A stretch of 64,000 nucleotides of DNA from Natrinema salinisoli (GTDB lineage: Archaea; Halobacteriota; Halobacteria; Halobacteriales; Natrialbaceae): the NCBI RefSeq assembly GCF_020405205.1, contig NZ_CP084469.1, positions 1,736,001-1,800,000 of the forward strand. The letters run 5' to 3'. The notes under the pieces are model-generated. The model worked only from the letters and a program-made list of their open reading frames with translations. It had not been told where the DNA came from and did not search any database. This document shows positions 1 through 64,000 of the stretch, one piece after another (within the stretch, counting starts at the first letter, position 1; each line of letters begins with the position of its first letter). Both the position numbers and the translations under genes were made by a program.

Positions 1-1
1 C

Positions 2-214
2 GCCCTACAGCACGAGGCGTTCTTCCGGCGGTTCCATCAGCTCGTCACGGAGCGGGGTGTGTCGTTGCCTCCGGAGGGATTCAACGACATCCTGCTGTTA
101 GCGATGCTGACGACGGAACACGAGGAAGACATCTACGCGGTGAGCCCGCCGCATTGGGTCTTCAAGACCCTGACTGTCCTCGGCCGTGTGTTGGGGTACC
201 GTGTGCCTGACTAA
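2..214 (+). CDS. C-terminal end of an unidentified protein (5' end outside window)
   Basis: An open frame enters from the left edge and runs 70 codons to a TAA. The visible tail contains LPPEGFNDILLLAMLTT followed by an acidic stretch and a W-V-F-K-T-L-T-V-L-G-R hydrophobic/basic segment ending in GYRVPD. From memory this tail recalls small haloarchaeal cupin-family proteins, which end in a similar amphipathic segment. No cupin metal-binding motif is inside the window, so this is only a suggestion. The frame has normal halophilic codon use (G/C third positions) and ends 54 bp before the Tat-exported cupredoxin gene on the same strand. Confidence 0.5.
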   Translation, partial: ALQHEAFFRRFHQLVTERGVSLPPEGFNDILLLAMLTTEHEEDIYAVSPPHWVFKTLTVLGRVLGYRVPD

Positions 215-267
215 CTGACACCCCAGATAACACCAGTGACTTCCAGTAATACGATTCGAAATCGACA

Positions 268-1068
268 ATGACCCGATCACCAGATCATCGAATGGAAAAA
301 CCGGATGCGTCGACCAGTCAACCGACCAGCCGACGCAGAACCGTTCTCAGAGCTACCGGACTCGGCGCGGCGCTCCCGATACTCGGAGACGTTGCTACGG
401 CGAAAGAGAACGCTTCTGAACCGCCAAACGAGCGGGATGAAGCCGATACTGCCAGCCCACCGATTATCCACTCCCACTTCGGCTATTCAGGGACGAGTGA
501 CGACGAGATTCCAAACCGGTTGGAGCCGGACGAGACCATCGACCTCCACGTCGACGAGGACAAAATCGACGATTCGAATCTCCCGGCCCTGACGGTCGAG
601 TTCGGTGCGTTCCACTTCGACCCCGTGGGGCTTCACGTGGAGCCGGGGGCAATCGTCGAATTCGTATTCAACACTCCGGAGCACACGGCGACGGCGTACC
701 ATCCGGGTCAAGAACGTCAGCAACGCGTCCCCGACGGCGTTCCGGCGTTCTCATCGACGGTCAACGAGCACCACGGGTTCTGGCTCTATCGCTTCGAGAA
801 AGAAGGCGTGTATGACCTGTTCTGTGCCCCACATGAATGGGGTGGGATGGGCATGCGAATCGTCGTCGGTGACGATCCGGGTGGTGTCGTGCGGGCTCCT
901 GGCCGTCCGCCGCTTCCGATGACCGGTGCACTCCTCGGGACGGGACTAGACGGGAACATCGGCCACCCAGACATGGAACCGCAGCACATCATCGACAACG
1001 GGCCGATCTCTGGGCACGACCTGGGTATCGATCTCGAGGTAACGATAACGGCTCCAAGTCCAACCTGA
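268..1068 (+). CDS. Tat-exported cupredoxin (blue-copper) domain protein
   Basis: Protein of 266 aa. Residues 20-46 form a twin-arginine signal (SRRRTVLRA followed by a hydrophobic stretch ending in DVATA), so export in folded form is expected. After an acidic linker, residues about 105-200 form a plastocyanin/halocyanin-like domain. The likely type-1 copper ligands are a His in EHTATAYHP (H139 or H145) and the C-terminal cluster C186-A-P-H189 with a Met in GGMGM (M194 or M196). Family role: electron carrier or copper-binding surface protein. A C-terminal extension (residues 202-266), rich in Gly/Pro, is not part of the cupredoxin fold. An ATG at 292 is an alternative start that still keeps the whole Tat signal. 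It stands alone, followed by about 190 bp with no gene. Confidence 0.85.
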   Translation: MTRSPDHRMEKPDASTSQPTSRRRTVLRATGLGAALPILGDVATAKENASEPPNERDEADTASPPIIHSHFGYSGTSDDEIPNRLEPDETIDLHVDEDKIDDSNLPALTVEFGAFHFDPVGLHVEPGAIVEFVFNTPEHTATAYHPGQERQQRVPDGVPAFSSTVNEHHGFWLYRFEKEGVYDLFCAPHEWGGMGMRIVVGDDPGGVVRAPGRPPLPMTGALLGTGLDGNIGHPDMEPQHIIDNGPISGHDLGIDLEVTITAPSPT

Positions 1069-1260
1069 TATCTAACCTATTTTGACTGCTGCTTTCTGTG
1101 AACGAGTAGAACAGAGTGAACGATACAGTTCCCGTACGCTGTACGCAACGCCTGTCTGCTGAACGATTTCTGTGTTATCGATCGACGAACGAAAGAGCAA
1201 CTGACGGAAGAAGACTCAGCCACCCGAACAGCAACAGAGGCCCGAAACAGCCGATTTCGG

Positions 1261-1596
1261 CTACCTGCTCTCCCGCTGCTCGACCTTGTTCAGTTCGATC
1301 AACAGCCGAAAGATCGCCTTGACGAGGTTCGCGTCGACATCGAACTGTTCGGCGTTATCGCCCGCTCGCTCCATGACCTGCTGTTCCTGTTTCTCGTCGG
1401 TCGTCGGCAGGCCCTGTTCGTCTTTGACCGCCGCGATCGTGTCCGCGACGTACGTTCGCTGCGCGATCAGTTCGACGATCTCCTGATCGATCGTCCGAAT
1501 CTCCTCGCGCAGTTCGTCGAGGTCCATCTCCTCGGGCGTGCGATCCTCGTCGTCGATTCCGCCGTCCGTCTCCGTGTCCGTTGGCTCTCGAGTCAT
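1261..1596 (-). CDS. aroQ: Chorismate mutase (AroQ type)
   Basis: A 111-aa all-alpha chorismate mutase, converting chorismate to prephenate in Phe/Tyr synthesis. The N-terminal 25 residues are an acidic tail. The fold then shows the AroQ signature: LDELREEIRTIDQEIVELIAQR (split here as LDELREEIRTID and QEIVELIAQR), then VADTIAAVKDEQGLP, then the final helix FRLLIELNKVEQR. The start is the ATG at 1596, which overlaps the shikimate kinase stop in a 4-nt ATGA. This implies translational coupling in one mRNA. An upstream in-frame start at 1659 lies within shikimate kinase and is unlikely. Cytoplasmic; the shikimate kinase-chorismate mutase pairing is common in haloarchaea. Confidence 0.93.
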   Translation of the reverse strand: MTREPTDTETDGGIDDEDRTPEEMDLDELREEIRTIDQEIVELIAQRTYVADTIAAVKDEQGLPTTDEKQEQQVMERAGDNAEQFDVDANLVKAIFRLLIELNKVEQRESR

Positions 1597-2465
1597 GTCG
1601 TTCGTGTTCCGTCCGTTCGCGTCCCCAGTAATCGTGTCGTTCCGTCGCGCTCGGTCCACCGGGTCTGGACCGCCTCGAGCGAGTCGCGATCCCCGACGGC
1701 GACGTAGCTTGGCCCCGTGCCGGACAGGGAAACACCGGCGACGTCGGGCAAGGCGTCGATCATCGGCCCGGTCGAGAACTCGAGGGCGGCCGCGAAGGCG
1801 AAGCCGTTGACGGTCATCGCCTCGCCGTAGCGGCCGTCGAGCGCGAGTTCTTCGACCAGCCGGGCCATCGGGGCGACGCGTTCGCAGGCCGAGACGTCGG
1901 CGTCGGCGCTGTAAGACTGTTCGGGCGGCGTGTAGACCAGCGCGTGCCAGTCGACTTCCTCGCGGGCGAGCAACGCATCGGCCGTGTTGTCGGTGACCGT
2001 CACGCCGCCGAGCATGCTCGCGCTGGCGTCGTCGAACGCGCCGGTGACGGTCACGCCGGCATCGCGAGCAGCTCGAACGCCGAGGCGACAGGCGTCGATC
2101 CGGTCGACCGAATCGACGACCTCGAGGGCGTCCAGCGTCGCGAGTACCGTCGCGTTGGCCGCCGCGCTGGAGCTCTTCAGCCCGGACGCCATCGGCACCT
2201 CGCTTTCGGTCCGGACGCGAGCACCGACGGTCGACTCGTCCAGCCCGGCCTGCTCGGCGTACTCGGCGATCGTCAACGCGGCACAGCGCTCGACGAGCGT
2301 CACGTCGGCCTCGGGTCGCCCGGCGATTTCACCGACGACGTCGCCGTCGCCCGTGAGTTCGACGGTCGCCGTCGTCTCGAGGTCGATCGCGAACGCCGAG
2401 CCGGTCCCGGTCGCGAGCGCGTTGAGCACCGTCCCGGCAGCGGGTGCGACAGCACGACCATCCAT
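1593..2465 (-). CDS. aroK: Shikimate kinase, archaeal GHMP-superfamily type
   Basis: Protein of 290 aa that phosphorylates shikimate in aromatic amino-acid synthesis. It belongs to the GHMP kinase superfamily, unrelated to bacterial AroK/AroL. The superfamily ATP loop is seen as P-M-A-S-G-L-K-S-S-S-A-A at residues 91-102, and the C-terminal GHMP motif as GVSLSGTGPSYVAVG. Length is normal for the archaeal family. It is the first gene of a two-gene operon with chorismate mutase (ATGA overlap at 1593-1596). Upstream lies a 138-bp divergent promoter region shared with the gene at 2604. Confidence 0.93.
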   Translation of the reverse strand: MDGRAVAPAAGTVLNALATGTGSAFAIDLETTATVELTGDGDVVGEIAGRPEADVTLVERCAALTIAEYAEQAGLDESTVGARVRTESEVPMASGLKSSSAAANATVLATLDALEVVDSVDRIDACRLGVRAARDAGVTVTGAFDDASASMLGGVTVTDNTADALLAREEVDWHALVYTPPEQSYSADADVSACERVAPMARLVEELALDGRYGEAMTVNGFAFAAALEFSTGPMIDALPDVAGVSLSGTGPSYVAVGDRDSLEAVQTRWTERDGTTRLLGTRTDGTRTT

Positions 2466-2603
2466 ACACGGACACTCTCAGAGGGCGTACTTACGGCTGA
2501 CGATCCGCGGAAATCGCGGCTCGGTCGGTCCGGGCGGTACTGATCGTCCCGTCACGAGCGACGGAGCACACCGCTTTTGCCCCGTCCGATCCAAGACGCG
2601 ACA

Positions 2604-3035
2604 ATGAGCGCGCGCAACAACGTCGCCCCCAGCACGATCGGTGTCGATCTCGTCGACGGTGGTGTGGTCGTCGAGTACCACGATGGCCGAGAGGTATTCT
2701 ACCACGGGCCTCCCGAACCCGTCGAGGGACCGCTGACGACTCCGCCGGGCAAGGAGGTACACGTCCTCGTCACCGATCCCGACGGCGTCGAGGGCGTCAT
2801 GACCTACGTCAACGACCGGAACACCCACGACGACATCCTCGAGACGACCGGCGTCGGTCGCGTGATGCTCGATCGCGACGACGAGGAGGAACTGTTTCCG
2901 GGCGTCACCGTCGCGACGGAAGCGTACTCGATCCGCGTCGAAGCGGATCTCTCGCTCGTCGACGGCCGGGTATTCGTCTTCGCGGAGGACGAAATGAGCG
3001 AACACGCCTACGAACTCGTCGAGGAGGCCGACTGA
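2604..3035 (+). CDS. Conserved haloarchaeal protein, DUF5796-like
   Basis: A 143-aa soluble acidic protein with no recognised catalytic motif. Conserved-looking stretches include PSTIGVDLVDGG, FYHGPPEPVEG, VLVTDP and YVNDRNTHDDIL. From memory these match the haloarchaeal DUF5796 family; function unknown. The ATG at 2604 is preferred over the in-frame ATG at 2577, because family members begin just before the N-x-V-A-P-S-T motif. Its stop overlaps the ATG of the next gene (3035), so the two are probably co-translated. Confidence 0.8.
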   Translation: MSARNNVAPSTIGVDLVDGGVVVEYHDGREVFYHGPPEPVEGPLTTPPGKEVHVLVTDPDGVEGVMTYVNDRNTHDDILETTGVGRVMLDRDDEEELFPGVTVATEAYSIRVEADLSLVDGRVFVFAEDEMSEHAYELVEEAD

Positions 3036-3280
3036 TGCCGCTGCAGAAGCCCTGGCGCGACCTCGAGCGGGAAACCGTTGCCGGCGCACCGGACCGACCC
3101 GGCGTCTACGAGCTCGGCGACGGGTCGGGAACGGTGCTTGCGGTCGACCACGGCGTCCTCCGGGACGAACTCAAGACCGCGCTGGCGTACGGAGACGGCG
3201 ACCGCGTGCGCTGGACGGAAACCCACACCCTCGATCAGGCGCGCGAACTCGCAGCCGACCACCGCGAACGGCTCGAGTGA
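3035..3280 (+). CDS. Small conserved haloarchaeal protein, DUF7508-like
   Basis: An 81-aa protein. The core contains PDRPGVYELGDGSGTVL, then LRDELKTALAYGDGDRVRW, then a helical tail TLDQARELAADHRERL. The P-G-V-Y-E-L start followed by a beta strand and helix is reminiscent of the GIY-YIG-type alpha/beta unit, but the catalytic Arg/Glu pattern is not convincing. I therefore call no nuclease function. It starts at 3035, overlapping the stop of the upstream DUF5796-like gene. It is convergent with the zinc-finger gene at 3282-3416, with almost no spacing. Confidence 0.75.
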   Translation: MPLQKPWRDLERETVAGAPDRPGVYELGDGSGTVLAVDHGVLRDELKTALAYGDGDRVRWTETHTLDQARELAADHRERLE

Positions 3281-3281
3281 A

Positions 3282-3416
3282 CTACTGGATGTAGGTCGGC
3301 TCGGACCCGTCACACCGCTTCTCGTGTTCCGCCGCGTCCGACTGCTCCTCGAAGAGGAGGCCGCAAGTTTCGCACTCGTACCAGGTGGCGTCGTCGCGCT
3401 CGGTCTGGACGACCAT
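3282..3416 (-). CDS. 44-aa zinc-finger protein, DUF7128-like
   Basis: A very short gene starting MVVQTERDDATWYECETC and ending YIQ. It carries Cys-x2-Cys (C15, C18) and a later His-x3-Cys (H31, C35), a compact C2HC/C2H2-like zinc site. From memory this matches the haloarchaeal DUF7128 micro-zinc-finger family. G/C-rich third codon positions and the intact metal site argue for a real gene. Its stop lies 2 bp from the end of the convergent gene at 3035-3280. Function unknown; such microproteins usually bind nucleic acid or another protein. Confidence 0.8.
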   Translation of the reverse strand: MVVQTERDDATWYECETCGLLFEEQSDAAEHEKRCDGSEPTYIQ

Positions 3417-3507
3417 AGTTGTTCATCGAACACGAACGGCAAAAGGCGTTTCTCCGGTTGCTGTCCCCGAACCCGACGAAAGACGGGCGTTCCGCGGACC
3501 GTCGTCG

Positions 3508-4410
3508 CTACGCCTCGAGCTGGGTCAGCTCGTCGACGTCCGGAATCTTCTCGCTCGCGGAGGTGATCTGTTGCATGCGCTGTTCGTGTTTCGTGTACGC
3601 GTACTCGGCCAGATCGGAGGGGCTCGGGCCGGGACCGTCTTCGGAACTCGCTCCTTCGTCGCCGCTCAGACTGTCCTGAACTAGCGGAACCAGTTCGTCG
3701 ACCGTCTCCCGGAGGAGGTCGGGTTCGACCTCGCCGTCGGCCACGAGCGACTTGAGTTTCGCCATCCCGAAGCCGACGTGGCGTCCCTCGTCGCTTCGAA
3801 CCAGTTTGAGCCCCTCGACGAGCCCCGGCAGATCGGGCAGTTCGGGCTCGTTCTCACCGTACGCGAGGGTGAGTCCGTAGTAGCCGGTCTGGGCCAGAAT
3901 CCCCTCGATCGTCAGATGGTAGTGGCAGTGGGCCTTCGCGCGGGTTTCCGGCGTGTCCTCCTCGAGCAGTCGCGCCATGGCCCGCTCGTTGCGCTCGAAC
4001 AGCTCGTCGTAGGGTTCGTTGAACCACTTCGCGTCGGTCGGCGACGAAAGCTCCTGTCCGCGCCGCTCCTCTTCCGCGTGGATCACTTCGCGCCAGTAGC
4101 GATCGAAGAAGTCGGTGTGTTTGGACTCCTCGTAGAGCTGCGTGGTGATGAACAGCTGGTCCTCGATGTCCTCGAGGACGACCGCGAGCGGCGCGAGATC
4201 TTCCGTCACCGACTCCTCGCCAGCGCCGAACAGCGCGAGCGACTGCTTGAGACCGGTGAAGGCCGGCTCGGGGAGTTCCGCGGCTCCCTCGAGGTCGGCC
4301 GACAGATCGATCTCGTGTGGATCCCAGTGTTTCTCGACTGCGTTTCGGTAGTAGTTGTGCGATCGCGTCCCCGTATTCAGTTGCATCGCAGGATGGTCGC
4401 TGGTAGCCAT
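3508..4410 (-). CDS. R2-like ligand-binding oxidase (R2lox), ferritin-fold Mn/Fe protein
   Basis: A 300-aa four-helix-bundle protein that lines up closely with the mycobacterial R2lox prototype rather than a true ribonucleotide reductase R2. The six predicted metal ligands are E65 (in GEESVTED), E95 and H98 (EESKH), E169 (IEG), E208 and H211 (DEGRH). The two residues that form the R2lox Val-Tyr ether crosslink are both present, as V68 and Y164. Family knowledge: R2lox assembles a heterodinuclear Mn/Fe centre, binds a fatty acid and lacks the R2 radical-transfer tail; its physiological substrate is unknown. The C-terminus matches the R2lox YxxxK/R...ITSAS end. Divergent from the Bat regulator at 4497 across a short shared promoter region. 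Confidence 0.9.
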   Translation of the reverse strand: MATSDHPAMQLNTGTRSHNYYRNAVEKHWDPHEIDLSADLEGAAELPEPAFTGLKQSLALFGAGEESVTEDLAPLAVVLEDIEDQLFITTQLYEESKHTDFFDRYWREVIHAEEERRGQELSSPTDAKWFNEPYDELFERNERAMARLLEEDTPETRAKAHCHYHLTIEGILAQTGYYGLTLAYGENEPELPDLPGLVEGLKLVRSDEGRHVGFGMAKLKSLVADGEVEPDLLRETVDELVPLVQDSLSGDEGASSEDGPGPSPSDLAEYAYTKHEQRMQQITSASEKIPDVDELTQLEA

Positions 4411-4463
4411 TCGTACCCGAACATATGCGTCGCCGTCCGATCAGCCTGTATCTCATGTATTAG

Positions 4464-4478
4464 GGTATTTAAGTATAG
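4464..4478 (+). promoter_or_regulatory. TATA box of the Bat-type regulator gene
   Basis: The sequence TATTTAAGTATA (4466-4477 region) is centred about 27 nt before the ATG at 4497. This is the spacing expected for a leaderless haloarchaeal mRNA. The same near-palindromic AT block could also serve the divergent R2lox gene. Confidence 0.6.
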
Positions 4479-4496
4479 CCGGACTGAGCCGGTCGT

Positions 4497-5129
4497 ATGG
4501 GTCTCATCGCGGAGTTCCAGCTCGATTCGCCGGATCTACCGTTGACAGACGCCGTCGCGGCCGTCTCGGATATCACGCTCTACATCGAACGGATCCTCGT
4601 CGTCGATCCCGATCGGCCGGTCGTCCTCTGTCGAGCCGTCGGGGCGATCGACGACTTTTCCGAGGCGCTGACGTGCGATCCGACGGTCGAGGCGTACACG
4701 ACGATGGACGGGACGAACGGCGGCGCGATGTATCGAATCAGATTGCGAGATCCCCCGCTCCCGATCTATCGGAAGTACGTCGAACTGGGGACGACCCCGC
4801 TGGGCGGGATCGTAACCGTCGACGGCTGGTGGGGACGAGCACGGTTTCCCGACCGAGAGGCGCTCGCGGAGTACCGCGCGTTCTGTACGGAGCGTGGCGG
4901 GACGTTCAAACTCGAGCGATTGACTCGAGAGTCCTCGACGGATGACCCACCGTTCGGCCTCACCGACGAACAGTACGAGGCGCTGGTCGCGGCCCACGAG
5001 GCGGGCTACTTCGCGGTGCCACGAGAGGCCTCGACGGAAGAGATCGGCGACCGACTGGGGGTTTCGGCACCGTCGGCCTCCGAGCGGCTGCGACGGGGGA
5101 TCGATCGGCTCCTCGAGAACGCGCTGTGA
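4497..5129 (+). CDS. Bat-type (bacterio-opsin activator) HTH transcriptional regulator
   Basis: A 210-aa cytoplasmic regulator. The N-terminal about 150 residues form the alpha/beta sensor-like domain seen in haloarchaeal Bat relatives (starting with an E-F-Q-L-D-S-P-D-L-P-L strand). The C-terminus is the HTH_10 domain: FGLTDEQYEALVAAHEAGYF, then VPREASTEEIGDRLGVSAPSASERLRR (quoted in parts), then LL. No PAS or GAF domain is present, so the input signal is unclear. A good TATA box lies 27 nt upstream, suggesting a leaderless message. Divergent from R2lox, which makes R2lox a plausible target (inference). Confidence 0.85.
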   Translation: MGLIAEFQLDSPDLPLTDAVAAVSDITLYIERILVVDPDRPVVLCRAVGAIDDFSEALTCDPTVEAYTTMDGTNGGAMYRIRLRDPPLPIYRKYVELGTTPLGGIVTVDGWWGRARFPDREALAEYRAFCTERGGTFKLERLTRESSTDDPPFGLTDEQYEALVAAHEAGYFAVPREASTEEIGDRLGVSAPSASERLRRGIDRLLENAL

Positions 5130-5224
5130 TCCGAGCCGATCGGTCACGGACCCCGTTTGGCTGTGATCGGCGTCGCTCGCCTGATGGGACAATTCTCAAG
5201 GCGACCGGCACGAAAGGAACGGGT

Positions 5225-7459
5225 ATGAGTTCGTCGGAACCGGACGGCGTGACCCTGTCCGTTCGCGCCGCAGAGAAAGGAGACGCGGGTCGGGGCGTCG
5301 CCCGGATTCCCGAGGCGGCGCGGCGACAGCTCGGGGTTCTCAGCGGCGATACCGTCGTGATCGAGGGCGACGAGACGACCGTCGCCAAGATGTGGCCTGC
5401 CGATCAGTCGGTCCCGGACAACGCCGTCCAGATCGACGGCGACACGCGTGCGAACGCCGGCGTTCACGTGGGCGATACGGTGTCCGTCCGGGCGAAGGAC
5501 AAATCGACCATCACCGACGCCGAGAGAGTCACCCTGATCGCACCCCCGGGACTGCCCGAGCGCCAGCGCCGGGCCGCCGAGAGCGAGGCCGCGGAGAAAC
5601 TGCGAAATCGGCCGGTACGAGCCGGCGAACAGGTGCGTATCGAGGGGATCGATCAGCAGCCGTTCCGCGTTACCGACACGGACCCGAGGGGTGACGTTCG
5701 AATCACGAACGGGACGACGATCCGGATCGTCGACGGCGATGGAGGATCGCGGGACACTGCGACTTCCGCCGGTTCCGGAGCCACCGACCCTGACCGCACG
5801 TCCAGCAGTTCGGCCGGTACACCAGCCACGATCGACTCCGGTTCCGAGGCGGACGTCGACGGAGTCAGCCCGAACTCCGGCGTCACCTACGAGGACATCG
5901 GCGGGCTCGACGAGGAACTCGAGCTCGTCCGGGAGATGATCGAACTCCCGCTGTCGGAACCGGAGCTGTTCCGCCGGCTCGGCGTCGAGCCCCCCTCTGG
6001 CGTCCTGCTCTACGGCCCGCCGGGCACCGGGAAGACGCTGATCGCCCGCGCCGTGGCCAACGAGGTCGACGCAAACTTCGAGACGATCTCGGGGCCGGAG
6101 ATCATGTCGAAGTACAAGGGCGAGAGCGAGGAGCGACTCCGGGAGGTGTTCGAAACGGCCGAGGCGAACGCGCCGACGATCGTCTTCTTCGACGAGATCG
6201 ACTCGATCGCCGGCACGCGCGACGACGAGGGGGACGCCGAAAACCGAATCGTCGGCCAGCTGTTGACCCTGATGGACGGCCTCGACGCCCGCGGCGAGGT
6301 GATCGTCATCGGCGCGACAAACCGCGTGGACACGATCGATCCCGCGCTCCGCAGGGGCGGCCGGTTCGACCGCGAGATCCAGATCGGCGTCCCCGACGAG
6401 GAAGGCCGCCGGGAGATCCTCGAGGTCCACACGCGCGGGATGCCGCTCGCCGACGACGTGGACGTCGATGCCATCGCACGGCGAACGCACGGCTTCGTCG
6501 GGGCGGACCTGGACGCCGTCGCGAGCGAGGCGGCTATGGCCGCCATTCGCGATCGGCCGACCGAGACGGACGAACTCGACGAGTGGAACCGAAATCCGAC
6601 GGTCCGAAAAACGCACTTCGATTCCGCGCTCGCGTCCGTCGAGCCCTCCGCGATGCGCGAGTACGTCGCAGAATCGCCGAATACCGACTTCTCGGACGTC
6701 GGCGGCCTCGAAGCGGCGAAACAGACGCTTCGCGAGTCGGTCGAGTGGCCGCTGACGTACGATCGCCTCTTCGAGGAGACCGACACGAATCCGCCATCGG
6801 GCGTCCTGCTGTACGGTCCCCCGGGGACCGGAAAGACGCTGCTCGCCCGGGCGCTGGCGGGCGAAACCGACGTCAACTTCGTCCGCGTCGACGGCCCCGA
6901 GATCGTCGATCGCTACGTCGGCGAGAGCGAGAAGGCGATCCGCGAGGTGTTCGAGCGCGCTCGCCAGTCGGCCCCGTCGATCGTCTTCTTCGACGAGATC
7001 GACGCCATCACCGCCGCCCGCGGCGAGGGTCACGAGGTGACCGAACGCATCGTCTCACAGCTCCTGACCGAACTCGACGGGATGCGGGAGAACCCCAACC
7101 TCGTCGTGCTGGCCGCGACCAACCGCAAGGACCAGATCGACCCCGCACTGCTCCGGCCCGGTCGACTCGACACGCACGTCTTCGTCGGCGAACCCGACCT
7201 GGACGCTCGAGAAAAGATCCTCGCGGTCCACACGGAGGGGAAACCCCTCGCCGACGACGTCGACGTCGCCGAACTCGCGGCCGAACTCGAAGGCTACACC
7301 GGGGCCGACCTCGAGGCACTGGTCAGAGACGCCTCGATGCGGGCGATTCGCGAGGTCGCCGACGAGTACGGTCCCGAGACGGCCAACGAGAAGGCATCGG
7401 AGGTGCGGGTCGAGCGCCGTCACCTCGAGGCCGCGCGCGAGGAAACCGACGTCCAGTGA
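5225..7459 (+). CDS. Cdc48/VAT-family AAA ATPase, paralog A
   Basis: A 744-aa double-ring AAA unfoldase. Residues 1-110 are the double-psi beta-barrel N-domain (V-x-R-A-A-E-K-G-D-A-G-R-G-V). A low-complexity Ser/Thr/Gly/Asp linker of about 50 residues follows before TYEDIGGL. D1 has Walker A GPPGTGKT near residue 266 and Walker B FFDEID near 320. D2 has Walker A near 532 and FFDEID near 586. Both domains carry Arg-finger-type PALRRGGRFD/PALLRPGRLD segments. Family role: ATP-driven extraction and unfolding of proteins for degradation. The ATG at 5225 is used because the N-domain begins there. The long linker is absent from paralog B at 8584-10812, implying a specialised copy. Confidence 0.93.
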   Translation: MSSSEPDGVTLSVRAAEKGDAGRGVARIPEAARRQLGVLSGDTVVIEGDETTVAKMWPADQSVPDNAVQIDGDTRANAGVHVGDTVSVRAKDKSTITDAERVTLIAPPGLPERQRRAAESEAAEKLRNRPVRAGEQVRIEGIDQQPFRVTDTDPRGDVRITNGTTIRIVDGDGGSRDTATSAGSGATDPDRTSSSSAGTPATIDSGSEADVDGVSPNSGVTYEDIGGLDEELELVREMIELPLSEPELFRRLGVEPPSGVLLYGPPGTGKTLIARAVANEVDANFETISGPEIMSKYKGESEERLREVFETAEANAPTIVFFDEIDSIAGTRDDEGDAENRIVGQLLTLMDGLDARGEVIVIGATNRVDTIDPALRRGGRFDREIQIGVPDEEGRREILEVHTRGMPLADDVDVDAIARRTHGFVGADLDAVASEAAMAAIRDRPTETDELDEWNRNPTVRKTHFDSALASVEPSAMREYVAESPNTDFSDVGGLEAAKQTLRESVEWPLTYDRLFEETDTNPPSGVLLYGPPGTGKTLLARALAGETDVNFVRVDGPEIVDRYVGESEKAIREVFERARQSAPSIVFFDEIDAITAARGEGHEVTERIVSQLLTELDGMRENPNLVVLAATNRKDQIDPALLRPGRLDTHVFVGEPDLDAREKILAVHTEGKPLADDVDVAELAAELEGYTGADLEALVRDASMRAIREVADEYGPETANEKASEVRVERRHLEAAREETDVQ

Positions 7460-7585
7460 ATCGGTCCGAACGCGTTCGGCTCGGCGCTCGGGGACCGAAC
7501 GACCGACAGGCGGACCGAAGATAGCGTCTCCGCTGCCCACCGGCTCTCGGTCACAGCGGACGGCCGGATACGGTCGCCCCGCTTA

Positions 7586-8419
7586 CTACTCTCCGGTGAG
7601 AAACGACTCGAGACGGTCGCGGTACGCGTCCGGCCGGTCCTCCGTGACCCAGTGACCCGCGTCCTCGAGCGCGACGACCTCGCCGCCGATGTCCGCCGCA
7701 AGTTGCCGCCCGTCGTCGACGGGTTGTTCCGCGTCCGCCGCTCCCCAGAGGCACAGCAGGTCGGCGTCGATGGCGTCGTAGTCGATTTCCGTCGTGTGGT
7801 TCGTGTTCGTCGCGACGGCGGCGCGGGCGAACGCCCGCCGACCGTCGGATCGGAGCCAGGGCTCGGTCATTCCGTCGATCCACTCGGGACTCGGGTCGGC
7901 TCGCTCGAGCCCGTCGACGAACGCGCGATCCAGCCGCTCGCGGAACGCGTCGGCGTCCATCTCGAGCGTGCGCGGGAGCCCGAGCGAGGTGATGTACTCG
8001 ACCGGCCAGGAGCCGTACGCCGTCGCGTTCGAGAGGACGAGTTTATCGACTCGATCGTCCGTGTGGGCTGCGTATCGGAGGGCGACGCCGCCCCCGATGT
8101 CGTGGCCGACGACGTGGAACTCCTCGAGCCCGAGCTGGTCGACGAGGTCGGCGATAGCCGCTTCCTGGGCGCGGATCGAGCGATCGAAGCCGTCGCGTCG
8201 GTCGCTGTTCCCGTAGCCGACGAAGTCCGGAACGATCGTTCGGAACTGCCCCTCGAGCGAGGGTGCGATCCGTCGCCAGAGGAACGACCACGTCGGGATG
8301 CCGTGAAGGAACAGGACCGGCGTGCCCGCTCCCGCGTCGCGGTACGCGAGCGACAGGTCGTGGCCGTCGACGGTGACGGTCGTCTCCGTTTGCGACTCGG
8401 ACCAGGTCTCGTGGTTCAC
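7586..8419 (-). CDS. Alpha/beta hydrolase, haloalkane-dehalogenase-like, paralog 1
   Basis: A 277-aa soluble alpha/beta hydrolase. It has the oxyanion motif HGIPTWSFLWR, a nucleophile elbow VGHDIGGGVA with Asp in the nucleophile position, and the catalytic His in DAGHWVTED. Asp at the elbow is typical of the haloalkane dehalogenase/epoxide hydrolase branch rather than serine esterases. The substrate cannot be deduced. It is clearly homologous to the gene at 20919-21773: both share WSFLWR, VGYGNS, DGFDRSIRAQE, SNLGLP/TSLGLP and NTNHTTEIDY. Located between the two Cdc48 genes; no operon partner on its strand. Confidence 0.85.
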   Translation of the reverse strand: MNHETWSESQTETTVTVDGHDLSLAYRDAGAGTPVLFLHGIPTWSFLWRRIAPSLEGQFRTIVPDFVGYGNSDRRDGFDRSIRAQEAAIADLVDQLGLEEFHVVGHDIGGGVALRYAAHTDDRVDKLVLSNATAYGSWPVEYITSLGLPRTLEMDADAFRERLDRAFVDGLERADPSPEWIDGMTEPWLRSDGRRAFARAAVATNTNHTTEIDYDAIDADLLCLWGAADAEQPVDDGRQLAADIGGEVVALEDAGHWVTEDRPDAYRDRLESFLTGE

Positions 8420-8583
8420 GTCTCACCGTTCGACTGCGAAGGGAATAGTGGTATGTGGATCGATCGTCCGCTACCGTTTCAGCGCTCGATCGACACTGCT
8501 CGATACGCGATAGCTCTCCTCTCGGTCGAATGCATAAACCGACGAGAACAGAAGACTCGAAACGGATTCGAGAGCGGCCGGCG

Positions 8584-10812
8584 CTACTGGAAGCCGATGC
8601 GGCTGCCGCGACGACCCGACGGGTCGGGGCCGCTCGTGCCGCCCTGGAACTCCTCTTCGATCTGCTCGTAGTAGTCGAGGATGTCGTCGGTGATCGTCGG
8701 CCGGACGTTCTCCATGGCCTGTCGGAAGTGGCGCATCTCGACGATGTCCGCCTCCTCGTCCTCGCGGAGCGCCTCGATGGCCGCCTCGCGGGCGATCGAC
8801 TCGAGGTCGCTACCGACGTAGCCGTCCGTGATCTCGGCGATCTCCCGGAGCGTGACGTCCGCGGCCAGCGGCGTATTTTCGGTGTGGATCTCGAGAATCT
8901 TCTCGCGGCCGTCGACGTCGGGTTCGCCGATCATGACCAGCCGGTCGAACCGACCCGAGCGCAGCAGTGCGGGGTCGATCATGTCCGGCCGGTTGGTCGC
9001 GCCGATGACCATGACGTTGCCCATCTCCTCTAACCCGTCGAGTTCGGTCAGGAGCTGGTTGACGACGCGTTCGGAGACGTTCGATCCGGTTTCACCGCCC
9101 CGACCCGGTGCGAGTGCGTCGAGCTCGTCGAAGAAGATGACCGTCGGCGAAACCTGGCGGGCCTTGCGGAAGGTCTGGCGGATGGCCTTTTCGGATTCAC
9201 CGACCCACTTCGAGAGGAGTTGCGGGCCGCGCACCGAGATGAAGTTCGCGTTGGTCTCGTTGGCGACGGCCTTCGCCATCAGCGTCTTCCCGGTGCCGGG
9301 CGGGCCGTACAGCAGGACGCCGGCCGGCGGGTCGACGCCGAGCCGGTCGAACCGCTCGGGGTTCGAGAGCGGCCACTCGACGGACTCCTGTACCTGCTCT
9401 TTGGCGTCGTGGAGGCCGCCGACGTCGTCCCAGGAGATCTTCGGGAGTTCGACGAGGACCTCCCGCATCGCCGACGGCTCGACCTCGTTCAGTGCGCCGC
9501 GGAAGTCCTCGCGCTTGACGATCATCCGATCGATCAGGCTCGGCGGGATGTCCTCCTCGTCCAGGTCGATCTCGGGGAGGTATCGGCGGAGCGCCTTCAT
9601 CGCCGCTTCCTTGGTGAGGCTCTCGATGTCGGCCCCGACGAAGCCGTGCGTCTCGTCGGCGAGATGACCGAGGGTGACGTCGTCCGAGAGGGGCATCCCG
9701 CGGGTGTGGATCTGCAGGATCTCCTCCCGGCCCGTCTCGTCGGGGACGCCGATCTCGATCTCGCGGTCGAACCGCCCCGGTCGGCGCAGCGCCGGATCGA
9801 CGCTGTCGACGCGGTTGGTCGCCGCGATGACGATGACTTGGCCCCGGGACTCGAGACCGTCCATCATCGTCAGCAGCTGGGCGACGACGCGGCGTTCGAC
9901 CTCGCCGGTGACGTCCTCGCGCTTGGGTGCGATGGAGTCGAGTTCGTCGATGAAGATGATCGACGGCGACTCCTCGGTGGCGTCCTCGAAGATCTCCCTG
10001 AGTTGCTGTTCGGACTCGCCGTAGTACTTCGAGATGATCTCCGGGCCAGCGATAGAGAAGAAGCTGGCGGAGGTCTCGTTGGCGACGGCTTTCGCGAGCA
10101 GGGTCTTCCCGGTCCCCGGCGGGCCGTGCAGGAGGACGCCCTGTGGCGGCTCGATCCCGAGCTTCTTGAAGATCTGCGGGTGCTTCATCGGGAGTTCGAC
10201 CATCTCCCGGACCCGCTGGATCTCGTTTTGGAGGCCGCCGATGTCCTCGTAGGTGATCCCGCCCCCGGTCTTCTCGAATCCCGAGATGGGTTCCTCGCGG
10301 AGTTCGACGTCGGTGTCCTCGGTGATGAGGACGACGCCCTCCGGTTCGGTCTCGACGGCTATGAGTGGGATCGCCTGGCCCGGCGATCGCATGAACGGAT
10401 GATTCGTCGAGCTCATGACCGGGACGATGTCGCGGCCGACTACCGGGCGCTTCAGGATCTGTCGTTTCACCATCCCGGCGGCGTCCGAGCCGAACTGGAC
10501 CGACGCTTCCTCCGGCGGTGCGAGTACCAGTTTGTCGGCTTTCGTCGCTTCCGCCTTGCGGATCGTCACCCGTTCGCCGATGCCGACGTCGGCGTTCTGT
10601 CGGGTGAACCCGTCGATACGGACGGTATCCGTGTTCCAGTCCTGCCGGTCTGCCCGCCAGACTTTCGCGGCAGTCGTATCTGCACCCTCGATTTCGATGA
10701 TGTCGCCCGGGCTGAGCTTCAGATGCAACAGCGTGTCCGGGTCGAGCCGGGCGATACCACGACCCGAGTCGTTCGGGTATGCCTTCGCAACCTCCAGTTG
10801 GACTTCGTTCAT
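8584..10812 (-). CDS. Cdc48/VAT-family AAA ATPase, paralog B (canonical)
   Basis: A 742-aa protein with the classical archaeal VAT layout: N-domain ([20 protein letters not shown], then a second barrel lobe ending before [12 protein letters not shown]), D1 with GPPGTGKT near residue 230 and FIDELD, and D2 with GPPGTGKT near 505 and [14 protein letters not shown]. Second-region-of-homology arginines are present in [10 protein letters not shown] and [10 protein letters not shown]. The C-terminal tail is short and acidic with GFQ at the end. It functions in ATP-dependent unfolding upstream of the proteasome. This copy has a short N-D1 linker and the usual family length, so it is the better candidate for the housekeeping enzyme. 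Confidence 0.95.
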
Positions 10813-11023
10813 GATTTAGGGACGGCGATGTCAATGACTCCGATTCGTGACCGGATAGGTTTTTTGCTAGGTCGAATCATTTCCTGTGCTAGTGGCTAAC
10901 ATACAATGATACGACTGGACGCTACAAAGATGTACCGGCCTCGGTTGGTTTTGGCCCTATCGACACCGCGTCTGTACGGTGCAGAGAGGTGACTTTTTGC
11001 GTCTTCCGCCCCGGAGTGGTCAC

Positions 11024-12334
11024 ATGCGAATCCTCGCCTTCGACGGCCGCATGGGAGCCAGCGGTGACATGCTCCTCGCGGCCCTCCTCGACGCCGGTGC
11101 CGACCCCGACGCCCTCGAGCCCGTCACCGACGCCCTCGACGTCGAATACCGGATCGACGAGGCCGAAAAGAGCGGCATCGCCGCGACGACGGTGGACGTG
11201 CTCCTGACGGATGAGAATGCGAACGGGACTCGATCACACGGCCACGACGAATCCGACGGCGGACACGACCACGAGCACGGCGACGCGAATCACGATCACG
11301 ACGACCACGACGGCGTTCGCGCCGAAGGTCACGGCCCCCATCGCAGCTATCTCGAGGTCCGCGAAATCGTCGCCGACATGGGCCTCGAGCCAGCGGTCGA
11401 GCGCGACGCGCTCGCGATATTCGAGCTACTTGGCGAGGCGGAAGCGAGCGTTCACGGAGAGGCCCTCGAAGAGATCCACTTCCACGAGGTCGGGGCCGAC
11501 GACGCGATCGCGGACGTGGTCGGTGCGGTCGCGTTGCTTCACGACCTCGAGCCCGAGCGGGTCGTGACGACGCCGCTCGCGACCGGCGGCGGAACGGTGT
11601 CGATGAGCCACGGCGAGTATCCGGTCCCGACGCCGGCGGTCGTCGAAATCGCCCAGCGGGCCGACTGGTCGCTGCGCGGCGGGCCAGTCGACGCGGAACT
11701 GCTCACCCCGACCGGAGCGGCGATTCTGGGTCACGTCGCCGACGGCGTCGACTCGCTGCCCGCGCTCGAGGTCGAGGCCTCGGGCTACGGCGCGGGCGGC
11801 TACGATCTCGATCCCCATCCGAACGTGCTTCGGATGCTGGTCGGGACCGGCGAGGACGGCAGTGAACTGGTGAAAGACGATATCGCGGTCCTCGAGACGA
11901 ACCTCGACGACGCGACGCCCGAAGTGCTGGGCGGATTGCAAGAGACGCTCGCGGACGCGGGCGCGAGAGACGTTTCGATTCTCCCTGCGACGATGAAGAA
12001 GTCCCGCCCCGGTCATCTCGTGAAGGTGATCTGCAAGCCAGAGGACCGGGAACGGGTGGCTCGAGCACTGGCCGAAGAGACGGGAACACTGGGTGTCCGT
12101 GATGCGGGCGTGACCCATCGATGGATCGCGAATCGGGAGTTCGAGACGGTGAGTCTCGAGATCGACGGCGAGGAGTACGCGGTCACTGTGAAGATCGCGA
12201 GCGACGCCGACGGAGAGGTCTACGACGTGAGTGCGGAGTACGATGATGCAAAGGAAGTGGCTCGAGAAACGGGACTGCCAATTCGGAATGTGGTACAGCG
12301 AACTGAGTGTACGGTCGCCTTAGAAGCAAAGTGA
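11024..12334 (+). CDS. larC: Nickel-pincer cofactor biosynthesis protein LarC
   Basis: A 436-aa LarC: CTP-dependent nickel insertase that finishes the nickel pincer nucleotide used by lactate racemase and relatives. The N-terminus FDGRMGASGDMLLAALLDAGA is the LarC signature (quoted in two parts: FDGRMGASGDMLL, AALLDAGA). A later block FHEVGADDAIADVVGA is also typical. A His/Asp-rich loop (about residues 65-110, with HGHDES, GHDHEHG and HDHDDHDG segments) probably binds or stores nickel. Starting at the ATG at 11024 removes a basic 15-residue N-terminal stretch. LarB, LarE and LarA are not in this window, so the client enzyme is elsewhere. Confidence 0.93.
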   Translation: MRILAFDGRMGASGDMLLAALLDAGADPDALEPVTDALDVEYRIDEAEKSGIAATTVDVLLTDENANGTRSHGHDESDGGHDHEHGDANHDHDDHDGVRAEGHGPHRSYLEVREIVADMGLEPAVERDALAIFELLGEAEASVHGEALEEIHFHEVGADDAIADVVGAVALLHDLEPERVVTTPLATGGGTVSMSHGEYPVPTPAVVEIAQRADWSLRGGPVDAELLTPTGAAILGHVADGVDSLPALEVEASGYGAGGYDLDPHPNVLRMLVGTGEDGSELVKDDIAVLETNLDDATPEVLGGLQETLADAGARDVSILPATMKKSRPGHLVKVICKPEDRERVARALAEETGTLGVRDAGVTHRWIANREFETVSLEIDGEEYAVTVKIASDADGEVYDVSAEYDDAKEVARETGLPIRNVVQRTECTVALEAK

Positions 12335-12421
12335 TTTATTCCAGCCGACTAACTAGTGTGCCGCCTACACTTGACAAAAATGAGTGATTAGGTGTCTGAA
12401 CTACAATTAGTTCTGGGTGGA

Positions 12422-13039
12422 TTACCAGTTGTAGTTATTCTGCGAGATGTCGTTGAAGCTAAAGGCACTACCGCCGTCACCGCCGTCACCGCCGAAGTTG
12501 TAGGCATCTCCACCGTCACCGCCTTCGGCGTCGCCGCCTTCGACCTCGTCTTCGATGTCGCCGCCGTCACCGCCTTCGACCTCATCTTCGATGTCGCCGC
12601 CGTCACCGCCTTCGGCGTCACCGCCTTCGCCGCCTTCAGCGCCAGAGCCATCTTGCAGACCCGGCGGTATGCTTAATGTCGAAGCTTCGGCATTGTCTTG
12701 CTGGCCCGGCGGGACAAAGCTATCGGTGCTATCGGCCGATGCGTCACCACCATCACCAGCGGTACCGCCGTCACCGCCATCGCCAGTGTCAGCGTCAGCA
12801 TCACCGCCGCTACCGCCAATGGCAATTGCATCGCCAGCGGTACCGCCGTCACCGCCGGAACCGCCCACGACAACGACATCGCCGCCGGAACCATCGGCAA
12901 TCGATGTCGCGTCGGCTGCGTTGACCTGTGTAACATCTCCGCTCGATCCCCCAGTGGCTGCTGCTGCTCCTGCTCCCATCGTGAGCAGCATTCCGAAAGC
13001 CACTGCGACCGTGATCATAGCTGTAAGTGAGCGTTTCAT
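12422..13039 (-). CDS. Secreted Gly-Gly-Asp-rich repeat protein
   Basis: A 205-aa protein with a signal peptide (MKRSLTAMITVAVAFGMLL then GAAAATGG). The mature part is dominated by Gly-Gly-Asp units (GGSGGDGGTAGDA, GGDGGDGG, GGDAEGGDGGD) with a few Glu and Ala. Two tandem 36-bp copies encoding the same G-G-D-I-E-D-E-V-E-G-G-D segment lie at 12539-12610. Right after the signal a short unit VTQVNAADATSIA resembles the Q-x-N units of the protein encoded at 13718, and the C-terminus ends SQNNYNW. There is no RTX consensus, though calcium binding by the Asp-rich loops is plausible. An ATG at 13060 would add MLKQQQT. Likely a cell-surface or matrix component; convergent with larC. Confidence 0.75.
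   Translation of the reverse strand: MKRSLTAMITVAVAFGMLLTMGAGAAAATGGSSGDVTQVNAADATSIADGSGGDVVVVGGSGGDGGTAGDAIAIGGSGGDADADTGDGGDGGTAGDGGDASADSTDSFVPPGQQDNAEASTLSIPPGLQDGSGAEGGEGGDAEGGDGGDIEDEVEGGDGGDIEDEVEGGDAEGGDGGDAYNFGGDGGDGGSAFSFNDISQNNYNW
12539..12610. repeat. Two tandem 36-bp copies inside the Gly-Gly-Asp gene
   Basis: Copy 1 is 12539-12574 and copy 2 is 12575-12610. They differ at one base (G to A). They lie in frame and duplicate a 12-residue segment, suggesting recent expansion by slippage or unequal crossing-over. Confidence 0.9.
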
Positions 13040-13717
13040 GGTTTGTTGTTGTTTGAGCATACACGCGCGGACCGCCGGAACTGTCTCGTCTATCGGCCGG
13101 CGACACGATTCCGTCACAGCTTGTCTGACCGATCCGAGCGGATGCCACGGCGCGTTGCCCAGGTGACCCTGTTGCTGATATCACGTATTAACCCGAATCA
13201 CGGTTTCACGGGCTATGCGAGATTAGAATCGAAATAGAGGCCCGTAGACATACGTAGCAGCTGTCTTTGGAGCAACAGCTGGAAGATTTCAGGCCCCAAT
13301 TGACACCATAATTACTATAATCCAACTTATACGACTGGATTGATAACCATATTGACCCGGCGCTGTCCCCGAAATAGTATCTAGAGAATAGTCACCAATT
13401 CATAATATAATGTTCAAGACAATATGCGTTCCGAGAGAAACCCATATGGAGTTATTATACCGACGATTATTTTCTCTGTTCCGATATTTTAGCGGTTTTG
13501 GCGCCTGATACGGGATGAAACGGTCAATAAATACGACATTTCCTCTCAAGGCTTTCTTATCACTGGTAGGCACGTCCCCCTCCAAAGGTAGCACCTACCT
13601 TCTGCCCTCTAAAGCATTGATAACAAAGACTATATCCGAGAGAGATTGGTTCGCGTCGCAGAGATTCAACAACGAAAGACCCTCACGGGTCATTTGACAC
13701 GAACCACGATCAACAAA
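13040..13717. other. AT-rich intergenic region between two divergent secreted-protein genes
   Basis: About 680 bp with markedly lower GC than the flanks, especially 13250-13640. It separates the Gly-Gly-Asp gene (leftward) from the curlin-like repeat gene (rightward), so it must hold both promoters. Candidate AT-rich blocks include TTACTATAATCC near 13312 and GACTATATCCGAG near 13629. I find no convincing gene; the open frames present lack halophile codon bias. Confidence 0.5.
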
Positions 13718-15283
13718 ATGTCCGAACGATCACGAATTACGACGATTTTCGTTGCCGTTATGGTCACCATCTCGATGGTCGGAGCGGCCGGCCCGGTGGC
13801 TGCCGGCGGCGACCAACACGCACAGGACCAACCAGTATACACCCTCGAGAACGGCGAAGATCTTTATTTGGTCTTTGGCGCTGATCTCGGTGAACAGAGC
13901 CTTGGAGAGTTCATCGATGAGAACATCGCTAGCGGTCCGAAAGCCGCCGAAGAGCAGGAAGCCATCGCCGATGTCATTACGTACCAGAACGTTAAGCAGG
14001 TGAACATTCAGGAGGAGGGTGCCGCCGTCTCCATCGGAATCGATAACGGAACGGCTACGGCCGTTCAAGATGTAGATCAGCAGAACATGAACGTCCAGCA
14101 GGGCGAGGCATCCGCCGAGAATCGGGCGTTCGATTCCAGAACGACTGACTTCGAGAACGTCGGCGATGTCCACATCGTCATGGCTAACGGCAGCGGTGGC
14201 GGCCAGCAGTTCAGTGGCTGGGGAATCGCCGACGAGGAAGGCGAAACGACGGCCAGCCAGACCGCGACCGCGGCAGTAGCCCAGGCTCAAGAGGTGGCCC
14301 AGCTCAACTACAACGAAGAGAGCACTGCCTTCGCGCTCGCGATGAATGACAGTCAGGCGACCGCCTTCCAGCAGACCACACAGGCGAACCAGAACCTGCA
14401 GCAAGGCGTTGCCAACGCATCCAACGTCTATCTCGGAGATGGTGAGTTCGGAGATTACGACAAGCACAAGAAGAGCAAGAAAGATGACGACGAGACGCAG
14501 GCTGCGTCTGCCTTTGTTGCACAGGGACAGAACACATCTCAGAATAACGTCAATCAAGGGGTGGCCGCAGTCGCGATCGCTGTCGGCGAGGACAGTTCCG
14601 CCACGGCGATCCAGCTGACGGATCAGTCTAACTTTAACCAACAACTGGGGTCCGCGGAAGCCACGAACATTCTCTCATCGATGTCCGGGATGAACGTTGC
14701 GAATATCGGTGAGAGCGAATCAGTTAGCACTCACAGCCCGAAGAAGAGCGATGACGAAATCTCAAAGAAAGGCGAGAGCGACGGTGAGCAAACGGCTACC
14801 GCGACGGTAGCGCAGGCACAGTCTGTCGAGCAACTGAACGTCAATCTGAACAACACTGCAATGGCTATCGCGCTCAACGGCAGTGAAGCGACGGCCTTCC
14901 AGATCGCCGATCAAAAGAACTTAAACGCTCAGGTCGGGTACGCCGAAGCACTCAATGTCTACGCCAGTCCAGGGTATGCAACTGACAGCGCTACCCGAAC
15001 CAAGACCTCGACGGTGACTGTCGGTGGCAATGATATCGCGGCAGACCCCGGCGTCTCGTATGACTACGACACCAATTCGAGTCACAAAAACGATATTAAA
15101 CAGGGGGCAACTGTTGCCATCGAACAGCAACAGTTTGTCACCCAAGCAAACCTCCACGAACACTCTTCCGTGGCGATCGCTGAGGACAACGGCAGTGCGA
15201 ACGCTGCACAGGTAAGTCTTCAGGAGAACGAGAACATCCAATTCACGTCCGTCGCCGCGACGAACGTTTGGGCTAGCGCGTAA
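13718..15283 (+). CDS. Secreted protein with five curlin-like Gln/Asn repeats (candidate amyloid/fibre subunit)
   Basis: A 521-aa protein with a Sec-type signal (residues 1-30, ending GAAGPVAAGG). Five repeats lie at about residues 86-137, 184-237, 264-319, 361-415 and 463-518. Each consists of two strand-turn-strand halves: Q-x3-Q-x-N-x-N followed by A-x-A-I-A, then ATA-x-Q-x3-Q-x-N-x-N-x-Q-x-G-x-A-x-A-x-N. This resembles the S-x5-Q-x-G-x-N-x-A-x3-Q periodicity of bacterial curlin (CsgA/CsgB), which folds as an amyloid beta-solenoid. Linkers between repeats are charged (for example DYDKHKKSKKDDDE). No curli secretion or chaperone gene is nearby. The ATG at 13718 is chosen because the signal peptide follows directly. 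Function is inferred from repeat pattern only. Confidence 0.8.
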   Translation: MSERSRITTIFVAVMVTISMVGAAGPVAAGGDQHAQDQPVYTLENGEDLYLVFGADLGEQSLGEFIDENIASGPKAAEEQEAIADVITYQNVKQVNIQEEGAAVSIGIDNGTATAVQDVDQQNMNVQQGEASAENRAFDSRTTDFENVGDVHIVMANGSGGGQQFSGWGIADEEGETTASQTATAAVAQAQEVAQLNYNEESTAFALAMNDSQATAFQQTTQANQNLQQGVANASNVYLGDGEFGDYDKHKKSKKDDDETQAASAFVAQGQNTSQNNVNQGVAAVAIAVGEDSSATAIQLTDQSNFNQQLGSAEATNILSSMSGMNVANIGESESVSTHSPKKSDDEISKKGESDGEQTATATVAQAQSVEQLNVNLNNTAMAIALNGSEATAFQIADQKNLNAQVGYAEALNVYASPGYATDSATRTKTSTVTVGGNDIAADPGVSYDYDTNSSHKNDIKQGATVAIEQQQFVTQANLHEHSSVAIAEDNGSANAAQVSLQENENIQFTSVAATNVWASA

Positions 15284-15717
15284 TCCCGTTCCGCCACACG
15301 GTCGGTTTTCGACCGACGGGCCCGATTTTTTATCACATCATATAGACAATTATCCCGGGACTTAACCCCCGAGGATAGATCAGAAATAAACTAAATACGA
15401 ATAATTAATTTATTCCTCTAGCTACAGAACCCAACCATCAAACGACTCTTACTTGATTGGATATACTATACTAGCAGTTGTTTATAAGATTTCAAAATAA
15501 TTTTATATTTGATTGTTTCAACCGGGGTACTCAGTTACGCAATGGCCCTCGAAATCATCGATTTCCCAGTAGATAGTCACTTTTCGACCCAGAGGCCGAT
15601 TCATCTCCGAAACCACCCTTCGATAGCAAAATAATTCACTCAAACAAGACGGTTTTAATTATATAGGTACATAATGTGATAACAGTTCAAATCACACAAT
15701 CAATAGGAAACAGTACA
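15284..15717. other. AT-rich gene-free stretch
   Basis: After the terminator, about 380 bp of unusually AT-rich DNA (many A/T runs, e.g. around 15400-15510 and 15620-15680) with no supportable gene. It resembles the AT-rich stretch upstream of the curlin-like gene. Together they mark a composition island. Confidence 0.5.
15299..15332 (+). terminator. Hairpin plus T-run after the curlin-like gene
   Basis: A 6-bp stem (CGGTCG/CGACCG, 15299-15315) followed by a T6 run at 15326-15331, starting 16 bp after the stop codon. The T-run is the element that normally counts in archaeal termination. Confidence 0.55.
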
Positions 15718-16002
15718 ATGAGACGCTCACGAGCTACGACACTCATTCCGGCCTGTACGGTCGCCCTGTCGATGGTGGATACCGGTGTTCCGCCACCACC
15801 GAATGTGACGAAAACCTCGAGAGACGGGTTCGGAACGGGACGTAACAATGATGCTACAAAAAAGCTCGAGAGTGCTCGGATTGCCGGTGTTCAGTGTCGA
15901 CGGCGAACTACCGTCCAACAGGTGGGTGGAATGCCTCTGACAGCCTGCGGCCGTGCGGCCGCCGTCCGATACCACGGCCGATCACAGGCATTTAATATTT
16001 AA
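15718..16002 (+). CDS. Doubtful small ORF with a signal-like N-terminus
   Basis: An open frame of 94 codons begins MRRSRATTLIPACTVALSM, which loosely looks like a short exported-protein leader, then becomes Arg/Thr-rich without the acidic bias of its neighbours. The leader-like start preceded by an AT-rich promoter-like region suggests the beginning of a secreted-protein gene that has lost its original continuation. It may not be expressed as protein. No family recognised. Confidence 0.2.
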   Translation: MRRSRATTLIPACTVALSMVDTGVPPPPNVTKTSRDGFGTGRNNDATKKLESARIAGVQCRRRTTVQQVGGMPLTACGRAAAVRYHGRSQAFNI

Positions 16003-16136
16003 ACAAACGGCTATAAACGTGTTGTGGATTTTAATTCCCCGGGTCGCGAGTTCGGGGCACGAGTCCGTGAGCGATTCGGGGAGTACCACCGGACGACGGA
16101 CTCGATCCGTCCGGACTCGGATCGCCGCTGCACGAA

Positions 16137-16332
16137 GTGATCGAGACGGACGCACTCGACGCGCTGGTTCAGTCTTCGAACGACTCGAACGCGACGGTCG
16201 AGTTCGCGTACCGCGGAACCAACGTGTGCGTCGACGATTCGGACCTACCGAGGTGACGGTCACGGCCGGAAACCGTGACGGTTCGACGGTGGCCGGAAAA
16301 CGACGACATCGTGACGATCAGAGCCGCCGAGG
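16137..16332 (+). pseudogene. Frameshifted coding remnant
   Basis: Three short reading segments in different frames look like pieces of one halophilic protein. The first is VIETDALDALVQSSNDSNATVEF and onward to a TGA at 16254 (quoted in parts: VIETDALDALV, QSSNDSNATVEF). It is followed by EVTVTAGNRDGSTVAG in another frame and NDDIVTIRAAEVV in a third, ending near 16342. The acidic, Val/Thr-rich strands recall the C-terminal half of haloarchaeal type IV pilin-like proteins, but this is a guess. At least two frameshifts are needed to join the parts. Confidence 0.35.
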
Positions 16333-16359
16333 TTGTTCCGTGAGCATTTAGCTACGCAA

Positions 16360-17586
16360 TCAGTCGGCGACGCTGACGGACGACGTCGACGGCGTAAACA
16401 GCTGCTCGTCGAGGGTGCTCCAGTCGTCGAAGTCGTCACTGCCGTCGCCAGCGGAGAATCCGTAGTACTCTCCCGGTGCATTGTAATTCATCACGCTCGG
16501 GTAACTGCTGAAGGAGTATCGATCAGTGTCGATCCCCTCGAAATCGGCGCTCGAGAGTCCGAGCGAGTGGCCCAATTCGTGCATCACGACTGATCCCGTT
16601 CGGTCGCGACCCGGCAGGGATTCGACCATCATCGTTCCGGGCCTAGCTCTCCCGATGACGTTGGTTCGGCCCGTGTCACCGCCGACATCTTCGACGATAA
16701 CCAGATAGTGATAGCCCATGCCTCTCCGATCGAAGTGCTGCGATCTGTCTCCGTTCAGATCGCCGATCGTAGTCGACGATTCCCACGGCACCGCCCCACC
16801 ATCGATCAGGTGAAGTGCCATCCCGGTCGACCCGTCGGGGTTTCCGAGCGGAGCTGCGTCGAATTCGGCGACGATCCGCTCGCGTTCGCGCTCCTCGAAA
16901 TGAGTCCGCTCCATCGTGTCGACCTCGACGTAGATATCGGTCCTGAGCGGATCGGCATCGGGAAAGAGATCCTGCCGGTGCACCTCCGCACCGTCGGACA
17001 ATCCGTCGCCGTCGCTATCGGAGTCCGTCGGATCGGTCCCGTATTCGGTGACCTCCGGGCCGTCGTCGAGCCCGTCATCGTCCGTATCAGCCACGTTTGG
17101 ATCGCTTCCGTGCTCGAGCAACTCCGGGCCATCATCGAGCCCGTCCCCGTCGGTATCCGCACTCGTGGGGTCGGTGTCGTACTCCTCGAGTTCGTCGGGA
17201 TCGGAAAGGCCGTCGCCGTCCGAGTCCGCAGCGAGCGGGTCAGTATCGTACTCGTGTATTTCCGAACCGTCGTCGAGCCCGTCCCCGTCGGTATCCGCCT
17301 CGAGCGGATCCGTCCCGTGTTCGGCCACCTCTCGCCCGTCCGCGAGGCCATCGTCGTCGGTATCGGCGGCGGTCGGGTCGGTTCCGTATCGCTTTTCTGC
17401 ACCGTCCTCGAGCCCGTCGTCGTCCGTATCCGCATCGAAGACCGCGGTCCCATCGCGGAGTTCGACCAGCGGCGGGACGCCGTCGGAATCGGGATCGAGA
17501 ACGGTCGTTCCGCCGACGATCCCGCCCGTTACGAGACCGGCGACGAGAACTACAACGAGAATACCGGTGACCCGCGACGGTAGCAT
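16360..17586 (-). CDS. Secreted zinc metalloprotease with thrombospondin type-3-like calcium repeats
   Basis: A 408-aa protein. Residues 7-30 are a signal/anchor ([19 protein letters not shown]). Residues about 32-205 hold seven Asp-rich repeats of the form [20 protein letters not shown], a thrombospondin-3/EF-like calcium motif spaced about 24 residues. The C-terminal domain has the zinc-binding motif HELGHSLGL and, about 25 residues later, a metzincin-type Met-turn in YPSVMNYN. This makes it a probable extracellular endopeptidase whose repeats project or stabilise it in high salt. Full-length as far as visible; the start is the ATG just before the hydrophobic segment. Its neighbour on the right (Lhr helicase) is divergent. 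It may act on surface or matrix proteins such as those encoded at 12.4-15.3 kb (inference). Confidence 0.85.
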
Positions 17587-17759
17587 TTCCTGAGAGTCTC
17601 GAACGGGGGGATAACTGTATTGTGGCCCCGCAGACGACCGGTAGAGCCACCCCGAACTCGAACGACGGACTCCCGGCCGGAACCGCCCCGCTTCCCGACC
17701 GTTTCACTTCCGCTCCGCTGTCCAAACCCTCTTACACGCCGGCCCCCGAAACGGGGATA

Positions 17760-20657
17760 ATGCACGGGATCGAGGGCCTCGAGTTGCCGGTCGCAGACGA
17801 TGCCCTCCCCTTCGATCCGGCTGCCGCGACGGTCGAGGACGGCGACGTCTTCGAGTTGCTCGAGCCCGCGGTTCAGGAGTGGTGGCTCGAGGAGTTCGGC
17901 GAGTTCGTCCCCGAGAACGACGGCTTCTTTACGCCGCCACAGCGGGGTGCGATCCCGAAGATACACGACGGGACGAACACGCTGGTCTGTGCGCCGACCG
18001 GGAGCGGCAAGACGATGTCCTCGTTTCTCTCGATCATCAACTACCTGTACGAACTCGAACGAGACCTGGAGGACGGCCTCGAGAACTCCGTCTACTGCCT
18101 CTACGTCTCGCCGCTGAAATCCCTCGCGAACGACATTCACCGGAATCTCGAGGTACCCCTCGAGGGGATCGAGGAGATCGTCGCCGAGCGCGACGGCGAG
18201 GAGTCGATGGGAGAGATCCGCCACGCGATCCGCCACGGCGACACCTCCTCGAGCGACCGGCAGAAGATGCTCGAGGAGACGCCCCACATTCTCAACACCA
18301 CGCCCGAGACCCTCGCGATCCTGCTCAACTCGCCCAAGTTCCGCGAGAAGCTCCGCACCGTCGAGTACGTCATCGTCGACGAGATCCACTCGCTGGCGGC
18401 GGGCAAGCGCGGGACGCACCTCGCGGTCAGCCTCGAACGGCTCGAGGCGATGGCCGAGGGCGACATCACGCGAATCGGTTGTTCCGCGACGATCGAGCCG
18501 CTGTCCCGCGTGGCGGAGTTCCTCGTCGGGTGCGAGACGCCACGCGTCTCGGAAGAATCGAGTAGCGAGGGACGAGACGCGTCCCTCGAACCATGCGAGC
18601 GGATCGGAGATCCGCGAGCAGACGGGGAGCAGAGCGACCCGCGAGATTGCGAGGAACCCGATAGCGGTCCCCGCGACTACGAGATCGTCGACGCGCGCTT
18701 CGCCCGGGAGTTCGATATGCGACTCGAGTGTCCGACGGACGACCTGATCAACACGCCGAGGGAGGTCGTTCAGGAGCGATTTTATCGGATGCTCCACGAT
18801 CACATCCAGGACCACACGAACACGCTGGTGTTCACGAACACGCGGTCGGGCGCGGAGCGGGTCCTCCACAACCTCCGGGAGCGCTTCGACGCCTACGACG
18901 AGGCCAACTCGGGCTGTCACCACGGGAGCCTCTCGAAGGAGGTCAGACAGGACATCGAGGGCCGGCTGAAAGAGGGCGATCTCGACGTGGTCACCACCTC
19001 GACGAGCCTCGAGCTGGGGATCGACATGCCCCACGTCGACCTCGTCGTGCAGGTCGGCTCGCCGAAATCCGTCGCGGCCTTACTCCAGCGGATCGGGCGC
19101 GCGGGCCACCGCGTCGGTCAGACCGTCACGGGGCGGGTGATCGCGCTCGACAGGGACGAACTCCTCGAGTGTGCGGTCATGCTGAAGAAGGCCACCGAGG
19201 GGTTCGTCGACTCGGTGTCGATCCCCGAGAACGCTCAGGACGTGGCGGCCCAGCACGTCTACGGCATGCCGATCGCTGAGATTCGTCCGGAGGCCGACCT
19301 GAAGGCGATCCTCCGCCGGGCCTACCCCTACCGCAACTACGGCGACGACGAGTACGAGTCCCTCATGCGGTATCTCACCGCCGAGTACGCCGGACTCGAG
19401 GAGAAGAACGTCTACGCGAAGGTCTGGCGCGACGAGAACGACCCGCCCGACGGGCAACACCACCACGAGGCGTTCCCGGTCGGCGAGCCGCTGATCGGCA
19501 AGCGCGGTCGGCTCGCGCGGGTGATCTACATGACCAACATCGGGACGATCCCGGACTCCTTCACCTGCGACGTCTACACGCGCGCGAGCGACGACTGGGT
19601 CGGCCAGCTAGACGAGGAGTACCTCGACACCCTCGAGAAGGGTGACGTCTTCGTCCTCGGCGGCGACCACTTCGAGTACCGCTACCGGCGCGGCTCGAAG
19701 GTGTACGTCGACCGCACGAGCGCCCGTCCCACCGTCCCCTCGTGGTACTCCGAACGGCTCCCGCTGTCGTACGACCTCGGCTGCGAGATCCTCGCGTTTC
19801 AGGGTGACCTCCTCGAGCGCTACGAGGCCGGCGGCCCGCCGCGGGTCCGCGCTTGGCTCCGGGAGTTCCCGCTGGACGACGACAGCGTGCGGGCGATCGC
19901 CCGCCTGTTCGACCACCAGATCCAGTACGCCGGGACGGAGAGCGTGAGCACGACCGATCGGCTGGCGATCGAAGTCGTCCGCGATCGCGACGAGTACGAA
20001 CGCCACTACTACGTCCACTCGACGTACGGCCGCAAGGTCAACGACGGGCTCTCGCGGCTGCTCGCCTACCGCTGTGCCCAGGAGGCGACGGCGAACGTCC
20101 GCGTAGCCGTCGCGGACAACGGGTTCGTCCTCTCGATGCCGCTGAACCGGAAAGTGGACATCGACGGGATCATCGCGAATCTCGAGGGCGAGCAGGTTCG
20201 CGACGACCTCCGCGCGTCGCTCTCGGGCACCGACCTGCTCCAGCGCTACTTCCGGATCAACGCGACCCGCTCGCTGATGATCCTCAAGCGCTACAAGGGC
20301 TACGAGAAGTCCGCGAGCGAACAGCAGGTCTCCAGCGAGATGCTGCTCGGCTTCGCCGAAGACCTCGAGGACTTCGCGGTGATCGAGGAGACGTACCGGG
20401 AGATCCTCGAGGACAAGCTGAACGTAGCCGAGATCGAGGCCATCGTGAATGCGATCGATTCGGGGGACCTCGACGTGTCACGGCGACTCCTCGATTCGCC
20501 GACGCCGCGGGCGTTCGGACTCGCGACGCTGTCGGCCAGCGACGTGGTGCTCGCCGAGGACGAGAGCGCCGCGCTCCAGTCGTTCCACGAGCGCGTCCTC
20601 GAGGAGATCGGCGACGAGTCGCTCGACGGGCTGACGACGAGTTCGGAACCCGAGTAG
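17760..20657 (+). CDS. Lhr-type DEAD/DEAH superfamily 2 helicase
   Basis: A 965-aa SF2 helicase of the Lhr family (DNA repair/recombination, 3'-5' translocase with a large C-terminal region). Motif I APTGSGKT is near residue 80, motif Ia VSPLKSLAND, motif II VDEIHSL near 205, motif III SATIEP, motif IV/V TSTSLELGID, and motif VI QRIGRAGHR. The C-terminal part ends at a VSSEMLLGF helix and acidic tail. The ATG at 17760 is preferred; an in-frame start at 17622 lacks conservation. Odd feature: residues about 260-305 (18540-18675) are an extra low-complexity segment (RVSEESSSEGRDASLEPCE...) encoded by a hairpin-rich insertion between the two RecA domains, immediately before PRDYEIVDARF. Confidence 0.92.
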   Translation: MHGIEGLELPVADDALPFDPAAATVEDGDVFELLEPAVQEWWLEEFGEFVPENDGFFTPPQRGAIPKIHDGTNTLVCAPTGSGKTMSSFLSIINYLYELERDLEDGLENSVYCLYVSPLKSLANDIHRNLEVPLEGIEEIVAERDGEESMGEIRHAIRHGDTSSSDRQKMLEETPHILNTTPETLAILLNSPKFREKLRTVEYVIVDEIHSLAAGKRGTHLAVSLERLEAMAEGDITRIGCSATIEPLSRVAEFLVGCETPRVSEESSSEGRDASLEPCERIGDPRADGEQSDPRDCEEPDSGPRDYEIVDARFAREFDMRLECPTDDLINTPREVVQERFYRMLHDHIQDHTNTLVFTNTRSGAERVLHNLRERFDAYDEANSGCHHGSLSKEVRQDIEGRLKEGDLDVVTTSTSLELGIDMPHVDLVVQVGSPKSVAALLQRIGRAGHRVGQTVTGRVIALDRDELLECAVMLKKATEGFVDSVSIPENAQDVAAQHVYGMPIAEIRPEADLKAILRRAYPYRNYGDDEYESLMRYLTAEYAGLEEKNVYAKVWRDENDPPDGQHHHEAFPVGEPLIGKRGRLARVIYMTNIGTIPDSFTCDVYTRASDDWVGQLDEEYLDTLEKGDVFVLGGDHFEYRYRRGSKVYVDRTSARPTVPSWYSERLPLSYDLGCEILAFQGDLLERYEAGGPPRVRAWLREFPLDDDSVRAIARLFDHQIQYAGTESVSTTDRLAIEVVRDRDEYERHYYVHSTYGRKVNDGLSRLLAYRCAQEATANVRVAVADNGFVLSMPLNRKVDIDGIIANLEGEQVRDDLRASLSGTDLLQRYFRINATRSLMILKRYKGYEKSASEQQVSSEMLLGFAEDLEDFAVIEETYREILEDKLNVAEIEAIVNAIDSGDLDVSRRLLDSPTPRAFGLATLSASDVVLAEDESAALQSFHERVLEEIGDESLDGLTTSSEPE
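18540..18677. repeat. Hairpin-rich in-frame insertion in the Lhr gene
   Basis: About 138 bp that adds some 46 residues. It contains a perfect 9-bp stem (CGAGGGACG at 18566-18574 with CGTCCCTCG at 18580-18588) and a 7-bp stem with a 3-nt loop (GCGGATC at 18599-18605, GATCCGC at 18609-18615). Read on the minus strand, the order hairpin, ATGGTTC spacer, hairpin, CGCT matches the intergenic element at 25560-25690. It looks like a small mobile or dispersed element tolerated in frame. Confidence 0.6.
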
Positions 20658-20918
20658 CACACCGCGAGTGTCGTTTCGGGGAGCAGTTCGGCCGTTGTGG
20701 CTGCCTCGGTCGATCATCATCCCGGTTTCGAGACATCGGTGTCGGTTAACAGCGGTAGTCCTCTCCCAAACTGACTTTATGTTGGAAACTGAATTGGCGG
20801 TGTGTCACCAATTATGGTGCGAGAGCAATTCACATCGTCTGGCCGTGCGAGCCAGTCTCGACGAATCGACGACACGAACCGGGTCTCAACAGCGGCGTCG
20901 GTAGACGGGGGGTACTGA

Positions 20919-21773
20919 ATGGTCGATCACGAAACCTGGAGCGACGGGCAGGCGTCGACGACCGTCTCGGTCGACGGACACGACCTCGAGGTCGCCTATC
21001 ACGAGGACGGCCCCGACGAGAGCGACGAGCCGCCGGTCGTCTTCGTCCACGGCATCCCCACGTGGTCGTTCCTCTGGCGGGACATCGTTCCCGCAGTCGC
21101 TGCGGATCGACGCACTATCGCGCCCGATATGGTCGGCTACGGCAACTCCGCGATGCACGACGGCTTCGACCGATCGATCCGCGCTCAGGAAGAGATGCTC
21201 GCGGCCCTGCTCGACGACCTCGACGTCGAGGAAATCGCACTGGTCGCCCACGACATCGGCGGCGGCGTCGCGTTGCGTTTCGCGGCGCACAACCCCGAGA
21301 TGGTTGACCAGCTCGTCCTCTCGAACGCCGTCTGTTACGATTCCTGGCCGGTCGAGTTCGTCTCGAACCTCGGCCTTCCGTCGACCGCCGACCTCGAGCG
21401 GGAGGAACTCGAAGGGCGCCTCGACGCGGCGTTCGTCGAGGGTGCCTACGGCGAGGCCGACCCCGAGTTCGTCGACGGAATGAAAGCCCCGTGGCTGACC
21501 GACGAGGGTCACCTGTCGCTCGTTCGCAACGCCGTCTCGACGAACACGAACCACACGACGGAAATCGATTACGGCGCGATCACTGCGGAGACGCTCCTGC
21601 TGTGGGGCGAAGACGACGTCATGCAGCCGTACGACTACGCCGAACAACTGGCCGAGGACATCGCGGATGCCGAACTCGCGCCGCTATCGGACGCCTACCA
21701 CTGGGTTCCCGAGGACCGATCGGATGCGTACGCCGACCGTCTCCGCGAGTTCATCGCCGGAGCACAGGCGTAA
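20919..21773 (+). CDS. Alpha/beta hydrolase, haloalkane-dehalogenase-like, paralog 2
   Basis: A 284-aa alpha/beta hydrolase closely related to that at 7586-8419. Motifs: VHGIPTWSFLWRD, VAHDIGGGVALRF with Asp at the nucleophile elbow, and catalytic His in AYHWVPEDR. Differences from paralog 1 are Ala for Gly just before the elbow His and Tyr for Gly before the catalytic His, which could shift specificity. A G-rich stretch (GGGGGGT) 5-10 nt before the ATG may act as a ribosome-binding site. It is followed after 30 bp by an Lrp-like regulator on the same strand and sits beside fatty-acid genes, so a role in degrading acyl or halogenated/epoxide compounds is possible but unproven. Confidence 0.85.
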   Translation: MVDHETWSDGQASTTVSVDGHDLEVAYHEDGPDESDEPPVVFVHGIPTWSFLWRDIVPAVAADRRTIAPDMVGYGNSAMHDGFDRSIRAQEEMLAALLDDLDVEEIALVAHDIGGGVALRFAAHNPEMVDQLVLSNAVCYDSWPVEFVSNLGLPSTADLEREELEGRLDAAFVEGAYGEADPEFVDGMKAPWLTDEGHLSLVRNAVSTNTNHTTEIDYGAITAETLLLWGEDDVMQPYDYAEQLAEDIADAELAPLSDAYHWVPEDRSDAYADRLREFIAGAQA

Positions 21774-21803
21774 CAGTATGACAGTCACGACTGCCGTGAT
21801 ACT

Positions 21804-22328
21804 ATGAGTGACGAACCACCGAACTGGGAGTTCAAGGATCGCGACATCGCGATCCTCAGCGAGCTCTCGAACGATCCCCAGCTGTCTTCCCGGGAGCTGA
21901 CGCAGGTGCTCGAACGCGAGTACGGCATCGACGTCTCGCACGTCACCGTCAGCGAGTCGATTCGGCGGATGCGCGACGAAGGGGTCTTCCGCGAGGCGAT
22001 CATCCCGAACGAGGAGTACTACATCTTCGCGCTGTTCGAGTTCAAATTCAATCCCGAACACTTCGCGGACCACTGGCGCGAGGCGATGGAGTACATCAAG
22101 GCCGACAAACACACCCTGTTTTTCTTCCTCTCGGACGGGGAGTACCAGTGGAAAACGGTGATGATGTTCCGCGACCGACAGGAGATCTCGCAGTGGATCC
22201 ACGACTGCTATCGGGACTACGGGGAGGTCATCGCGAACATTCGAAACTCGGCGGTCCACAACGTCCTCAAGTTCCAGACGGATCCGCGAATCTTCGAGGA
22301 ACTCGCCGACGAACGCAACGAGCGGTAA
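21804..22328 (+). CDS. Lrp/AsnC-like winged-helix regulator
   Basis: A 174-aa protein. Residues 8-65 form a winged HTH (FKDRDIAILSELSNDPQLS, SRELTQVLEREYGIDVSHVT, quoted in parts) ending in SIRRMRDEGVFREAII, as in Lrp/AsnC family N-termini. The C-terminal part (residues 70-155; YYIFALFEFKFNPEHFADHW, then FLSDGEYQWKTVMMFRD) is a beta-alpha effector-like domain rather than a textbook RAM domain. It lies just downstream of the hydrolase and is convergent with the beta-oxidation-type operon ending at 22347, so it probably controls one or both (inference). Confidence 0.75.
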   Translation: MSDEPPNWEFKDRDIAILSELSNDPQLSSRELTQVLEREYGIDVSHVTVSESIRRMRDEGVFREAIIPNEEYYIFALFEFKFNPEHFADHWREAMEYIKADKHTLFFFLSDGEYQWKTVMMFRDRQEISQWIHDCYRDYGEVIANIRNSAVHNVLKFQTDPRIFEELADERNER

Positions 22329-22346
22329 CCGCCCGCGGGAGCGGTT

Positions 22347-22784
22347 CTATTCGACTAACGTCAGCATCTCACACGAGAGCGCGACCTCGTCGTCGTCCGT
22401 CAGGAGTCGAGTTTCGTAGCGGACGACGCCGTTTCCAACGGGATGGTCTTTCGCCGTCTTCTCGACCAGCGTCGACTCCGCGTGGACCGAGGTCCCCATC
22501 GTGACGGGCCTCGTAAACCGGAGGGAGTCGACGCCGTAGAACGCGACCACGTCGGGGCGCTCGTGGCGGTACTGCCAGAGCAGCCCCGAGGTGACCGCGA
22601 ACAGCAAGGCCCCGTGAGCGATCGGCTCGCCGAAATCGGTGTCCGCGGTGTGTTCCTCGCTCAGGTGTAGCGGGTTGAAGTCGCCGCTGACGCCCGCGAA
22701 GTTGCGCACGTCCGCCTCGGTGATCGTCCGCGAGTGGGTGATCACTTCGTGACCGACCTCGAGGTCCTCGAATCGGAGCGACAC
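22347..22784 (-). CDS. MaoC-family (R)-specific enoyl-CoA hydratase-like protein
   Basis: A 145-aa hotdog-fold protein. The hydratase-2 motif is seen as FAGVSGDFNPLHLSEEHT with the catalytic Asp/His pair, followed by GEPIAHGALLFAV. This family hydrates trans-2-enoyl-CoA or acts as a dehydratase/thioester-binding unit. It starts at a GTG at 22784, only 2 nt after the stop of the PaaI-type thioesterase, so it is the last gene of the operon dehydrogenase/hydratase fusion - thioesterase - MaoC. No in-frame ATG fits the fold start. Confidence 0.87.
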   Translation of the reverse strand: MSLRFEDLEVGHEVITHSRTITEADVRNFAGVSGDFNPLHLSEEHTADTDFGEPIAHGALLFAVTSGLLWQYRHERPDVVAFYGVDSLRFTRPVTMGTSVHAESTLVEKTAKDHPVGNGVVRYETRLLTDDDEVALSCEMLTLVE

Positions 22785-22786
22785 GG

Positions 22787-23242
22787 TTACTCGCCCCCCA
22801 TGCCATCGCGGAACAATCGATAGGTGGTCCGACCGACAGCGGCCTCGCCGTCGGCACCCGTGACGGATACCTCGGTAACGCCGGTCGAACCGCCCGCCCG
22901 GAGTACCTCTGCTTCGGCTCGTAGGTCCCCGGTCGCCGGTCGCAGATACGAGACGTTGAGATCGGTCGTCGTCAGGAAGGCCTCGCTGGGCTTTTCGAAC
23001 GTCGTCCGCAGCGCGAACGCGCTCGAGGTGTCGATCAGCGTCGCGACGATGCCGCCGTGGACCGGATCGTGGCCGTCGTTGCCGACCGGGTTCTCGAAGT
23101 CCTCGTTGCGCTCGATCACCAGGACCGCGCGTCCGTCCTCGAGGTGGTCGACCTCGACGTCGAGCCACGAGAGGTAGCCGTGGCGCTGGACGAAGGACTC
23201 CCACTCCGGCCATCCCGACGCGTCGACCGGTCCGTCGCTCAT
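22787..23242 (-). CDS. PaaI-type hotdog acyl-CoA thioesterase
   Basis: A 151-aa single hotdog-domain protein. The PaaI/YbgC-type signature is NPVGNDGHDPVHGGIVATLIDTSSAFAL (quoted in parts: NPVGNDGHDPVHGG, IVATLIDTSSAFAL), where the HGG turn and the Asp on the long helix are the usual active-site region. It should hydrolyse acyl- or phenylacetyl-type CoA thioesters. Its ATG lies 1 nt beyond the stop of the upstream fusion gene, so the two are translationally linked. Confidence 0.87.
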   Translation of the reverse strand: MSDGPVDASGWPEWESFVQRHGYLSWLDVEVDHLEDGRAVLVIERNEDFENPVGNDGHDPVHGGIVATLIDTSSAFALRTTFEKPSEAFLTTTDLNVSYLRPATGDLRAEAEVLRAGGSTGVTEVSVTGADGEAAVGRTTYRLFRDGMGGE

Positions 23243-23243
23243 C

Positions 23244-25196
23244 TCACTTGCCCTCGAACTCGGGCTCGCGGTCCTCCGCGAACGCGGCGGTGCCTTCCAG
23301 CACGTCGTCCGTGCTCGAGAGGAGGCCGAAGCCCTGGCTCTCCATGGCGAGTGCGGCGTCGAGGCTGGCGTCCTGCCCCTGGTTCATGACCTTCTTGGCG
23401 ACCTTGAGACCGATCGGCGGGCCGTTGCGGAGATCGTCGAGGAACTCCTCGACGGTGTCGTCGAAGTCCTCTCGCTCGACCGAACGGTTGATCAGGCCCC
23501 AGTCCTCGGCGCGGTCGGCGTCGATGTGGTTGCCCCGGAAGACCAGTTCCTTCGCGCGAGTCTCACCGAGGATGCGGGTGAGTCGCTGGGTGCCGCCGCC
23601 GCCGGGGATCAGGCCGAGGCCGATTTCGGGCGCGCCGAACGACGAGCGCTCGGTCGCGATCCGCAGGTCCGCGGCCAGCGCGAGCTCGAGCCCGCCGCCG
23701 AGACAGAAGCCGTCGATCTTCGCGACGACGGGCCGCGGGAAGTCGTTGACCGTCTCGAACCCGGGCGTAACGTCCATCATATCGGTCGGGGCCGTGTCGG
23801 CGAAGCCGGAGATGTCCGCACCGGCGCTGAACGCGCGGTCGCCCGATCCCTCGATCGTCGCAACCCGAACGTCGTCGGTGTCGACCGAGGAGAACAGGTC
23901 GTCGATCTCCCCCAGCAGGTCCTCCGAGAGCGCGTTCATCCGGGACGGCCGATCGAGCTCGACCGCGAGAACGCCGTTCTCGAGCTCGTAGTTCAGGTCG
24001 TGGTAGGGGCCGAGCTCGTCGTCACCGTAGTCGTAGAAGCCGGCACCGGCCTCCTCGCCGGTCTTGCCCTCCGCGACGAGTTGCTCGAGGTACGGGTGCG
24101 GTTCGAATCGGTCGGATCCGGTCTCCTCGTATAGGGTCTCGAGCTTCTCGAGGACCGTATCGAGGCCGATCTTGTCGGCGCGTCGGCAGATTCCCTCCGG
24201 GAAGCCGAGCCCGAGCTGGACGCCGGTGTCGACCTCTTCGGGGGTCGCGACGTCCTCGCCGACGAGGAAGGCCGCGCGGTTGATCATGCGGGCCTCGACG
24301 CGGAGCCAGTCGAAGTCGCCCGCGTCCTCGGGCTCGTAGTCGGCGCCGTCGCCGTCCTCGTAGTCGTAGAAGCCCTTGCCGGTCTTCTGGCCGAGGTCGC
24401 CGGCCTCGACTTTCTCTTCGGTGATCGGCGGGATCGGGCTGTCGCCCTCCTTGCGGACGTGGTAGCCGACGTCGATGCCGGTGAGGTCGCCGAGTTCGAA
24501 CGGGCCCATCGGGTAGCCCCGCTCGTGGGCCATCGTCGCGTCGGCCTCGCGGATCGTCGCCTCGTCGTTCGAGACCATGAACGCGGGTTCGCCACCGAAT
24601 GGGCCGACGATGGTGTTGACGACGAAGCCGCGGACGTCCTTGCGGACGTAGATCGGCGTCTTGCCGATCGACTCGACCCACTCGTAGCCGGCCTCGGCGG
24701 CCCCGTCGCTCGTGTCCTCGCCGTAGATGACCTCGACGAGGTCCATCTTCACCGGCGGGTTGAAGAAGTGCAGGCCGAGCACGCGCTCGGGGGTGTCGAC
24801 GGCCTCCGCGATGTCCGAGATCGGCAGGCTCGAGGTGTTCGTCGCCAACAGCGTGTCGCCGCTGGTGTACTCCTCGAGGTCGCTGAAGATCTCGTGTTTC
24901 AGGTCGAGGTCCTCGGGTGCGGCCTCGATAACGAGGTCGGCGTCGGCGACGGCCTCCTCGAGATCCGTCGTCGTGTCGATCCGGGAGAGGATATCGTCGG
25001 CCGATTCGTCGATCATCTCCTTCTCCTCGAGTTTCTGCAGACTCCATTCGATCGACTCGTAGCCGTCGTCGACGAACTCGTCTTTGATGTCCCGCATCGT
25101 GACGTCGTAGCCGGCCATGGCCGTTACTTCGGTGATACCGTGCCCCATGTTTCCCGCGCCGAGAACCGCAACGCGGTCAATGGTTTCGAGTGACAT
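23244..25196 (-). CDS. 3-hydroxyacyl-CoA dehydrogenase / enoyl-CoA hydratase fusion
   Basis: A 650-aa bifunctional beta-oxidation enzyme. The N-terminal NAD-binding domain begins VAVLGAGNMGHGI (residues 8-20). Two 3HCDH C-terminal domains follow (FVVNTIVGPFGGE near 200; a second with LGLGFPEG near 330). The enoyl-CoA hydratase/isomerase domain occupies about 398-650 with FSAGADI and the oxyanion/catalytic Glu region GAPEIGLGLIPGGGGTQRL. The domain order (dehydrogenase before hydratase) is the reverse of bacterial FadB and is the usual haloarchaeal arrangement. The ATG at 25196 (MSLETIDRV) matches family starts; an in-frame ATG at 25220 would add eight residues and is a plausible leaderless alternative. 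First gene of an operon with thioesterase and MaoC genes. Confidence 0.93.
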   Translation of the reverse strand: MSLETIDRVAVLGAGNMGHGITEVTAMAGYDVTMRDIKDEFVDDGYESIEWSLQKLEEKEMIDESADDILSRIDTTTDLEEAVADADLVIEAAPEDLDLKHEIFSDLEEYTSGDTLLATNTSSLPISDIAEAVDTPERVLGLHFFNPPVKMDLVEVIYGEDTSDGAAEAGYEWVESIGKTPIYVRKDVRGFVVNTIVGPFGGEPAFMVSNDEATIREADATMAHERGYPMGPFELGDLTGIDVGYHVRKEGDSPIPPITEEKVEAGDLGQKTGKGFYDYEDGDGADYEPEDAGDFDWLRVEARMINRAAFLVGEDVATPEEVDTGVQLGLGFPEGICRRADKIGLDTVLEKLETLYEETGSDRFEPHPYLEQLVAEGKTGEEAGAGFYDYGDDELGPYHDLNYELENGVLAVELDRPSRMNALSEDLLGEIDDLFSSVDTDDVRVATIEGSGDRAFSAGADISGFADTAPTDMMDVTPGFETVNDFPRPVVAKIDGFCLGGGLELALAADLRIATERSSFGAPEIGLGLIPGGGGTQRLTRILGETRAKELVFRGNHIDADRAEDWGLINRSVEREDFDDTVEEFLDDLRNGPPIGLKVAKKVMNQGQDASLDAALAMESQGFGLLSSTDDVLEGTAAFAEDREPEFEGK

Positions 25197-25760
25197 GGTC
25201 GTGTTGTCTATCGGGGACATCTTAATACCACCGAACCAGATTAGCAATGTTAAGCCAGTTGTTCGCCGTTGGACAGCGCGTACACGGATTCGGACGTGGA
25301 ATGAACGGCGGTAATAGTGACTCGAGTGTTCGTGTGACCGTCTCGACTGCTGCAGGCCGGTTCCGACGGAACGTGATCCGTGTCCCCGTCGGTTTTGCCC
25401 CTGGTGCTCGAGTTCTCCAGAATGCACCGGTGGATGACGCGGCCGTTCCGGAACTACGCAGGAGCTCTCGGTTGCTCTGGGGCGTGATGACTGTAGAGAG
25501 GGAACATCCCGCTCGTGCTGGCAGCACGGAATCGCCACGTCCTCCCCAGCCGATTTCTCCTCACGGGTGCGAAGCACCCGTTCGGATGGTTCACGGAACC
25601 TACGGTTCCGCGCTAACGCTCAGTCACTCCGTTCCTTCGCTCATCCCTCGCGATAGTCGAACCGCGACTTTGTCGCGGTTCAGCGCGCCAGCAGTATTCG
25701 GTGTCGTCGCTGGACAGAGGTTGACCCCGGACGGAAACCGAAATCGCGACTCGAGTCCCG
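25197..25760. other. Gene-free region between two leftward catabolic genes
   Basis: About 560 bp. The right-hand third (25540-25700) is a hairpin-rich element described separately. The rest carries the promoter of the fusion gene (TTAACATTGCTAATC near 25240-25255). The open frames here lack acidic bias and I do not call them genes. Confidence 0.5.
25560..25690. repeat. Intergenic element with three perfect hairpins
   Basis: Stems: CGGGTGC/GCACCCG with GAA loop (25564-25580), CGGAACC/GGTTCCG with TAC loop (25594-25610), and a 10-bp GAACCGCGAC/GTCGCGGTTC with TTT loop (25659-25681). The first two are separated by a TTCGGATGGTTC spacer, which is also found between two hairpins of the insertion in the Lhr gene. 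It lies downstream of the phosphotransferase gene. Probably a dispersed palindromic (REP/MITE-like) element; it might also shape the 3' end of that mRNA. Confidence 0.6.
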
Positions 25761-26822
25761 CTACAGCGGTTCGTCGCCGTCGATGATGCGCTTCGCTCGC
25801 GCGGCCAGCGCCGGCACGCGGTCTTCCATCTTCGGGTACATCGGGTCGTCGCTGTTGCCCTCGAGGTAGCGCCGGAAGAACATTTCGCCGAGGCCGGCGA
25901 GTTTGTAGACGGCGAGCGCGCGGTAGAACCGCTCGTGTTCGAACTCGTAGCCGGTTCGGTCCTCCCAGCGGTCGACCAGTTCGCGGCGAGTCGGATACCC
26001 CTCTTGTTCCATGAAGCGGGTGACCAGTTCAGGGATCTCCGGATCGGGGTCCTTCGAATCGCGCCAGTAGGAGAGCATCCAGCCCAGGTCCGCACGCGGG
26101 TCGCCGAGGGTGGCCATCTCCCAGTCGAAGACGCCGACGAGTTCCGGCGGCGTCCCGGGACCGAACATGACGTTGTCGAGCTTGTAGTCCCCGTGGACGA
26201 GGGTGTGCGGATGCTCCTCGGGGACGTTGTCTCGAAGCCAGTCGCCGACCTCGTGGAGGTCCGGAATCTCCCGTTCGTCCTCGGTGACCTCGAACGCCCA
26301 CGAGAGCTGTTTCCCCCAGCGGTCGACCTGCCGTTGCGTGTAGCCCGCGGGGCGGCCGAACTCGCCGAGCCCGATCGCCTCGTAGTCGAGATCGTGGATC
26401 TTCGCCAGATTGTCGACGAGTTCCTCGCCGATCCGACGGCGGTGGTCGGGGTCCGCGAACCGCTCGGGTTCGCCCTCTCGCAGGACGTCGCCCTCGAGCT
26501 GGTCCATCACGTAGAAGTCGCTGCCGATGACGTCGTGGTCCTCGCAGGCGAGGATCGGTTTCGGCACCGGGACGTCGGTGTCGGCCACCGCGTTCGTCAC
26601 GCGGTACTCACGGAGGACGTCGTGTGCCGTGTCGGCCGTTTCGCCCGGCGGCGGCCGTCGAATGACGAGTTCGCGGTCGCCCCAGGTGACGAACAGCGTT
26701 TCGTTCGAGTGGCCCTCCTGGTGGCGTTCGATGTCGTAGTCGTCGACGCCGCCGAGGTGGTCTTCCAGATACGCGACCAGTGCGTCCTCGTCGACGAGGC
26801 GCTCGTAGTAGTTCTCGCTCAT
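25761..26822 (-). CDS. Aminoglycoside-phosphotransferase-fold kinase (ACAD10/11-like)
   Basis: A 353-aa APH-fold small-molecule kinase. Visible motifs: ELVIRRPP (nucleotide-binding Lys replaced by the R-R-P-P type seen in this subfamily), catalytic loop LVHGDYKLDNVMF, and metal-binding VFDWEMATLGDP. The subfamily includes the kinase domain of ACAD10/11, which acts with acyl-CoA dehydrogenases on hydroxylated fatty acids (4-hydroxyacyl-CoA phosphorylation). That role fits its position beside beta-oxidation genes. Its ATG overlaps the stop of a 26-codon upstream ORF (ATGA), so translation may be coupled to that leader. Confidence 0.87.
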   Translation of the reverse strand: MSENYYERLVDEDALVAYLEDHLGGVDDYDIERHQEGHSNETLFVTWGDRELVIRRPPPGETADTAHDVLREYRVTNAVADTDVPVPKPILACEDHDVIGSDFYVMDQLEGDVLREGEPERFADPDHRRRIGEELVDNLAKIHDLDYEAIGLGEFGRPAGYTQRQVDRWGKQLSWAFEVTEDEREIPDLHEVGDWLRDNVPEEHPHTLVHGDYKLDNVMFGPGTPPELVGVFDWEMATLGDPRADLGWMLSYWRDSKDPDPEIPELVTRFMEQEGYPTRRELVDRWEDRTGYEFEHERFYRALAVYKLAGLGEMFFRRYLEGNSDDPMYPKMEDRVPALAARAKRIIDGDEPL

Positions 26823-26899
26823 GGGAGGTGGGAAGCGGTAATTCCGGCGTCGAGGGCCGGTACGGTGTCGTCTCTCGTAATTCGGTTCTCGGTGGGCAT
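26819..26899 (-). CDS. Possible 26-aa leader ORF of the phosphotransferase gene
   Basis: Starting MPTENRITRDDTVPALDAG and ending with TGA that shares its bases with the downstream ATG (26819-26822). A TATA-like CTATTTTCGTTAA lies about 27-38 nt before its ATG, so this would be the first codon of a leaderless mRNA. No homology recognised; evidence is purely positional. Confidence 0.35.
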   Translation of the reverse strand: MPTENRITRDDTVPALDAGITASHLP

Positions 26900-27054
26900 T
26901 GTCGTGTGCTACTATCTCTCCCCCTTAACGAAAATAGTTACGCCGCGAACTCTCTTTTACAATGTTTGGGTGTTGCAAGTTATCGAACGTCCCGAACTCG
27001 CCCCGAGGCCCCCTGATACTCGAGCAGTCGAGTTCCCGTCTCGGTTCGGCGTCG

Positions 27055-27777
27055 CTACTCGTCTCGCGTCCCGTCGACGATCTCGAGTACCTCTTCTGGC
27101 GATTCGATCCGATAGGCCACTGCGGGGCCGTCGTCGGCACCGAACGCGACGCCGTGCATCCCCATATCGGCGGCCCCCCTGACGTCGTGATCATAGCGGT
27201 CGCCGATCATCAGGGACCGCTCGGGCGCGACGCCGGCCTTCTCGAGCGCCGTTTCGAACATCGCCGGATCGGGCTTGGTGCGCCCGACTTCCTCGGAGGT
27301 GGTGATCGAGTCGAAGTGCTCGCGGACGCCGAACCCCTCGAGCATCTCCCGGCCCTCCGCGTCGTCGACGTCGCTGATGACGCCGACGTGGAGGTTCCTG
27401 TCGGCGAGGCGTTCGATCGTCTGGGGAGCGCCCGAGATCGGCTCGACCGAGTCGCGGACGATCTCGTCGAATCGGGGTTGCCACTCCTCGCGCGGGATCT
27501 CCTCGCCGACGATCGCTTCGACGCCCAGGTGGTAGCCGTCGCGCGCGGACCGGAACTCGGTACCGTCGCGCTCGCGGAAGTAGTCCCCGACGGTCGTCCG
27601 CCACGTGTCGATGGCCTCCTCGACCGTCATCTCGACGTCGTGGCGCTCGATGAGGTCCGCGACGAACTCGGCGTGTGCTCCCTGCACCGAGTCGAGCGCG
27701 AGGATGACGCCGCCGATGTCCCAGAAGACGGCCTCCCACTCGTCGGGACTGTCGCCGGTCGCCCCGTCGCCGCTCAT
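27055..27777 (-). CDS. HAD-superfamily hydrolase (phosphatase-like)
   Basis: A 240-aa haloacid-dehalogenase-superfamily protein. Motif I is VFWDIGGVILAL (the nucleophile Asp followed by Ile-Gly-Gly in place of D-x-D, as in many class-I HADs of this subgroup). Motif II is around GVISDVDDAEG. Motif III/IV are KPDPAMFETALEKAG and MIGDRYDHDVRGAADMG. Substrate unknown; a 2-phosphoglycolate- or nucleotide-phosphatase-like activity is possible. The ATG at 27777 overlaps the stop of the upstream alpha-hydroxyacid oxidase gene in an ATGA, giving a tight two-gene operon. Confidence 0.87.
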   Translation of the reverse strand: MSGDGATGDSPDEWEAVFWDIGGVILALDSVQGAHAEFVADLIERHDVEMTVEEAIDTWRTTVGDYFRERDGTEFRSARDGYHLGVEAIVGEEIPREEWQPRFDEIVRDSVEPISGAPQTIERLADRNLHVGVISDVDDAEGREMLEGFGVREHFDSITTSEEVGRTKPDPAMFETALEKAGVAPERSLMIGDRYDHDVRGAADMGMHGVAFGADDGPAVAYRIESPEEVLEIVDGTRDE

Positions 27778-28979
27778 CGGTCGGCCCTCCGGATCGTCGA
27801 TCGGTCGACGTCGTCGATGCTCGCACACCCCGAGAGCCCGACCGTCAGATCGAGATCGGCGAGCAGGTTCTCGAGAACGGCGCTGACGCCGTCTTCGCCG
27901 CCGATGCCGAGGCCGTACGCGTAGGGGCGACCCAGCAGAACGGCGTCAGCACCGAGCGCGACCGCCCGGACGACGTCGCTCCCTCGCCGGATGCCGCTGT
28001 CGAAGAGGACGGGAACGTCGTGGTCGGCGTCGGTCGCGTCGTCGACCGCGTCGACGACCTCGGGCAGCGCGTCCAGCGCTGGAATGGCACCGTCGACCTG
28101 TCGGCCGCCGTGGTTCGAGACGACCATGCCGTCGACGCCGCGCTCGACCGCCTCGCGGGCGTCGTCTGGATGGAGCACGCCTTTGATGACGACCGGGAGG
28201 TCGGTCTGGTCCCGGAGCCACTCGAGGTCGTCCCAGGTCAGCGAGGCGTCGCCGAAACACGCCTGCCAGGACGCAATCGCATCCTCCTGATTCTCCCACG
28301 GGTCGGCTCCGTCGAGCCGCTCGCGGAAGGCCGGATCCTCGAAGTAGTTCTTCACGCCCTGAGCCTCGAGGAAGGGCAGGTAGCCGAGTTCGATGTCGCG
28401 CTCGCGCCACCCCATTTTGGGCGTGTCGAGCGTGACGACGACGGCCTCGTAGCCCGCATCCTCGGCGCGCTCGAGGAAGCTCGCTGCGACCGACCGATCG
28501 GAACTCCAGTAGAGCTGGAACCAGCCGGGGCTGTCGCCGAGTTCGTCGCTGACCTCCTCGATCGAGTACGAGGAAACGGAGCTACAGATCATGGGGACGT
28601 CGAGGTCGCGCGCCGCGCGGGCGACGGCCAGTTCGGCCTCCTCGTGGAGGATCGACTGGACGCCGACGGGCGCGAGCAGGACGGGGGACGGGTACTCCCG
28701 GTCGAAGAGTTCGACCGAGAGATCGCGGTCGGAGACGTCCCGCATGATCCGGGGAACGATCTGCCACCGATCGAACGCGCGGTCGTTCGACTCGACCGTC
28801 GATTCCGAGCCCGCACCGCCCGCGACGTACGCGAACGCCTCGTCGCTCAGTTCCTCGCGGGCGCGTTCTTCGAGGTCCTCGTAGGAGACGGGAAACTCGG
28901 GAGGTTCGTCCTCGAGCATCCCGCTGAGATAGACCTCGGCCTGTCGATCCGGTCCGTAGTCGGGGGTGTCCGGTGTCAT
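27774..28979 (-). CDS. FMN-dependent alpha-hydroxyacid oxidizing enzyme (lactate oxidase/monooxygenase-like)
   Basis: A 401-aa TIM-barrel FMN enzyme. The family signature with catalytic His is VSNHGGRQVDGAIPALDALP, preceded by the FMN-contacting Lys in VVIKGVLHPDDA and followed by DSGIRRGSDVVRA and LGRPYAYGL. These enzymes oxidise 2-hydroxy acids (lactate, glycolate, 2-hydroxyacyl acids) to 2-oxo acids. The ATG at 28979 (MTPDTPDYG) is chosen; an upstream in-frame GTG would add a His-rich, non-conserved stretch. Divergent from the SDR gene at 29159 over an AT-rich promoter region. Confidence 0.9.
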   Translation of the reverse strand: MTPDTPDYGPDRQAEVYLSGMLEDEPPEFPVSYEDLEERAREELSDEAFAYVAGGAGSESTVESNDRAFDRWQIVPRIMRDVSDRDLSVELFDREYPSPVLLAPVGVQSILHEEAELAVARAARDLDVPMICSSVSSYSIEEVSDELGDSPGWFQLYWSSDRSVAASFLERAEDAGYEAVVVTLDTPKMGWRERDIELGYLPFLEAQGVKNYFEDPAFRERLDGADPWENQEDAIASWQACFGDASLTWDDLEWLRDQTDLPVVIKGVLHPDDAREAVERGVDGMVVSNHGGRQVDGAIPALDALPEVVDAVDDATDADHDVPVLFDSGIRRGSDVVRAVALGADAVLLGRPYAYGLGIGGEDGVSAVLENLLADLDLTVGLSGCASIDDVDRSTIRRADR

Positions 28980-29070
28980 GAGTGGTGTGTCGATAACGGC
29001 GGAGCCGCTGCCGTCGTGTGAATGTCTGTGACAGGGATTGCCGTTCACTTAACGGTACGGTATCCATCCC

Positions 29071-29080
29071 CATATTTATT
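29071..29080 (+). promoter_or_regulatory. TATA box upstream of the SDR gene
   Basis: CATATTTATT, centred about 39 nt before the first short ORF (29115) and 83 nt before the SDR start codon. Predicted transcript start near 29103. Confidence 0.45.
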
Positions 29081-29114
29081 AACAGTTGCTGCAAATGGTC
29101 GAGTGGATCTAACA

Positions 29115-29162
29115 ATGGTAACAGAACAACGTGGCGTTGCAGTGGCGAGTGATCGCACGTGA
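29115..29162 (+). CDS. Possible 15-aa leader ORF of the SDR gene
   Basis: Encodes MVTEQRGVAVASDRT and stops at a TGA that overlaps the SDR GTG start (GTGA, 29159-29162). It begins about 10 nt after the predicted transcription start. Same arrangement as at 26819-26899 upstream of the phosphotransferase gene. Confidence 0.35.
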   Translation: MVTEQRGVAVASDRT

Positions 29163-29935
29163 GTACCGACCAGTTCAGCGTCGACGGTGAGACAGCCATC
29201 GTTACGGGCTCCTCGAGCGGAATCGGGAAGTCGATCGCGGAGCGCTTCGCGGAGGACGGCGTCGACGTGGTCGTCTGCTCGCGCGAGCAGGACAACGTCG
29301 ATCCGGTCGCCGAAGCGATCAACGAGAGCGATAGTCCCGGACGAGCGCTGGCGGTCGAGTGTGACGTCACCGATCGCGACGCCGTCGACGCGCTCGTCGA
29401 GGCGACCGTCGAGGAGTTCGGCGGGCTCGACGTGCTGGTGAACAACGCCGGCGCGTCCTTCATGGCCGATTTCGACGATATCTCGCCGAACGGCTGGAAG
29501 ACCATCATCGATATCAACATCAACGGGACCTATCACTGCACCCACGCCGCCGCAGAGTACCTGAAAGACGGCGGCGGCTCGGTGATCAACCTCGCCAGCG
29601 TCGCGGGCCAGCGCGGGTCGCCGCTGATGAGCCCCTACGGTGCGGCCAAGGCTGCGGTGATCAACCTGACGACGACGCTCTCCTACGAGTGGGCCCACGA
29701 CGACGTCCGGGTCAACTGCATCGCGCCGGGCTTCGTCGCGACGCCGGGCGTCGAGAGTCAGATGGGCGTGTCGGCCGACAACATCGATCGCGACGACGTC
29801 GCCCGCCGGATCGGCACCGTCGAGGAGATCGCCGACGTGACCCAATTCCTCGCCAGCCCCGCCTCCTCGTACCTGGTCGGTGAGACCATCACGGCGCAGG
29901 GCGTCCCGCAGATCGACGAAGAACACGAGGTCTGA
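29159..29935 (+). CDS. Short-chain dehydrogenase/reductase (SDR)
   Basis: A 258-aa classical SDR. Cofactor motif TGSSSGIGKSIAERF (residues 17-31), NNAGASF, catalytic Ser in INLASVAGQRG, and Y-x3-K in SPYGAAKAAV. The sequence after the substrate loop (VRVNCIAPGFVATPGVE) is typical of 3-oxoacyl/alcohol-type SDRs. An Arg/acidic pattern after the second beta strand (CSREQDNV) suggests NADP or NAD choice cannot be settled by eye. GTG start at 29159, overlapping a possible leader ORF; there is no ATG near the fold start. Ends 195 bp before the convergent AhpD-like gene. Confidence 0.9.
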   Translation: MSTDQFSVDGETAIVTGSSSGIGKSIAERFAEDGVDVVVCSREQDNVDPVAEAINESDSPGRALAVECDVTDRDAVDALVEATVEEFGGLDVLVNNAGASFMADFDDISPNGWKTIIDININGTYHCTHAAAEYLKDGGGSVINLASVAGQRGSPLMSPYGAAKAAVINLTTTLSYEWAHDDVRVNCIAPGFVATPGVESQMGVSADNIDRDDVARRIGTVEEIADVTQFLASPASSYLVGETITAQGVPQIDEEHEV

Positions 29936-30107
29936 GCGCGGTTCCTGCGGTCGGCTCGACCGCGACGTTCGGGGCCCTCGATCACCGTCCGCGGTTTCGA
30001 GTCCCCGTTACGCGCCTTCTCGGACGGGAATTTGCGGTGTGTTCGCGTGCGGTCGACGTGGCCTACGTATGGATGGTGGCACCCCCAGGGCGCCGTCAAA
30101 AGAAATA

Positions 30108-30129
30108 GGACGACCGGGTGCCCGGTCAT
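30108..30129 (-). terminator. Hairpin downstream of the AhpD-like gene
   Basis: The near-perfect palindrome GACCGGGTGCCCGGTC (30112-30127) immediately follows the stop codon and, on the minus strand, is followed by a T-rich tract (CCTATTTCTTTT). A likely 3' end for the leftward gene. Confidence 0.5.
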
Positions 30130-30534
30130 TCAGTCGTCGTCCGACGGCGCCGCTTGCTGATTTCTGACGTGGTCGACGATGTCCGCGGTCTCGGCGGCGA
30201 ACTCGTCGTGATCGATCTCGGCTCCGTGGAGCACCGTCGAGAAGTATCGCACGCCGCTCGCGATGCCGACCGCCTCCGATAGCTGCTCGTCCGTCGCCTC
30301 CTCGAGTTCCGCTTCCGCCTTGTGGAAGCGGACGCAGTACGGACACTGGAGCGCCGCCGCCGCTCCGAGGCCGATGAGCGCCTTCTCGCGCTGCTCGAGT
30401 TCGGTCTCGCCTAACTCGAGATCGCGGATGATCCGCCAGCTGTGGTCCGCGGCCGGCTCCGGGAGCGCGTCGATCCAGCTCGGAACCAGTCCGAGATACT
30501 CCTCCATCTCCGCTTTCGTATCAGTCGATACCAT
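30130..30534 (-). CDS. Carboxymuconolactone decarboxylase/AhpD-like protein
   Basis: A 134-aa all-helical AhpD-fold protein. It carries a CxxC redox motif in LQCPYCVRFHKAE (C-P-Y-C followed by the conserved His three residues on), the AhpD-type peroxidase/disulfide centre. Family members reduce hydroperoxides or act as gamma-carboxymuconolactone decarboxylases; the CxxCxxxH form favours a redox role. The ATG at 30534 (MVSTDTK) is preferred; the in-frame start at 30618 adds a Pro/Arg-rich stretch with no conservation. Convergent with the SDR and divergent from the LLM oxidoreductase. Confidence 0.85.
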   Translation of the reverse strand: MVSTDTKAEMEEYLGLVPSWIDALPEPAADHSWRIIRDLELGETELEQREKALIGLGAAAALQCPYCVRFHKAEAELEEATDEQLSEAVGIASGVRYFSTVLHGAEIDHDEFAAETADIVDHVRNQQAAPSDDD

Positions 30535-30827
30535 TTTGATCCCCCTGTGGATCCCCCGTTCGGTGTTCGGCACAGTTGCGACTGCCGAGAGACCGATGGG
30601 AAACCCACGTTCCCTCACGCCGCAGGCATAAATGAAACTATCACACTGGTATCTGATACCACGGTTCGGATATTTACTGTCGTCTTCGATACCGGGCGTG
30701 AAGGTTCGACGGGCAGTGACCCTTCGACGGCGCGAATCCGTCCGTAGTCAGGGTCGAGCATAAACGGTCCACCTCGCGCCACCGGTTCCCATACACCCAA
30801 AAGGCCCCGCTTCGTCTGTGTCTGACG
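30535..30827. other. Divergent promoter region with a small palindrome
   Basis: 293 bp between the leftward AhpD-like and rightward LLM genes. It holds the 13-bp palindrome GGTATCTGATACC (30648-30660), an AT-rich CATAAATGAAAC block just left of it and GGATATTTACTG just right of it (about 30668). The palindrome therefore lies between two candidate TATA boxes of opposite orientation and could be an operator for both genes. Confidence 0.45.
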
Positions 30828-31829
30828 ATGACTGACAGAGATGTCCACCTTCCCGTCGCCGCACAGCCGACGATCGACTCGATCGTCGACTACGCACAGA
30901 CCGCCGAGGACGGCGGCTACGACTGCGCCTGGCTCCCCGAAACCTGGGGCCGGGACGGCGTCACCGTGCTGACCGCGATGGCCGAACGAACCGAGACGAT
31001 CGACGTCGGCTCGAGTATTCTCAACACCTACTCGCGGACGCCGGCCGTGCTGGGCCAGACGGCGGCGACCCTCCAGGAGCTCTCCGACGGCCGGTTCCGG
31101 CTCGGACTCGGTCCGAGCGGTCCGGTCGTGATCGAGAACTGGCACGGCGTCGAGTACGGCAACCCGCTCAAGCGAACCCGGGAGACGGTCGAAATCGTCC
31201 GGCAGGTGCTATCGGGGGAGACCGTCGACTACGACGGCGACGACTTCGAACTGTCGGGCTTCCGGCTGCGCTGTGACCCGCCGGAGACGCCGCCGCCGAT
31301 CGAAGTCACCGGCATGGGTCCGAAGGCGGTCGAACTCGCGGGCCGCTTCGCCGACGGCTGGCACGGCATCATGCTCACGCCCGACGGGATGGACGAGCGC
31401 ATCGAAGACATCGAACGCGGTGCCGAACTCGGCGACCGCGACCCCGACAAAATACAGGTCACGACCGGCGTCACCTGCTGCGTGCTCGACGATCCCGAGG
31501 AAGCCCGCCGACTCACCCGCCAACACATCGGCTTCTACATCGGCGGCATGGGAACGTTCTACCGCGATGCCCTCGAGCGACAGGGGTACGACGAGGCCAC
31601 CGAGATCTACGATTCCTGGCAGGACGGCGACCGCGAGCACGCCCTCGAGCTGGTCGAGGAAAACATCCTCGACGACCTCTGTGCAGTGGGTGACGCCGAA
31701 ACGGCTCGCGAGCAACTCGAGCGCTACGAAGCCGTCGAGGACCTCGACGCCATCGCGGTCAGCTTCCCGCGCGGTGCCAGCGAGGAGCAGGTCCGACAGA
31801 CGATGGACGCGGTCGCGCCCGACGCCTGA
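30828..31829 (+). CDS. LLM-class (luciferase-like) F420-dependent oxidoreductase
   Basis: A 333-aa TIM-barrel luciferase-like monooxygenase/F420-dependent reductase. Typical pieces: DYAQTAEDGGYDCAWLPETWGRD, quoted here as GGYDCAWLPETW; VGSSILNTYSRTPAVLGQTA; LGLGPSGPVVIENWHG; and VTGMGPKAVELAGRFADGW. Haloarchaea use F420 widely, and the H. salinarum/Natrialbales relatives belong to a TIGR04024-like subfamily (from memory). Substrate unknown, perhaps a methylenetetrahydromethanopterin-like or secondary-alcohol step. Single gene with its own promoter region. Confidence 0.87.
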   Translation: MTDRDVHLPVAAQPTIDSIVDYAQTAEDGGYDCAWLPETWGRDGVTVLTAMAERTETIDVGSSILNTYSRTPAVLGQTAATLQELSDGRFRLGLGPSGPVVIENWHGVEYGNPLKRTRETVEIVRQVLSGETVDYDGDDFELSGFRLRCDPPETPPPIEVTGMGPKAVELAGRFADGWHGIMLTPDGMDERIEDIERGAELGDRDPDKIQVTTGVTCCVLDDPEEARRLTRQHIGFYIGGMGTFYRDALERQGYDEATEIYDSWQDGDREHALELVEENILDDLCAVGDAETAREQLERYEAVEDLDAIAVSFPRGASEEQVRQTMDAVAPDA

Positions 31830-32025
31830 CGGGATCTCGAGCGAGTCGTTTTCTGTCGGTGACGAGCGGTTCGGGTTCGGGTAGCGGAACCAACCCCACC
31901 AAACCACGTTCGGGAGGGAATGGAAGGGGCGACGCCGCTCACGGTGCGAGGCGACGTAAGCACGATTTCCTCCGAAGAATGAATCCTTCGACAGCTACAA
32001 ACCGTCCATCCACCCAGTTCGTGGT

Positions 32026-33045
32026 ATGCCCGGCAAGGTGAGTCCCGACGATCTCCTCGCGTTCGTCTTCGAGCGGACGGGGGCGGCCGCGACGGACGAG
32101 ACGATAGTACAGGGCCCCGCGGACGGCGAGGATGCCGCGGCGATCGACTGGCCCGACGGCGACGGGACGCTCGTAGTGAGCTCCGACCCCATCTCGCTGG
32201 CGGCCTCGCAGGTCGGCGAACTCGGCGTGTACGTCGCGTCGAACGACGTCGCCGTCTCGGGCGCGGACCCGCGCTGGCTGACGGCCGTCGTCTTGCTCCC
32301 CGGCGACGCAGACGGCGACGACACCGCCGACGGGTCGCTCATCGAGGAGATTTCCCACGACCTCGACGCGGCAGCCCGCGAGATCGGCGCGTCGATCGTC
32401 GGCGGCCACTCCGAGTACGTGGATCAACTCGAGCGCCCGATCCTCTCCCTGACAGCGATGGGCGCGACCGACCGGTTCGTCCCGACCGGCGGCGCGGAAC
32501 CCGGCGATGCAGTGGTCCTCACCAAAGCGGCTGGGATCGAGGGAACGGCCATCCTCGCTGCCGACTTTGGCGACGAGCTCGATATCGACCCCGACGTTCG
32601 CGAACGCGCCGAGGGGTTCCTCGACGAGATCAGCGTCGTCCCGGACGCCCGGATCGTCCGCGAGTACGCGACGGCGATGCACGACCCGACGGAGGGCGGC
32701 GTCGCGGCCGGGTTGCTCGAGGTCGCGCGCGCATCCGGCGTCCGACTCGAGGTGGAGCGCGACGCCGTCCCCATCCGCGAGGAGACCGCGACGCTGTGTG
32801 AGGCCGTCGGCGTCGATCCGCTGCGGATCTTCGGCTCCGGGGCGTTACTCGCGACCGTTCTCGACGAGGAGGTCGAGGAGTGTCTCGCCGCGCTCGAGGA
32901 CGCCGGTCTGGAAGGTACCGAAATCGGGACTGTACGTGCCCTCGATGGCGATGCACCCGAACTGGTTCTCGACGGTGAGTCGATCACCGAGCCGATCGAG
33001 GACGACCTCTATCCGCTCTGGGCGCAGGCCGACAGCGACGAGTGA
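32026..33045 (+). CDS. PurM/HypE-like (AIR synthase-related) ATP-binding protein
   Basis: A 339-aa two-domain protein of the PurM/SelD/ThiL/HypE superfamily. The N-terminal domain has GPADGEDAAAIDWPDG and SSDPISLAASQVGELGVYVASNDVAVSGADPRWL (in parts), where the Asp residues bind Mg-ATP. The C-terminal domain has MHDPTEGGVAAGLLEVA, the hallmark of HypE/AIR-synthase-related proteins. In HypE the C-terminal Cys is essential for hydrogenase maturation; here the protein ends in an acidic tail without Cys, so it is not a functional HypE. Exact substrate unknown. Single gene, 196 bp after the LLM oxidoreductase. Confidence 0.82.
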   Translation: MPGKVSPDDLLAFVFERTGAAATDETIVQGPADGEDAAAIDWPDGDGTLVVSSDPISLAASQVGELGVYVASNDVAVSGADPRWLTAVVLLPGDADGDDTADGSLIEEISHDLDAAAREIGASIVGGHSEYVDQLERPILSLTAMGATDRFVPTGGAEPGDAVVLTKAAGIEGTAILAADFGDELDIDPDVRERAEGFLDEISVVPDARIVREYATAMHDPTEGGVAAGLLEVARASGVRLEVERDAVPIREETATLCEAVGVDPLRIFGSGALLATVLDEEVEECLAALEDAGLEGTEIGTVRALDGDAPELVLDGESITEPIEDDLYPLWAQADSDE

Positions 33046-33180
33046 CCGGCGTCGATGGCCGTAATACCGTCCGCTCGATCACTGTCGACCGACTTTATTG
33101 ACGGGCATTCGAGATGGTTTTTTGGGGAACGATTTTGAGAAACCGGTTCACATGAACAGGACGGTCACACGGATCCTCCA

Positions 33181-33894
33181 ATGACAGATACGCAACGCGG
33201 CGAGCGAGCGTCTCCGGTACGAGAGATCGAGTTCGAGATCGACGAATCGGCGTATCCGTTCGTCTCCGCGTCGAACCGACTCGACTGCCGGATCGAGCTC
33301 GCGGAGATGCTTCCGCGCGGTGACGGAGAGTACGCCGAGTTTTTCACGGTCACCGACGGTGAGCCAGCGCAGGTCGACGACCTGGCCCGAGCCCACGAGA
33401 GCGTCGACACTCGGCTTCTCAGCGGGGGCGAAAACAGTGCCCTCTTCGAATTTCACGTTTCCGACGAGTGCCCCGCAGTAACCCTCGCCGAACTCGGGGC
33501 GCTTCCGCAGGTCGTTCGGGCCGAGGGCGGAACCGGCCGCATCGTTGCCGAAGTTCCGCCTCAGTACGATGCCGTCGCGATCACCGACTCGTTTCTCGAC
33601 CGCGTTCCGGAAGCGGAATTCAGCGCGAAGCGCGAGACGGACTCGCTCACGACGCCGTTCAGTCGAACCGGATTTCGGCGGGAATTGCGCTCGAGACTGA
33701 CGGAGCGACAACGCGAAGTGCTCGAGGCAGCGTTCGAGGCCGGCTACTACGAGTGGCCCCGCGAGTGTTCGGGCGAGGCGGTCGCGGCCGAACTCGGAAT
33801 CAGCTCGCCCACGTTTTCGGAACACATTCACGCCGCCGAGCGCAAACTCCTCACGATGGTGTTCGAGGAATCGCGGAACCGAAACGGGACGTGA
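33181..33894 (+). CDS. Bat-type HTH transcriptional regulator
   Basis: A 237-aa regulator. Residues 14-170 form a bat-like sensor domain (beginning FEIDESAYPF; includes FFTVTDGEPAQ and LLSGGENSALFEFHVSD). The HTH_10 domain is near 185-235: LTERQREVLEAAFEAGYYEWP, GEAVAAELGISSPTFSEHI and AERKLLTMVF, quoted in parts. It is convergent with the HalOD1 gene to its right. Stimulus unknown. Confidence 0.85.
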   Translation: MTDTQRGERASPVREIEFEIDESAYPFVSASNRLDCRIELAEMLPRGDGEYAEFFTVTDGEPAQVDDLARAHESVDTRLLSGGENSALFEFHVSDECPAVTLAELGALPQVVRAEGGTGRIVAEVPPQYDAVAITDSFLDRVPEAEFSAKRETDSLTTPFSRTGFRRELRSRLTERQREVLEAAFEAGYYEWPRECSGEAVAAELGISSPTFSEHIHAAERKLLTMVFEESRNRNGT

Positions 33895-33939
33895 CGAAGC
33901 GCTGGAAACCAGCGATTCGGCGGCCGTGAGAGTCCGGGT

Positions 33940-34254
33940 TCATTTGCACGGAGCGACGACGACCCGGCCGTCCCCGTGGACGTCGACGGCACAGTCCTCG
34001 AACTGAAACGAGAGTCGAGTCGGTCCTTCGCGAGCACCCGCATGGGTGACGAACCGATTCACGGCCTCCGGGTCGAGGACGTCGTACAGGGGTCGCATCT
34101 CCATCGGGTCCGTCCCCGTCACTGCCGCGACCCCTCGAACGATAGCCGGCGTCGGCACGTCGGTCGCGGTCCAATCGTGCCGCGCAGTGTACACCTCGCC
34201 CTCGGGATCGTCGGCTGGCGAACCCGCGCCCGACGTCGTGTCTTTTCGTGTCAC
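33940..34254 (-). CDS. HalOD1-domain protein
   Basis: A 104-aa stand-alone HalOD1 output domain. Typical stretches: YTARHDWTATDVPTPAIVRG, VAAVTGTDPMEMRPLYDVLD, and the closing strand DCAVDVHGDGRVVVAP. HalOD1 occurs in haloarchaeal signalling proteins, often fused to receiver domains; its biochemical role is unknown. The GTG at 34254 is proposed as start, with a TATA-like GCTATACCAG about 45 nt upstream; ATG codons at 34308 and 34356 are in frame but would add a non-conserved Cys/Arg-rich stretch. Confidence 0.78.
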   Translation of the reverse strand: MTRKDTTSGAGSPADDPEGEVYTARHDWTATDVPTPAIVRGVAAVTGTDPMEMRPLYDVLDPEAVNRFVTHAGAREGPTRLSFQFEDCAVDVHGDGRVVVAPCK

Positions 34255-34406
34255 AAAATCACCCTCGCAACGTGTGAACCTGAGACTAGCTACTGGTATA
34301 GCTTGCATCCCTACAACTCGAGGGCTGGGCTCGAATGACCGCACACTGATCCACACTCGATGGCGAGCCGGTGGTCGGCCGCGCAGCTATCGTAGCCACT
34401 GCATAC

Positions 34407-34433
34407 CTGATCGCACGAGAGCTGTGCGATCAG
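34407..34433. terminator. Perfect 10-bp hairpin between the HalOD1 and Dna2-like genes
   Basis: CTGATCGCAC (34407-34416), 7-nt loop, GTGCGATCAG (34424-34433). It lies 45 bp beyond the stop of the leftward Dna2-like gene and about 150 bp upstream of the HalOD1 start, so it may be a terminator for the first or an operator for the second. Confidence 0.4.
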
Positions 34434-34477
34434 TGTGTAATAGATGCAGTCGGTACGATACCGGTCACGGATTCGGC

Positions 34478-37213
34478 TTACTGCCGCGCCCACTCGAGCA
34501 TTCGCTCGTAAACGGGATCGGACGCGAGCGCTTGCGAGTCGCCGACCAGCACCAGCGCGCGTTTCGGTCGCGTCAGTGCCACGTTGATCCGGCGATAGTC
34601 CTCGAAGATCGGCCCCTCGAGCGAGCCGGTCGCGGTGAAGGAGACGACGATGACCTCCTGACTCGAGCCCTGGAAGCGATCCACGGTGTCGACGGCGACA
34701 TCGTCGGGGACGTGGTTCGAGATTTCCGAGACCTGGGCTCGGAAGGGTGCGATGACGCCGATGTCGGTGCGATCGAGTCCCGCGGCCTCGTAGCGCTCGA
34801 TGAGCTCCGCGATCCGCGCGGCCTCCTCGCTGTCGGTGTACTGGCTTCGGTCGCCCTCGACGTCGACGAACGAGACCGGATCCCGCAGGTGCTCGGGAAG
34901 CTCGTCCCGGGAGACGCCCTCGAGATCGTCCAGATTCCGGGCGGCGACCTCGGACGTCGCGGGCCGGAGTCGCCCGTCGTAGAACTCGTTCGAGGCGAAG
35001 ACCTGGATGCGCTGGTTCATCCGATACTGGCGGTCGAGCATCACGCCGGCCTCGGGGTGAAGGTCGACGAGCCGTTCGAACAGCGACTCGGTGAGGTCGT
35101 TTTCGGCCCGGACGACGGGCGGAAGCTGTTCGTGATCGCCGACCAGGACGAACCGTTCAGCCAGGTTGATCGCCGCGCAGGTTCCGGGTTCGGTGAGCTG
35201 GGCCGCCTCGTCGACCAGCGCCACGTCGAACGCCTGCTCTTTCATCACCCGCGAGCCGCAGGTCGACGTCGTCGCCGCCACGACCTGCGCGTTCTGTAAC
35301 TTCGCGACGCGGTCTTCGGGATCGCCCGCCCGCTCGAGCCGGTACGGTTCCATGTCGTCGCGGATGCCGCTCTCCGACCCCACGCGAACGACCCGACCCT
35401 CGTCGATCACGTCGTCCAACTGTTCGAGCAGGGCCTCGAGCGCGTTGTCCACGGCGCGGTTGGTAAAGGCGGAGAGCAGGACCCGCTCGCCGCGTTCGAC
35501 CATCGCGCGGATCGCGCGGGCGATGGTGTAGGTCTTCCCGGTGCCCGGCGGCCCGTGGATCAGCGCGCAGTCCGCCGCACCGACGGCCTTCGTGACGGCC
35601 TCGTTCTGTTTCTCGTTGTTGTCGATGAACGTCTCATCGATCTCCTTGAATTCGGGATCTGCGCGGCCGAACAGGACGTCCTTGCGCCGCTCGTTTCCCT
35701 TCAGGAGCGCGTCGTGCATCGCGACGAGCAGCCGATCGGTCGTCAGTTCGGAGGGATACACGTCGAGTCGCGTGACCTCGACCGGTTCGTCCGCCGTGAT
35801 CACGATTTCGTCGTCCAGACGTTCGATCCGAGCGAGTTCGGAGTCGCCACGAACCGGGTCCCCGTCGCTCGCCAGCACCAGATCCCCTTCCCGGAGCTTC
35901 GAGTTCGCACCGCCCGTGTTGCGCGCCCTGAGTTCCCAGCGACCCTCGTCGAGCGGCCGTTTCTCGACGAACTCGAGGTCGATCAGCGCGCGGTCGTCGT
36001 CGGCCCGCTCCTCGGCCGTCTGCTCCCAGAGCTTGGCGTACTCGCGGTGGACCTCCCGGCGCTCCTCCTCGATGGCCCGGTAGAAGCGGTCGAAGTACTC
36101 GAGTTCCTCGTCGGGTAACGGTTTCCCGATCTGTCCGGCTTTCGACTCCTGATCCAGTCGCCCGGAGACGACCATGCAGGTGTCCTGCTCGAAGCAGTAC
36201 TCGCACTTCGCGTCGGCCTCGTAGCCCGTCGGGATGTCGCCCGACATCTCTTTCGCCGCGATCTCGTTTCGCAGTCGGACGACGTACTTCAGTAGCCCCT
36301 CGCCCATCGTGAACTCCTTCGCCGGATCGAGATCGCCGGTCTCCTCGTTGCGATCCAACACCGAATTCTTCGTATAGAGCAGGGTTCCGATATCGACGTC
36401 GCCGCCGTGTTCCTCGAGCAGGAGGGCGTAGCACGCCGCCTGCACCTTGTCCTTGAATCGCGGCTCCTTTTTCAGGTTCTTCCCGGTCTTGAGTTCGACC
36501 GGTGCCCCGCGGCGGACGGCGTCGGCCCGCCCGCGGATGCCGAACGTCTCGCTGATGAGCAACTGTTCCGAGCGCCAGACGTCCTCCGCCTCGTCCAACC
36601 GCCCCTGCTGAAGCCAGCCCTCGATCGCCGTGGCGTTCTCTCGAACGTCCTCGGCGACGGCGTCGGCCGTCTCGCCGAGCAGTCCCAGCTGGAGGCCTCG
36701 TTCTTCGACGCGAGCGTCGATCGATTCCTCGAGGTCGCGGCCGCGCAGCAGGTCGCCGAAGACCTCGTGGACGAGCGTCCCCTTCACGACGGGGTAGTTC
36801 AGCGGCACCCCCGAGAGCTTGTTCAGGTAGTACAGCCGGGGACACTCGACCCAGTTGCGGATCGACGTCACGCTCACGAGGAAGGACGGCTCGACGACGA
36901 CGTAGGACTCCCCCGTCGTCGCGTACTGCGTCTCGCCCTGGTACTCCTCTTCTTTCGCGTTCGTCACGAGCAACTCCATTCCCGGCTCGAGCAGCGCCGC
37001 CGACTCGGTCCACTTGTTCCACAGGGTCACCGTCGTCGTCTCGCGGCCGTCCGCGATCGTCGCCGTTCCGCCGTCGCCTCGAGCCGCTGCTGCATCGCCG
37101 TTCGGGGCGTCGTCGGCCGGCCGAAGCGGCACTTCCGCGAGATCGCTCTCGCCGTAGCTCGTCGATACCGACCGCACGTCGACCTCGCCCGCGACGGTTC
37201 CGCGTACGTGCAC
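34478..37213 (-). CDS. Dna2-like nuclease-helicase with Cas4-type Fe-S nuclease domain
   Basis: A 911-aa SF1 helicase-nuclease. An N-terminal OB-like region (VRSVSTSYGESDLAEVPLRP) is followed by a Cas4/RecB-type PD-(D/E)XK domain: IRGRADAVRRGAPVELKTGK with catalytic Asp and E-x-K. The four Fe-S Cys are one in WVECPRLYYLNKLSG and three in CEYCFEQDTC. The helicase follows: Walker [13 protein letters not shown], motif II LVDEAAQL, motif III VGDHEQLPPV, then VDRFQGSSQEVIVVSF and NVALTRPKRALVLVGD. This is the domain plan of Dna2, which processes flaps and resects DNA ends. A GTG at 37213 (VHVRGTVAGEV) fits the conserved start better than the in-frame ATG at 37276. Confidence 0.9.
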   Translation of the reverse strand: MHVRGTVAGEVDVRSVSTSYGESDLAEVPLRPADDAPNGDAAAARGDGGTATIADGRETTTVTLWNKWTESAALLEPGMELLVTNAKEEEYQGETQYATTGESYVVVEPSFLVSVTSIRNWVECPRLYYLNKLSGVPLNYPVVKGTLVHEVFGDLLRGRDLEESIDARVEERGLQLGLLGETADAVAEDVRENATAIEGWLQQGRLDEAEDVWRSEQLLISETFGIRGRADAVRRGAPVELKTGKNLKKEPRFKDKVQAACYALLLEEHGGDVDIGTLLYTKNSVLDRNEETGDLDPAKEFTMGEGLLKYVVRLRNEIAAKEMSGDIPTGYEADAKCEYCFEQDTCMVVSGRLDQESKAGQIGKPLPDEELEYFDRFYRAIEEERREVHREYAKLWEQTAEERADDDRALIDLEFVEKRPLDEGRWELRARNTGGANSKLREGDLVLASDGDPVRGDSELARIERLDDEIVITADEPVEVTRLDVYPSELTTDRLLVAMHDALLKGNERRKDVLFGRADPEFKEIDETFIDNNEKQNEAVTKAVGAADCALIHGPPGTGKTYTIARAIRAMVERGERVLLSAFTNRAVDNALEALLEQLDDVIDEGRVVRVGSESGIRDDMEPYRLERAGDPEDRVAKLQNAQVVAATTSTCGSRVMKEQAFDVALVDEAAQLTEPGTCAAINLAERFVLVGDHEQLPPVVRAENDLTESLFERLVDLHPEAGVMLDRQYRMNQRIQVFASNEFYDGRLRPATSEVAARNLDDLEGVSRDELPEHLRDPVSFVDVEGDRSQYTDSEEAARIAELIERYEAAGLDRTDIGVIAPFRAQVSEISNHVPDDVAVDTVDRFQGSSQEVIVVSFTATGSLEGPIFEDYRRINVALTRPKRALVLVGDSQALASDPVYERMLEWARQ

Positions 37214-37432
37214 AGCTATCGTCAACGGTCGAGCGATCAAAAACGCTATCGGTCGGCGCGGAGCGGACGGTGCCACGTTCGTTTCGGCCCGTTTCGTCCG
37301 CCGGGAGAATCGTTCCGTTCCGGCTCCCGTCCCGGTAAAATCGAGTTACCGACCGTCTCGGACTCGTTGGATCGCCGCTGCCAGTGGAACGGACGGGGCG
37401 CTTTTGCAATCCGAAACCGTACGCTCGATGCC

Positions 37433-38002
37433 ATGAGTGACCCGAACGGCGACGACCACCGGACGAGCGACGAGTCCGAAACCGGAGCCGATAGCGGGAC
37501 CGACGGACCGACCGACCGACGTGAAACGGCGGCGGCCGATATCGACTCCGGCACCGGGATCGGAGACGGCGAGCGCTCCGGGGGACGCGATCCGCGCGAC
37601 GAGTCGACACGAGTCGCGAACGAGGAGCGACGGCGCAAGACCTCAGTCCTGAGCCTGCTCGTCGCCGTCCTCGGTGCGTGGGTCGCCCTCTCGGTGCTCA
37701 TCTTCGATACCGAAGCGGCCCCGCTGTGGAACGATGTCCTCGTCGGACTCGTCGTCGCCGTCGCCGCCGGCTACAACTACTACCGGGTGACCAACGACGT
37801 CCCGCTCAGTACCGGTATCGCGACTCTGGTCGCCGTCCTCGGTATCTGGCTGATCGTCTCGGCCGCGCTGCTCGAGATGACCGGTGTCCTCTTCTGGAGC
37901 ACCCTCGCGACCGGACTCCTGATCGCTGGAGTGGCAGGATACAACGCCTACGAGGCCCGCGAGGCGCGGGCGGTCGCGACCGACTCCGGAGTGGACGCTT
38001 AG
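37433..38002 (+). CDS. SPW-repeat membrane protein
   Basis: A 189-aa protein: residues 1-70 are a very acidic disordered tail, then four membrane helices arranged as two SPW-type repeats. Repeat 1 is LGAWVALSVLIF with PLWNDVLVGLVVAVAAGYNYY; repeat 2 is LGIWLIVSAALL with FWSTLATGLLIAGVAGYNAYE (quoted in parts). SPW proteins are small integral membrane proteins of unknown function, often stress-related. The stop overlaps that of the convergent gene (37999-38002). Confidence 0.8.
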   Translation: MSDPNGDDHRTSDESETGADSGTDGPTDRRETAAADIDSGTGIGDGERSGGRDPRDESTRVANEERRRKTSVLSLLVAVLGAWVALSVLIFDTEAAPLWNDVLVGLVVAVAAGYNYYRVTNDVPLSTGIATLVAVLGIWLIVSAALLEMTGVLFWSTLATGLLIAGVAGYNAYEAREARAVATDSGVDA

Positions 38003-38253
38003 GCCCGCTCCGGGCCGTACTCCGTCTCGAGCCGAGCGACGCGGTGTTCGGCGGCGTGGTGGCCCATCGCGACGACCGAAAACCCGATCATGACGACGGC
38101 GAAGGTAACCGAGACGGCCGGGGAAACGCCGTTAACGTAACTATTGAATACCTGACCGAGCGCCAGCGCGAGCGGTGCGAGCGTCAACAGCGCGCTCTTG
38201 ATGGGCGTGGCGCGAAACAGTTCGACGAGCGAGAGTGAGTGGCGACCGGACAT
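37999..38253 (-). CDS. Small two-helix membrane protein
   Basis: An 84-aa protein with two predicted membrane helices (TPIKSALLTLAPLALALGQVF and SPAVSVTFAVVMIGFSVVAM, each roughly 20 residues) and a short charged C-terminus (HHAAEHRVARLETEYG). No family recognised. The ATG at 38253 is taken; a longer frame upstream is Arg/Thr-rich and unlikely. It overlaps the convergent SPW gene by 4 bp at the stop codons. Confidence 0.7.
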   Translation of the reverse strand: MSGRHSLSLVELFRATPIKSALLTLAPLALALGQVFNSYVNGVSPAVSVTFAVVMIGFSVVAMGHHAAEHRVARLETEYGPERA

Positions 38254-38408
38254 AGGGAAAGCGTCGGTTACCGTCCCTGTGGGGGGAGCCGTCGTATTCC
38301 TTTTGGTTCGGGCGGACCGAATCGGACGTTTCGAGGACCGACAGTCGTCTCGTGGCGTCTTTCGGTGCAACCGATACGTTCATTCTGCCGGCGGCCCAAC
38401 GATCACGT

Positions 38409-38960
38409 ATGCGGATTCGCGAGTGGCAGGACGTACTCGAGGACGTCACCGATCGAAGCGTCGATCCGGAGGACTGGCGAGCGGTCGCCGGTGACCGTGC
38501 CGGCGGCGTCGGCGAAGACATGTACCTCGCGCATCCCCGTGCCGGCGTCTTCTTCCTGAAGACGTACGCGAAGAACCCGTACGAGGTCCGCGGCGTCGGC
38601 ACGCAGGTCGCCCGCAGCCTCGACGACGAGATCGGGGCGTTCATGCCCGAACAGGACTCTGGCGGCCGCTTTGCGGTCCAGTCGCCGCCGGAAGACGAGG
38701 ACCAGGCCGAGACGGTGGGGAAGCGTCTCGAGACGGTCCTCGAGACCCACGCGGACGCGCCGACCCGACCGCAGGACCTCTTCGACGACGTCATGGAGGC
38801 CCTCGAGAGCCCCGCGTTCGGGCCGATGGAGTACGACCAGTACGCTCGGCCCGACGAACTCGAGGACCTCGCCGACCGATTCGAAGAAGCCGACGAACTG
38901 CTGAACTCGGAACTAGAAGACCTGATCGAAACGGACGAGGTCGATCGGGGCTTCATGTAA
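38409..38960 (+). CDS. Conserved haloarchaeal hypothetical protein
   Basis: A 183-aa soluble, very acidic protein starting MRIREWQDVLEDV. It has FFLKTYAKNPYEVRGVGTQVA followed by a disordered acidic central part and a helical C-terminus LEDLADRFEEADELLNSELED. No catalytic motif. An in-frame GTG at 38352 is a less likely start. Function unknown; codon use and composition match neighbours. Confidence 0.7.
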   Translation: MRIREWQDVLEDVTDRSVDPEDWRAVAGDRAGGVGEDMYLAHPRAGVFFLKTYAKNPYEVRGVGTQVARSLDDEIGAFMPEQDSGGRFAVQSPPEDEDQAETVGKRLETVLETHADAPTRPQDLFDDVMEALESPAFGPMEYDQYARPDELEDLADRFEEADELLNSELEDLIETDEVDRGFM

Positions 38961-39046
38961 CTCGTCGGAAACGATAGCAACACACACGGCCGCCGCCTGC
39001 GTCTGCGTCCGGTGACTCTTTGGGATCGGACTTCGACCGTAGACCC

Positions 39047-39451
39047 ATGCCACCGAGCGCGAGCCCCGAGGCCGTCGTCCGCGACTATTACGACGCGCTC
39101 CGCGATAACGAGCCTCTGGCCCCGTACTTTCTCGCGGACGAGTCGACCGTCAAGTTCGGTATCAGCGAGTCGCTCTTCGGCGGCGACGACGTCGCTGCGG
39201 CTCTCGCGGAACAGAGGGAGACGACCGCAGAGTGGCACGTCCAGAGCCGGAACCTCGTCGTGACCGAACGGAACGGGTTCGCGACGGTCGCCGACGAGGT
39301 GACGATGGCCTGGACCGACGTGACGACCGGAGAACGACACCGGTTCGACAGCCGCTGGAGCGGCACGTTAGTCGAAGTATCAGATGATGACTCGAGCGCA
39401 AGCGACTGGCAGTTCGTCACGATGCACGTCAGCGCGCCCCACGAACTATGA
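39047..39451 (+). CDS. SnoaL/NTF2-like protein
   Basis: A 134-aa alpha+beta cone protein. The start ASPEAVVRDYYDALRDNEPL followed by FFGISE-type strands (VKFGISESLFGGDDVAAALAEQRE) and W-x-V-x-S strands fits the NTF2-like superfamily of ketosteroid-isomerase/SnoaL-type proteins. No clear active-site Asp/His pair, so it may only bind a small ligand. Its stop overlaps the ATG of the following small membrane gene (ATGA), so the two are likely co-translated. Confidence 0.75.
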   Translation: MPPSASPEAVVRDYYDALRDNEPLAPYFLADESTVKFGISESLFGGDDVAAALAEQRETTAEWHVQSRNLVVTERNGFATVADEVTMAWTDVTTGERHRFDSRWSGTLVEVSDDDSSASDWQFVTMHVSAPHEL

Positions 39452-39657
39452 GCCGGGATCGTGGTCCCTCGCGCTCGAGCACCGTGACGGACGCTGCCGG
39501 CCAGCTCAAAGCTGCCTTCGTCCTGCTTGTCGGCCTCTCCGGCGGCCTGATCGCCGTCCAGAGCGACGCCTCGTTGCCCGTGATCGGCGCGGCGATACTC
39601 GGGGGCATCGTCGCGGGCGGCGCGTTGCTCTGGTATCTGATCTGGATTACGACGTGA
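39448..39657 (+). CDS. Small membrane protein coupled to the NTF2-like gene
   Basis: A 69-aa protein with a Ser/Arg/Asp-rich cytoplasmic tail and two hydrophobic helices (LKAAFVLLVGLSGGLIAVQS and LPVIGAAILGGIVAGGALLW). No family recognised. Start codon overlaps the preceding stop in ATGA. Confidence 0.72.
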   Translation: MSRDRGPSRSSTVTDAAGQLKAAFVLLVGLSGGLIAVQSDASLPVIGAAILGGIVAGGALLWYLIWITT

Positions 39658-39679
39658 TTCGAATCGAGACCGGTGCCTC

Positions 39680-40636
39680 TCAGCGATCGACGCGCTGGAT
39701 CCACGTCCCCGGCGCGTCGAGTTCGTCGTGGCTGGGGAGGTACTCCGGCCCCTCCCAGACCAGGCTCGCCGTCTCGAGGTCGCGGACGGCGACGACGTGC
39801 TCGAAGAAGTTCTTGCCGCGTCTGTACTGGCGTTCCTTGAGCCCGAGGCCGAGCAGGCGACGGAAGAGCTTCTGGAGGGGGCCCCGCCCCTGCCGGCGCT
39901 CGTCGAGCTTGCGCCGCAGGTCCTCGTACTCCTCGTCGAAGGCGTGGTCCATCAGGAGTTCGGCGTACCCCTCGACGACGGTCATCGCCGCGTCGAGGTC
40001 CCGGAACGCGTCTCGATCGAACGAACCTTCCGAGAGCTTCGCGATCCCGTCTTCCATCCGAGTCTCGAGGTGGTCTGAGAGCCACGGCGCGGCCCCGAAC
40101 TCGGCGGCGTGGGTCACCTCGTGGAAGGCGATCCAGCGGCGGAACCGATCGGCGTCGACGTCGATTTTCGCGGCTGCGTTGAGGATGTTCGGTCGGACGA
40201 AGTACAGCGCGTGCTCGTCCGTCGGCGCGTCAGCCAGCAGGAGGGGATCGTACTGGCCGAGGACGTTCCGGCCGAGGAAGGAGAGCAGGACGGTCATCGT
40301 CCCCGTATTGATCGTCCGCGCGACCGCGGGGAACGCGCCCGTATGCGTCTCGAGCGTGCTCATGACGCGCTCGAAGGTGGCGACGTTGGCGTCGATCCAG
40401 TGGTGGCGGTTCTGGATTTCGACGGTCTCCGGCACGTCGAACTCGACGCCGGAGACCGTCCGCACGGCTGCTCGAGCATCCCGGACGTCGCGAGCGTAGG
40501 CCTCGCTCTCCCCGGGCTCGAGATCGATCGATCCGGGATCCGTCGCCGCTTTGGCGGCGTCGGCGGCCGACCGCCAGTCGATCGCGTCGTCACCGGACGC
40601 CCCGGCAACCGCCCGGGCGCTACGATAGAGATTCAC
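39680..40636 (-). CDS. Zincin-like metalloprotease (DUF2342/F420-associated family)
   Basis: A 318-aa protein of the DUF2342 family, annotated in actinobacteria as coenzyme-F420-biosynthesis-associated. The zinc site is FHEVTHAAEF (HExxH) with a downstream EGYAELLMDHAF where Glu is the third ligand, the gluzincin pattern. Also conserved is HALYFVRPNIL. There is no signal peptide, so it is cytoplasmic. The GTG at 40636 (VNLYRSARAVAG) matches the usual family start better than the ATG at 40663. Confidence 0.85.
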   Translation of the reverse strand: MNLYRSARAVAGASGDDAIDWRSAADAAKAATDPGSIDLEPGESEAYARDVRDARAAVRTVSGVEFDVPETVEIQNRHHWIDANVATFERVMSTLETHTGAFPAVARTINTGTMTVLLSFLGRNVLGQYDPLLLADAPTDEHALYFVRPNILNAAAKIDVDADRFRRWIAFHEVTHAAEFGAAPWLSDHLETRMEDGIAKLSEGSFDRDAFRDLDAAMTVVEGYAELLMDHAFDEEYEDLRRKLDERRQGRGPLQKLFRRLLGLGLKERQYRRGKNFFEHVVAVRDLETASLVWEGPEYLPSHDELDAPGTWIQRVDR

Positions 40637-40711
40637 GACTGTCCGTACGGCGAGGACGCGCAAAAGCGTTCGGCTCGGTCCGAGGGCGGCGAGCGGACCG
40701 CCGGCAGCCGA

Positions 40712-41026
40712 TCAGTTGACGATGACGTCGGGTTCCTCTTCGGTCTCGAGGTCCGGTTCCTCGTCACCGCCGCGGAACTTCTTCGCGGCGGCGGCGATGG
40801 CGACGAGGACGACGAGCGCGACGACCGCGCCGACGGCGCTCTTGCCCGCACCACCGGACTCCTCGTCGGTCGACCCGTCCTCGTCGGTCTCGGCCGCGGG
40901 TTCGGATTCGGTCTCCGACGTCGACTCGATACCACCGATCGGCAGCGCTTTGCCGATCGATCCCAGCCCGAACTGTGGTTCGCCGTCGAAGTGCAACTCG
41001 ATGAGGGTGAATTTCTTGTCACTCAT
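40712..41026 (-). CDS. Single-pass membrane protein of unknown function
   Basis: A 104-aa protein: N-terminal beta-like segment FTLIELHFDGEPQFGLG, a strongly acidic linker (residues 35-60), one hydrophobic helix SAVGAVVALVVLVAIAAAA, and a charged C-terminus. The N-terminal segment is unusually conserved-looking for such a small protein, suggesting it binds something at the membrane. Not recognised. Confidence 0.65.
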   Translation of the reverse strand: MSDKKFTLIELHFDGEPQFGLGSIGKALPIGGIESTSETESEPAAETDEDGSTDEESGGAGKSAVGAVVALVVLVAIAAAAKKFRGGDEEPDLETEEEPDVIVN

Positions 41027-41265
41027 GCGTGGACGGTCAACGAGAGTTCACTTAGCCGTTTGGTTAGGTCCACCTTATTGATGTCAGATGGAACGACGGC
41101 GGACGGCAGTCGTCCCGCTCCGGTCGGATCGACAGTCCGGACCTCCATCGGCCGATATACTGTTGCTTGCCACCAGTGATCGTGCTTCGTGAACCACTCG
41201 CTCGTCCGACGGTAATCGGACTCCGGACCGGTACGATTAAGTGTCCATCACCTGCGGTGTTGCGT

Positions 41266-41493
41266 ATGAGTGGACGACCGCTGGACGTCCTCGAGGCGTC
41301 ACTCGGCGACCGCGTGACAGTGCGACTCAAGAGTGGCGACGAGTACGTCGGTGACCTCGCTGGCTACGACCAACACATGAACCTCGTCCTCGACGACGTG
41401 GCGATTCCCGGACCCGACGGGCTCGAGGAGGAGGCGCCGGTCGAAGACACAACCATTATACGCGGCGATAACGTCGTTTCGATCACTCCATGA
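41266..41493 (+). CDS. Lsm/Sm-like RNA-binding protein
   Basis: A 75-aa archaeal Sm-like protein forming hexamer/heptamer rings that bind U-rich RNA. Sm1 motif: [32 protein letters not shown] (in two parts: [28 protein letters not shown]). Sm2: [12 protein letters not shown]. The ATG at 41266 is the standard start. Its TGA overlaps the L37e ATG, the conserved haloarchaeal Lsm-L37e operon. Confidence 0.95.
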
Positions 41494-41666
41494 CTGGTGC
41501 AGGAACCCCGAGCCAAGGAAAGAAGAACAAGACGACCCACACGAAGTGTCGTCGCTGCGGAGAGAAATCGTATCACACGAAGAAGAAGGAGTGCTCGTCC
41601 TGTGGCTTTGGCAAATCCGCCAAACGCCGCGGATACGAGTGGCAGTCGAAATCCGGCGACAACTGA
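41490..41666 (+). CDS. rpl37e: 50S ribosomal protein L37e
   Basis: A 58-aa ribosomal protein, too short for many gene callers. Zinc-binding Cys-x2-Cys pairs are C20-R-R-C23 and C35-S-S-C38; the rest is basic with Lys/Arg, as expected for an rRNA-binding protein even in a haloarchaeon. It follows the Lsm gene in a 4-nt overlap. Starts [16 protein letters not shown]. Confidence 0.95.
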
Positions 41667-41798
41667 TCTCTCCGTTCTCCCCCTCCGATTCTTCAGCGTT
41701 CTCGAGTTACCGCACAGTCACGACCGTCTCTAGTCGAATATCGGTGCCGATGGGTGGCCGATGAACAACCCTTAGTTCCGAGCCCCGAAGGGAGTCGT

Positions 41799-42989
41799 AT
41801 GGAGACGACAGACGCCTTCGCCGGCCTCGAGTGTGTCGACTGCGGAGCCACCGTCGGCGCGACCGAGACCCACCGCTGTCCGGACTGCGGCGGGTCGCTC
41901 GACCCGACCTACGAGTACGACGCGATCGATCTCGACCGGGAGACCCTCGCATCGCGGCCGCTGGACTCGCAGTGGCGCTACGACGAACTGTTACCGTTCG
42001 CCCGCGAGTCGGCGGTCACGACGAACGAGGGGGCGACGCCGCTGGTCGACTGTCCCGATCTGGCGGCCGAACTCGGCGTCGAACGGGTGCTCATCAAAGA
42101 CGAGGGCCGGAATCCGACGGGAACGAGCAAGGACCGCGGTGCGTCCGTCGCCGTCACCGCGGCGGTCCACCACGGCGCGACCGACGTCGCGCTCCCCTCG
42201 ACGGGCAACGGCGGACAGGCCGTCGCGGCCTACGCCGGCCGCGCGGGACTCGAGTCGCACGCGTATCTCCCCTCGCGATCCGGCTTCACGAACAAGGCCA
42301 TGGTCAACGTCCACGGCGGCGATATGAACGTCGTCGGCGGCCGGTTCGGCGATGCCGTCGGCGCGTTCGAGGAAGGACTCGAGGAACACGACGACTGGTA
42401 CTCGCTGCGGTCGTTCGACACCCCCTATCGCCACGAGGGCGCGAAGACGCTGTTCTACGAACTCGTCGAGCAACTCGAGTGGACCGTTCCCGACGCGATC
42501 TGTTATCCCACGGGGGCGGGAACCGGTCTCGTCGGACTCGGCAAGGCCGCGACGGAGTACCGAAAACTCGGGCTGATCGACGATCTGCCCGCCCTCTACG
42601 CTGCCCAGGCGTCGGGCTGTGCCCCCATCGTCGAGGCGTTCGACGACGGCCGCGACGACCACGATCCCGTCGAGCATCCCGACACCATCTGTGGCGAGCT
42701 CGAGATTCCGGATCCCGCGGCCGGCCGGCGAGTCCTCGAGGCGATCCGGGAGACCGACGGCGGCGCGGTCGCGACCGAAGACCCGGACATTCTCGAGTCT
42801 GCCGTGCAGGTGGCTCAGACGACGGGACTCGAACTCATTCCAAGCGCAGCGGCGGCCGCGAGCGGCGCGTGGAAGCTCGCAGAGCGCGGAACGTTCGACG
42901 GCGACGAGACGGTCGTCATCGTCAACACCGGCTCCGGCAACAAGGAGGCCGACGTGTTGCGCAGCCACCTGATGAGTCAGGGAGTCTAG
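41799..42989 (+). CDS. thrC: Threonine synthase (PLP-dependent)
   Basis: A 396-aa type-II PLP enzyme converting phosphohomoserine to threonine. The N-terminus has a rubredoxin-like knuckle with two Cys-x2-Cys pairs (CVDCG near 14 and CPDCG near 31). PLP Lys is in NPTGTSKDRGA; phosphate-binding Gly-rich loop is TGAGTG; SGNGG-like STGNGGQA also present. Starts at the ATG at 41799; an upstream GTG would add 15 residues. Followed by a 170-bp gap and a small Cys-rich gene. Confidence 0.92.
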   Translation: METTDAFAGLECVDCGATVGATETHRCPDCGGSLDPTYEYDAIDLDRETLASRPLDSQWRYDELLPFARESAVTTNEGATPLVDCPDLAAELGVERVLIKDEGRNPTGTSKDRGASVAVTAAVHHGATDVALPSTGNGGQAVAAYAGRAGLESHAYLPSRSGFTNKAMVNVHGGDMNVVGGRFGDAVGAFEEGLEEHDDWYSLRSFDTPYRHEGAKTLFYELVEQLEWTVPDAICYPTGAGTGLVGLGKAATEYRKLGLIDDLPALYAAQASGCAPIVEAFDDGRDDHDPVEHPDTICGELEIPDPAAGRRVLEAIRETDGGAVATEDPDILESAVQVAQTTGLELIPSAAAAASGAWKLAERGTFDGDETVVIVNTGSGNKEADVLRSHLMSQGV

Positions 42990-43162
42990 CGTCGGTTCCG
43001 TCTCGACTCGTGTAGTACCAGGGAATATCGCAGAGTAGAGCACCTCGAGGCGGAAACGAGTGAAGCCATACGAACCGGCAGCAGGGACTAGGCCACCGAC
43101 GAACCCGAACTCTTTCACCGACAGAGCCTTGTTCGGGAGACGAGTAGACGGAGTGAGCATCA

Positions 43163-43336
43163 ATGTGTGAACATTCACCAGAGTGTTCGAACGGGGTCTC
43201 GTGCCAGCTCGTCCTCGAGAACGGGCAGACTGGTCTCGAGACTGCCGAATACTACTGCAAAGCACACCTCGTGCTACGGATCTGGGAGGTCGAAAACGAC
43301 AGCTCCATGCGAGCCGTCAGCGCCGAGCAACTGTAG
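43163..43336 (+). CDS. 57-aa Cys-rich protein, probable zinc-binding microprotein
   Basis: Short gene starting MCEHSPECSNGVSCQL and ending SAEQL. Cysteines at positions 2, 8, 14 and 32 plus His4 and His35 could form one or two metal sites. Third-codon-position G/C bias and Glu content match neighbours, so it is probably real although below most gene-calling cut-offs. No homology recognised. Isolated, followed by about 200 bp with no further gene before the GGGP synthase gene. Confidence 0.6.
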   Translation: MCEHSPECSNGVSCQLVLENGQTGLETAEYYCKAHLVLRIWEVENDSSMRAVSAEQL

Positions 43337-43539
43337 CTCGGCCGAGCTCGTCGAACACTCCCCTGGAGGCCGCCGGTGTACCGTCGCAGGTGCGCCGGTG
43401 GTCGCGACCGAGTACGTCCGCGACCATCGTCGACACTCGAGCGAATCGGCAGATAACGACTGATACCCGTCGGAACCTGTAATTCTCGAGGCGGGGCCGT
43501 TCCGTAGCGCTTTTGCTGGTTGTCGGGAAACGACGCGGT

Positions 43540-44241
43540 ATGACTACCCCCTGGGACGACTGGAACCACATTCTCAAGATCGACCCGGACAAGGAGTTAC
43601 CCGAGGGCGTTACCTACGGTGACCTCTGCGCCACGGGTACCGACGCGATCGAGGTCGGCGGGACGATGGGCATCACCGAGGAGAACATGAGCGCCGTCAT
43701 CGACGCCTGCGCCGAACACGACGTCGCCCTCTATCAGGAACCGTCGAATCCCGACGTCGTCCTCGAGGACGACGCGCTGGACGGCTACCTCATCCCGACC
43801 GTCTTCAACGCCGGCTCGCCGTTCTGGATCACCGAAGCGCACAAGGAGTGGGTCCGACTCGAGGGCGATCTCGACTGGGAGCGAACGACGACCGAGGCGT
43901 ACATCGTGATGAACCCCGAGGCCGACGTCGCGACGCTGACGGAGGCGAACTGCGACCTCGACGCCGACGACGTCGGTGCCTACGCGACGGTCGCCGAACA
44001 CATGTTCGGGCAGGAGATCGTGTACGTCGAGTACTCCGGCATGCTCGGCGACGAAGGGGTCGTCGAAGCCGCCGCCGAGGCCACCGACGAGTCGACGCTG
44101 TTCTACGGCGGCGGGATCCACGACTACGACTCGGCGTACGCGATGGCCCAGTACGCCGACGTCATCGTCGTCGGGGACCTCGCGCACGACGAGGGTATCG
44201 ATGCGGTTCGGGAAACAGTCGAGGCGGCCAACGACGTCTGA
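43540..44241 (+). CDS. Geranylgeranylglyceryl phosphate synthase
   Basis: A 233-aa (beta/alpha)8-barrel prenyltransferase joining geranylgeranyl-PP to sn-glycerol-1-phosphate, the first committed step of archaeal membrane lipid synthesis. Conserved family segments: [101 protein letters not shown]. Full-length. Convergent with the Sir2 gene across a hairpin-rich 140-bp gap. Confidence 0.95.
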
Positions 44242-44291
44242 CGCGCGGACCGTTTCAGTGGCCGTCCGACTGGATACCATACCACTCGCCT

Positions 44292-44338
44292 CAACGGATC
44301 TCAACTGGTTTGTCGATCCGTTGTGTACGGGAGTACAC
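44292..44338. terminator. Two hairpins between convergent GGGP synthase and Sir2 genes
   Basis: CAACGGATC/GATCCGTTG (44292-44300 with 44315-44323; 9-bp stem) and GTGTAC/GTACAC (44323-44328 with 44333-44338). Position between convergent genes suggests bidirectional 3'-end formation. Confidence 0.4.
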
Positions 44339-44385
44339 GAATCTCGTCGTCACCGTCGGTACCTAACCGGCTGTCCGACTCCCTG

Positions 44386-45171
44386 TTACTCGAGAACGAG
44401 GTCCCGTAACCGAGGAAGGGCGTCCGTCACGTCTTCCCGATAGACGATGTCCGCGATACCGTCACACGGGGTCGACTCGAGATTGACGATCCCGACCGTC
44501 GCGCCGGTCGACGCGGCGAGTCGGGGCAGCGAGGCGGCGGGCTCCACGACGAGCGACGACCCGATCGCGAGGAAGACGTCGCTGTCGCGGGCGAGCGACC
44601 GCGCACGCTGGATGACGGCCCCCGGCAGCTGTTCGCCGAAGAGGACGACGTCCGGTTTGAAGACGCCCCCGCAGTCACAGGTCGGTGGCAGCTCGCCGTC
44701 GGCCGCGCGCTCGAAGATCGGATCGCCGTCCCTGCGCTTTCCGCACTCGGTACAGCGAACCCGCTGGGAGTTGCCGTGGAGTTCGAGGATGGTCGCCTCT
44801 TCGTCAGTTTCCGCGCCGCCCGTTTCGTTACTGGCCGCCGCCGCCTCGCCGTGTAACCCGTCCGTGTTCTGGGTCAAGATCGCCTCGAGATCGCCGTCTC
44901 GCCCCATCGCGGCCAGCGCTTCGTGGGCCGCGTTCGGCTCGAAGTCGCCGTCGAACATCTCCCGCTGGAGCTCGACGCGGTCGGTCCAGAACCCTTCGGG
45001 ATCGCGCTGGAACCGGCCGTAGGCGAACTGTCCCTCGTCGAATTTGTCCCAGACGCCGTCGTCGCCGCGGAACGTCGGCACGCCCGATGGTGCCGAGATA
45101 CCGGCCCCGGTGAAGGCCACGACCGTGTCCGCGCTTCGGACGTCGTCGGCGAGTCGCTCGAGATCGCTCAT
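44386..45171 (-). CDS. Sir2-family NAD-dependent protein deacylase
   Basis: A 261-aa sirtuin. Motifs: FTGAGISAPSGVPTFRG, LTQNTDGLHG with the catalytic His, zinc-binding CTECGK ... CDCGGVFKPDVVLFGE (two Cys-x2-Cys-like pairs), and AIGSSLVVEPAAS. It removes acyl groups from Lys, probably from Alba or metabolic enzymes such as acetyl-CoA synthetase. The ATG at 45171 (MSDLERLADD) is chosen because it gives the usual N-terminus; an upstream in-frame ATG would add 26 non-conserved residues. Confidence 0.92.
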   Translation of the reverse strand: MSDLERLADDVRSADTVVAFTGAGISAPSGVPTFRGDDGVWDKFDEGQFAYGRFQRDPEGFWTDRVELQREMFDGDFEPNAAHEALAAMGRDGDLEAILTQNTDGLHGEAAAASNETGGAETDEEATILELHGNSQRVRCTECGKRRDGDPIFERAADGELPPTCDCGGVFKPDVVLFGEQLPGAVIQRARSLARDSDVFLAIGSSLVVEPAASLPRLAASTGATVGIVNLESTPCDGIADIVYREDVTDALPRLRDLVLE

Positions 45172-45230
45172 ACAGCCCAGCAGTGTGTCGGGCGACAAAA
45201 ATACGAAGGACGAGGACGTTTCTTCCACCG

Positions 45231-45377
45231 ATGACCGATCGGGATCCACTGGTCGAGCTCGTCGGACTACTCGACGACGAGCGTGTCGTGAAATGCCGAG
45301 AGCGAGCGCAGCAGTTCCGTCGCTCCGTCGACGGGGAATTCGAACGGACTGCGGGAGCGCTCGAGGAGATCGAGTGA
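45231..45377 (+). CDS. 48-aa hypothetical protein
   Basis: Small helical protein starting MTDRDPLVELVGLLDDE and ending GALEEIE. Its acidic composition and codon use look authentic. It lies divergent to Sir2 and 69 bp before the AspRS gene on the same strand. No family or motif recognised. Confidence 0.5.
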   Translation: MTDRDPLVELVGLLDDERVVKCRERAQQFRRSVDGEFERTAGALEEIE

Positions 45378-45446
45378 ATCCGATCGGCGAGACGAGCGCG
45401 ACTCCGAACGACTGCGCTTAAGTTCCGCCTGCGTGAATCAGGTGGT

Positions 45447-46751
45447 ATGCAGGATAGAACCTACACTGCCGACGCCGAGCCGGGTGACCACGTGACGGTC
45501 GCCGGCTGGGTCCACGAGATCCGCGATCTCGGGGGCATCGCATTCCTGATTCTCCGGGACACTTCCGGGAAGATCCAGATCAAGTTCGAAAAGGACGAGA
45601 TGGACGACGAGCTCGTCGAAACGGGGCTCGACGCCTCCCGCGAGAGCGTCGTCAAGGTCTCCGGCGCGGTCGAGGAGGAGCCGCGCGCGCCGACGGGCGT
45701 CGAAGTCACGCCCGACGCCGTCGAGGTCATCGCGCCCGCCGATCCCGAACTGCCGCTCGATCCCTCGGAGAAGGTCGACGCCGACCTTTCAACGCGACTG
45801 GACAACCGCACACTCGACCTCCGAAAGGACGACGTTCAGACGATTTTCGAGATTCGCTCGGACGTGCTGCGGGCCGTCCGCGACCAGTTCCGCGAGTTCG
45901 ACTGTACGGAGATCAACACGCCGAAAATCGTCGCCACCGGGACGGAGGGCGGTACCGAACTCTTCCCGATCACCTACTTCGGCGAGGAGGCCTTCATGAA
46001 CCAGTCGCCGCAGTTGTTCAAGCAGCTGATCGCGGGCTCGAACGTCGAGCGCGTCTTCGAGATCGGTCCGATCTTCCGCGCCGAGGAACACAACACGCCC
46101 CGACACCTGAACGAGGCCACCTCGATCGACTTCGAGGGCGCATTCTGTGATCACACCGACGCCATGGACGTCGCCGAAGGCATCGTCAAAGCGTCCTACG
46201 AGGCAGTGCAGGAGAACTTCGGCGACGAACTCGAGGCGCTCGACCTCGCCGAGGACTTCGAGGTTCCAGAGGGTGATTTCCCCCGTATCAGCTACGAGGA
46301 GGCCATCGAACGCATCAACGCGACGGGCGAACTCGACGAGCAACTCGTCTGGGGCGACGATCTCTCGACGCCGGCCGAGGAAGCCCTCGGTCAGGACGTC
46401 GGGGGCCATTACTTCATCACCGATTGGCCAAGCGAGATCAAGCCGTTCTACATCAAGGATCACGACGACGATCCGGAGCTGTCGACCGGCTTCGACCTGA
46501 TGCACCCGCGCATGGAACTGGTCTCGGGCGGCCAGCGCGAACACCGCCACGAGAAGCTCATCGAGGGCTTCGAACAGCAGGGCCTCGACCCCGACCAGTT
46601 CGAGTACTACACGAAGATGTTCAAGTACGGCATGCCGCCCCACGCCGGCTTCGGCCTCGGCGGCGAGCGCCTGATCATGACGATCCTCGGACTCGACAAC
46701 ATCCGAGAAGCGGTGCTGTTCCCGCGAGACCGGCAGCGACTGAGTCCATAG
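45447..46751 (+). CDS. aspS: Aspartate-tRNA(Asp/Asn) ligase, archaeal type
   Basis: A 434-aa class-IIb synthetase. Anticodon-binding OB-fold residues 1-110 ([21 protein letters not shown]). Class-II motif 2 is in [20 protein letters not shown] and motif 3 in [16 protein letters not shown]. The flipping loop and length match the archaeal/eukaryotic type, which in haloarchaea is typically non-discriminating and feeds GatCAB for Asn-tRNA (knowledge; discrimination not decidable from sequence here). Confidence 0.95.
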
Positions 46752-46938
46752 GACTCTTCGCGACCCGGAAACGGGATTCATGTTGACTTTTTCGCATCGA
46801 ACGAACAGCATCGGTGCTAGCTGAACAGAATTCGGCCCGTCCTCGAGCCGGTGGAACGCAGTCAGAACGTCCTGCGGGTCAGAAATCACGGCGAATCGGT
46901 TCGAAGAGGAATCCGCGTCGTGGCGGCCGTCCGACCGA

Positions 46939-49203
46939 TCAGTCGTCTGCAGACTGCGCCGTCCTCGATGATCCACTGGTTTCGAACTCGTCGAGGTGCC
47001 GCTGCAGGTTGTTGGCTCGTTCGGCCAGTTGCGTCGCGCTCTCGGTCACTTCCGCGAGTGCGGACGTCTGTTCTTCGGCGGCCGCGGCGGCGGTACTCGC
47101 CTCCTTCGCGACGTGCTCGCTGAGGGACTCGGCCTCGTCGACCATCGTGACGATTTCCTGCGTCGATGCGGCCTGTTGCTGGCTGGCGTTCTTGATCTCC
47201 TTCGTCCCGTCGTACGTCTGTTTGGCGTAGCCGGCGATCTCGTCGAGCGCATCGACCGCTTGTTCGACCGTCTTGGCGCTCGAGGCGATCCCCTGACGGG
47301 TCTTCCGAACTTCGGTCGCGGTCGTGTCCGTCTGTGACGTGATGTCGTCGACGAGCTGGTCGATCTCGTCGGCCGACGCCTTCGTCTCGGCTGCAAGCTC
47401 CTTGACCTCGGTCGCGACGGCCGTGAACCCCTCCATGTCCGATCCGTTACGGGAGGCCTCGATGTTGGCGTTCATCGCCAGCATGTTCGTTTGCTCGGCG
47501 ACCTTCTGGATGAACTCCGTGATCTCGTCGACGCGGTCGACCTGTGCCTGGAGCTGTTCGATCTCGTCGACGGCGGCTTCCGCGTCCTCGTCGATCTCGT
47601 CCATCGCCTCGATCGCTGCGGTCGCTGCGGTCGTCCCCTCCTGTCCGGCTTCCGCCGTCCGCTCGGCGATCGTCGTCACCTCGGTGGACAGCGACGAGAT
47701 CTCCTCGGTCGACGCCGAAATCTCCTCCATTCCGTCGGCGACGGCGCGGAACGTCTCGTGTTGGCGCTCGGTGCTGTCGGAGATACGCTGGACGGCCTGA
47801 CTGACTTCGCCACCTGCCTGCTGGACCTCTTCGGCGCTGGCCGTGACTTGCTGGCCGTGTCCCGCGACCTCGTCTGCGAACCGTTTGACGCCGTCGGTCG
47901 TTCGCTCGAGTTCGGCCATCATCTCGTTGTACTCGGTTGCGATATCGCTCATCGCCTCGTTCTGGCTGTCCGCGTCCATCCGGCGCGTCAGATCGCCGTC
48001 AGCGGCCTGCTCCATCACGTCGCGGAACTCGGTCGCTTTCGTCTCGAGGTGGTCCGCGAGCGCCGCCAGTTCCCGACCCTTCTGCTCGGCTCGATTCCGT
48101 GCCTCCTCGGACTTCCGGAGGTTCTCCCGGACCGAATCGCGCATCTCCGCGAAGGCGTCGTAGAGTCGCCCGATCTCGTCGCGTCGATCACTCTCGAGTT
48201 CGGTGTCGAGGTTCCCCCGCTCGAGTTCACCCGCCTTCTCCGCGAGCGTGCCGAGCGAGTTACTCGTCGATCGACCGACGACGATGCCAATGACGCCGAG
48301 CCCGACCAGCGAGACGAGTACGAGCGCGATCACCGACTGCGTGATCTCCTGTTGCAGCGCGAACGCCTCGGTGGTCGGAATGTGCGTCATGATGACCCAG
48401 TCGGTCCCCTCGACCGGGGCGAAGCCCATCGACATCGTTTGGCCGCCCATCTCCATTTCGACGTAGTCGACCTCGCCGTCGAGGCCTCGCTTGACAGCCA
48501 TCGATTCGGGTTCGCCGGACGAGTCGACGTTTGGCTCCCCGACACGGTCGTTGTGGTGGCTCAACGCGACGATCCCGTTCGAGTCGACCACGTGGGTGAA
48601 CGACCCGCTCACGTTCGCCGGCTGCTCGAGGGAGTTCGAAACCGTCACCAGGTCGAACTCGAGGACGACGAGGCGATCGCTGTCGCCGGCAGCTTTGGTG
48701 ACGAATCCGGCAACGGGTCCCTCGGCGGTTTCCGACTCGTATGGACCGAAGAGCGTCGGTTCCCTGCCGCCGATGTCGCTGCTCGCCCACGGTGTATCTG
48801 CGAGACTGCTGCCCTCGGCGTCTCCCTGCGTGCTCGCGAGCACTTCGTAGTCGGCCGCGTCGACGTAGTGAACGCCCGTAACGGCGGGATCCATTCGCTC
48901 GTATTCCGCGTCGAACGTCGATCGGATGCGATCCGTCTCGCCGCTCCGCACTGCATCCGAGGACGCCAGGAATCTCGTTTGTCCCCGCCGGTGGTCGACC
49001 CATTCCGCGACGGACTCCGACTGCAGTTCGGTGGACTGAACCATCGTCGACTCTGTCTCGTCCGCGAGACTCGTCCCCGTCTGTACGTAAATCAGGGCCC
49101 CGATAGCAGCAACTGCGGCGACGACGACGAACAGTGCGAGAAGAAGCTTCAGTGCATAGCTACTCCGAATTCGTTCCCCCAATGTAGTGACCGGATTCCC
49201 CAT
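46939..49203 (-). CDS. Halobacterial transducer (methyl-accepting chemotaxis protein)
   Basis: A 754-aa sensor. TM1 is residues about 18-40 (LKLLLALFVVVAAVAAIGAL), the extracellular Cache-type domain spans about 45-285, and TM2 is about 292-312 (IALVLVSLVGLGVIGIVVG). Two HAMP regions follow, with a linker (EQAADGDLTRRM), then the MCP signalling coil. The coil's tip is VAEQTNMLAMNANIEASRNG, which normally binds CheA/CheW. Glu/Gln pairs for methylation are present (EQTSALAEV). The ligand is unknown. A TATA box about 27 nt upstream gives a leaderless promoter. Confidence 0.93.
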   Translation of the reverse strand: MGNPVTTLGERIRSSYALKLLLALFVVVAAVAAIGALIYVQTGTSLADETESTMVQSTELQSESVAEWVDHRRGQTRFLASSDAVRSGETDRIRSTFDAEYERMDPAVTGVHYVDAADYEVLASTQGDAEGSSLADTPWASSDIGGREPTLFGPYESETAEGPVAGFVTKAAGDSDRLVVLEFDLVTVSNSLEQPANVSGSFTHVVDSNGIVALSHHNDRVGEPNVDSSGEPESMAVKRGLDGEVDYVEMEMGGQTMSMGFAPVEGTDWVIMTHIPTTEAFALQQEITQSVIALVLVSLVGLGVIGIVVGRSTSNSLGTLAEKAGELERGNLDTELESDRRDEIGRLYDAFAEMRDSVRENLRKSEEARNRAEQKGRELAALADHLETKATEFRDVMEQAADGDLTRRMDADSQNEAMSDIATEYNEMMAELERTTDGVKRFADEVAGHGQQVTASAEEVQQAGGEVSQAVQRISDSTERQHETFRAVADGMEEISASTEEISSLSTEVTTIAERTAEAGQEGTTAATAAIEAMDEIDEDAEAAVDEIEQLQAQVDRVDEITEFIQKVAEQTNMLAMNANIEASRNGSDMEGFTAVATEVKELAAETKASADEIDQLVDDITSQTDTTATEVRKTRQGIASSAKTVEQAVDALDEIAGYAKQTYDGTKEIKNASQQQAASTQEIVTMVDEAESLSEHVAKEASTAAAAAEEQTSALAEVTESATQLAERANNLQRHLDEFETSGSSRTAQSADD

Positions 49204-49220
49204 AGTATATCCACTCGAAC

Positions 49221-49240
49221 CATTATATGTATAAAAATCA
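49221..49240 (-). promoter_or_regulatory. TATA box of the transducer gene
   Basis: AT-rich block (TTTTTATACATATAAT on the minus strand) centred about 27 nt before the ATG at 49203; leaderless promoter spacing. Confidence 0.6.
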
Positions 49241-49434
49241 TTGGGTCCTGATGATTGATGTGTAGAACGTAACTGAAACGTTGTACGGGTATCAGTTATT
49301 CATCTTGGCGTGAAAATTGTATCTCTTGATTCCGGATCCGATATTTCGATTCGCCGTCGATACTCAGAAAGATACCCGTAGTGGTGGTATGTCACGGAAA
49401 TCGGGCGAACATCCACGGCTGACGTCGCGGGCGA

Positions 49435-50265
49435 TCAGTCGCAGCTACCGGTGTTGATCGCCGCGGCGAGGTCCGCGCCGACCGCTCCGTCACCGAGGTA
49501 CTCGAGGTGGCCGCCGACACTGCCGGTCACGTCGACGTCAGTGTAGTTCGCGGCCGGGTTACAACCCGCGCCCTCGGTCCCGAGGGCGGTATCGCCGAAG
49601 CCACCGTAGGCCGAGCCGACCGTCGAGTCGTTCTGTGAGTGGTAGTTGCGGACCTCACAGGCGTTGCTGAGGCCGGGGTTCCACGGATCGCCACAGACTT
49701 CCGACCCGTCGGCGGCCGCGCCCAGGGGCGCGACGGTCTCGATCTCGTACCCAGAGCTCAGTTTCGTCGCCGTCCACAGGACGCATCGACCGCCGAGCGA
49801 GTGGCCGACGAGACGAACGTTACCGCCCCCGCTGTCGGAGAAGTCCTCGACGAGGCCGGCAACGACCTCCCCGACGTCTTCGGTGTCGCTCTCGGCACCG
49901 AGGTAGTTGAAGTTCGTCGCCGGCCACTCGATCGCGGCGGTCGCATCCGGCGAGTAGCCGCCCGCCTCGAGCGAGTCGAGCACGTCGGTGGCCTGGCTCG
50001 AGACGGTGCTATCGCCGAACCAGCCGTGGATGAAGACGAGCAGTTCGTCCGTGACCGGAAGGCTGCCGTCGGCGCTCCAGCCGAACCAGCCGTCGTCGAC
50101 CGAGATCACGTCGGGTCCGCCCCACTGTGCTGACGCCGAGGTGGACGCTGCCGCCAGTCCCGTCCCGCCGACGATCGCCGTCCCCGTCGCTTTCAGGAGC
50201 GTTCGTCGGTTCGTCGTCGATTCGTCCGTTGCCAGCCCGTCGCCGGGCATGTCGTTAGTTGTCAT
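49435..50265 (-). CDS. Secreted Tat-dependent alpha/beta hydrolase (lipase/esterase-like)
   Basis: A 276-aa secreted enzyme. The Tat motif is NRRTLLKATGTA, with a hydrophobic stretch and signal cleavage near AAASTSASA. The hydrolase core has LLVFIHGWFGDS, the nucleophile elbow LVGHSLGGRCVLW (GHSLG), an Asp near EIETVAPLGAAAD, and His in GHLEYLGDG. Four Cys in the C-terminal half (SEVCGDP, NACEV, GCNPAA, GSCD) probably form disulfides, rare in haloarchaeal proteins. The ATG at 50265 is selected; upstream Cys-rich codons are not part of a signal. Its substrate is unknown. Confidence 0.85.
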   Translation of the reverse strand: MTTNDMPGDGLATDESTTNRRTLLKATGTAIVGGTGLAAASTSASAQWGGPDVISVDDGWFGWSADGSLPVTDELLVFIHGWFGDSTVSSQATDVLDSLEAGGYSPDATAAIEWPATNFNYLGAESDTEDVGEVVAGLVEDFSDSGGGNVRLVGHSLGGRCVLWTATKLSSGYEIETVAPLGAAADGSEVCGDPWNPGLSNACEVRNYHSQNDSTVGSAYGGFGDTALGTEGAGCNPAANYTDVDVTGSVGGHLEYLGDGAVGADLAAAINTGSCD

Positions 50266-50309
50266 ACTGCAAACTATGCATGCACGTACCAATCATTGAC
50301 GTTTCTTTC

Positions 50310-50330
50310 TCCATACGAAGTATATATAAA
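50310..50330 (-). promoter_or_regulatory. AT-rich promoter block of the secreted hydrolase gene
   Basis: AGTATATATAAAATTG (50314-50329 region) sits about 55 nt upstream of the start codon of the leftward secreted hydrolase gene; strong TATA-like run. The rest of 50266-50565 contains no gene I can support except the pantoate kinase promoter. Confidence 0.5.
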
Positions 50331-50530
50331 ATTGAACGAAGCGAGCAGCACGATTCTCAACGCGAACGGGAGACCGCCTCCGTATCCTCGGCAGATATTC
50401 AACCGCGAACCAGATCGACCCCCTTTCGTGATTGCTACCGCCATCGCCTTCGCCACCTGTCCCGAGAAACGCATCACCGGCCCGAACCGGAACCGCGCTC
50501 GAGCCGCCGACGGATCGGAACGGAACCTTC

Positions 50531-50540
50531 AAGATTATAT
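50531..50540 (+). promoter_or_regulatory. TATA box of the pantoate kinase gene
   Basis: AAGATTATAT, about 27 nt before the ATG at 50566. The spacing fixes this ATG as the leaderless start, rather than upstream in-frame codons. Confidence 0.6.
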
Positions 50541-50565
50541 CGCTCGGGCCAAAATCGGGGTGGTA

Positions 50566-51393
50566 ATGCGCGAGGAGGCGACGGCGTTCGTTCCCGGACA
50601 TGTTACGGGTTTTTTCAGCACTCACCCGGACGAGGATCCGACGAAAGCCGGCTCACGGGGCGCGGGACTGACGCTCACGGACGGTGTCGAAGTAACGATC
50701 GAACCGGCGACGGAGTCAACTATCGTACTCGACGGGGAGGAAATCGAGGTCGATCCGGTGACGACCGTGCTCGAGACGCTCGACGCGAGCGCCCGCGTCG
50801 AGGCCGATTCCGATCTCCCGATCGGCGCTGGCTTCGGTGTTTCGGGGGCACTAACACTGGGTACAGCGCTCGCGGTGAACCGCGTGTTCGAACGCAAGCT
50901 CTCGATGAACGAACTGGTCACCATCGCCCACGGTGCCGAGGTACAGGCCGGCACTGGGCTCGGTGACGTAGTGGCGCAGGCCCACGGGGGCGTTCCGATT
51001 CGCCTCGAGCCGGGCGGGCCACAGGACAACACGCTCGACGCAATTCCGGCGCGTGCGCGTGTCGAGTACATTTCTTTCGGCGAGCTCTCGACCGCCGACG
51101 TGCTTTCGGGCGACACCGACCAGCTGACGGCGGCCGGCAAGGAGGCACTCTCCAGGGTCGTCGAAGAGCCGACCCTTCTGTCGTTCATGTACGCCTCGCG
51201 GTTGTTCGCGCGCGACGCCGAGTTGCTCACTGAACGGGTCATCGAAACCATCGCTGACGTCTCGGCCGCGGAGGGACAGGCGTCGATGGCCATGCTGGGC
51301 GAAACCGTCTTTGCGCTCGGAACCGGCCTTTCCGACGCCGGCTACGAGCCGTCCGTCTGTACGACACATCCTGCGGGCGCGGTGCTCAAATAA
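50566..51393 (+). CDS. Pantoate kinase (GHMP superfamily)
   Basis: A 275-aa archaeal pantoate kinase (PoK), first step of the archaeal route to phosphopantothenate. GHMP ATP loop: PIGAGFGVSGALTLGTALAVN (split: PIGAGFGVSGALTL, GTALAVN). N-terminal FVPGHVTGFFSTHPDEDPTKAGSRGAGLTL (in parts) and AHGAEVQAGTGLGDVVAQ are also PoK hallmarks. It precedes, at 5 kb distance, the partner enzyme phosphopantothenate synthetase (56400), normally adjacent in haloarchaea. Confidence 0.93.
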   Translation: MREEATAFVPGHVTGFFSTHPDEDPTKAGSRGAGLTLTDGVEVTIEPATESTIVLDGEEIEVDPVTTVLETLDASARVEADSDLPIGAGFGVSGALTLGTALAVNRVFERKLSMNELVTIAHGAEVQAGTGLGDVVAQAHGGVPIRLEPGGPQDNTLDAIPARARVEYISFGELSTADVLSGDTDQLTAAGKEALSRVVEEPTLLSFMYASRLFARDAELLTERVIETIADVSAAEGQASMAMLGETVFALGTGLSDAGYEPSVCTTHPAGAVLK

Positions 51394-51720
51394 TCGTATT
51401 CGTTCGAGATATAGGCGATTAGAAGATATTTCAGTACTAAATCACCAGACGGTGGGGGGATAAACGGTGATTCGACGGCTGCTCCGCTGACGAAAACGCC
51501 ATCCGTCCGTCATCGCTGACGCTCACTCGTCAGTTTGACCTGTGGAGCCGTTCTATCGATCACCGTTCTCGGTCGAGGGAGTTACGGATCGGTTCTTGTC
51601 CCCTGAGAATCATTTTATAGGAAAAGAGTCTGAAAATATTGCCGATTATATGTGACAGTAAGACTATAGGAAGCCAGAACTTTATTATGATTCGTTCAAG
51701 TTATCCGTTCAAGTTTGGCA
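51394..51720. other. Intergenic region with an inverted-repeat element
   Basis: 327 bp: the first 70 bp are AT-rich; 51463-51567 is the inverted-repeat element described below; the last 100 bp hold the promoter for the DUF1508-repeat protein, with ACTTTATTATG near 51680 about 40 nt before the ATG at 51721. Confidence 0.5.
51463..51567. repeat. 105-bp element bounded by imperfect inverted repeats
   Basis: Left end AACGGTGATTCGACGGCTG and right end complementary to it (reverse complement begins AACGGTGATCGATAGAACGG). Terminal 9 bp match perfectly and further matches continue with gaps. The interior has no ORF. It sits exactly where accessory DNA begins after pantoate kinase. Looks like a MITE-like or dispersed palindromic unit. 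Confidence 0.5.
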
Positions 51721-54627
51721 ATGGCTTCACGCACTGACATACACCACAGACTGTTTCGGCTGTACGAACGGTACGTCGGCGAACCCGACTCGAGCAAGGA
51801 CGTTTACGGCTACTGGCTGTTTATCGTCGGTTACATTATCGGCGCTGCCGGGGTGGCAACGTTCGTAATCGGATACGCGGGTGAGGGGTACAACTATACG
51901 GTGATCAGGATCGCGGGGGTGACGGCCGCGACGGGACTCGCCTTCTGTCTGTTCGGTATCGTGCTCATGCTACCGGTACGGCGACGCGGGATTCAGGCCA
52001 GTGTCGTCGGACTCCTCGTCGCGCTGGGGGGTGTCGGTTTCTTCGGGTGGGCGTATCCGAACAACTGGCGGGAACTCGGCGTCGACTACAGCGTTCAAGT
52101 GATTACCGTTTACACGGTCGGTATCGGGATCATCGCGGGGGTAACCGCCCTCGTTCCCATCCTGACGGGACGAAAGGGGATGTTCGTCGAAGAGGAAGGG
52201 ACGAGCGAAGATCCGCCGATCATGACGGGAGACGCGATGGAAGGCGCTCAGTTCGCCGTCTTCCGCGACGAGAACGGCGACTGGAAGTGGCACGTCCTCC
52301 ACCTCGAGGCGCTGGCCCAGAGCAACGAGAGCGCCGTGACGCGCCCGGACGCCTCTGAAGGGATCGAACGCGTCAAATCCCAGATCAGCTCCGCGGGGCT
52401 GATGGAGCTGACGACGTCGGCGTTCCGACTCTACGAGGACCGCGACGGCACCTGGCAGTGGACGCTCGCCCGCGACGACGGTTCCATCGTCGGCTCCTGT
52501 GCCGGCGAGTTCGACCAGCGCGACGGTGCCGAGGAATCGGTGAGCTTCCTGAAAGACCGCGGTCCCGACGCGGACGTGATCGAGATCGAAGGGGCAGCGT
52601 TCACCTACGAGGAGCGACGCGATCAGTGGCACTGGCAGCTGGTCGACGACGATCGGACCCCGCTCGCCGCGAGCGAATCCGGCCATTCGACCCAGGAAAC
52701 AGCCGAGGAGGACGCTCGGGAGTTCGCCGAAACGTTCGATCAGGCGCGGGTCCTCGACATCGACACCATCGGCGTGGAACTCTGCGAGCAGGCAAACGGC
52801 TGGACCTGGCGGTTCGTCGACGCGGCCGACGACGTCCTCGCGACCAGCACGCACGAGTTCAGCTCCCGGCGCTCGGCCGAGGAAGCCGCCGAATCGCTCC
52901 TGCCCGACCTCGAGTCGGCGTCGATTACCGTCTCCGGCGAACCGACCTACGAACTCTACGAATCGGACGAGGAGTGGCACTACAGACTCGTCGACGAAGC
53001 CGAACACGTCATCGCGCGCGGTCCCGACGGAACCGCCGACAAGGGGAGCTCCGAACAGTGGGCCCAGCAGTTCGGTGACAACGCCGCCGAGGCGGACGTC
53101 GTCGAGATCGAACCCGCGGAGTACGAGGTCTTCCAGGCCGACGACGAGAGCGCCGCCGGAAGCGCAGCCTCGACCTCGGACGGCACGCTCGCCGAAACGA
53201 TCGACGAGCCCGAGCCGGCGGCCGACGGCGGGACGACGACCGGCGACGTGCCGGCGGGAGACGAGAACCCGTGGCACTGGCGGCTCGTGACGGACGACCG
53301 CGATATCATCGCCGCGAGTACCGAACCACACGCCGACGCCGACTCGGCGACGGAAGCGATCGAGCGGGTCCGTCAGCAGGCCAGCGAAGCCGACCTCATC
53401 GAGTTCGAGAACGCGGCGTTCCAGGTCTACGAGGCCGACTCCGGCGAGTGGCGCTGGCGGCTCATCGACGAGGACGGCAACGTCCTCGCGGACAGCGGCG
53501 CGGAGCACACGTCCCGTAACGAGGCGTCCCAGGCGATGATGACGCTGAAAGAGCAGGCTCCCGAGGCCGAACTGCTCGAGATCGAGACCGCGGCGTTCGA
53601 GCTCTTCGTCAACGAGGACGACGAGTGGGGCTGGCGGCTCATCGACGAGGGCGGGAAGCTCGTCGCCGAGGACCCGAACACCCACCCGACCCGCGACGCC
53701 GCTCGCGAGGCGATGAACCGACTGCTCGAGCACCTCGAGTCCGACGTGCGGACGATGGACAACGCGATCTTCCAGACGTATGCGACCGAGGACTGGCACT
53801 GGCGATTCGTCATGCCGGACGGCGAAACCGTCGCGCTCGGCGACGAGGCCCATCCGACCCGCGACGAGTTGGTCGACGGCCTCGACGACGTGCGCGAGGC
53901 TGCCGCATCGGCCCGTCAGTACACGATCGGCAACGTGTCCGTCCAGCTCTACGGAAACGGCGAGTGGCGCTTCCGCCTGCTCGACCGCGACCGCGAAGAG
54001 ATCGCCGACTCGGACGTGTCCTACGCCGACCGCGACGCGGCGACGGCCGGCGTCGAGGACCTTCAGCAACACGCGACCGACGCACCGATCTTCGCGATCG
54101 AAGAGGGCGCAATCCGGCTCAACGAGGAGGACGGCTGGTCCTGGGACCTCGTCGACCGCGAGCGCGACGTGCTGGCCAACGGGGTCGGCACCGCCGAGAC
54201 CAAAGACGATCTCATGGACGACGTCGACAAAGTCCGTCAGCTCGCGCCGAAAGCGGGCCGCGTCGACTTCGACGTCGCGTCCTTCGAACTCGTCGCCAAC
54301 GAGGACGACCGCTGGCACTGGCGGCTCATCGACGAGGACGGACGGACCGTCGCGACCGGCTCCGAGACCTACGAAACGACCGAAGACGCCCGCGAGGCCC
54401 TCGAGGACGTTCGCGACCTCATCGAAGCTGCGAGCATCCTCGAGATCGACAGCGTGTCCTTCGAACTGCACATCGCGGAGGACGGCTGGGTCTGGCAGCT
54501 CATCGACGAGTACGGGACGACGATGGCCGAGAGCACGCAGACCTACGAGACGCGGACCGCTGCCCGCGAAGCGATGAACGACGTGAAAGCGCAGGCCCCC
54601 GACGGCTGGATCACGTTCACGGAGTAG
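51721..54627 (+). CDS. Four-TM membrane protein with 13 DUF1508-like repeats
   Basis: A 968-aa protein. Four membrane helices occupy residues about 31-53, 60-84, 92-111 and 124-149. The remaining 800 residues are 13 copies of a unit of about 61 residues, each like DUF1508 (HVO_2922/YegP family): F-x-L-Y/V-x-x-E/D-x-G-x-W-x-W-R-L-I-D-E-D-G, then an S-x-x-H/Y turn and a helix ending in V-R/K-x-x-A. The central W-x-W/F motif reads in order WKW, WQW, WHW, WTW, WHY, WHW, WRW, WGW, WHW, WRF, WSW, WHW, WVW. Repeat 6 is interrupted by a 40-residue Ala/Asp/Thr-rich insert. Single DUF1508 domains form small dimers of unknown function; this architecture is a membrane-tethered string of them. Not a known complete family to me. 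Confidence 0.82.
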   Translation: MASRTDIHHRLFRLYERYVGEPDSSKDVYGYWLFIVGYIIGAAGVATFVIGYAGEGYNYTVIRIAGVTAATGLAFCLFGIVLMLPVRRRGIQASVVGLLVALGGVGFFGWAYPNNWRELGVDYSVQVITVYTVGIGIIAGVTALVPILTGRKGMFVEEEGTSEDPPIMTGDAMEGAQFAVFRDENGDWKWHVLHLEALAQSNESAVTRPDASEGIERVKSQISSAGLMELTTSAFRLYEDRDGTWQWTLARDDGSIVGSCAGEFDQRDGAEESVSFLKDRGPDADVIEIEGAAFTYEERRDQWHWQLVDDDRTPLAASESGHSTQETAEEDAREFAETFDQARVLDIDTIGVELCEQANGWTWRFVDAADDVLATSTHEFSSRRSAEEAAESLLPDLESASITVSGEPTYELYESDEEWHYRLVDEAEHVIARGPDGTADKGSSEQWAQQFGDNAAEADVVEIEPAEYEVFQADDESAAGSAASTSDGTLAETIDEPEPAADGGTTTGDVPAGDENPWHWRLVTDDRDIIAASTEPHADADSATEAIERVRQQASEADLIEFENAAFQVYEADSGEWRWRLIDEDGNVLADSGAEHTSRNEASQAMMTLKEQAPEAELLEIETAAFELFVNEDDEWGWRLIDEGGKLVAEDPNTHPTRDAAREAMNRLLEHLESDVRTMDNAIFQTYATEDWHWRFVMPDGETVALGDEAHPTRDELVDGLDDVREAAASARQYTIGNVSVQLYGNGEWRFRLLDRDREEIADSDVSYADRDAATAGVEDLQQHATDAPIFAIEEGAIRLNEEDGWSWDLVDRERDVLANGVGTAETKDDLMDDVDKVRQLAPKAGRVDFDVASFELVANEDDRWHWRLIDEDGRTVATGSETYETTEDAREALEDVRDLIEAASILEIDSVSFELHIAEDGWVWQLIDEYGTTMAESTQTYETRTAAREAMNDVKAQAPDGWITFTE

Positions 54628-54802
54628 TCGCGACGGCGGTTCGAATCGCTCACTGACTGACCGCTTTTTCGCCGGTTTCTTCGGTCCGTTCCCCGCTCGA
54701 TGCGGGACGACTCGGATCCCGACGACCGGCCCACACCGAAGCTATCGTCGGACGGAATTCCGGCACATACCGATGCCGGCGCCGACGAAACACGGAAATA
54801 TT

Positions 54803-54818
54803 CCCGATAGCTATCGGG
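54803..54818. promoter_or_regulatory. Perfect 16-bp palindrome upstream of the Bat-type gene (site A)
   Basis: CCCGATAGCTATCGGG, directly upstream of the TATA box ATTTATTTG (54819-54827), which is 27 nt before the ATG at 54850. Matches site B (56233-56248) at 14 of 16 positions. Likely an operator. Confidence 0.6.
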
Positions 54819-54849
54819 ATTTATTTGCTTCGGTCGATATACTCGAGCC

Positions 54850-55497
54850 ATGAAATCGATGCGCATCGAACTGGAATACACCTCGGAGGCGATTCCGTCG
54901 CTCCACGAGGCGATCTGCGAGTCGCCCCGCATCGAGCGAGAGGTAATCGTGGGTGGGCAGGCAGTCGACGGCGTCGAGACGATCACGTCGTTCGTCTACG
55001 GCGATGCTGACGCCTACGAGCCGCGACTGGCCGACCTGGAGAACGTATTGGAGTACGACATCACGCCGGCGGACGACGGGTTCTTCTGTTATCTCCGCCG
55101 AGAGCTCGACTCCGAGGGAGTCTCGCTGTTGAACGCGCTTTCACAGGAGACCGTCGTGGTCGTGCCCCCGATCGAGGTCCGATCCGATCGGACGATTCGA
55201 CTGACGATCGTCGGTCATTCGTCGGCGCTGTCGGCCGTAGTCGACGAGGTCCCAGAAAGACTGACACTGGACGTTCGCTGGGTGAGCGAGGACGTGACGG
55301 TCACCGAACCGTCCGTGACCGATCGCCAACTGGTAGCGCTCCGCGCGGCCCGCGACGTGGGCTACTACGAAATTCCACGGACGGCCGGAATCGAAGCGGT
55401 CGCCGACGAACTCGAGTGCGCCGTCTCGACGGCGTCGGAACTCCTCCGACGCGGCGAGGCCAACGCGGTCGACCGCGTGCTCGATGAGGGACCGTAG
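54850..55497 (+). CDS. Bat-type HTH regulator beside a methyltransferase
   Basis: A 215-aa protein. N-terminal domain (residues 1-150): MKSMRIELEY, REVIVGGQ, FFCYLRRELDSEGVSLL, a typical bat-associated sensor domain. C-terminal HTH_10: VTDRQLVALRAARDVGYYE, VADELECAVSTASELLRR. Its own promoter carries palindrome site A, and the convergent methyltransferase gene has near-identical site B, so it is the obvious candidate to bind both (inference). A second in-frame ATG at 54859 would remove three residues. Confidence 0.85.
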   Translation: MKSMRIELEYTSEAIPSLHEAICESPRIEREVIVGGQAVDGVETITSFVYGDADAYEPRLADLENVLEYDITPADDGFFCYLRRELDSEGVSLLNALSQETVVVVPPIEVRSDRTIRLTIVGHSSALSAVVDEVPERLTLDVRWVSEDVTVTEPSVTDRQLVALRAARDVGYYEIPRTAGIEAVADELECAVSTASELLRRGEANAVDRVLDEGP

Positions 55498-55504
55498 GCT
55501 CCGA

Positions 55505-56197
55505 TCAGTCAGCCGCTCGTTTCGTGCAGAGCGCCGTGAACGCCGTGCCAGCGAAGTGCGTGTCCGCGATTTCGCACGTATCGAAGACGGCCTCGAGCGA
55601 CCCCACGACGTCGCCGTCGGGATTCCAGTTCGCGTACCAGCGGAAGAACCGCCAGATGAGGGGATTCAGTACTCGAAGGGGGCCGCTCGGAGCCGGCCGA
55701 ACGTCGACGATTGCGAGGCGCGCGCCGGGAACGAGCGAGCGGGAGACGTTCTCCACGGCGCGTCGGACGTCAGGCATGACGGACAGGGAAAGCGACGCGA
55801 GCGCCGCGTCGAAGGGGTCGTCGAACGCGACCGTCGTCGCGTCGGCTCGCTGTACGCTGACGTTCTCCCAGCCGCGGGCCTCGATGCGCTCGCGCGCGTT
55901 CGCTACCATCTCCGGGCTGTAATCGACGGCGACGAGTTCGCCTTCCTCGCCGATCTCCTCGCGGATCCGCTCGAAGTTGACGCCCGGGCCGCATCCCATC
56001 TCGAGCACGCGATCGCCCGGTTCGAGGGCCAGTCGATCGATGGCCGCCTCGCGAATCGGCTCGAAATCCTTCTCGCTCTGTCCGTAATAGTTGCTCCACC
56101 GATCCCAGACCGTCCGACTGCGCTCGAGGTGCGCCTCGTACCCGCCGTCCGAACGAGACGTCTCGGTCACCGCCTTGTCCTGCTGTTCCGTGGCCAT
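55505..56197 (-). CDS. SAM-dependent methyltransferase (UbiE/PmtA-like)
   Basis: A 230-aa class-I methyltransferase. SAM-binding motif I: VLEMGCGPGVNFE (residues 66-78). Later motifs ADATTVAFDDPFDAALASLS (in parts) and GARLAIVDVRP. The N-terminus YYGQSEKDFEPIREAAIDRL and the late FFRWYANWNP segment resemble lipid/quinone methyltransferases, so substrates such as menaquinone or a lipid headgroup are possible. It is convergent with the Bat gene, 8 bp apart. Promoter: TATATAAACG (minus strand, near 56255) followed by palindrome site B. Confidence 0.87.
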   Translation of the reverse strand: MATEQQDKAVTETSRSDGGYEAHLERSRTVWDRWSNYYGQSEKDFEPIREAAIDRLALEPGDRVLEMGCGPGVNFERIREEIGEEGELVAVDYSPEMVANARERIEARGWENVSVQRADATTVAFDDPFDAALASLSLSVMPDVRRAVENVSRSLVPGARLAIVDVRPAPSGPLRVLNPLIWRFFRWYANWNPDGDVVGSLEAVFDTCEIADTHFAGTAFTALCTKRAAD

Positions 56198-56232
56198 ATC
56201 AAGACGTGGAGCGACTCGACCGAGCCACTATT

Positions 56233-56257
56233 CCCGAAATCTATCGGGCGTTTATAT
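56233..56257 (-). promoter_or_regulatory. Palindrome site B and TATA box in the methyltransferase promoter
   Basis: CCCGAAATCTATCGGG (56233-56248) differs from site A at two positions. The TATA-like TTTATATAG (56251-56259) lies just beside it. For the leftward gene, site B is between TATA box and start codon, a repressor-like position. Confidence 0.55.
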
Positions 56258-56399
56258 AGTATCGGTCGCGACCGAGTTCGGCAGCTCGTGGTCGACGGAG
56301 TCGCCAGGCCAGCGGGCCCCGGTCGATCGATCGGTCGGCCGAGCGGTCTCTCCGCGACCGATCGGGCCGCTTTTTATCGACCCAATCGAGTGACCGATC

Positions 56400-57179
56400 G
56401 TGAGCGATTACGACAGCGTCTCCGCCGACGTCGAGCACGAGGAGGAGATTCCGGAGGAGCATCCCAGATACCAGGACTTGATCACCCGCCATCGGATCGA
56501 GAAGGGCGTCGAGAAGGGAATCACGCACCTCCAGGGGATGCACGCCGAGGGACGAGGCAGCGCGTTCGACTACCTGCTCGGTGAGGAAACGATTCCGAGC
56601 GCGAACGACGCGGAACGGGCGGCCGCGGCCCATCTCCTGCTCGCCGACCGCCCCGTCCTCTCGATCAACGGCAACGTCGCGGCGCTGGTCCCCGCCGAGA
56701 TGGTCGACCTCGCCGATGCCACGGGTGCCGACCTCGAGGTCAACCTCTTCAATCGCACGCCGGAGCGACTCACGGCTATCGCCGATCACCTCCGCGAACA
56801 CGGCGCTGACGACGTGAAGGGACTCGAGGCCGACGCGCGGATCCCGAACCTGGACCACAAGCGGGCGAAAGTCGACGCCGACGGGATCTACGAGGCCGAC
56901 GTGGTGCTCGTCCCGCTCGAGGACGGTGACCGGGCCGAGGCCTTAGACGAGATGGGGAAAACCGAGATCGTGATCGACCTCAACCCGCTGTCCCGATCGC
57001 CGCAGGTGGCCGACGTGCCGATCGTCGACAACATCATTCGCGCCGTGCCGACCATCACCGAGCACGCGCGGGAACTGGCCGACGCGGACGACGACGAGCT
57101 CCGGGCGATTATCGACGACTTCGACCGAGAGCAGGCGCTCGAGGCGGCCGAGGAACGGATTCGATCGGGCGATCTCTGA
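56400..57179 (+). CDS. 4-Phosphopantoate-beta-alanine ligase (phosphopantothenate synthetase, DUF137)
   Basis: A 259-aa enzyme completing the archaeal pantoate-to-4'-phosphopantothenate route of CoA synthesis together with pantoate kinase. Conserved stretches: IPEEHPRYQDLITRHRIEKG, EKGITHLQGMHAEGRG, FDYLLGEETIPSA, LSINGNVAALVPAEMV and LNPLSRSPQVADVPIVDNIIRAVP, quoted in pieces. GTG start at 56400, with TATA TTTTTATC about 27 nt upstream (56371-56378): leaderless. Full length for the family. Confidence 0.93.
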   Translation: MSDYDSVSADVEHEEEIPEEHPRYQDLITRHRIEKGVEKGITHLQGMHAEGRGSAFDYLLGEETIPSANDAERAAAAHLLLADRPVLSINGNVAALVPAEMVDLADATGADLEVNLFNRTPERLTAIADHLREHGADDVKGLEADARIPNLDHKRAKVDADGIYEADVVLVPLEDGDRAEALDEMGKTEIVIDLNPLSRSPQVADVPIVDNIIRAVPTITEHARELADADDDELRAIIDDFDREQALEAAEERIRSGDL

Positions 57180-57258
57180 CTGACAGTGTCCGCCTCGCTT
57201 TCCCATGCGGGCGCGTGGCACGCATGGGCCAGTACAATCGTTATGCACCCTGCGTCCG

Positions 57259-57561
57259 ATGTCTCCGGTAGTGATGAGGGAGCCGATCGATGCCACGGGC
57301 GAGGATGTCGTGTTACAACGGCAATTGGACGCCGATCAGGGCAATCAGATGGTTCAACTCGTCGAACTCATCGCCGATATCGACGACGTCGAGCCGACGG
57401 AAATCTCGCCGATCTATCGCGATATCGATAGTCTCGTTTCCAACTTCTTCGGCTCGCAACCGCCGTCTCGCGGCGATGCGACGCTCGCCTTTTCCTATCA
57501 GGGATACCGGATCCATCTAAAACAGGACGGCAGAACGACCGTCTGCGACCTCTCCACGTAA
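57259..57561 (+). CDS. HalOD1-domain protein
   Basis: A 100-aa stand-alone HalOD1-type domain: LVELIADIDDVEPTEISPIY, DIDSLVSNFF, and final strand FSYQGYRIHLKQDG. Same family as the gene at 33940-34254. The ATG at 57259 is favoured by the upstream ACAATCGTTATGC promoter-like block; an ATG at 57274 is the alternative. Preceded by a hairpin (CCCATGCG/CGCATGGG, near 57204-57228) downstream of the synthetase gene. Confidence 0.75.
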   Translation: MSPVVMREPIDATGEDVVLQRQLDADQGNQMVQLVELIADIDDVEPTEISPIYRDIDSLVSNFFGSQPPSRGDATLAFSYQGYRIHLKQDGRTTVCDLST

Positions 57562-57644
57562 CGGCTTCGCTCCGAAACGGGGTCTCATCGCTGCCGGTAC
57601 TGTTGGGCCAACTATTTTCTGTCACTGGTTCGAACCGTCGACCC

Positions 57645-57842
57645 ATGCCATCGCTCGAGCCACCGTGTCTGCGATCGGAACACGCCTCCCGCGGCGCCGC
57701 CGAGGGAGCGAAACTCGGCGGCAAAGTCGGCGGCGTCGCCGGACCGGCGGGCGGTGCCGTCGGAGCCGGCGTCGGTGCGGCCACCGGCTATCTGGCCGGC
57801 ACGGCGCGCGATCGCGTCGAACGCGTCCTGAAGCCGTTCTGA
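57645..57842 (+). CDS. Small Gly/Ala-rich protein with GxxxG repeats
   Basis: A 65-aa protein. Its C-terminal half AKLGGKVGGVAGPAGGAVGA and GVGAATGYLAG is a Gly-zipper pattern typical of small membrane-associated or lipoprotein-like helices. No signal or TM of normal hydrophobicity. No function recognised. Confidence 0.55.
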   Translation: MPSLEPPCLRSEHASRGAAEGAKLGGKVGGVAGPAGGAVGAGVGAATGYLAGTARDRVERVLKPF

Positions 57843-57923
57843 CCGTCCCCGATCGGCGGCTCGCTCGAGTCGGAGCGAGCGCTTTTCAGGAGGTATAAAT
57901 TCCTCCTCCGGTTTCCCTCCCAC

Positions 57924-58904
57924 ATGGACGCCTACGAGCTGCTGACGCGCAACGCCGAGGAGGTCGTCACCGACGAGGAGGTCCGCGACCTCGCCGAGGA
58001 TCCGGCGGGGAAACGCGCCTACGTCGGCTACGAGCCCTCGGGCGTGCTCCACCTCGGCCACCTCCTGACCGCGAACAAGCTCATCGACCTCCAGGACGCG
58101 GGCATGGAGGTCGTCGTCCTGCTCGCGGACGTCCACGCCTACCTCAACGAGAAGGGGACGTTCGAAGAGATCCGGGACACCGCCGAGCAGATGAAAGCCC
58201 AGTTCCTCGCCTACGGACTCGACGAGGAGCAAACGGAGTTCGTCTACGGCTCCGAGTTCCAGCTCGAAGAGGAGTACACCCTCGACCTGCACCACCTCGA
58301 GCGCGAAACGACGATGAACCGCGCCCAGCGCGCGATGGCCGAGATTCAGGGCGACGAGACGGCCAAGGTGAGCCACCTCGTCTACCCGCTGATGCAGACG
58401 CTGGACATCGAGTACCTCGACCTGGACCTCGCGGTCGGCGGGTTAGACCAACGCAAGGTCCACATGCTCGCCCGCGAGAAGCTGCCCGAACTCGACTACG
58501 ACGTCCGGCCGGCGATCCACACGCCGATCGTCGCCGACCTCACCAGCGGCGAGGGCAAGATGTCCTCGAGCGAGGGGATCAGCATCTCGATGGAGGACTC
58601 GACCGAGGAGCTCGAGGAGAAGGTCAACTCGGCGTTCTGTCCGCCGACGCGGGAGCCGGAGGACGACCTCGAGAACCCCGTCCTCGAATTGTTCGAGTAC
58701 CACGTCTTCCCGCGGTTCGACGAGGTCGTGGTCGAACGGCCCGACAAGTACGGCGGCGATCTGGCCTACGAGGACTACGAGGACCTCGCCGAGGACCTCG
58801 ATTCGGGCGAACTCCACCCCGCCGACGCGAAGGGAACGCTCGCGACCTACCTCGACGAACTGATCGCACCGGGTCGCGAGAAGCTGCGCGAGATCCGAGG
58901 CTAA
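57924..58904 (+). CDS. tyrS: Tyrosine-tRNA ligase, archaeal type
   Basis: A 326-aa class-I synthetase, the short archaeal/eukaryotic-type TyrRS without the S4 domain. HIGH-type motif is GVLHLGHLL (residues 40-48) and the KMSKS loop is KMSSSEG near 212. Tyr-binding and anticodon parts: YPLMQTLDIEYLDLDLAVGG, HMLAREKLPEL. Full length, single gene. Confidence 0.95.
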   Translation: MDAYELLTRNAEEVVTDEEVRDLAEDPAGKRAYVGYEPSGVLHLGHLLTANKLIDLQDAGMEVVVLLADVHAYLNEKGTFEEIRDTAEQMKAQFLAYGLDEEQTEFVYGSEFQLEEEYTLDLHHLERETTMNRAQRAMAEIQGDETAKVSHLVYPLMQTLDIEYLDLDLAVGGLDQRKVHMLAREKLPELDYDVRPAIHTPIVADLTSGEGKMSSSEGISISMEDSTEELEEKVNSAFCPPTREPEDDLENPVLELFEYHVFPRFDEVVVERPDKYGGDLAYEDYEDLAEDLDSGELHPADAKGTLATYLDELIAPGREKLREIRG

Positions 58905-59098
58905 CCGGTCGGTCTACGCGACGCTCGCGACACGGACGAAGACGGGTTCGTCGTCGGGGAGGATGCTGAATCCGTTTCGGTAGCGTGTCAGCGAACACTT
59001 CGGACTGGCCTGGACTCTGTTCGGTATCGGTGACGGACGTCCCGCCGAGCTGTAGGACTACAGACAGTATTTGGGCTTCGAGTGAGAATATATCCTCG

Positions 59099-59398
59099 AT
59101 GCCCTCCACCATCAGCGAAGTCGTATTCAGTAAGCCGTCCGGCCGTTCCACTGCAATACTCCAGTTCGCTGGATCACTCATCTTCCTGGGACTGTACGTC
59201 TACTCCAGGACTGTTGGCAACGCTGGCTCGAGCAGTTGGTTGCTCATAATGGTGATCGGATCCGCGTTGGCTGGCATTGCCGAGTCCCTTCCGAAGAACC
59301 GCCGACTGACAGCCGGCCTATTCCGTCTAGCAGCGGTCCTCGTATTGCTGTGTCTCCTCGCTGCGTCCGTCTTCAGGCCCGAATTCATCATCGGATAA
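59099..59398 (+). CDS. Small three-helix membrane protein
   Basis: A 99-aa protein with hydrophobic segments ILQFAGSLIFLGLYVYS, SWLLIMVIGSALAGIA and LFRLAAVLVLLCLLAASVF. Start at ATG 59099, with GAGAATATATCC about 10-15 nt upstream. No family recognised. Less acidic and less GC-rich than neighbours, which suggests acquired or relaxed sequence. Confidence 0.6.
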   Translation: MPSTISEVVFSKPSGRSTAILQFAGSLIFLGLYVYSRTVGNAGSSSWLLIMVIGSALAGIAESLPKNRRLTAGLFRLAAVLVLLCLLAASVFRPEFIIG

Positions 59399-59652
59399 CC
59401 GTCGAGAATCGCTGTGAACGACTCGAAGACATGTAATCGACGGCGTTTTTCACCCGACGGGCGCGTTCCGCCGCGGTACTATTGCCAACACAGTACTGGT
59501 CCGTTTTCCAGCGGATGGCACGGGAGACACGCAGTATTCGAACACGACATCTCGCTCCTACGAACGGTGAGACCGCGTCTCGGCTCCGTCATGGACACCG
59601 TTTCACCGGCGCTTGCCGATGGATTGACGGTCCGTCCGCCCGAGGTCGTGGT

Positions 59653-60792
59653 ATGTCGTTTCAGCTCACTGCGGAGCAGCAGGCGATCCGGGACGCGGTC
59701 CGGGAGTTCGGCGATGCCGAGATCCGTCCGGTCGCCGCGGAGTACGAAGCCGAACACCGCTATCCGTCCGAACTACTCGCGGCAGCGGCAGATCTGGACC
59801 TCGTGGCGCCGCACGTTCCCGAGGAGTACGGCGGCGCGGGGATGGATCCGATTTCGACGATCATCGTCACCGAGGAACTGTGGCGCGCCGATCCCGGCGT
59901 CGGCGGGTCGATTTCCGCGGCGGACTTCGGAACGGGAATGCTCGTCGAGTACGGCGACGAGTGGATGTGCGAGGAGTGGCTGCCGCGGGTCACTGCGGGC
60001 GAGACGCCGATTGCGACCGGGATCTCCGAACCCGCACACGGGTCAAACGTTGCAGGAATGGAGACGCATGCGGAGAAAGATGGGAACGAGTGGGTAATCA
60101 ACGGTCAGAAGATGTGGATCACCAACGGCACCGTCGCCGATGTCGCGATCGTTATGGCGAAAACGTCGCCAGAGAAGGGCCACAACGGGATCACCGCGTT
60201 CCTCACCCCGACGGACGTCGACGGCTACGAGGCCACGGCGATCACGAACAAGCTCGGGATCGAGGCACAGGACACCGCCGAGATCGTCCTCGACGACCTC
60301 CGCGTCCCCGAGGAGAACGTCGTCGGCGAGGTCGACGAGGGGTTCTACCAGCTCATGGGCTTTTTCGCCCCCGCTCGCGCCGACGTCGCCGCGCAGGCGA
60401 CTGGCGTGGCACAGGCCGCGCTCGAGGAAGCCATCGCCTACGCGAACGAGCGCGAACAGTTCGATCAGAAGATTTCGGAGTTTCAGGCGATTCGACACAA
60501 GATCGCCGAGATGGCGACTAACGTCGAGGCGGCGCGTTCGCTCGCCTATCGGGCGGGGGCCGCGCTCGAGTCGGGCGAGGACGACCGCGCCACGAGACTC
60601 GCCTCGATGGCGAAGCTGTTCGCGAGCGAGCGGGCCGTCGACGTCACCGACGAGGCGCTACAGATTCACGGAGGCGCGGGATACGTCTCGGATCACCCGG
60701 TCGAGCGCTTCTACCGGGACGCCCGGATCACGAAGATCTACGACGGCACGAGCGAGATCCAGAAAAACATCATCGCCGATCGGTTGCTCTAG
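59653..60792 (+). CDS. Acyl-CoA dehydrogenase
   Basis: A 379-aa FAD flavoenzyme catalysing alpha,beta-dehydrogenation of acyl-CoA. Family pieces: FQLTAEQQAIRDAVREFGDAEI (N-terminal, in parts), HVPEEYGGAGMDPIST, GISEPAHGSNVAGMETHAEKDG, WITNGTVADVAIVMAKT, QIHGGAGYVSDHPVERFYRDARITKIYDGTSEIQ (in parts). In this family the catalytic Glu can lie in the YDGTSEIQ region. Substrate chain length cannot be told. The ATG at 59653 fits the family; an in-frame upstream extension is not conserved. Confidence 0.94.
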   Translation: MSFQLTAEQQAIRDAVREFGDAEIRPVAAEYEAEHRYPSELLAAAADLDLVAPHVPEEYGGAGMDPISTIIVTEELWRADPGVGGSISAADFGTGMLVEYGDEWMCEEWLPRVTAGETPIATGISEPAHGSNVAGMETHAEKDGNEWVINGQKMWITNGTVADVAIVMAKTSPEKGHNGITAFLTPTDVDGYEATAITNKLGIEAQDTAEIVLDDLRVPEENVVGEVDEGFYQLMGFFAPARADVAAQATGVAQAALEEAIAYANEREQFDQKISEFQAIRHKIAEMATNVEAARSLAYRAGAALESGEDDRATRLASMAKLFASERAVDVTDEALQIHGGAGYVSDHPVERFYRDARITKIYDGTSEIQKNIIADRLL

Positions 60793-60817
60793 TCGCGTCG
60801 AAATACGGCCGACCCGG

Positions 60818-60988
60818 TCAGAACTCGACCGCCCCGATCCACGTCTCGTCCCCGCAATGGCGACACTCGAAGGTCGTCTCGTACTCCTCACACGGTTCGT
60901 GGACTCCCCGACCACACGTCTCGCAGTACCGGATCTCCCCCTCGCCGATGCGCGTTTCGCAGACCGGACAGCGGTCGCCGATTTTCAT
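60818..60988 (-). CDS. 56-aa multi-Cys zinc-ribbon protein
   Basis: Microprotein starting MKIGDRCPVCETRIGEGE and ending WIGAVEF. Three Cys-x2-Cys pairs (CPVC at 7-10, CETC at 22-25, CRHC at 42-45) and a His-x3-Cys (H29, C33) between pairs two and three give a cross-brace pattern similar to RING/PHD or zinc-ribbon modules. Acidic elsewhere. Convergent with the acyl-CoA dehydrogenase gene and divergent from biotin ligase. Function unknown. Confidence 0.75.
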   Translation of the reverse strand: MKIGDRCPVCETRIGEGEIRYCETCGRGVHEPCEEYETTFECRHCGDETWIGAVEF

Positions 60989-61145
60989 GGGTTGTGCTAA
61001 CGGTTTTCACCCCGTACGAACGTCCGAGTACCACCAGCAAAAGCCTAGGGACCGGCAGTCGAGCCGATACGTCACGGTCGTGATATACGGGGTCGAAAGC
61101 GGCGGATCCGGCCGATTGAAGTACGAGCGGACTCCTTACGGGGCC

Positions 61146-62084
61146 ATGAACGAAACACGACGGGCGATCCTCGAGGCACTCGCCGAGGGACCGGTCTCGG
61201 GGCCGGCGCTGGCCGACGAGCTCGATATCTCGCGAGCGGCGGTCTGGAAGCACATCGACGGGCTTCGGGAGGCCGACTTCGAGATCGAGAGCGGGTCGAG
61301 CGGCTACGAACTCGCCGGCGTCGACGCGTACAACGCCCCCGCGATCGAGTTCGGACTCGAGGCCCCGTTTTCGATCGAGTACCACGACTCCGTAGGGAGT
61401 ACGAACGACCGAGCGCGCGAGCTCGCGACCGACGGAGCGACGGACGTCGCCGTCGTCGCGGACGAACAGACAGGCGGTCGCGGCCGCCTCGAGCGCGAGT
61501 GGTCCGCACCCGCGGGCGGCGTCTGGGTGAGCATCGTAACGCGACCGACGATCACACCCGCGGAGGCACCGCTGTACACGCTCGCAGCTTCGGTCGCCGC
61601 GGCGACGGCCGCGCGAGAAGCCGGCGTCGACGCCCGGATCAAGTGGCCGAACGACGTGGTCGTCCCGGTCGGCGACGACGGAGCGTACCGAAAACTCGCC
61701 GGGATCCTCACCGAGATGGAGGGCCAGACCGATCGAGTGGACTGGCTCGTCGCCGGTATCGGCGTCAACGCGAACCTCGATTCCGACGGGCTCCCCGAGG
61801 GTGCGACCAGCGTCCGCGACGAGGCCGGCGACGTCGACCGTCGCCACTTCGTCCAGCGGCTCCTCGAGGAGTTCGATCGCTACCGAACCGACCTCGAGTC
61901 GGTCGTCCCCGCGTGGCGCGAACTGGCGCTGACGCTCGGACAGCGCGTGCGCGTCGATCGTCCCGCGGGCGAGATCGTCGGCGAAGCGATCGACGTCACG
62001 GAGTCTGGTGCCCTCGTGGTCGAAACCGACGACGGCCGGGTGACCGTTTCGGCGGGCGACTGCGAGCACCTGCGTCCCGTCTGA
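61146..62084 (+). CDS. birA: Biotin-[acetyl-CoA-carboxylase] ligase, BirA-type
   Basis: A 312-aa bifunctional BirA-like protein. Residues 1-60 are a winged HTH (ILEALAEGPVSGPALADELDISRAAVWKHIDGLREADF, quoted in parts: ALADELDISRAAVWKHI). The catalytic domain begins YHDSVGSTNDRARELA; biotin/AMP loop is EQTGGRGRLEREW (GRGRxx) and KWPNDVVV. C-terminal SH3-like domain from about 260 (ALTLGQRVRVDRPAGEIVGEA). It biotinylates carboxylase subunits and may repress its own or transport genes. Start ATG at 61146. Confidence 0.93.
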   Translation: MNETRRAILEALAEGPVSGPALADELDISRAAVWKHIDGLREADFEIESGSSGYELAGVDAYNAPAIEFGLEAPFSIEYHDSVGSTNDRARELATDGATDVAVVADEQTGGRGRLEREWSAPAGGVWVSIVTRPTITPAEAPLYTLAASVAAATAAREAGVDARIKWPNDVVVPVGDDGAYRKLAGILTEMEGQTDRVDWLVAGIGVNANLDSDGLPEGATSVRDEAGDVDRRHFVQRLLEEFDRYRTDLESVVPAWRELALTLGQRVRVDRPAGEIVGEAIDVTESGALVVETDDGRVTVSAGDCEHLRPV

Positions 62085-62261
62085 CTGGTATCGCCTCCGG
62101 TCTGATCGAAAACCGTTTTTCCGAATTCGCGGGCGGCCCGTGATCCGCAGGGCCGTTCCTCACGGCGACGATACGCCGTATCCCGGGTGTCCGAGACGAC
62201 GAGCGCGTCACCGATCACGACTGCGAGACCCTGCTGGCGTAGCGATGGCGGAGCGCCGCTC

Positions 62262-62642
62262 TCAGACGCCGAGCAGGATCGAGGCGGCGGCCGCGGCGAC
62301 GACCCACCCCGCGCCCGTCCAGGACACCACGAAAAACGCCTCGCGAGCGCTGGCTTCCGTCCACCCGGCGCTCACGTCGAGGCGGTCCTGCATCCCCTCG
62401 ATGGTCCGTCCGAGGCCGACCGCCGTCGACCACGCGGTGACGCCGAACCCGAGGACGAGCGCCCCGAGCGCGAACGCCGTGTCGGTCGCGCCTCGCGCCG
62501 ACCAGACCGTCAGAAGCCCCAGCGAGACGGCCGCCCCGAGCACGGCTCCGACGGCAACCCAACGAGTGGCGGCGGTCACGAGTCGACTGATTCGCTCGAG
62601 CCAGGTCGTCGAGACGGCGACGGTGCGATCAGTCGACGGCAT
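62262..62642 (-). CDS. Haloarchaeal membrane protein downstream of the ABC permease genes
   Basis: A 126-aa protein with about four membrane helices (WVAVGAVLGAAVSLGLLTVW, FALGALVLGFGVTAWSTAVG, FFVVSWTGAGWVVAAAAASI) and a short cytoplasmic N-terminus. It overlaps the preceding permease gene by 14 bp and is in the same orientation, so it is probably co-transcribed with the transporter. No family recognised; possibly a small accessory subunit. Confidence 0.65.
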   Translation of the reverse strand: MPSTDRTVAVSTTWLERISRLVTAATRWVAVGAVLGAAVSLGLLTVWSARGATDTAFALGALVLGFGVTAWSTAVGLGRTIEGMQDRLDVSAGWTEASAREAFFVVSWTGAGWVVAAAAASILLGV

Positions 62643-63546
62643 CTCGCATACGTGGATCGAGGGCGTCTCGCATCCCGTCGCCGAGGAGGTTGAATCCGAG
62701 GACGGTGAGTGCGAGGAACAGGCCAGGGAAGAACGACCACCACCACGACCCCGAGAACAGGCCGCGCTCGACCCCCTCGGCGAGCATCATTCCCCACGAC
62801 GGGTCGCCGGGGCTCGCACCGAACCCGAGGAACGACAGCGCCGCGATGTCGATGATCGCCAGCCCGTAGTTCAGCGTCGACTGGACGGTGATCGGTGCCA
62901 GACAGTTCGGCAGGACGTGGCGAATCAACAGCCGCGGATCGGTCGCGCCGAGCGCGCGCGTCGCTTCGATGTACTCGTCCTCGAGCACTTTCAGCGCCGC
63001 GCCGCGGACGACCCGGGCGAACCGCGGCGTGTAGACGAGGGTGAGCGCGGCGACCGCGCGCCACAGTCCGAGCGACTCGGGGAAGACGGTGACGAGCGCG
63101 AGCGCCAGCAACAGCGACGGGAACGAGAGGAGCACGTCCATCGTCCGCATGATCACGTTGTCCGTGAGGTCGCCGTAGTACGCCGCGACGATACCGGCGG
63201 CGATGCCGAGGACCGTGGACGCGAGGACCGTCGCGGTCCCGAACTTCAGTGCGTACCACGCGCCGTACAGGACGCGCGGGAAGATGTCGCGGGCCTGTCC
63301 GTCCGTCCCGAACCAGAACGCGGCGCTCGGTCCCGCCTCGGTCGGGTTGGACCCGAACTGGGTGGCGACGATGGCGCCGAGATCGTACGCGACTCGAGCG
63401 TAGACGGCGACGAGAACCATTCCGGCGATGATACTGAGCCCGATGACGGCGATGCGGTTCGACAGCAGCTCCGTGAGGAACGGGCTGGCGCGGATGCGTT
63501 CGGCGATGCTGCGCTCGACGTCCGTAGATTTCGTTTTCGTGCTCAT
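62629..63546 (-). CDS. ABC-transporter permease, DppC/OppC family
   Basis: A 305-aa inner-membrane permease of a dipeptide/oligopeptide/nickel-type ABC importer. N-terminal extension with TM1 (LLSNRIAVIGLSIIAGMVLVAVYA, in parts), then FGTDGQARDIFPRVLYGAWYALKFG, and the EAA-loop EATRALGATDPRLLIRHVLPNCLAPI. Its ATG overlaps the stop of the upstream dppB-like gene (ATGA). Confidence 0.92.
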   Translation of the reverse strand: MSTKTKSTDVERSIAERIRASPFLTELLSNRIAVIGLSIIAGMVLVAVYARVAYDLGAIVATQFGSNPTEAGPSAAFWFGTDGQARDIFPRVLYGAWYALKFGTATVLASTVLGIAAGIVAAYYGDLTDNVIMRTMDVLLSFPSLLLALALVTVFPESLGLWRAVAALTLVYTPRFARVVRGAALKVLEDEYIEATRALGATDPRLLIRHVLPNCLAPITVQSTLNYGLAIIDIAALSFLGFGASPGDPSWGMMLAEGVERGLFSGSWWWSFFPGLFLALTVLGFNLLGDGMRDALDPRMRDAVD

Positions 63547-64000
63547 TGTTCGATCCGTGGATCGAGGATGGAGTACGTAATGTCGACGAAGAGGTTCACT
63601 AACGTGTACATGAACGCGAAGACGAGGACGGTCGCCTGCACGACCGGGTAGTCGCTCTGGTTGATGGCGGAGACGAGCAGCGTCCCGATCCCGTTGATCT
63701 CGAAGACGGTCTCGGTCAGCACGGTGCCGCCGAGCATCGAACCGAACTGAATCCCGATGATCGTAATAACGGGAATGAACGCGTTTCGGAGTCCGTGTTT
63801 CATGATCGTCGTCTTCGCGCCCTGCCCTTTCGCGCGGGCCGTCCGCATGTAGTCCTGTCTGACGACTTCCAGCATCGACGATCGCATCATCCGGGAGATG
63901 AAGGCCATCGAGTAGACGCCGAGCACGACGACGGGCATGAACAGGTGTCGAACCGCGGACTGAAACGCCGCCATGTCTCCGGCGAGCAGGGTGTCGACGA
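63543..64000 (-). CDS. ABC-transporter permease, DppB/OppB family (5' end outside window)
   Basis: The visible 152 residues are the C-terminal half of a DppB-type permease; the reading frame continues past the right edge. Hallmarks: the EAA-like loop RSSMLEVVRQDYMRTARAKGQ, then HGLRNAFIPVITIIGIQFGSMLGGTVLTETVFEINGIGTLL (in parts), ending DITYSILDPRIEQ. Partner of the DppC gene; substrate-binding protein and ATPases would lie outside the window. Confidence 0.92.
   Translation of the reverse strand, partial: VDTLLAGDMAAFQSAVRHLFMPVVVLGVYSMAFISRMMRSSMLEVVRQDYMRTARAKGQGAKTTIMKHGLRNAFIPVITIIGIQFGSMLGGTVLTETVFEINGIGTLLVSAINQSDYPVVQATVLVFAFMYTLVNLFVDITYSILDPRIEQ

Follow-up and report, generated by a model that had tools for sequence, protein, structure and literature searches.

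We found that the window, a 64,000-nucleotide stretch of Natrinema salinisoli DNA (1736001-1800000 of the main contig), encodes a secreted protein of five Gln/Asn-rich repeats, here termed BIG, and a small secreted partner transcribed divergently from it (Table 1). The chances are about even that the two belong to a haloarchaeal two-component extracellular beta-solenoid system, analogous to curli and not homologous to it, which is probably matrix-forming; we also put the probability of fibre formation near one half.

The ATG at 13718 and the stop at 15283 were found to be correct. An in-frame extension of BIG from the TTG at 13646 was rejected, and because several relatives have stops there, the codons upstream of the ATG are read as a conserved non-coding leader. 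The signal peptide proposed in the earlier note was borne out by a hydrophobic N-terminus common to all Sec-type homologues. Likewise, all five of the repeats it described were recovered (repeat HMM, E = 3e-19 to 5e-24); the repeat pairs aligned with z scores of 7.4-17.5, every score exceeding all 500 shuffles, and the two-half Gln/Asn (Q/N) spacing is real, with five occurrences of QxNxNxQ against 0.03 expected. The mature protein had also been taken to consist of repeats only, but it further holds a LYLVFGADL module, a VYIVF...F.GW module and four variable linkers of ~23-45 residues. LYLVFGAD is near-invariant in the family, and the module holding it forms a strand and a helix in the AlphaFold model. 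At the C-terminus, R5 is followed by four residues and the stop, with no anchor, and a PGF-CTERM was looked for in the window BIG and found absent. Mature BIG contains 10.2% Q and 8.8% N, whereas four proteins encoded nearby have 2.1% and 2.3% (Q + N, 19% versus about 4.4%), and its GC3 is 0.67 versus 0.78-0.90 in neighbouring genes. Comparison with two orthologues gave a dN/dS of 0.11-0.12, showing purifying selection.

Table 1. Features of the BIG locus (positions in the window unless a locus is named)
Feature	Position	Strand	Basis
BIG, 521-aa secreted five-repeat protein (P0001)	13718..15283	+	translation, family search
BIG Sec-type signal peptide MSERSRITTIFVAVMVTISMVGAAGPVAA, residues 1-29	13718..13804	+	cleavage site by eye
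BIG N-terminal module Y.LENGE.LYLVFGADL...L.E.I, residues 40-72	13835..13933	+	family conservation, model
BIG repeat R1, residues 79-135	13952..14122	+	HMM E 3.5e-22
BIG small module 2, located between R1 and R2, FENVGDVHIV...F.GWG..D, residues 143-172	14144..14233	+	family-conserved
BIG repeat R2, residues 180-237	14255..14428	+	HMM E 2.1e-21
BIG repeat R3, residues 260-317	14495..14668	+	HMM E 2.8e-19
BIG repeat R4, residues 357-414	14786..14959	+	HMM E 5e-24
BIG repeat R5, residues 461-517	15098..15268	+	HMM E 8.2e-20
Small secreted partner, 205 aa, signal MKRSLTAMITVAVAFGMLLTMGAGAAAAT, GGDGG-rich, end SQNNYNW	12422..13039	-	orthologues G072/G063, same place
Divergent intergenic region, constrained ends	13040..13717	.	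comparison with two orthologues
GATAACAAAG element, 99 nt upstream of BIG start	13619..13628	+	conservation
LarC-like gene, conserved left flank	10979..12334	+	synteny
CDC48-type AAA ATPase, conserved left flank	8584..10812	-	synteny
MNQRTAMALTIGLAAAA protein sites	L046 5915-6547, L047 12544-13176, L048 12822-13466, L056 6165-6803, L049 12747-13403		

Among 62 family members, column entropy within the repeats alternates with a period of two residues (i, i+2; autocorrelation at lags 1, 2, 3 and 8: -0.51, +0.66, -0.48 and +0.46). Maintained over ~55 residues, this alternation implies an extended chain with one fixed face and one free face. Across 14 relatives chosen as distant (28-52% identity to the window BIG), 66 columns are invariant, and 43 of these are Q or N at ladder positions (Q.Q...Q.N and Q...Q.N.N.Q) that hardly change from one repeat to the next. 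The repeat HMM counted exactly five repeats in 62 of 62 BIG proteins. An AlphaFold2 model of BIG, built from a 5-row alignment, consists of long stacked strands with two extended stretches of ~27 residues each per repeat. The structure prediction that the earlier note proposed as a check reached a pLDDT of 70-79 in the repeats and was of low confidence overall (linkers < 50, mean 51, pTM 0.49), and the two-repeat fragment R2-R3 modelled alone reached a pLDDT of 45. Foldseek against the PDB placed CsgA (8c50, E = 0.18) first, an autotransporter (4kh3) second and FapC (9u4u, E = 5.3) third, none of them significant. VIA-align, which scored Foldseek's own candidates only, gave Z = 10.4 for the SufB/SufD beta-helix (rmsd 2.9 over 152 residues lying between 85 and 514), Z = 7.4 for CsgA 8c50 with a poor superposition (rmsd 8.1) and Z = 2.7 for FapC. 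Together, the strict alternation, the invariant Q/N and the moderate-confidence model give moderate support to BIG being a stacked solenoid with Q/N ladders.

In this architectural sense the description of BIG as curlin-like has moderate support, but it failed at the level of sequence. The Pfam profile Curlin_rpt (PF07012), with E. coli as the positive control, had no match in the BIG-bearing genome and none above cut-off in 61 relatives; weak matches in relatives (L036-L040) lay in large unrelated repeat proteins and were dismissed. The curlin kernel is N-x-P-x-P-x-Q-x-G-x-x-N, minimally QxGxxN, in a repeat of ~22-24 aa (PMC10192328, PMC3521004); BIG contains the full kernel nowhere and QxGxxN once, with QX10Q below chance. 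Comparison with E. coli CsgA and CsgB gave a BLAST E of 14, an hhalign probability of 0.1% and no cross-match of reciprocal HMMs, and CsgG (PF03783) had no match in the genome. BIG is therefore not curlin by any sequence test. Searches of Pfam, NCBIfam, PHROGs and PDB sequences with BIG returned nothing usable, FapC among the PDB sequences was matched by neither phmmer nor a profile search, and the searches run found no sequence kinship to proven amyloids. Viral contigs contained no BIG relative, and the family turned up under no Pfam, NCBIfam or literature name, the papers covered being mainly open ones.

BIG resembles CsgA/CsgB in its secreted imperfect repeats, in its predicted Q/N ladders and stacked beta-arches, in sharing the repeat count of five with E. 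coli CsgA, and, in many relatives, in adjoining paralogous subunit genes. It differs in a repeat of 52-58 aa, compared with about 22 aa, without PF07012 or the QxGxxN kernel; in a divergent rather than operonic gene pair, with no CsgG found here; and in a host that lacks an outer membrane. Pseudomonas FapC is likewise a secreted repeat amyloid with linkers between repeats and a weak structural match (9u4u), but its repeats measure 34 or 48 aa (PMC6242892), its locus is another one, and BIG is fixed at five repeats and has no sequence match to it. The archaeal amyloids described so far are sheath proteins of methanogens (PMC6242892, PMC10593813). These MspA/SH proteins of Methanospirillum and Methanothrix are, like BIG, archaeal and secreted, with imperfect repeats, and form a beta-rich surface polymer of the sort that BIG may form (PMC6242892, PMC10593813), whereas by description their two ~80-aa repeats and sheath-forming methanogen hosts set them apart. 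Archaeal threads and bundling pili are also surface filaments of secreted subunits (PMC9715654), but their subunits are globular donor-strand proteins and not repeat solenoids. The SufB/SufD core and the autotransporter beta-helix adhesins share the overall coil stacking of the BIG model, but they are non-polymerising domains with no sequence kinship to BIG. Their beta-helix core is not known to be a Q/N ladder.

The absence of Csg-like partners reported in the earlier note holds for CsgG, but BIG is not without a partner, as shown by the divergent secreted ORF listed in Table 1. This protein is 70% and 59% identical to its orthologues in the two closest relatives, with a dN/dS of 0.16, and the HMM detected no full repeat in it. 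In the family, the DNA upstream of BIG divergently encodes between one and four small secreted proteins whose signal peptide is shared (MKRtlaitLTVAmiGSLmFMGFAGTAAA). The partner in the window occupies this slot as a Gly-Asp-rich variant and has a signal of this type. Of the 50 distinct Sec-type loci, 43 had a small partner at the expected position according to a model of this signal, and L093, picked up by the repeat HMM, brings the figure to about 44; these counts are descriptive, the model having been trained on 22 of these small proteins and several loci comprising 1.5 kb of upstream DNA only. None of the 11 twin-arginine-type large genes had a small partner beside it. Many small proteins hold one complete BIG-type repeat (47-59 bits after bias correction), and related GGDGG small proteins (L058, L051) keep QxNxN half-motifs, which link the GGDGG-type to the repeat-type proteins. 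With a repeat-bearing small protein divergent beside BIG in most relatives, the system looks more curli-like than previously thought. The small genes occur in tandem sets of 2-4 and diverge rapidly around the one repeat. In one lineage, a third secreted protein (MNQRTAMALTIGLAAAA...), with a duplicated FPWG.V.H.TDSDTGATDV.VIVDAD unit and a Ser/Thr-rich tail, adjoins the small genes.

Between the two genes, the last 100 nt before BIG share 95% and 87% identity with the DNA of the two orthologues, compared with 78% and 50% in the middle of the intergenic region. The element GATAACAAAG lies ~86-101 nt upstream of nearly all Sec-type large genes and is single in nearly every locus having it. The conserved ~100-nt leader (13619-13717), which opens with GATAACAAAG and recurs at this place in most Sec-type loci, could be a promoter or regulator site. 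A structured RNA was rejected, since no conserved fold was supported in the leader and Rfam had no match. The whole genome contains five GATAACAAAG sites, no more than the reversed control, so a genome-wide regulon is not claimed. The other three genomic sites (L121, L122 and L125, each at 1501-1510) may be chance: one has an acyltransferase nearby, another stands ~27 nt ahead of an oxidoreductase that adjoins a polysaccharide deacetylase, and the third is close to a sugar epimerase and an HTH gene.

The search of other haloarchaeal genomes for the repeat, which had been suggested, was productive: a BIG homologue was present in 99 of the 125 genomes of the window's family, and further homologues occurred in other haloarchaeal families, for example in Haladaptatus and Halomicrococcus. 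A sample of 393 genomes from across the phylum yielded none outside the window's family. These homologues are annotated as 'hypothetical' or 'PGF-CTERM sorting domain-containing'. Most loci examined share the order CDC48-LarC-small-BIG-DUF460, the flanking genes being what we take to be a CDC48-type AAA ATPase, LarC and a DUF460-like gene. The 'composition island' of the earlier note consists mainly of AT-rich intergenic DNA (GC 0.47 and 0.51) and the lower-GC3 BIG gene in a syntenic chromosomal locus. Recent acquisition on a mobile island was rejected because of this synteny, despite the GC3 and an outlying position in the tree, where the window-type BIG (own genome, G072, G063) lies apart from the branch formed by all others of the genus. 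A second copy of the ordinary genus type (G000:C1:2023879-2025429; L002, L041; 58% identical) lies 274 kb away, adjoins a DUF460-like gene and has lost its small partner; its eighth codon is TGA, so it may be inactive. In G072, DUF460, the large gene, the small gene, LarC and CDC48 are all together. Window-type copies have a GC3 of 0.67-0.76, compared with 0.84-0.86 in ordinary Natrinema-type copies. The simplest account is that the window-type cassette (large plus GGDGG small gene) replaced the ordinary pair in place; the large and small genes travel together, which supports a joint function.

Large proteins also vary in their signals and C-termini. PGF-CTERM motifs end some of them (L093, L105, L106; a PGL variant in L104), and judging by this motif these would be lipid-anchored, while a twin-arginine-like clade (signal MKRRGYLKGIAATG...) has no small partners. 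Outside the usual locus, large genes at L044, L055 and L108 adjoin sugar nucleotidyltransferases, glmS or an acyltransferase, neighbours hinting at a link to the polysaccharide matrix. One genome (G088) carries at least three small repeat genes at its LarC locus (L054 6441-11516) and no large gene there, its large gene being a twin-arginine-type copy elsewhere (L055). In the window, the convergent neighbour of BIG (16360-17586, minus strand) encodes an acidic secreted protein that combines TSP3-like calcium-binding repeats with a HELGHSLGL metalloprotease motif. In other families, ORFs of ~1000 aa, possibly encoding S-layer glycoproteins, have N-termini with a weak match to the BIG signal peptide (863-1122 aa; examples are G347:C1:2890510 and G341:C1:1007978).

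From these observations we infer amyloid polymerisation, a division of roles and a matrix function as follows. BIG would be exported by Sec, and each repeat would form two long, extended beta-segments, turning their fixed face (Q, N, A, S, G) toward the core. Equivalent residues of successive repeats would stack into Q/N ladders, while the charged linkers loop into the brine. The open end of the solenoid could then add more BIG copies or the small partner, which has one such repeat in many lineages and may act as nucleator or subunit, so that the matrix would contain cross-beta fibres or a mesh at the surface. Where a PGF-CTERM anchor is present, as in some lineages, it may hold the large protein on the cell as a surface nucleator. 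More tentatively, with a probability that we place somewhat below even, this may be a previously undescribed archaeal functional-amyloid system that evolved independently of curli and Fap, comprising a Sec-exported five-repeat Q/N-ladder protein and divergently encoded one-repeat subunits with a shared upstream GATAACAAAG, existing in anchored and twin-arginine versions, and operating with neither an outer membrane nor Csg machinery.

Many beta-solenoids do not polymerise, and the main rival, which we hold less likely than not, is that BIG is a surface or secreted adhesin or stalk of this kind, a single closed domain capped by its N-terminal module and binding polysaccharide, other cells or the S-layer, with the small proteins as ligands or regulators instead of fibre subunits. 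The fixed number of five repeats speaks for this and against fibres, given that the repeat number of curlin varies widely (PMC10192328, PMC3521004). The PGF-CTERM anchors of several relatives also fit a non-polymerising surface protein, the nearest structural matches are ordinary beta-helices (SufB/SufD, Z = 10.4) and a self-associating autotransporter, and some loci have the polysaccharide-gene neighbours noted above. However, the window BIG and most relatives carry no anchor and end directly after R5 with no cap, and an invariant core made entirely of Q/N is typical of amyloid ladders but unusual in a solenoid that stays monomeric. Moreover, because a separate small protein carries the shared repeat, different chains may well stack on one another.

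It is unlikely that the small proteins are instead the main fibre subunits, with BIG only a nucleator or cell-surface platform. Their tandem multiplication and fast variation around one repeat are consistent with that arrangement, as is the anchoring of large proteins in some lineages, expected of a nucleator; but many small proteins, including that of the window, have degenerate or no detectable repeats, and the twin-arginine-type clade has the large protein without small ones. Far less probable is a compositionally biased, disordered acidic/polar secretome protein that lacks an intrinsic fold and whose Q/N pattern is a by-product of repeat expansion. The low overall pLDDT, the repetitive sequence and the acidic linkers would agree with disorder, but strict alternation and invariant Q/N persist across 28-52% identity at a dN/dS near 0.1, and the repeats within BIG are far diverged, which excludes recent expansion.

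Haloarchaeal biofilms bind Congo red and thioflavin T, with one tentative candidate gene proposed (Haloferax volcanii, PMC4180959). With the BIG family, many Natrialbaceae and Haladaptataceae now have specific genes that can be tested. If BIG polymerises, the curli principle of a repeat solenoid with Q/N ladders and paired subunits would have arisen independently in archaea, and would work at molar salt concentrations and with no outer membrane. Otherwise, the family would be a new and large one of beta-solenoids with a Q/N core, showing what prevents amyloid.
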